Positions 1-12,762 of a stretch of DNA of 12,762 nucleotides are shown one piece after another. The translations under genes were made by a program, and so were the position numbers. This stretch comes from a bacterium (GTDB lineage Bacteria; Patescibacteria; Dojkabacteria; SC72), in the NCBI GenBank assembly GCA_029553845.1, contig JAKPKF010000029.1:1-12762 (forward strand), written 5' to 3'. The notes under the pieces were generated by a model that was not told where the DNA came from, made no database searches, and worked only from the letters and a program-made list of their open reading frames with translations. The first letter of the stretch is position 1. Every line of letters begins with the position of its first letter.

Positions 1-692
1 TGTTTAATATCTTTTTGCTTCTTTGCTTCTTGAAAAATATATGCATATGCACCAATGAATATAAGTGTCACAATTAGTATTAAGATAATCCTGATAAATG
101 TTTCAGGTTGTATATTGATAGTGATTAAATCTGAGACATACTTTTGAAAGATTAAGTCTGCAGAAGAGAAGAGTAATATAAAAATGAATATTACTGGAAC
201 AGCCATTACAATACCTCTTACTATATGAGATAAAGTTTTTTGTTTTTTACTAACTTTGTGCAAAGAGAATAATTCTGACAGAGTACGAAACAGGGGAAGA
301 ATGAACTTTAATGGAAGAAAGATGATCTTTATATAATCTTTCATCAAAAAGTTACTGACCTTATTCCCATATACTGTCTTGGCTATTAATAACAAAAGTA
401 TTAAGGAAATACATACATTAAAAAAAGTAAGCAAAGTACTTGTACGAATAAAAACCATTGTACTAAAGAAAACTAGTGGAATTAAAAGCCAAACCACTTG
501 TTTGTTTATTTGTTTTTTAAGAATATGAGAGATAGCGAAAAGACCTAATACAATGAAGATAACATATATGGGAAAAGTGATACCAGGTATTTTGTCATAG
601 AAAAAATAGTCAAAGAGTAGGCCTAATATCAGAGAAATCCCTAATATTAATCCCGTTTTATTATTAGGAGTATGTGTTTTTAAGATGTTCAT
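1..692 (-). CDS. DUF4173-like multi-pass membrane protein (partial, N-terminal 230 residues)
   Basis: The gene starts with ATG at 692 (minus strand) and stays open to the left edge, so the C-terminus is missing. The translated part (MNILKTHTPNNKTGLILGIS...) is strongly hydrophobic, with about six or seven membrane segments broken by short basic loops. A stretch near residues 163-185 (RGIVMAVPVIFIFILLFSSA followed by D) resembles the 'alp.l..f..LF.SAD' signature I associate with DUF4173/DUF4153 membrane proteins, whose function is unknown. No Shine-Dalgarno motif precedes the start. A good extended -10 promoter ends 15 nt upstream, so the gene probably has its own short-leader transcript. The family call rests on recalled motif similarity only; it could be another polytopic membrane protein. 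Confidence 0.6.
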   Translation of the reverse strand, partial: MNILKTHTPNNKTGLILGISLILGLLFDYFFYDKIPGITFPIYVIFIVLGLFAISHILKKQINKQVVWLLIPLVFFSTMVFIRTSTLLTFFNVCISLILLLLIAKTVYGNKVSNFLMKDYIKIIFLPLKFILPLFRTLSELFSLHKVSKKQKTLSHIVRGIVMAVPVIFIFILLFSSADLIFQKYVSDLITINIQPETFIRIILILIVTLIFIGAYAYIFQEAKKQKDIK

Positions 693-707
693 AAGAGTAC
701 TGTTAAT

Positions 708-736
708 ATACTACCACTGTATCTACTATGAGTCAA
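708..736 (-). promoter_or_regulatory. Extended -10 promoter for the DUF4173-like gene
   Basis: On the minus strand a -35 box TTGACT (731-736) is followed, after exactly 17 nt, by TAGTAT (708-713). TGG lies directly before the -10, giving the extended form TGnTAGTAT. The predicted transcription start, near 701, leaves a leader of only about 8-9 nt before the ATG at 692. The rest of the 693-807 gap shows no terminator-like hairpin. Confidence 0.6.
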
Positions 737-807
737 AACAGAATTAACAAAGGAAAGGAATAAATTACAAGAAGAAGTAAACATTAAATTTATTAATGAA
801 AGACAAC

Positions 808-1608
808 CTAGTCTAAATCTCTCTTCATTCCATTAACATGCCTCGTTAACCTCTGTTTTAAAGAATCAAACCTGTTATTATCAAAATTCTTTAAAGACAC
901 AGGTATCTCTGTAGCATACATCTTATTCCTATCTGGATTCCTATAATCTGCTATAGATAAATATATACCAGAAATTGTCTTCTTAATTATAATTGCATAC
1001 TGCTTCCTTTCTTGTTCATCCTCAAAAGAGAACATAATCTCTTCAATTGACTTGTAGGCTAGCTCATTTGCCTTTTCCCTAAATCTCTTTGATTGATCAA
1101 TAAAACTAACATCTAAATTCTTTCTGGCTTCAATCTGTTGCAAAGAAAGATTTACTTTATCGAAAGCTTTTTCATCATTAAAAAGATAATCCTCCTCTAT
1201 ACGTTTAACATATTCTGTAGCACTAGAATTATTCTTCAAATTTTGCACAGTAAACTTTAAAATCTCTTTTTCAGAACCATTCCTCTTGAACTCGTAGGCC
1301 TCAACGCTATGTATTCTCTTCAAATCTCCTCTGTCTAGAGTTTTCTTTGTGGTACCAAAAAGCTCAACATTTGATGGATATTCAACTACTTCAATTGCCC
1401 TTAATTCAAGTCTCTGTATATCGTTATTCAAGATAGGATACTCTCGTAAAACCTCCTGACCCTTGTTAAAAATCTCTTTTAATTCATCAGAGAGTCCAGT
1501 CGAATCCTTCAAATCTGTAAATGGTCCAGGAAGAGGATTCTGCTCAAAACGAGAAATATCATTATATTGGGGTTGTTCAGGCACCTGCGATGAATTAAAA
1601 TCACTCAT
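808..1608 (-). CDS. Hypothetical protein, 266 aa, unrecognised
   Basis: This is a complete soluble protein that I do not recognise. It has no signal peptide or membrane segment. The first ~35 residues are Gln/Pro/Asn-rich and probably disordered. The rest is highly charged, with a predicted helical stretch around residues 150-200 (LQQIEARKNL... and later DEQERKQYAIIIKK). A mixed alpha/beta region near 60-125 contains VELFGTTKKTLDRGDLKR. The C-terminus ends with the basic segment LKQRLTRHVNGMKRDLD. Codon use matches its neighbours, so recent transfer is not suggested. It follows the HAD-like gene by 57 nt in the same direction, with a candidate promoter in that gap. No function can be assigned. 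Confidence 0.75.
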   Translation of the reverse strand: MSDFNSSQVPEQPQYNDISRFEQNPLPGPFTDLKDSTGLSDELKEIFNKGQEVLREYPILNNDIQRLELRAIEVVEYPSNVELFGTTKKTLDRGDLKRIHSVEAYEFKRNGSEKEILKFTVQNLKNNSSATEYVKRIEEDYLFNDEKAFDKVNLSLQQIEARKNLDVSFIDQSKRFREKANELAYKSIEEIMFSFEDEQERKQYAIIIKKTISGIYLSIADYRNPDRNKMYATEIPVSLKNFDNNRFDSLKQRLTRHVNGMKRDLD

Positions 1609-1636
1609 ATTTAGGCAGAATTACATTAATATATCT

Positions 1637-1665
1637 AATTTATCAATTACTCATGCACTAGTCAA
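1637..1665 (-). promoter_or_regulatory. Candidate promoter for the 266-aa hypothetical gene
   Basis: On the minus strand TTGACT (1660-1665) lies immediately downstream of the HAD-like gene's stop codon. It is followed after 17 nt by TAAATT (1637-1642). The -35 is identical to that of the promoter at 708-736. The -10 matches only 4 of 6 consensus bases, and an alternative TATATT lies slightly downstream, so the exact start is uncertain. Confidence 0.4.
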
Positions 1666-2250
1666 TTACCTCTTTATTACAAGATTAACAATCCTTATAT
1701 CGAAACCACAATCTACCTCTAACTTTTTTGCTAAATATCCAAGAAAATGACTTCTAAATGGAGATACAAAACTATGATCTTCTACAGAATAAATTATTAA
1801 ACTCTCCCTGTTCTGTACATATTCCATTATCTTACAAAGCAAATTATCACAACCCTTTTTATTTAGTCCTGGCAACTGCCTATTTAAAGAGGTAAACATG
1901 GGAACATCACAAATCTCTTTTACAACTTGTATCATTTCTTTACTATTCCAAAACACCCTCTCATAATCATTCCTGTTAGTTACAATTGCTACATTCTTAT
2001 CTACAAAAACATCAGATACCAAAGTACAGAAAGAATTTTTAACACTCTCAGTTATAGTAGGAGTTACAAAATGGGAAACGATTGGCAATTTTAAAATATT
2101 CTCTGCAAAAAGAGTACCATCTATATCCACCAAACAGAACTTACTCTCATCTTCTACTGTATTCTCTTTAAGATAATCTACTGCCTCTTCAAAAGACTTA
2201 ACTACAATTTCACTGTAACTATTATCTCTTTCTTGATTACTTGTTTCCAT
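1666..2250 (-). CDS. HAD-superfamily hydrolase-like protein
   Basis: This 194-aa protein carries the start of a haloacid-dehalogenase (HAD) fold. Motif I is CLVDIDGTLF, with the nucleophile D42 and acid/base D44. Motif II is AIVTNRND, with T91. A lysine pair sits at K131-K132 in LPGLNKKGCDN, and an acidic IIYSVEDHSF segment (E157, D158) sits where motif IV binds Mg2+. Family knowledge suggests phosphoryl transfer, probably phosphatase activity, on an unknown substrate. The insert between motifs I and II (residues ~50-85) is too short for a large cap domain. Motif IV is not the usual DD or GDxxxD, so activity is plausible but unproven. The ATG at 2250 overlaps the end of dus by 14 bp, which suggests co-transcription and coupling. 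Confidence 0.65.
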   Translation of the reverse strand: METSNQERDNSYSEIVVKSFEEAVDYLKENTVEDESKFCLVDIDGTLFAENILKLPIVSHFVTPTITESVKNSFCTLVSDVFVDKNVAIVTNRNDYERVFWNSKEMIQVVKEICDVPMFTSLNRQLPGLNKKGCDNLLCKIMEYVQNRESLIIYSVEDHSFVSPFRSHFLGYLAKKLEVDCGFDIRIVNLVIKR

Positions 2251-3169
2251 TTTTCTCGATTATTATTTTAATTTCTTCAAAAGTCCTTGTATTCATCAAC
2301 TCCTCTCTTAGTTTACCCGCTCCATCAAAACCACTAACATATGCCTTAATATATTTCTTCTGTATATTGAAATTCTTCTCCTCACCATATACCTGTTCAA
2401 ATATCTCTAAATGTTTTTTTAATGTTTCTAACCTTTCCTTTTTGGATATATCCTCTCTTCCAGAAAAAAGCCATGGATTTGTTAAAATCCCCCTTCCAAC
2501 CATATATCCATCTAAACCATACTGCTTTGCCAGTTCCTCTCCTTGCATAGTACTTTTAATATCTCCGTTACCAATTAACAAAGTATCTGGAGATATTTCA
2601 TCTCTTAATTCTTTAATCTCTTTGAATATGTCCCACTTAGATGGAGTAGAGTAGCCCTCCTTTGCTAATCTCCCATGCACAGTTAACATGGCTAACTTTT
2701 TAGAAAGTAAAAACTCTATCCAAGAGTAATCTATCTTGTCATACCCAATTCTAGTCTTAACAGATACGGGAATATCCTTGGCATTCTTCTTAACCACATC
2801 TATTATCTCACCACTTAGCTCTCTTTCTTTAATTAGTGCAGAACCACCACCAGTCTTTAGTACATCTCTGACAGAACAACCCATATTGATATCTATACCA
2901 TCGGGTTTAATCTTTTTAACAATCTCTTTAGTTGCTTTAGCAAAGTTCTCAGGAGAGTTTCCCCAAAGTTGTACTATGATTGGCCTCTCTATATCCTCAA
3001 AGGATATTCTCTTTGCAACAACATCTTTACCCTCCGAACAGTAACCATTAACATTCATAAACTCAGTAAAGAATATATCTGGTTTTCCAATATCACAAAG
3101 AATTTGTCTAAAAACAGTATCTGTGACATCCTCCATAGGAGCGAGGATTTTTAGTAATTTACCTTCCAT
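2237..3169 (-). CDS. dus: tRNA-dihydrouridine synthase (Dus family)
   Basis: A flavoenzyme that reduces specific uridines to dihydrouridine in tRNA using FMN and NADPH. Family marks from the N-terminus are ILAPMEDVTDTVFRQ (FMN-binding TIM-barrel start), FFTEFMN, and DINMGC with the catalytic Cys98 followed by KTGGGSALIK. Further on come VSVKTRIGYD, LTVHGRLAKEGYSTP with the active-site His, LLIGNGDI, and DGYMVGRGILTNPW (phosphate binding). The usual NxGCP is GCS here. Starting at ATG 3169 gives 310 aa, normal for the family. The frame stays open to 3295, but that extension (a Leu/Ser repeat) would overlap the divergent gene and lies before the conserved fold. An extended -10 box sits 5 nt upstream of 3169. 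It appears DusB-like, but the paralogue type is not certain. Confidence 0.92.
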   Translation of the reverse strand: MEGKLLKILAPMEDVTDTVFRQILCDIGKPDIFFTEFMNVNGYCSEGKDVVAKRISFEDIERPIIVQLWGNSPENFAKATKEIVKKIKPDGIDINMGCSVRDVLKTGGGSALIKERELSGEIIDVVKKNAKDIPVSVKTRIGYDKIDYSWIEFLLSKKLAMLTVHGRLAKEGYSTPSKWDIFKEIKELRDEISPDTLLIGNGDIKSTMQGEELAKQYGLDGYMVGRGILTNPWLFSGREDISKKERLETLKKHLEIFEQVYGEEKNFNIQKKYIKAYVSGFDGAGKLREELMNTRTFEEIKIIIEKNGNK

Positions 3170-3174
3170 CGCCA

Positions 3175-3183
3175 ATTCTATCA
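3175..3183 (-). promoter_or_regulatory. Extended -10 box for dus, possibly leaderless
   Basis: The minus strand reads TGATAGAAT here: TGn plus TAGAAT, 5 of 6 consensus. The box ends 5 nt before the ATG at 3169, so transcription would start at or next to the start codon. There is no convincing -35 at 16-18 nt, which extended -10 promoters can tolerate. A second hexamer, TACAAT, lies at 3187-3192 and would give a leader of about 11 nt. Confidence 0.45.
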
Positions 3184-3197
3184 CATATTGTAAAAAC

Positions 3198-3226
3198 TTG
3201 AATTCTGTAAGTATTTCAAATAGACT
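3198..3226 (+). promoter_or_regulatory. Candidate promoter for the membrane protein / Clp unit
   Basis: TTGAAT (3198-3203) is followed after 17 nt by TAGACT (3221-3226). This predicts a start near 3233 and a leader of about 21 nt before the ATG at 3254. Both hexamers match consensus at 4 of 6 positions. It lies back to back with the dus -10 box. A short tandem repeat AAAGATAAAGAT (3228-3239) covers the predicted start. Confidence 0.45.
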
Positions 3227-3253
3227 TAAAGATAAAGATAAACTGCCCATAAA

Positions 3254-3655
3254 ATGGAAGTTAAAAACACAGTCTCGGATAGTTCCGGACAACAATTACT
3301 CACAGAGACAAAAACCGATTCATATTCGGCTATATTTTTGTACTTCATACAAGATTTTTTAAGATGGTGGTATGTAAGAATGCCAATATGGCATTTAAGA
3401 AAGCTTGCTCGTATTAGTGTTGTTGTTAACGACAATCTCTCACTGTCTCTGTTAGTACAAAATTTCTTCTTACCATGGCATAGAGATTATTCTATGATGG
3501 GATATGTATTTGGACTACTCATTAAAATTCTGTACATACCAATTGCTTTAATCATATATCTTACAAGCATACTAACTTACACAATCATCATACTAATTTG
3601 GTTACTACTTCCCATTGGTACACTTACATTCATTTTTACTTCAATACTTAGATAG
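3254..3655 (+). CDS. Small membrane protein paired with the tethered Clp ATPase
   Basis: A 133-aa protein with a soluble, Ser/Thr-rich N-terminus (1-25). An aromatic amphipathic region follows (FLYFIQDFLRWWYVRMPIWHL, about 28-48). Next is the motif FFLPWHRDYSMMGYVFG (71-87), and then two hydrophobic helices at about 84-105 and 108-130. I recall similar 'F.PWkRDy...G...G...R' proteins next to Clp ATPase genes in Candidate Phyla Radiation genomes, but no function is known to me. The stop lies 2 nt before the Clp start, so the two are almost certainly co-expressed, and both carry two membrane helices. I infer that they form a membrane complex. The start is supported by the promoter upstream; there is no Shine-Dalgarno motif. 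Confidence 0.8.
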   Translation: MEVKNTVSDSSGQQLLTETKTDSYSAIFLYFIQDFLRWWYVRMPIWHLRKLARISVVVNDNLSLSLLVQNFFLPWHRDYSMMGYVFGLLIKILYIPIALIIYLTSILTYTIIILIWLLLPIGTLTFIFTSILR

Positions 3656-3657
3656 TT

Positions 3658-6381
3658 ATGGCATTAGATTTTGATATGCAAGAAAAAACAATATGTGGAT
3701 ACCATAAAAGAAATACCAATAAATTTGGTATCCTTGAGAACAAATTTCCAATCTTTCAAGATGAGAATGACTCCATATTTCTTCTAACCAGAGATCATTT
3801 CTTCTCTATATCTACACCACAGATTACATCTGTTATTAAAAACTACTTAAGATACAAAAAATTTGGAGATATTAAAAGAATAGTGGCAAATATTCTTGTT
3901 CTCCCTGGTGTCTTCATTGCTCTTGCATCTATTTTGAAATATGCTGACCTCTTGGATCAATTTGAGTCCATTACTAAAATACTAGAGAGTAAGTTAGTAA
4001 ATGTACTGTTTGGTATTTCCATATTCAATGTCATAATCCTCTGGCATGATTTCTACGAAGAAAAAAGCCATCCTATTCAATTACCAAAAGCAAAGAAAAT
4101 ACAACAGAAAGAGATAGATGAGATAAAAGCAACAGGGTTTAAATTTGGAAGATATGGTCATCTAGATACTGTAAGTTTTGCTTCAGAACAAACTCTTGAA
4201 TTACTCTGTAACTTTACAAAAGACAACCAATTCCAAACATACGATCTTTTTAAATATCTTCTTAAAGAGGATTACGACATTCAGCAGATTGTAAGAAGAT
4301 CTGGGATAGAGATGTCTGTAAATGAGATGGAAGAAAAATTCAAAATCGGAGAGGATGTCATTCCAGATTATCCAATTACAGCCCTGAGAAGCATACTAAC
4401 ATACGCCATAGAGGAAGCTATCTTAACAGAAAGCAGACAGTTAGAACCTCAACATATATTTCTTGCCATACTAAGATTGTATCCACAGACTCTCAAGTAT
4501 ATACAAGCGAAAGGAATATCCATAGACATACTTAGAGAAATCTCTCTTTACAACAACAGTCTAATTGCAAAAGCACAAAGAACCAAACATCTTGATCCAA
4601 ATATCCCTTACTTTAACAAAGGTGGCATAGCTAGAAGATGGATATATGGATACACCTTCATATTAGGACACTTCAGTAAAGATTTAACTGAGGAAGTAGC
4701 AAATAACAGAGATATCTACGGTATAGGACATGATGAAGAAATTGAAAACCTTGTTTCAGTCCTTGGAAAACTTTCAAACAAAAATGCTCTTCTAATTGGT
4801 GAAGCAGGAGTAGGAAAATCTAGCTTAATACTTGGAGTTGCTCAAAGAATAAATACTGGCAATGTTCCAATACAATTAAAAGACAAACGAATTGTCCAAT
4901 TGGATATCAATGGATTAATAGCACACTCTCTAAAAATGGGAAATATTGAAGAACTAATAATGAAGGCAATGCAAGAATTAGAAAATTCCGGTAATGCAAT
5001 TCTCTACATAGATGAGATGCAAGAGCTAATCCCAGCTAAAGCTGAAGAATCTAACCATTCTTTAGCAGGAATTCTTCTTCCATATATCCTAAACAGTAAA
5101 TTCCCCATAATTGGAACTGTAAACTATTCAGATTACAAAAAATATTTCTACAGTAACGAATCCTTAAGACAAAGCTTCACAAATATTGAGGTTAAAGAAG
5201 TTTCTACTACAGATACATTGAAAATTTTGGAAACAAAGATTGCAACATTAGAAAAGAATTTTAATTGCTACATTACATTCCCAGCATTAGTTGCTTCTGT
5301 AGAACTAGCTTACAGATATATCAAGGAAAGAAAACTTCCAAGTAGTGCAGTACAGACTATTGAAGCTACATGCTCATGGGCACAATCAAATAACATCCAG
5401 AAGATAACAGCAGAGCATGTTTCCAAAGCTATCTCCATACAGAAGAACATAAACATAACAGATATAGACCAAGAAGAAAGTAATAAATTAAGAAAACTAG
5501 AAGAGAATATACGGAAAAAAATCATCGGACAGGACGAAGCAGTTATTGCAATTACTGAGTCTCTCCGAAGAGCAAGAACAGATATTAGAAATCCGGAAAA
5601 ACCAATTGGAGTTTTTCTTTTTATGGGTCCAACAGGTGTAGGAAAAACATATCTTGCGAAGGTAGTAGGGGAAGAATTTTTTGGAAACAAGAGTGACATA
5701 ATTAGAGTAGATATGTCAGAGTACCAAGATATAAATAGTGTAGATAAATTCCTTGGGACGACACAGGGTAACAATGTATTTGGACAAACAAATATTACCC
5801 TCGTTGACAGAGTTAAGAGTAATCCTTACACAGTAGTTCTCTTTGACGAAATAGAGAAGGCAAATCCTAAAATCCTTAATCTTTTCCTTCAGATTTTCGA
5901 TGAAGGAAGACTCACAAGTGCAGCGGGAGAAACAGTAGATTTTACCAATACTATTATCGTTTGTACAAGCAATATTGGAAGTGGAATTCTTCTTCAGGCA
6001 CTAGAGCAGGATGAAGCACTGTGGGGAGAAGCAAAAGACAGAGCCATGATAGAGCTTAGACAATCACTAAGTCCAGAGTTACTAAATCGTTTTGACAGAG
6101 TCATTGTGTTCTCACCATTAGATATAAATCAGCTTAAGAATGTTGCAGAACTTCTTCTAACAGAACTTAAGGAAAGAATGATAGATAAAGGTATAAATAT
6201 TAAATGGACAGACCAGATACCAATGCTCATCGCAAACAAAGCCAACGAGCCAGGAATGGGTGCAAGACCTCTTAAAAGATATATACAAGATAAAATAGAG
6301 GGACAGATTGCAAAGGAAATTATTGAAGGAAATCTCAAATCCGGAAGTGAGATAGATATAAAGGAGAATTGGATAATATAA
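3658..6381 (+). CDS. Membrane-tethered double-AAA+ Clp/Hsp100-type ATPase
   Basis: A 907-aa two-ring unfoldase of the ClpA/B/C family. Order: N-terminal soluble part (1-70); two membrane helices (about 75-97 and 112-132); two divergent Clp-N repeats (about 170-295); a linker with RWIYGYTFILGHFSKDLT; AAA ring D1 with Walker A GEAGVGKS (381-388) and Walker B ILYIDE (D452, E453); AAA ring D2 with Walker A GPTGVGKT (657-664), Walker B VLFDE (D730, E731), arginine finger R811 and sensor-2 GAR (R870). Oddities: D1 has SLRQSF (502-507) where LERRF normally supplies two arginine fingers; the D1 pore-loop Tyr position is Lys426; D2 has NNVFG instead of GYVG. The coiled-coil middle domain is absent, and no IGF/VGF ClpP-binding loop is seen after the TSNIGSG segment. 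A ClpP-independent unfoldase or disaggregase at the membrane is therefore more likely than a ClpP partner. Confidence 0.9.
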   Translation: MALDFDMQEKTICGYHKRNTNKFGILENKFPIFQDENDSIFLLTRDHFFSISTPQITSVIKNYLRYKKFGDIKRIVANILVLPGVFIALASILKYADLLDQFESITKILESKLVNVLFGISIFNVIILWHDFYEEKSHPIQLPKAKKIQQKEIDEIKATGFKFGRYGHLDTVSFASEQTLELLCNFTKDNQFQTYDLFKYLLKEDYDIQQIVRRSGIEMSVNEMEEKFKIGEDVIPDYPITALRSILTYAIEEAILTESRQLEPQHIFLAILRLYPQTLKYIQAKGISIDILREISLYNNSLIAKAQRTKHLDPNIPYFNKGGIARRWIYGYTFILGHFSKDLTEEVANNRDIYGIGHDEEIENLVSVLGKLSNKNALLIGEAGVGKSSLILGVAQRINTGNVPIQLKDKRIVQLDINGLIAHSLKMGNIEELIMKAMQELENSGNAILYIDEMQELIPAKAEESNHSLAGILLPYILNSKFPIIGTVNYSDYKKYFYSNESLRQSFTNIEVKEVSTTDTLKILETKIATLEKNFNCYITFPALVASVELAYRYIKERKLPSSAVQTIEATCSWAQSNNIQKITAEHVSKAISIQKNINITDIDQEESNKLRKLEENIRKKIIGQDEAVIAITESLRRARTDIRNPEKPIGVFLFMGPTGVGKTYLAKVVGEEFFGNKSDIIRVDMSEYQDINSVDKFLGTTQGNNVFGQTNITLVDRVKSNPYTVVLFDEIEKANPKILNLFLQIFDEGRLTSAAGETVDFTNTIIVCTSNIGSGILLQALEQDEALWGEAKDRAMIELRQSLSPELLNRFDRVIVFSPLDINQLKNVAELLLTELKERMIDKGINIKWTDQIPMLIANKANEPGMGARPLKRYIQDKIEGQIAKEIIEGNLKSGSEIDIKENWII

Positions 6382-6385
6382 AAAG

Positions 6386-6414
6386 TTGAAAAATACGCAG
6401 TTATCCCATATAAT
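6386..6414 (+). promoter_or_regulatory. Strong sigma-70-type promoter for rpmF-nusB-rnc
   Basis: TTGAAA (6386-6391), a 17-nt spacer and a perfect TATAAT (6409-6414). This is the best consensus promoter in the window. The predicted start, near 6421, gives a leader of about 23 nt, with no Shine-Dalgarno motif before the ATG at 6444. It begins 5 nt after the Clp stop codon and separates the ribosomal block from the Clp unit. Confidence 0.75.
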
Positions 6415-6443
6415 CTCAAAGTTAATATATACGAATTTTAACC

Positions 6444-6617
6444 ATGGGTGCACTACCAAAAAGAAGAATATCCAAAGGGAGGAAGAACAGAAGAAGAGCT
6501 CAAGATGGATTGAAAGTTACATCTCTTTCTAAATGTCCTAAATGTGGAAATATGAAGAGAGCACATTTTGAATGTCCAAGTTGTGGCTTCTATAAAGAAA
6601 TTAAAGAAACTAAATAA
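6444..6617 (+). CDS. rpmF: 50S ribosomal protein bL32
   Basis: A 57-aa protein, normal length for bL32. It begins MGALPKRRISKGRKNRRRAQ, the basic rRNA-binding N-terminus typical of the family (usually MAVPKRKTSK...RR). A zinc ribbon follows with C31-P-K-C34 and C44-P-S-C47, so this is the four-Cys, zinc-binding form. The protein binds 23S rRNA in the large subunit. The ATG at 6444 follows a near-consensus promoter. The stop TAA at 6615-6617 directly abuts the nusB start (TAAATG), so the genes are co-transcribed and probably translationally coupled. Confidence 0.95.
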   Translation: MGALPKRRISKGRKNRRRAQDGLKVTSLSKCPKCGNMKRAHFECPSCGFYKEIKETK

Positions 6618-7052
6618 ATGAAAAGAGCGACTGACCCTAGACATTTAGCAAGAGTCCTGGCACTACAGGAACTTTTCTCAAAAGATTTTAACAAAGATAG
6701 CGTTAATACAGATACTATTCCTCTTACAGAGTTAATTGAGTTAGATGAAATTACACAATACGACACAAAGTTATATGAGAAAATTAAAGAGGGAGTTATA
6801 GATAATAACACAGAGATAGATTCAATCATTACAAAATATGCACCTCAATGGCCATTAGATCAGATAAAACTTGTTGACCTTCAAATTCTTAGAATAGCAA
6901 TATTTGAGGGATTCATTGGTAAAATAACACCTCCAAAAGTAGCTCTAGACGAAGCAATTGAGATTGCCAAAGAGTTTGGAGGAGAAACAAGTAGTAAATT
7001 TGTAAATGGTGTTTTAGGTGCAATATATGAAGAAACAAATGGAAAAGTTTAA
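6618..7052 (+). CDS. nusB: Transcription antitermination factor NusB
   Basis: A 144-aa all-helical RNA-binding protein, normal length for NusB. It binds boxA RNA with ribosomal protein S10 and supports antitermination in rRNA operons. Family signs are the N-terminal RHLARVLALQELFSKDF, the central WPLDQIKLVDLQILRIAIFE, and the C-terminal PPKVALDEAIEIAKEFGGETSSKFVNGVLGAIYEE, which is close to the NusB consensus. It starts immediately after the rpmF stop, with no Shine-Dalgarno motif, and its end overlaps the start of RNase III. The position between ribosomal protein and RNase III genes fits a role in rRNA synthesis and processing. Confidence 0.96.
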   Translation: MKRATDPRHLARVLALQELFSKDFNKDSVNTDTIPLTELIELDEITQYDTKLYEKIKEGVIDNNTEIDSIITKYAPQWPLDQIKLVDLQILRIAIFEGFIGKITPPKVALDEAIEIAKEFGGETSSKFVNGVLGAIYEETNGKV

Positions 7053-7746
7053 CGATATACAAAAGAATATTGGTATTACATTTAAAAATCCCCAATTACT
7101 GGAGATAGCTCTTACTCATAGGTCATATTTAAACGAACACCAAGGAGCAAATATAGAGAACAATGAGAGATTGGAATATCTTGGCGATGCAGTATTAGAA
7201 CTAATTATCTCTGACTATATATTTCGAAAGTATCCAGGAAAGGCAGAAGGAGAATTAACAAGTATTCGTTCTGCAGTAGTTAGAACTGAAAGTTTAGCAG
7301 AAGAATCCAGAAAGCTTGGTGTTGGAGAAAATTTACAAATGTCCAAAGGAGAGAAAGATTCTGGAGGTGAAAACAAAGACTACTTACTTGCAAATGCATA
7401 CGAAGCTGTTCTGGGAGCAATATATCTAGACAGTGGAATGGAAGAGTGTGTGAACTTTGTAAATAGAACTTTAGTACCAAAGATTGATCGAATAGTAGAG
7501 AATAATCTCTTCATAGATCCAAAAACTCAAGCTCAAGAGATAATTCAAGCAAAATACAAAACAACTCCAACCTATGTAATTGTAAAAGAAGAGGGACCAG
7601 ATCATGACAAGAAATTTACAGTTGCTCTTCTCATTAATAACAAGGAAAAAGCACAAGGACAGGGAACAAGTAAGCAAAAAGCTGAAGAAGGTGCAGCTCT
7701 TGCGGCTATCGAAAAGATAGGAAAAGAATCTGAATCCTTGAATTAA
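7039..7746 (+). CDS. rnc: Ribonuclease III
   Basis: A double-strand-specific endoribonuclease that matures rRNA and cuts structured RNAs. The catalytic domain has ALTHRSYLNEH and the signature NERLEYLGDAVLE. E43 and D50 match E. coli E38 and D45. The later motif LLANAYEAVLGAIYLDSG gives N119 and E122 at the places of E. coli D114 and E117, so one metal-binding Asp is Asn. A double-stranded-RNA-binding domain follows (about 160-230), with PTYVIVKEEGPDHDKKFTVA and GTSKQKAEEGAA. Numbering uses ATG 7039 (235 aa), which overlaps nusB by 14 bp. ATG 7027 (adds 4 residues; an AGGTG lies 6 nt before it) is equally possible, and GTG 7018 is less likely. Confidence 0.94.
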   Translation: MEKFNDIQKNIGITFKNPQLLEIALTHRSYLNEHQGANIENNERLEYLGDAVLELIISDYIFRKYPGKAEGELTSIRSAVVRTESLAEESRKLGVGENLQMSKGEKDSGGENKDYLLANAYEAVLGAIYLDSGMEECVNFVNRTLVPKIDRIVENNLFIDPKTQAQEIIQAKYKTTPTYVIVKEEGPDHDKKFTVALLINNKEKAQGQGTSKQKAEEGAALAAIEKIGKESESLN

Positions 7747-7766
7747 TATATATCATCTGATAAAAT
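7738..7766 (+). promoter_or_regulatory. Extended -10 promoter for rpsP, predicted leaderless
   Basis: TTGAAT (7738-7743) overlaps the last codons of rnc. A 17-nt spacer leads to TAAAAT (7761-7766), preceded by TGA, so this is an extended -10. Only 8 nt separate the -10 from the rpsP ATG at 7775, which puts the expected transcription start at or within a few nt of the start codon. There is no Shine-Dalgarno motif. Confidence 0.65.
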
Positions 7767-7774
7767 CCATCACT

Positions 7775-8074
7775 ATGTTAAAAATAAGACTTAAAAGAAC
7801 GGGAAGAAGAGGAGATCCACATTACAGAATTGTTGTAATTGAATCCTCTAAAGGAAGAGATGGAAGACCAATAGAAGAGCTTGGGGTTTACAGTCCAAGA
7901 AGTAATCCTAAAGTTTTTGAAATTGATCAGGAGAAGGCAGCTGTATGGTTAAAGAATGGAGCTCAACCTACAGACACTGTTGCACAGTATTTCGTTAAGT
8001 TAGGCTTACTTAAGAGCCTTAAAAGAGGTTCTCACAAACCTAACACAGAAAAGAAGACAAAGGAGCAAGAGTAA
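7775..8074 (+). CDS. rpsP: 30S ribosomal protein bS16
   Basis: A 99-aa small-subunit protein that binds 16S rRNA and is needed for 30S assembly. The N-terminus MLKIRLKRTGRRGDPHYRIVV is diagnostic. It is followed by DGRPIEELGVYSP, a KVFEIDQEKAAVWLKNGAQPTDTV helix region and LGLLKSLKRG. The core is normal. The last ~15 residues form a Lys/Glu-rich tail (KPNTEKKTKEQE), making it slightly longer than typical. It has its own promoter in the 28-nt gap after rnc and is followed by khpA, a widely conserved pairing. Confidence 0.96.
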   Translation: MLKIRLKRTGRRGDPHYRIVVIESSKGRDGRPIEELGVYSPRSNPKVFEIDQEKAAVWLKNGAQPTDTVAQYFVKLGLLKSLKRGSHKPNTEKKTKEQE

Positions 8075-8078
8075 GAGT

Positions 8079-8104
8079 ATAATAATTAAAGTATTTTAAT
8101 TATT
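8079..8104 (+). repeat. AT-only inverted repeat between rpsP and khpA, with a TATAAT
   Basis: Perfect 10-bp arms AATAATTAAA (8081-8090) and TTTAATTATT (8095-8104) with a 4-nt loop, followed by T-rich sequence. The shape is terminator-like, but the stem has no G:C pair, so it would be weak. A perfect TATAAT (8079-8084) overlaps the left arm and could act as a -10 for khpA with a leader of about 25 nt, though no good -35 sits 17 nt upstream. It could be an attenuator, an operator or chance. Confidence 0.4.
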
Positions 8105-8115
8105 TTATTACAGAT

Positions 8116-8442
8116 ATGAAAGAGCTACTAGAACACATTGTGAAGTCAATAGTAAATCATCCAGATAGTGTAAGTATTGAGGAGAAGGAAAGTGTAGATT
8201 TTCCTGGACTTACTATTCTCACAATAGACGTCGCAGAGGAAGATAAAGGCGTTGTTATAGGTAGAAAAGGAAGAACCATCAACGCAATAAGAGATCTAAT
8301 CACTATCAATGCAATTCGTACAGATAGAAGAGTAAAAGTTCTAATTAAGGATGACAAAGCTGGAAATAGAGAAGAACCACAAAAAGAAGCTCCACAAGAG
8401 GGAAATTCTACAGAAGGGGATATGCTCTACGACGAGATCTAA
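8116..8442 (+). CDS. khpA: KH-domain RNA-binding protein KhpA
   Basis: A 108-aa protein with a single KH domain. It begins MKELLEHIVKSIVNHPDSVSI, and the hallmark GxxG loop is G49-R50-K51-G52 in GVVIGRKGRTINAIRDL. KhpA (YlqC) family proteins bind RNA, often with KhpB, and affect ribosome assembly and cell-envelope regulation. The usual length is about 75-80 residues. Here an extra acidic, low-complexity tail of roughly 25 residues follows (EEPQKEAPQEGNSTEGD...). Its position after rpsP is the conserved one, but rimM, trmD and rplS do not follow. The stop TAA overlaps the stop of the convergent pilO-like gene by 4 bp. Confidence 0.92.
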   Translation: MKELLEHIVKSIVNHPDSVSIEEKESVDFPGLTILTIDVAEEDKGVVIGRKGRTINAIRDLITINAIRTDRRVKVLIKDDKAGNREEPQKEAPQEGNSTEGDMLYDEI

Positions 8443-9155
8443 TCTAACTCTTTAGCCTTGCTTTCAAATATCTTAACGACATTATCATCCGTTGTATATG
8501 GCTCGAATTTACTGTAAAGATTAAACTCATCAATATTCTCTGGAACATAATATCCTGTGACATTTAACTCTACTGTCCAATCCTTGCTAGATTCTGACAG
8601 GGATATATTCTCTACAGATATGATATATGGAGATGCAGAATACAAACTCTCTAGAAAACTCAATATATTTTCCAAACTACCCGAATATGCAAGTGGTCCA
8701 CTCACACCCAATATATATTTTCCTTCTTTCTTTTCACCGCCACCAATTTTTATGTCTCCTGCAGAGATTTTCTCAGAAGAAAGATTTTTCTCAAAAGCCA
8801 GATTATCTATGTAGTATATAAAGCTAGAAACCTTTAAAGTCTTTGGTATAACATTTTTTGCATTAACCAAATCTGCTTGTAGGGTGGTCTCGTCTAGATT
8901 ATTCAGAGCTATCTCAAGTTGTTCCAATTGTTTTTCCTTCGCCTTAACATCTACATATTCATTCCTTACTGCAAGAGCTTCCTTAATCATTGGTATAAAT
9001 ACAAATATTCCAAGTACAACTAGAACTATAACTGCTACTATCGGAACAAGGATATCAGTAAATGTCAATCGAGTTTTCTGAATCTTCTCACTTACTGCCT
9101 CTATCTCTTTCTTTATTTTTTCTTCTTTTACATTCTTTTTTATTAAGTTTGCCAT
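8439..9155 (-). CDS. pilO: PilO-like type IV pilus inner-membrane protein
   Basis: A 238-aa bitopic protein with a charged cytoplasmic N-terminus (1-30), one membrane helix (about 33-56, TFTDILVPIVAVIVLVVLGI...) and then a coiled coil (about 60-100, VDVKAKEKQLEQLEIALNNL). An alpha/beta extracytoplasmic domain (about 105-215) completes it. This architecture and the gene order after PilM and PilN identify it as PilO-like; sequence alone is weakly conserved in this family. PilO pairs with PilN in the platform that links the cytoplasmic motor to the fibre. Its ATG overlaps the pilN stop by one base (TAATG), indicating coupling. Its TAG stop lies inside the convergent khpA stop, with no terminator visible. 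Confidence 0.8.
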   Translation of the reverse strand: MANLIKKNVKEEKIKKEIEAVSEKIQKTRLTFTDILVPIVAVIVLVVLGIFVFIPMIKEALAVRNEYVDVKAKEKQLEQLEIALNNLDETTLQADLVNAKNVIPKTLKVSSFIYYIDNLAFEKNLSSEKISAGDIKIGGGEKKEGKYILGVSGPLAYSGSLENILSFLESLYSASPYIISVENISLSESSKDWTVELNVTGYYVPENIDEFNLYSKFEPYTTDDNVVKIFESKAKELD

Positions 9156-9820
9156 TATGTTGATGATACAAAATCAGTAAATACTAATTTTCCTTGAAAA
9201 GTGAATCTCACTCCAGTTTCTGTCTTCCCAACAGATTTTAGTACAATACTCTCAACCTTACTATCGTTTGAAAGAAGATACCAAAACTTCGAGACTTCTT
9301 CATAACTGTAAGCCTCTCCATCTATATCGAAAGAAAGCTGACTTCCAAAATCAAAAGAACTAAGTTTTATACTACCACTCTTTGAAGCAATATTGTTTAT
9401 GTACTCAATGACGGTTCTAGGAGAGAAAGCATTTTTTTGGATGTCTTTATACAAAGATATCCTTTCTCTTATCTCGTTATTTCCAGTTATCTTGTAAGAG
9501 ACGGAGCTTAATCTCTGTTCATAGTTATATAGTTTTTCTTTCTCACTATTTAGCTGTATTTTTGAAATAATATTGAAACCAACAACTAGTATAGAAACAA
9601 CAACTAATGCCATTAGACTAATAACCGCACCCATATTTAAAGTCTTCTTTTTCGTTTCTTTAATAACCTCTTCTTTAGAAAGATTTGGAATAAGATTGAT
9701 TCCTGTACTCTCCTTTGTGGGTGGGGTAGGAGGGGTAACTTTTTTAATGGGAGTTTCTTTCTTCTTATTAATAAGAAGAGCATCCTCTGGTTTTTTGTTT
9801 TGGATCGGGGCTTTATTCAT
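9155..9820 (-). CDS. pilN: PilN-like type IV pilus inner-membrane protein
   Basis: A 221-aa bitopic protein. The PilN hallmark GINLIPN, the N-terminal peptide that docks into PilM in characterised systems, lies at residues 40-46. It follows an unusual Lys/Pro/Thr-rich extension (1-39, with TPPTPPT at about 29-35); in most PilN proteins the motif is within the first ~10 residues. One membrane helix spans about 63-86. A coiled coil (about 88-120) and a small alpha/beta domain follow. The start overlaps the end of pilM by 8 bp and the stop overlaps pilO by 1 bp, so the three are one unit. An alternative start close to the motif would need a non-ATG codon. Identification rests on motif, topology and order. 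Confidence 0.82.
   Translation of the reverse strand: MNKAPIQNKKPEDALLINKKKETPIKKVTPPTPPTKESTGINLIPNLSKEEVIKETKKKTLNMGAVISLMALVVVSILVVGFNIISKIQLNSEKEKLYNYEQRLSSVSYKITGNNEIRERISLYKDIQKNAFSPRTVIEYINNIASKSGSIKLSSFDFGSQLSFDIDGEAYSYEEVSKFWYLLSNDSKVESIVLKSVGKTETGVRFTFQGKLVFTDFVSST
9719..9735 (+). other. G-rich tract, possible G-quadruplex
   Basis: The plus strand carries G runs of 3, 4, 2 and 4 separated by 1-2 nt (GGGTGGGGTAGGAGGGG), rare in such AT-rich DNA. It is the non-mRNA (template) strand of the pilN Pro/Thr linker, coding TPPTPP. A two-layer or bulged quadruplex could form, but the codon bias of a Pro/Thr linker is a simpler source. Confidence 0.35.
9760..9779. repeat. 20-bp perfect palindrome inside the start of pilN
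   Basis: TCTTCTTATT followed directly by its reverse complement AATAAGAAGA. It lies in the pilN codons for about LLINKKK (residues 15-21), 41 nt after the start codon. In mRNA it could fold as an ~8-bp hairpin with a 4-nt loop; in DNA it resembles an operator. No function is known. Confidence 0.5.
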
Positions 9821-10844
9821 CTTTTAATGCCAAACCAATAGCTACAGAGTATGAAGGACCACTCTTTGCTATTATATCTTTTAATTTATTGTCAATCTTT
9901 ATGGAATTCCATGGCATAGCTATTGTAGCTGTTACTCCAAGACTCTTTGAAACATACTCTGGCAAACCTGGAAGCAATGCTCCATCTCCATTAAGGATAA
10001 AATCTGTGGGAGATGCAGAAAGAGTTTTGTTTTTGTAAAACTCTACACCTCTTCTTACCTCTACCATGATAGATTCAACAATAGGGGAGATAACATTGTA
10101 AATTTTTCCTTCTAGAACATTCTCAACAACACCGTAATTTCTTTTAAACTCCTCTGCTCTTGGATATTCAAAACTGAATTTGTTAATAATGGCTTGAGTA
10201 AGAGAGTCTGAACCAATTGCAATACTTTGAGAGAATACTAAATATCCATCAGAGAGTATACTCATGTCTGTACTATTTGCTCCGAAGTCCAGCATAACGA
10301 GATTTTTCTTTTTTGTAGACTTATACATTGCTCTACCCATAGCTACAGACTCCGTCTCGATGGCTACAAGCTCCAAACCAGCCAAGGTAGCAATGTTTAT
10401 GTAAATATCTATGATCTTAAGAGGAGCAGCAACTAGAAGTACTCTAGGGGCGTTCTTCTCTTGGTTAAATCCGATAGGAACATAACTCAACTGAACCTCT
10501 TCAAGAGGCATAGGGATATACTGTTTAGCCTCAAAATATACAGCATCCTTAAGCTCTTCTTTTTTTACACCTGGAAATTCTAAAAATCTCGTAAAAACAG
10601 AAAACTCTGGAAGTGCCATTACTGCATTTTTATTCTTAATATTTGATGAATCGTATAGCTTTTTTAGAACATCTGCGAGTTTTTTCTGGTCTAATTTGTC
10701 CTCACTATTTATCACTCCTTTGGGAGTAATTTGTGAGCCTAAATTAACAAGCTCTGGAGTTTCAGAGAAAATATTCTTAAGCTCTACAGCTTTTACAGAA
10801 TGTGTACCAAAATCTATACCTACATGATCGGGCAACTTTGACAT
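9813..10844 (-). CDS. pilM: PilM-like actin-fold ATPase of the type IV pilus
   Basis: A 343-aa cytoplasmic protein of the PilM/FtsA-like actin fold. Phosphate-1 motif: VGIDFGTHSVKAVEL (8-22). Phosphate-2: LVMLDFGANSTDMSIL (182-197). Adenosine motif: ILNGDGALLPGLPEYV (283-298), with GDG where GGG is common. The middle region EAKQYIPMPLEEV (105-117) is a PilM family signature. PilM binds ATP and the N-terminal peptide of PilN, forming the cytoplasmic ring of the pilus platform. Length matches the family (about 350). It follows the response regulator by 62 nt, where an extended -10 lies, and overlaps pilN by 8 bp. No Shine-Dalgarno motif precedes the ATG. Confidence 0.93.
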   Translation of the reverse strand: MSKLPDHVGIDFGTHSVKAVELKNIFSETPELVNLGSQITPKGVINSEDKLDQKKLADVLKKLYDSSNIKNKNAVMALPEFSVFTRFLEFPGVKKEELKDAVYFEAKQYIPMPLEEVQLSYVPIGFNQEKNAPRVLLVAAPLKIIDIYINIATLAGLELVAIETESVAMGRAMYKSTKKKNLVMLDFGANSTDMSILSDGYLVFSQSIAIGSDSLTQAIINKFSFEYPRAEEFKRNYGVVENVLEGKIYNVISPIVESIMVEVRRGVEFYKNKTLSASPTDFILNGDGALLPGLPEYVSKSLGVTATIAMPWNSIKIDNKLKDIIAKSGPSYSVAIGLALKDE

Positions 10845-10877
10845 ATTTTGAGCAGATTTTAACTAATTAGTTTATAT

Positions 10878-10886
10878 ATAATATCA
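10878..10886 (-). promoter_or_regulatory. Candidate extended -10 box upstream of pilM
   Basis: The minus strand reads TGATATTAT: TGn plus TATTAT, 5 of 6 consensus. It predicts a start near 10871 and a leader of about 27 nt. A second hexamer, TAAAAT (10856-10861), lies 11 nt before the ATG and would give a near-leaderless transcript. Neither has a good -35, and the sequence here is AT-rich enough for chance matches. Confidence 0.35.
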
Positions 10887-10906
10887 AAAAGTAATTATAT
10901 TTGGTA

Positions 10907-11284
10907 TTAACCAAGATACTTTTCTATTTCTTTTACAAGACCTTCATAATCCAGATCTATCTTTACAAGGTATGAGGAGGCTCCAAGATCAAAAGCCTCT
11001 TTAATGACCGTATCGCTTGTCATATTAGTAAGAATAATAACAGGAATATCTCCATACTTTTCTTTGTTTGTCTTCATTGCTTTCAATACCTCCAAACCAT
11101 CAACACCTGGCATCATTAAATCCAAAAGTACAAGATCAATATTTCCCAATTGTGAAGCAAGTATGTCTAGTCCTTGATAACCATCCGTTGCTACCATGCT
11201 ATTAAAGCCTACAGATTCTACTAATTCTTTGTATGAATCTAACAAATCTTTTTCATCTTCGATGATTAATATTGTCTTACCCAT
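10907..11284 (-). CDS. Single-domain response regulator (CheY/PilG-like receiver)
   Basis: A 125-aa stand-alone receiver domain with no output domain. All key residues are present: acidic pocket E9-D10, phosphoacceptor D55 in LVLLDLMMPGVDG, switch T86 in VIILTN, Y105 and the conserved K108 in SSYLVKID. Phosphorylation by a histidine kinase (not in the window) should change its binding to a partner protein. Its position between minor-pilin genes and pilM suggests control of pilus assembly, as PilG/PilH-type receivers do in twitching systems; this is inferred from context. Gaps of 48 nt upstream and 62 nt downstream are larger than elsewhere in the cluster, so it may have its own promoter. A TAGAAT -10-like box (11291-11296) lies 6 nt before the ATG. 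Confidence 0.95.
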   Translation of the reverse strand: MGKTILIIEDEKDLLDSYKELVESVGFNSMVATDGYQGLDILASQLGNIDLVLLDLMMPGVDGLEVLKAMKTNKEKYGDIPVIILTNMTSDTVIKEAFDLGASSYLVKIDLDYEGLVKEIEKYLG

Positions 11285-11290
11285 ATTCAG

Positions 11291-11296
11291 ATTCTA
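11291..11296 (-). promoter_or_regulatory. -10-like box 6 nt before the response-regulator start
   Basis: TAGAAT on the minus strand, the same hexamer as at dus, ends 6 nt before the ATG. A transcript starting here would be leaderless. It lacks both a TGn extension and a good -35. A 12-bp AT-only palindrome, TTTAATATTAAA (11301-11312), sits just upstream and may be chance. Confidence 0.3.
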
Positions 11297-11332
11297 ATAA
11301 TTTAATATTAAAATATATCCATCTTATATATA

Positions 11333-12043
11333 TTACCAGTTTATACCTTCGGTTGTAACTACCGCCTGCCTAAATACCTCTCGGTTTACAGGAGCACTTG
11401 AGGCTAAGTACCAACTAATCGGTTGAGCAGAGAGATCAAACCTAATTATGTAGTTTCCACCAGTAGATTCTGTATATGCGATATTGAATGAATTAATATC
11501 TACATTTTCAGAATTTAGCACTATGGTGTACATACGATAATCCTCAGTAGTTCCGTCAAAACATTTCTGTGCATTACCCCAAAGGTCTTGTGTAGAGGTT
11601 TTTATGACATATCCCATTTCACTTTCAGGATCCATGTCTCTAAAAAAACCAATACATATCCAGTTGGTATACCCATATGGTTTAAAGTGTATTTCATTCC
11701 CTGTTACATTTTCACCTAGTGGAACTGCATACACAGACGAGATATCTGCTATCTCAGGATTATTCCTAACAACACCGTTTTCTGAATCATACATTCGAGC
11801 ATCCAGAGAGTTGTAAATCATTACATCAGCAGGATTTGAATTTCTAACAGTTCTTCTTACTAGCTCTAAAACAAATTCAGTCTCATTTCTTACTCTTGTT
11901 TTGTTACTAGATACTGTAGATATTTTAATTAGGGTAGTCAGAGTCACAGAAGCAATCAACATAACCATACCCATGATTACAATGGTGATTAACATTTCTA
12001 CCAAACTAAAACCTTCGTATTTGTTTCCTTTCAGATTTATCAT
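11333..12043 (-). CDS. PilW-like prepilin (minor pilin)
   Basis: A 236-aa prepilin with a class III signal: NKYEG|FSLVEMLITIVIMG. Prepilin peptidase should cut after G11, leaving F12 at +1 and E16 at +5, the residue used in pilin assembly. The hydrophobic helix covers residues 12-38. The rest is a beta-rich extracellular domain with a pair of Cys (in NWICIGFF and QKCFDG) that could form a disulfide. The size and position after a PilV-like gene suggest a PilW-type minor pilin. Its ATG overlaps the upstream gene's TGA (ATGA), so translation is coupled. Minor pilins prime fibre assembly and may carry adhesive surfaces; the exact role here is unknown. Confidence 0.85.
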   Translation of the reverse strand: MINLKGNKYEGFSLVEMLITIVIMGMVMLIASVTLTTLIKISTVSSNKTRVRNETEFVLELVRRTVRNSNPADVMIYNSLDARMYDSENGVVRNNPEIADISSVYAVPLGENVTGNEIHFKPYGYTNWICIGFFRDMDPESEMGYVIKTSTQDLWGNAQKCFDGTTEDYRMYTIVLNSENVDINSFNIAYTESTGGNYIIRFDLSAQPISWYLASSAPVNREVFRQAVVTTEGINW

Positions 12044-12561
12044 AGATTAACAACAGTAAAGTAAGAATAGTCTTTAACATTGTTTCCTTTCGTTATTGTT
12101 CCTTCCGAATTTAGCTCTCCAACAATAATATTCCCAGATACATATCTGTCTCCCACAGAATAAGATTCAAAGCAGTAAATCCTAAAGAATTCTTCATTAA
12201 TAGCTGCATTTGAAACATACTCCCCTCTGTTTGCGTCAGCTTCTAAATATAAGAAGTTGCCATCAAGACCCTTCTTGAAAGTAAAGACTCCAGCCTCTGA
12301 TAGTGGGACATAACACCCTGCAATATTTGGAAATAGATCTTCACCAGTAACTTTTTCCTGTTTTGCAATTTCTTTAACCGTTTCTGCCCCTTCGAGAGCA
12401 ATTTGAGTCATGGTATCTATCTTTTCATTTTGTATTACTCCCTGCATTGTATTTACAGCTATTTGCATAAGGATAACGGAAGATGCACCAACTACCATAA
12501 TAGCAATTAAAGCTTCTACAAATCCTAGTGCTTCATATTTTCTCTCTATCTGCTTTGTCAT
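12040..12561 (-). CDS. PilV-like prepilin with atypical cleavage site
   Basis: A 173-aa protein with a prepilin-like N-terminus: RKYEALGFVEALIAIMVVGA. Aligning E16 as the +5 Glu puts the cut after A11, giving EA|LGFVE, with Ala at -1 instead of the near-invariant Gly. This matches the KYEG|FSLVE of the next gene residue for residue. Cutting after G13 instead would leave Glu at +3. A hydrophobic helix (about 12-35) is followed by a globular region with two Cys (in AGCYVP and IYCFES). It overlaps both neighbours by 4 bp (ATGA), so it belongs to the minor-pilin operon. PilV-like is a positional guess. Confidence 0.75.
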   Translation of the reverse strand: MTKQIERKYEALGFVEALIAIMVVGASSVILMQIAVNTMQGVIQNEKIDTMTQIALEGAETVKEIAKQEKVTGEDLFPNIAGCYVPLSEAGVFTFKKGLDGNFLYLEADANRGEYVSNAAINEEFFRIYCFESYSVGDRYVSGNIIVGELNSEGTITKGNNVKDYSYFTVVNL

Positions 12562-12762
12562 AATACTAATGATGATATTTTCCCTGATAAATTATTCACT
12601 ATAAATTGTCTGGTTTTTCCAACTCCAAGAGGATCTATTGTTAAAACAAAATTAAAGACATTTTCTGCCTGTTTACCATCTGCTTGGTAATTTACAAGTT
12701 CTCCATTTGCGTCGTAAAAGAATGCTCTTCCAGAGATGGATTCAAAGACAACATATCCAATT
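12558..12762 (-). CDS. Pilin-like protein (partial, C-terminal 67 residues)
   Basis: The open frame enters from the right edge and ends with TGA at 12558-12560, overlapping the next ATG by 4 bp. The visible residues include VVFESISGRAFFYDANGELV and FVLTIDPLGVGKTRQFIVNN, ending LSGKISSLVL. A beta-strand-rich end of the type 'F.V...SGKI' is common in GspH/FimT/PilE-like minor pilins. The N-terminal prepilin signal lies outside the window, so assignment depends on this C-terminal pattern and on the operon. It is too short a stretch to exclude other secreted proteins. Confidence 0.65.
   Translation of the reverse strand, partial: IGYVVFESISGRAFFYDANGELVNYQADGKQAENVFNFVLTIDPLGVGKTRQFIVNNLSGKISSLVL

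Follow-up and report, generated by a model that had tools for sequence, protein, structure and literature searches.

The gene pair at the locus

The window analysed here, a stretch of 12,762 nt, carries two open reading frames on its plus strand, separated by 2 nt, the first encoding a small membrane protein and the second a large Clp/Hsp100 ATPase (Table 1). The initial annotation had described a 907-residue two-ring Clp ATPase with an N-terminal membrane hairpin, preceded at that distance by a 133-residue two-helix protein; domain scan, hydrophobicity and a structure model agree with it on the ATPase, and the small protein was likewise confirmed in the window. The nearest relatives of both proteins come from Dojkabacteria (WS6), with some of the bins labelled merely as bacterium, Patescibacteria or Microgenomates. 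In the window a PilM gene is located about 3.5 kb downstream of the pair on the opposite strand, and G001 and G003, two relatives from Dojkabacteria, show the same arrangement.

Table 1. Features of the small-protein and Clp genes, in window coordinates
Feature	Position	Strand	Size or residues	Basis and remarks
Small membrane partner gene	3254..3655	+	133 aa	ORF list, family scans
Motif FFLPWHRDY	3464..3490	+	residues 71-79	Member alignment
C-terminal hydrophobic hairpin	3494..3637	+	about residues 81-128	Bounds from relatives; near-invariant Pro120
Membrane-anchored two-ring Clp/Hsp100 ATPase gene	3658..6381	+	907 aa	Domain scan, structure model
N-terminal beta-rich domain	3658..3813	+	residues 1-52	Structure model
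Membrane hairpin	3814..4068	+	model helices 53-95 and 112-137	Hydrophobicity, structure model
Clp N-domain-like helical region	4105..4578	+	residues 150-307	Structure model and comparison
D1 AAA module	4654..5493	+		Walker A and B intact; Arg fingers absent at aligned columns
D1 pore loop HSLKMGN	4924..4944	+		E. coli ClpB equivalent: GAKYRGE
D2 AAA module and lid	5497..6381	+		Motor residues intact
D2 pore loop TTQGNNVFGQTNIT	5758..5799	+	14 residues	E. coli ClpB equivalent: APPGYVGYEEGGY

The small membrane partner

The C-terminal part of the 133-residue protein is hydrophobic, and the proline of the preceding motif (Pro74) is invariant in all 49 aligned members of the family. Neither Pfam nor NCBIfam gives a match to the window's protein, and a sequence search of the PDB returned nothing up to E = 1. 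Assignment to a known family was rejected after scans with the 49 members, which yielded weak matches of single members only (T2SSF 0.022, TraG_N 0.032, bCoV_NS6 0.042 and HypC 0.0035), read as chance. When the 49-row alignment was used to search proteins, it gave 253 matches, of which the best 120 all shared 52-93% identity with the protein of the window, so that the outer range of the family is not visible there.

Architecture and membrane anchor of the Clp protein

Domain scan and structure comparison place both Clp AAA modules in the window protein, followed by the D2 lid/small domain. The AlphaFold2 model, built on a 62-sequence alignment (mean pLDDT 81.4), begins with a beta-rich part (residues 12-50), continues with two helices that hold both hydrophobic segments, and passes through a helical region into D1 and D2. 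In the best rows of the structure searches, which covered mainly the AAA part, this helical region aligned with the ClpC N-domain from residue 172 at high rmsd, presumably because the domain has moved. Its identity as a Clp N-domain is consistent with PF02861, which scores above its cut-off in one relative (L021) and is precomputed in 6 of 120 listed homologues. Paired CxxC motifs stand ahead of the membrane helices in 7 of 90 Clp relatives.

At least one hydrophobic segment precedes D1 in 66 of the 68 Clp proteins encoded separately from the small protein (two segments in 43, one in 19, three in 4); the two without are cut by a contig end (L007) or interrupted by an N gap (L077). All 22 fused proteins contain one to four segments, at least one of them inside the small domain, and none was found in the eight control Clps, namely E. 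coli ClpA and ClpB and six other Clps from Patescibacteria. For these counts, stop-to-stop frames were scored by Kyte-Doolittle hydropathy over 19 residues (threshold 1.6); in such frames some segments close to the N-terminus may precede the true start.

The model of a fused protein (L055; pLDDT 88.3, pTM 0.81) indicates how the two parts may be arranged. The partner comprises a long helix (2-45), a loop with the F-x-P motif and two further helices (65-113 and 116-137), and these membrane helices run directly into the Clp N-domain-like helices (150-287). In this layout the partner hairpin occupies the place that the separate Clp fills with its own hairpin.

Distribution and genetic linkage

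A profile built from 49 members detected the small protein in 141 of 239 sampled genomes, all from Patescibacteria, with best E-values per genome from 6e-33 to 8e-12, far below the limit of 1e-3; an earlier profile of 15 small proteins had matched 139 of the 239. The gene occurs in one copy per genome, save for a weak second match in G081, and in the class of G001 it is present in 38 of 57 genomes.

The association with Clp was visible in ten Clp relatives taken from genome contigs of other Patescibacteria (L014-L023). Eight of the ten have a small hydrophobic protein upstream of Clp or, in L023, at the Clp N-terminus; in L015 one open reading frame separates the two, the small protein of L018 was recognised by the profile, and the contig of L022 starts inside Clp. 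Across the full sample, with linkage defined as a Clp match at most 3.5 kb downstream of the small-protein match on the same strand, 137 of the 141 genomes have a Clp match directly downstream or fused, among the Clp matches listed. The four exceptions (G044, G048, G139 and G186) have the two matches on different contigs, and since their Clp matches are truncated near contig starts or ends we infer that they are contig-split pairs; contig sequence was inspected for G044 (L043) and G186 (L135), and in L135 the start of Clp does follow.

Among the Clp matches listed, six come from genomes in which the small gene was not detected, of which one is affected by an N gap (G051), two lie at contig ends (G175, G135) and three are short GYVG Clps (G091, G165, G176). 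Seven others, again among the matches listed, fall in genomes with the small gene without adjoining it: the four contig-split pairs and other Clps carrying GYVG or GYIG (G128, G173, G162).

Gene fusions and phylogeny

In 36 of the 141 genomes the small-protein match lies in one long frame of at least 600 residues. The 21 such frames inspected, together with L023, hold the small domain and Clp in one frame, and in the remaining 15 the small-protein and Clp matches report identical frame lengths. Mapped on a tree of 96 sequences, obtained by a quick search with SH-aLRT support only and with L003 and L007 left out, the fused or separate state changed at least five times, which means that the genes have been joined or split repeatedly. 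This repeated joining and splitting is the strongest evidence here that the two proteins may constitute one physical unit, and the fusions imply that the small protein would bind Clp directly.

The family Clps are separated from the eight controls by a single branch (SH-aLRT 100). The definition of the family carries some circularity, because six of the eight controls had been set aside for carrying GYVG or GYIG. Defining the family by linkage instead, with the small gene fused or at the same locus, recovers 87 of its 90 members; the other three lie at contig ends (L003, L007) or beside an N gap (L077). None of the Clps that bear GYVG has the small gene as a direct neighbour or fusion partner: it is absent from five of six such loci, and at the sixth, L084, it adjoins another Clp copy that has no GYVG. 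On these sequence comparisons the Clps appear to form a new clade of Clp ATPases, and the small proteins a new family of partners.

Motor residues, pore loops and ClpP docking

The catalytic apparatus of the second ring is strictly conserved among the 90 full-length family members. The D2 Walker A Lys and Thr, the Walker B Asp and Glu, the Arg finger and the sensor-2 Arg are present in 90/90, and the sensor-1 Asn in 89/90. D1 is often decayed: its Walker A Lys is kept in 86/90, its Walker B Glu in 36/90 and its first Arg finger in 20/90. In the window D1 retains both Walker motifs, while its Arg-finger columns are occupied by Gln and Ser; Walker A and B of D1 are intact in the Dojkabacteria members, and D1 may therefore hydrolyse ATP there. 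Such features of D1 are not peculiar to the family, since some of the residues are missing from controls too: the pore Tyr is present in only three of eight and the Walker B Glu in five of eight.

The canonical aromatic pore residues of threading Clp unfoldases (D1 KYRG, D2 GYVG) are largely missing, with Tyr in none of the 90 members at the D1 pore column and in two at the D2 column. It is the D2 loop that separates the groups: all eight controls have GYVG or GYIG and 13 residues, whereas the family median is 9. Loops altered in this way speak against ordinary threading. In the window protein the D2 loop shows no shortening and contains one Phe, and some aromatic residue occurs within the segment in 29/90 members, which argues against a complete loss, so that the ring may still thread; counting any hydrophobic or aromatic residue (YFWILMV), the figure is 67/90.

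Unfoldases that partner ClpP, such as ClpA and ClpC, carry an IGF/IGL docking loop. No hydrophobic-Gly-hydrophobic tripeptide was found at the region of the ClpA IGL in any of the 90 members; the pattern is loose, positive in E. coli ClpA and matched by chance in ClpB and two of the six other controls, and is thus informative for absence only.

Comparison with known systems

The family Clp resembles ClpB, ClpC and ClpA in having the same fold, two AAA modules, a D2 lid and a Clp N-domain-like region, and 57 distinct PDB sequences match the window protein at E <= 0.001, with ClpB and ClpC the best. It differs from them in its membrane hairpin and dedicated membrane partner, its often decayed D1, and the lack of an M-domain insertion, a GYVG pore loop and a ClpP-docking-like tripeptide. 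Aligned with E. coli ClpB, the D1-D2 profile is split into two pieces by an insertion; on the family it runs uninterrupted. The window protein reaches the cut-off of no Clp model in the 25 NCBIfam rows listed, the ClpB equivalog TIGR03346 included (469.3 bits against 1232).

Torsins form a single AAA ring in the ER lumen, which makes any analogy with them loose. They are Clp/Hsp100-related and membrane-associated, have no aromatic pore loops and need the membrane cofactors LAP1 or LULL1, the luminal domain of LAP1 being an AAA+ fold that completes the torsin active site (PMC5425593). The family Clp shares the Clp/Hsp100 relationship, the membrane association and the lack of aromatic pore loops at the canonical positions; unlike torsins, it has two AAA modules, D2 has its own Arg finger, and its partner is a small hairpin protein. 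The Pfam Torsin model gives 26.4 bits, under its cut-off of 27. FtsH, a membrane-anchored AAA+ machine, carries its own metalloprotease domain, whereas the D2 lid of the window protein ends at residue 900 of 907 and leaves no room for a C-terminal M41 protease domain. In the PTEX complex (HSP101 with EXP2 and PTEX150) a Clp/Hsp100 ring likewise acts at a membrane; HSP101, which is among the structural matches (6e10), is itself soluble, the pore into which it threads substrates being separate, and no pore-forming partner is evident beside the family Clp.

A literature search found no description of this Clp clade or of its small partner. A survey of CPR protein families reported 106 CPR-enriched families, most of them poorly annotated and 76 containing a transmembrane helix; Clp is absent from its main text, and the families of the pair may stand in its supplement (PMC6744442). 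A term search likewise found Clp absent from the main text of PMC10633639.

Proposed function and alternative explanations

The initial annotation had inferred a membrane complex with a dedicated partner, perhaps engaged in handling pilins, had called for a survey of the pair's co-occurrence, and had named the membrane helices of the ATPase as a point on which it could be refuted. The complex is strongly supported at the level of sequence: linkage in 137/141 genomes (among the Clp matches listed), repeated fusion and hydrophobic segments in both proteins all point to it, neither gene is commonly found without the other, and the segments ahead of D1 recur in nearly all separate Clps. The pilin part gained no support, as set out below. 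Extraction or remodelling of membrane proteins by the pair is possible.

The reading we favour, with about an even chance of being correct, is that the two proteins form one membrane machine, a membrane-tethered, D2-driven and ClpP-independent remodelling ATPase that is loosely torsin-like; this assessment follows from the linkage, the fusions, the D2 loop and the genomes in which ClpP is not found. Its substrate and mechanism we infer along the following lines. Clp would form a hexamer on the cytoplasmic face, where its own hairpin and the partner would hold the ring at the membrane, the partner being placed as in the fused proteins, directly ahead of the Clp N-domain. D2 would hydrolyse ATP, with D1 mostly binding nucleotide and regulating, and the resulting force may remodel or dislodge proteins at the membrane instead of feeding ClpP, probably without long processive threading. 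Such a logic would be torsin-like and reached independently. A broader version, put forward tentatively and rather on the doubtful side, is that the pair is a core machine of Patescibacteria: a tethered Hsp100 operating without threading or ClpP, with D2 as sole motor and the two-helix protein as obligate subunit, that remodels the cell envelope.

About three in five of the sampled Patescibacteria genomes carry the pair, and the envelope biology of such cells is poorly known. A protein now annotated as a Clp protease subunit would become a probable ClpP-independent membrane machine, an unnamed small-protein family gains a partner, and the natural fusions make the putative complex directly expressible. 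The family would also be an example, in bacteria, of a Clp ATPase that lacks aromatic pore loops, a property that has drawn discussion in torsins. If the proposal is true, it would moreover be a kind of machine not described in bacteria, in reduced and often epibiotic cells.

The main rival to a remodelling machine is a membrane-protein dislocase with an unusual grip, in which the ring would pull clients from the bilayer through its pore by means of unconventional loops and the small protein would present them. The folds of Clp ring-formers and the preserved D2 motor would suit such an enzyme, as would the hydrophobic or aromatic residue kept in about three-quarters of the D2 loops and the Phe in the window's; the rarity of Tyr at the canonical D2 column and the overall shortening of the loop relative to the controls make it unlikely. 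Nor would it replace FtsH, a stand-in role that was rejected because FtsH co-occurs with the small gene in 130/141 genomes (94/98 without it, p = 0.29; 224/239 overall).

A regulatory or scaffolding pseudo-chaperone, in which the ATP state of the ring would switch a membrane platform without mechanical remodelling, could account for the catalytic decay of D1 and the altered pore loops; it is improbable given the strict conservation of the D2 motor, which a mere scaffold would not need.

A factor for pilus or secretion assembly is very improbable. It draws on the PilM gene near the pair in the window, G001 and G003, yet across the sample PilM shows no association with the small gene (118/141 genomes with it, 75/98 without; Fisher p = 0.18). 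Inspection by eye of the first 70 residues of the open reading frames around the pair in L014, L016, L017, L019, L020 and L023 revealed no recognisable pil genes, and the neighbourhoods viewed outside Dojkabacteria point to no substrate.

A membrane protease of the FtsH type, built from this Clp and ClpP, would fit the presence of ClpP in 112/141 genomes with the small gene, but it is highly improbable and was rejected, as the docking-like tripeptide is absent (on the loose pattern) and ClpP shows no association with the small gene (80/98 genomes without it, p = 0.74). A ClpP match is lacking in 20 of the 36 fused genomes as against 9 of the 105 with separate genes, each missing match being weak by itself since completeness of the 239 genomes is not given; the favoured membrane machine would thus persist where ClpP appears to have been lost.

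Sequence variation among the Clp ATPases

Within the membrane-anchored Clp family, paired CxxC motifs are located N-terminal to the membrane helices in 7 of the 90 full-length members (L017, L018, L088, L090, L096, L099 and L111), several of which carry them in the DnaJ-like form CxxCxGxG. These paired motifs likely constitute a zinc ribbon, perhaps one that binds clients. CxxC also occurs in another three Clps (L116, L128 and L130), but does not appear ribbon-like there.

The short Clps of about 550 aa encoded at loci L079, L081 and L082 (genomes G091, G165 and G176, respectively) are another Clp variant, lacking both the N-domain and a hydrophobic segment, and combining a degenerate D1 with a D2 that bears the canonical GYVG pore loop. 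A GYVG-bearing Clp is also encoded at locus L084 (genome G128; strand coordinates 2600-5188), where the pair that includes the membrane Clp is located some 3 kb away on the same strand.

Genomic context of the pair

ClpP is missing from 20 of the 36 genomes in which the small domain and the Clp are fused in one frame, versus only 9 of the 105 with separate genes; its absence among the former may mark a lineage that has lost ClpP. At locus L015, the two genes of the pair are separated by an ORF (3032-3430) whose product resembles a four-helix-bundle protein of the S23 type.

Minus-strand features of the window

Neither ORF 1666-2250 (-) nor ORF 808-1608 (-) has a significant match in Pfam; the product of the former contains a DxDGT motif resembling that of HAD phosphatases. 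The pilus cluster is summarized below.

Pilus-related features encoded in the window
Feature	Position	Strand	Remark
Pilus cluster	8439-12561	-	Contains the four features below
PilN	9155-9820	-	Sub-threshold match
PilM	9813-10844	-	Pfam
Response regulator	10907-11284	-	In pilus cluster
N-methylation-motif protein	11333-12043	-	In pilus cluster
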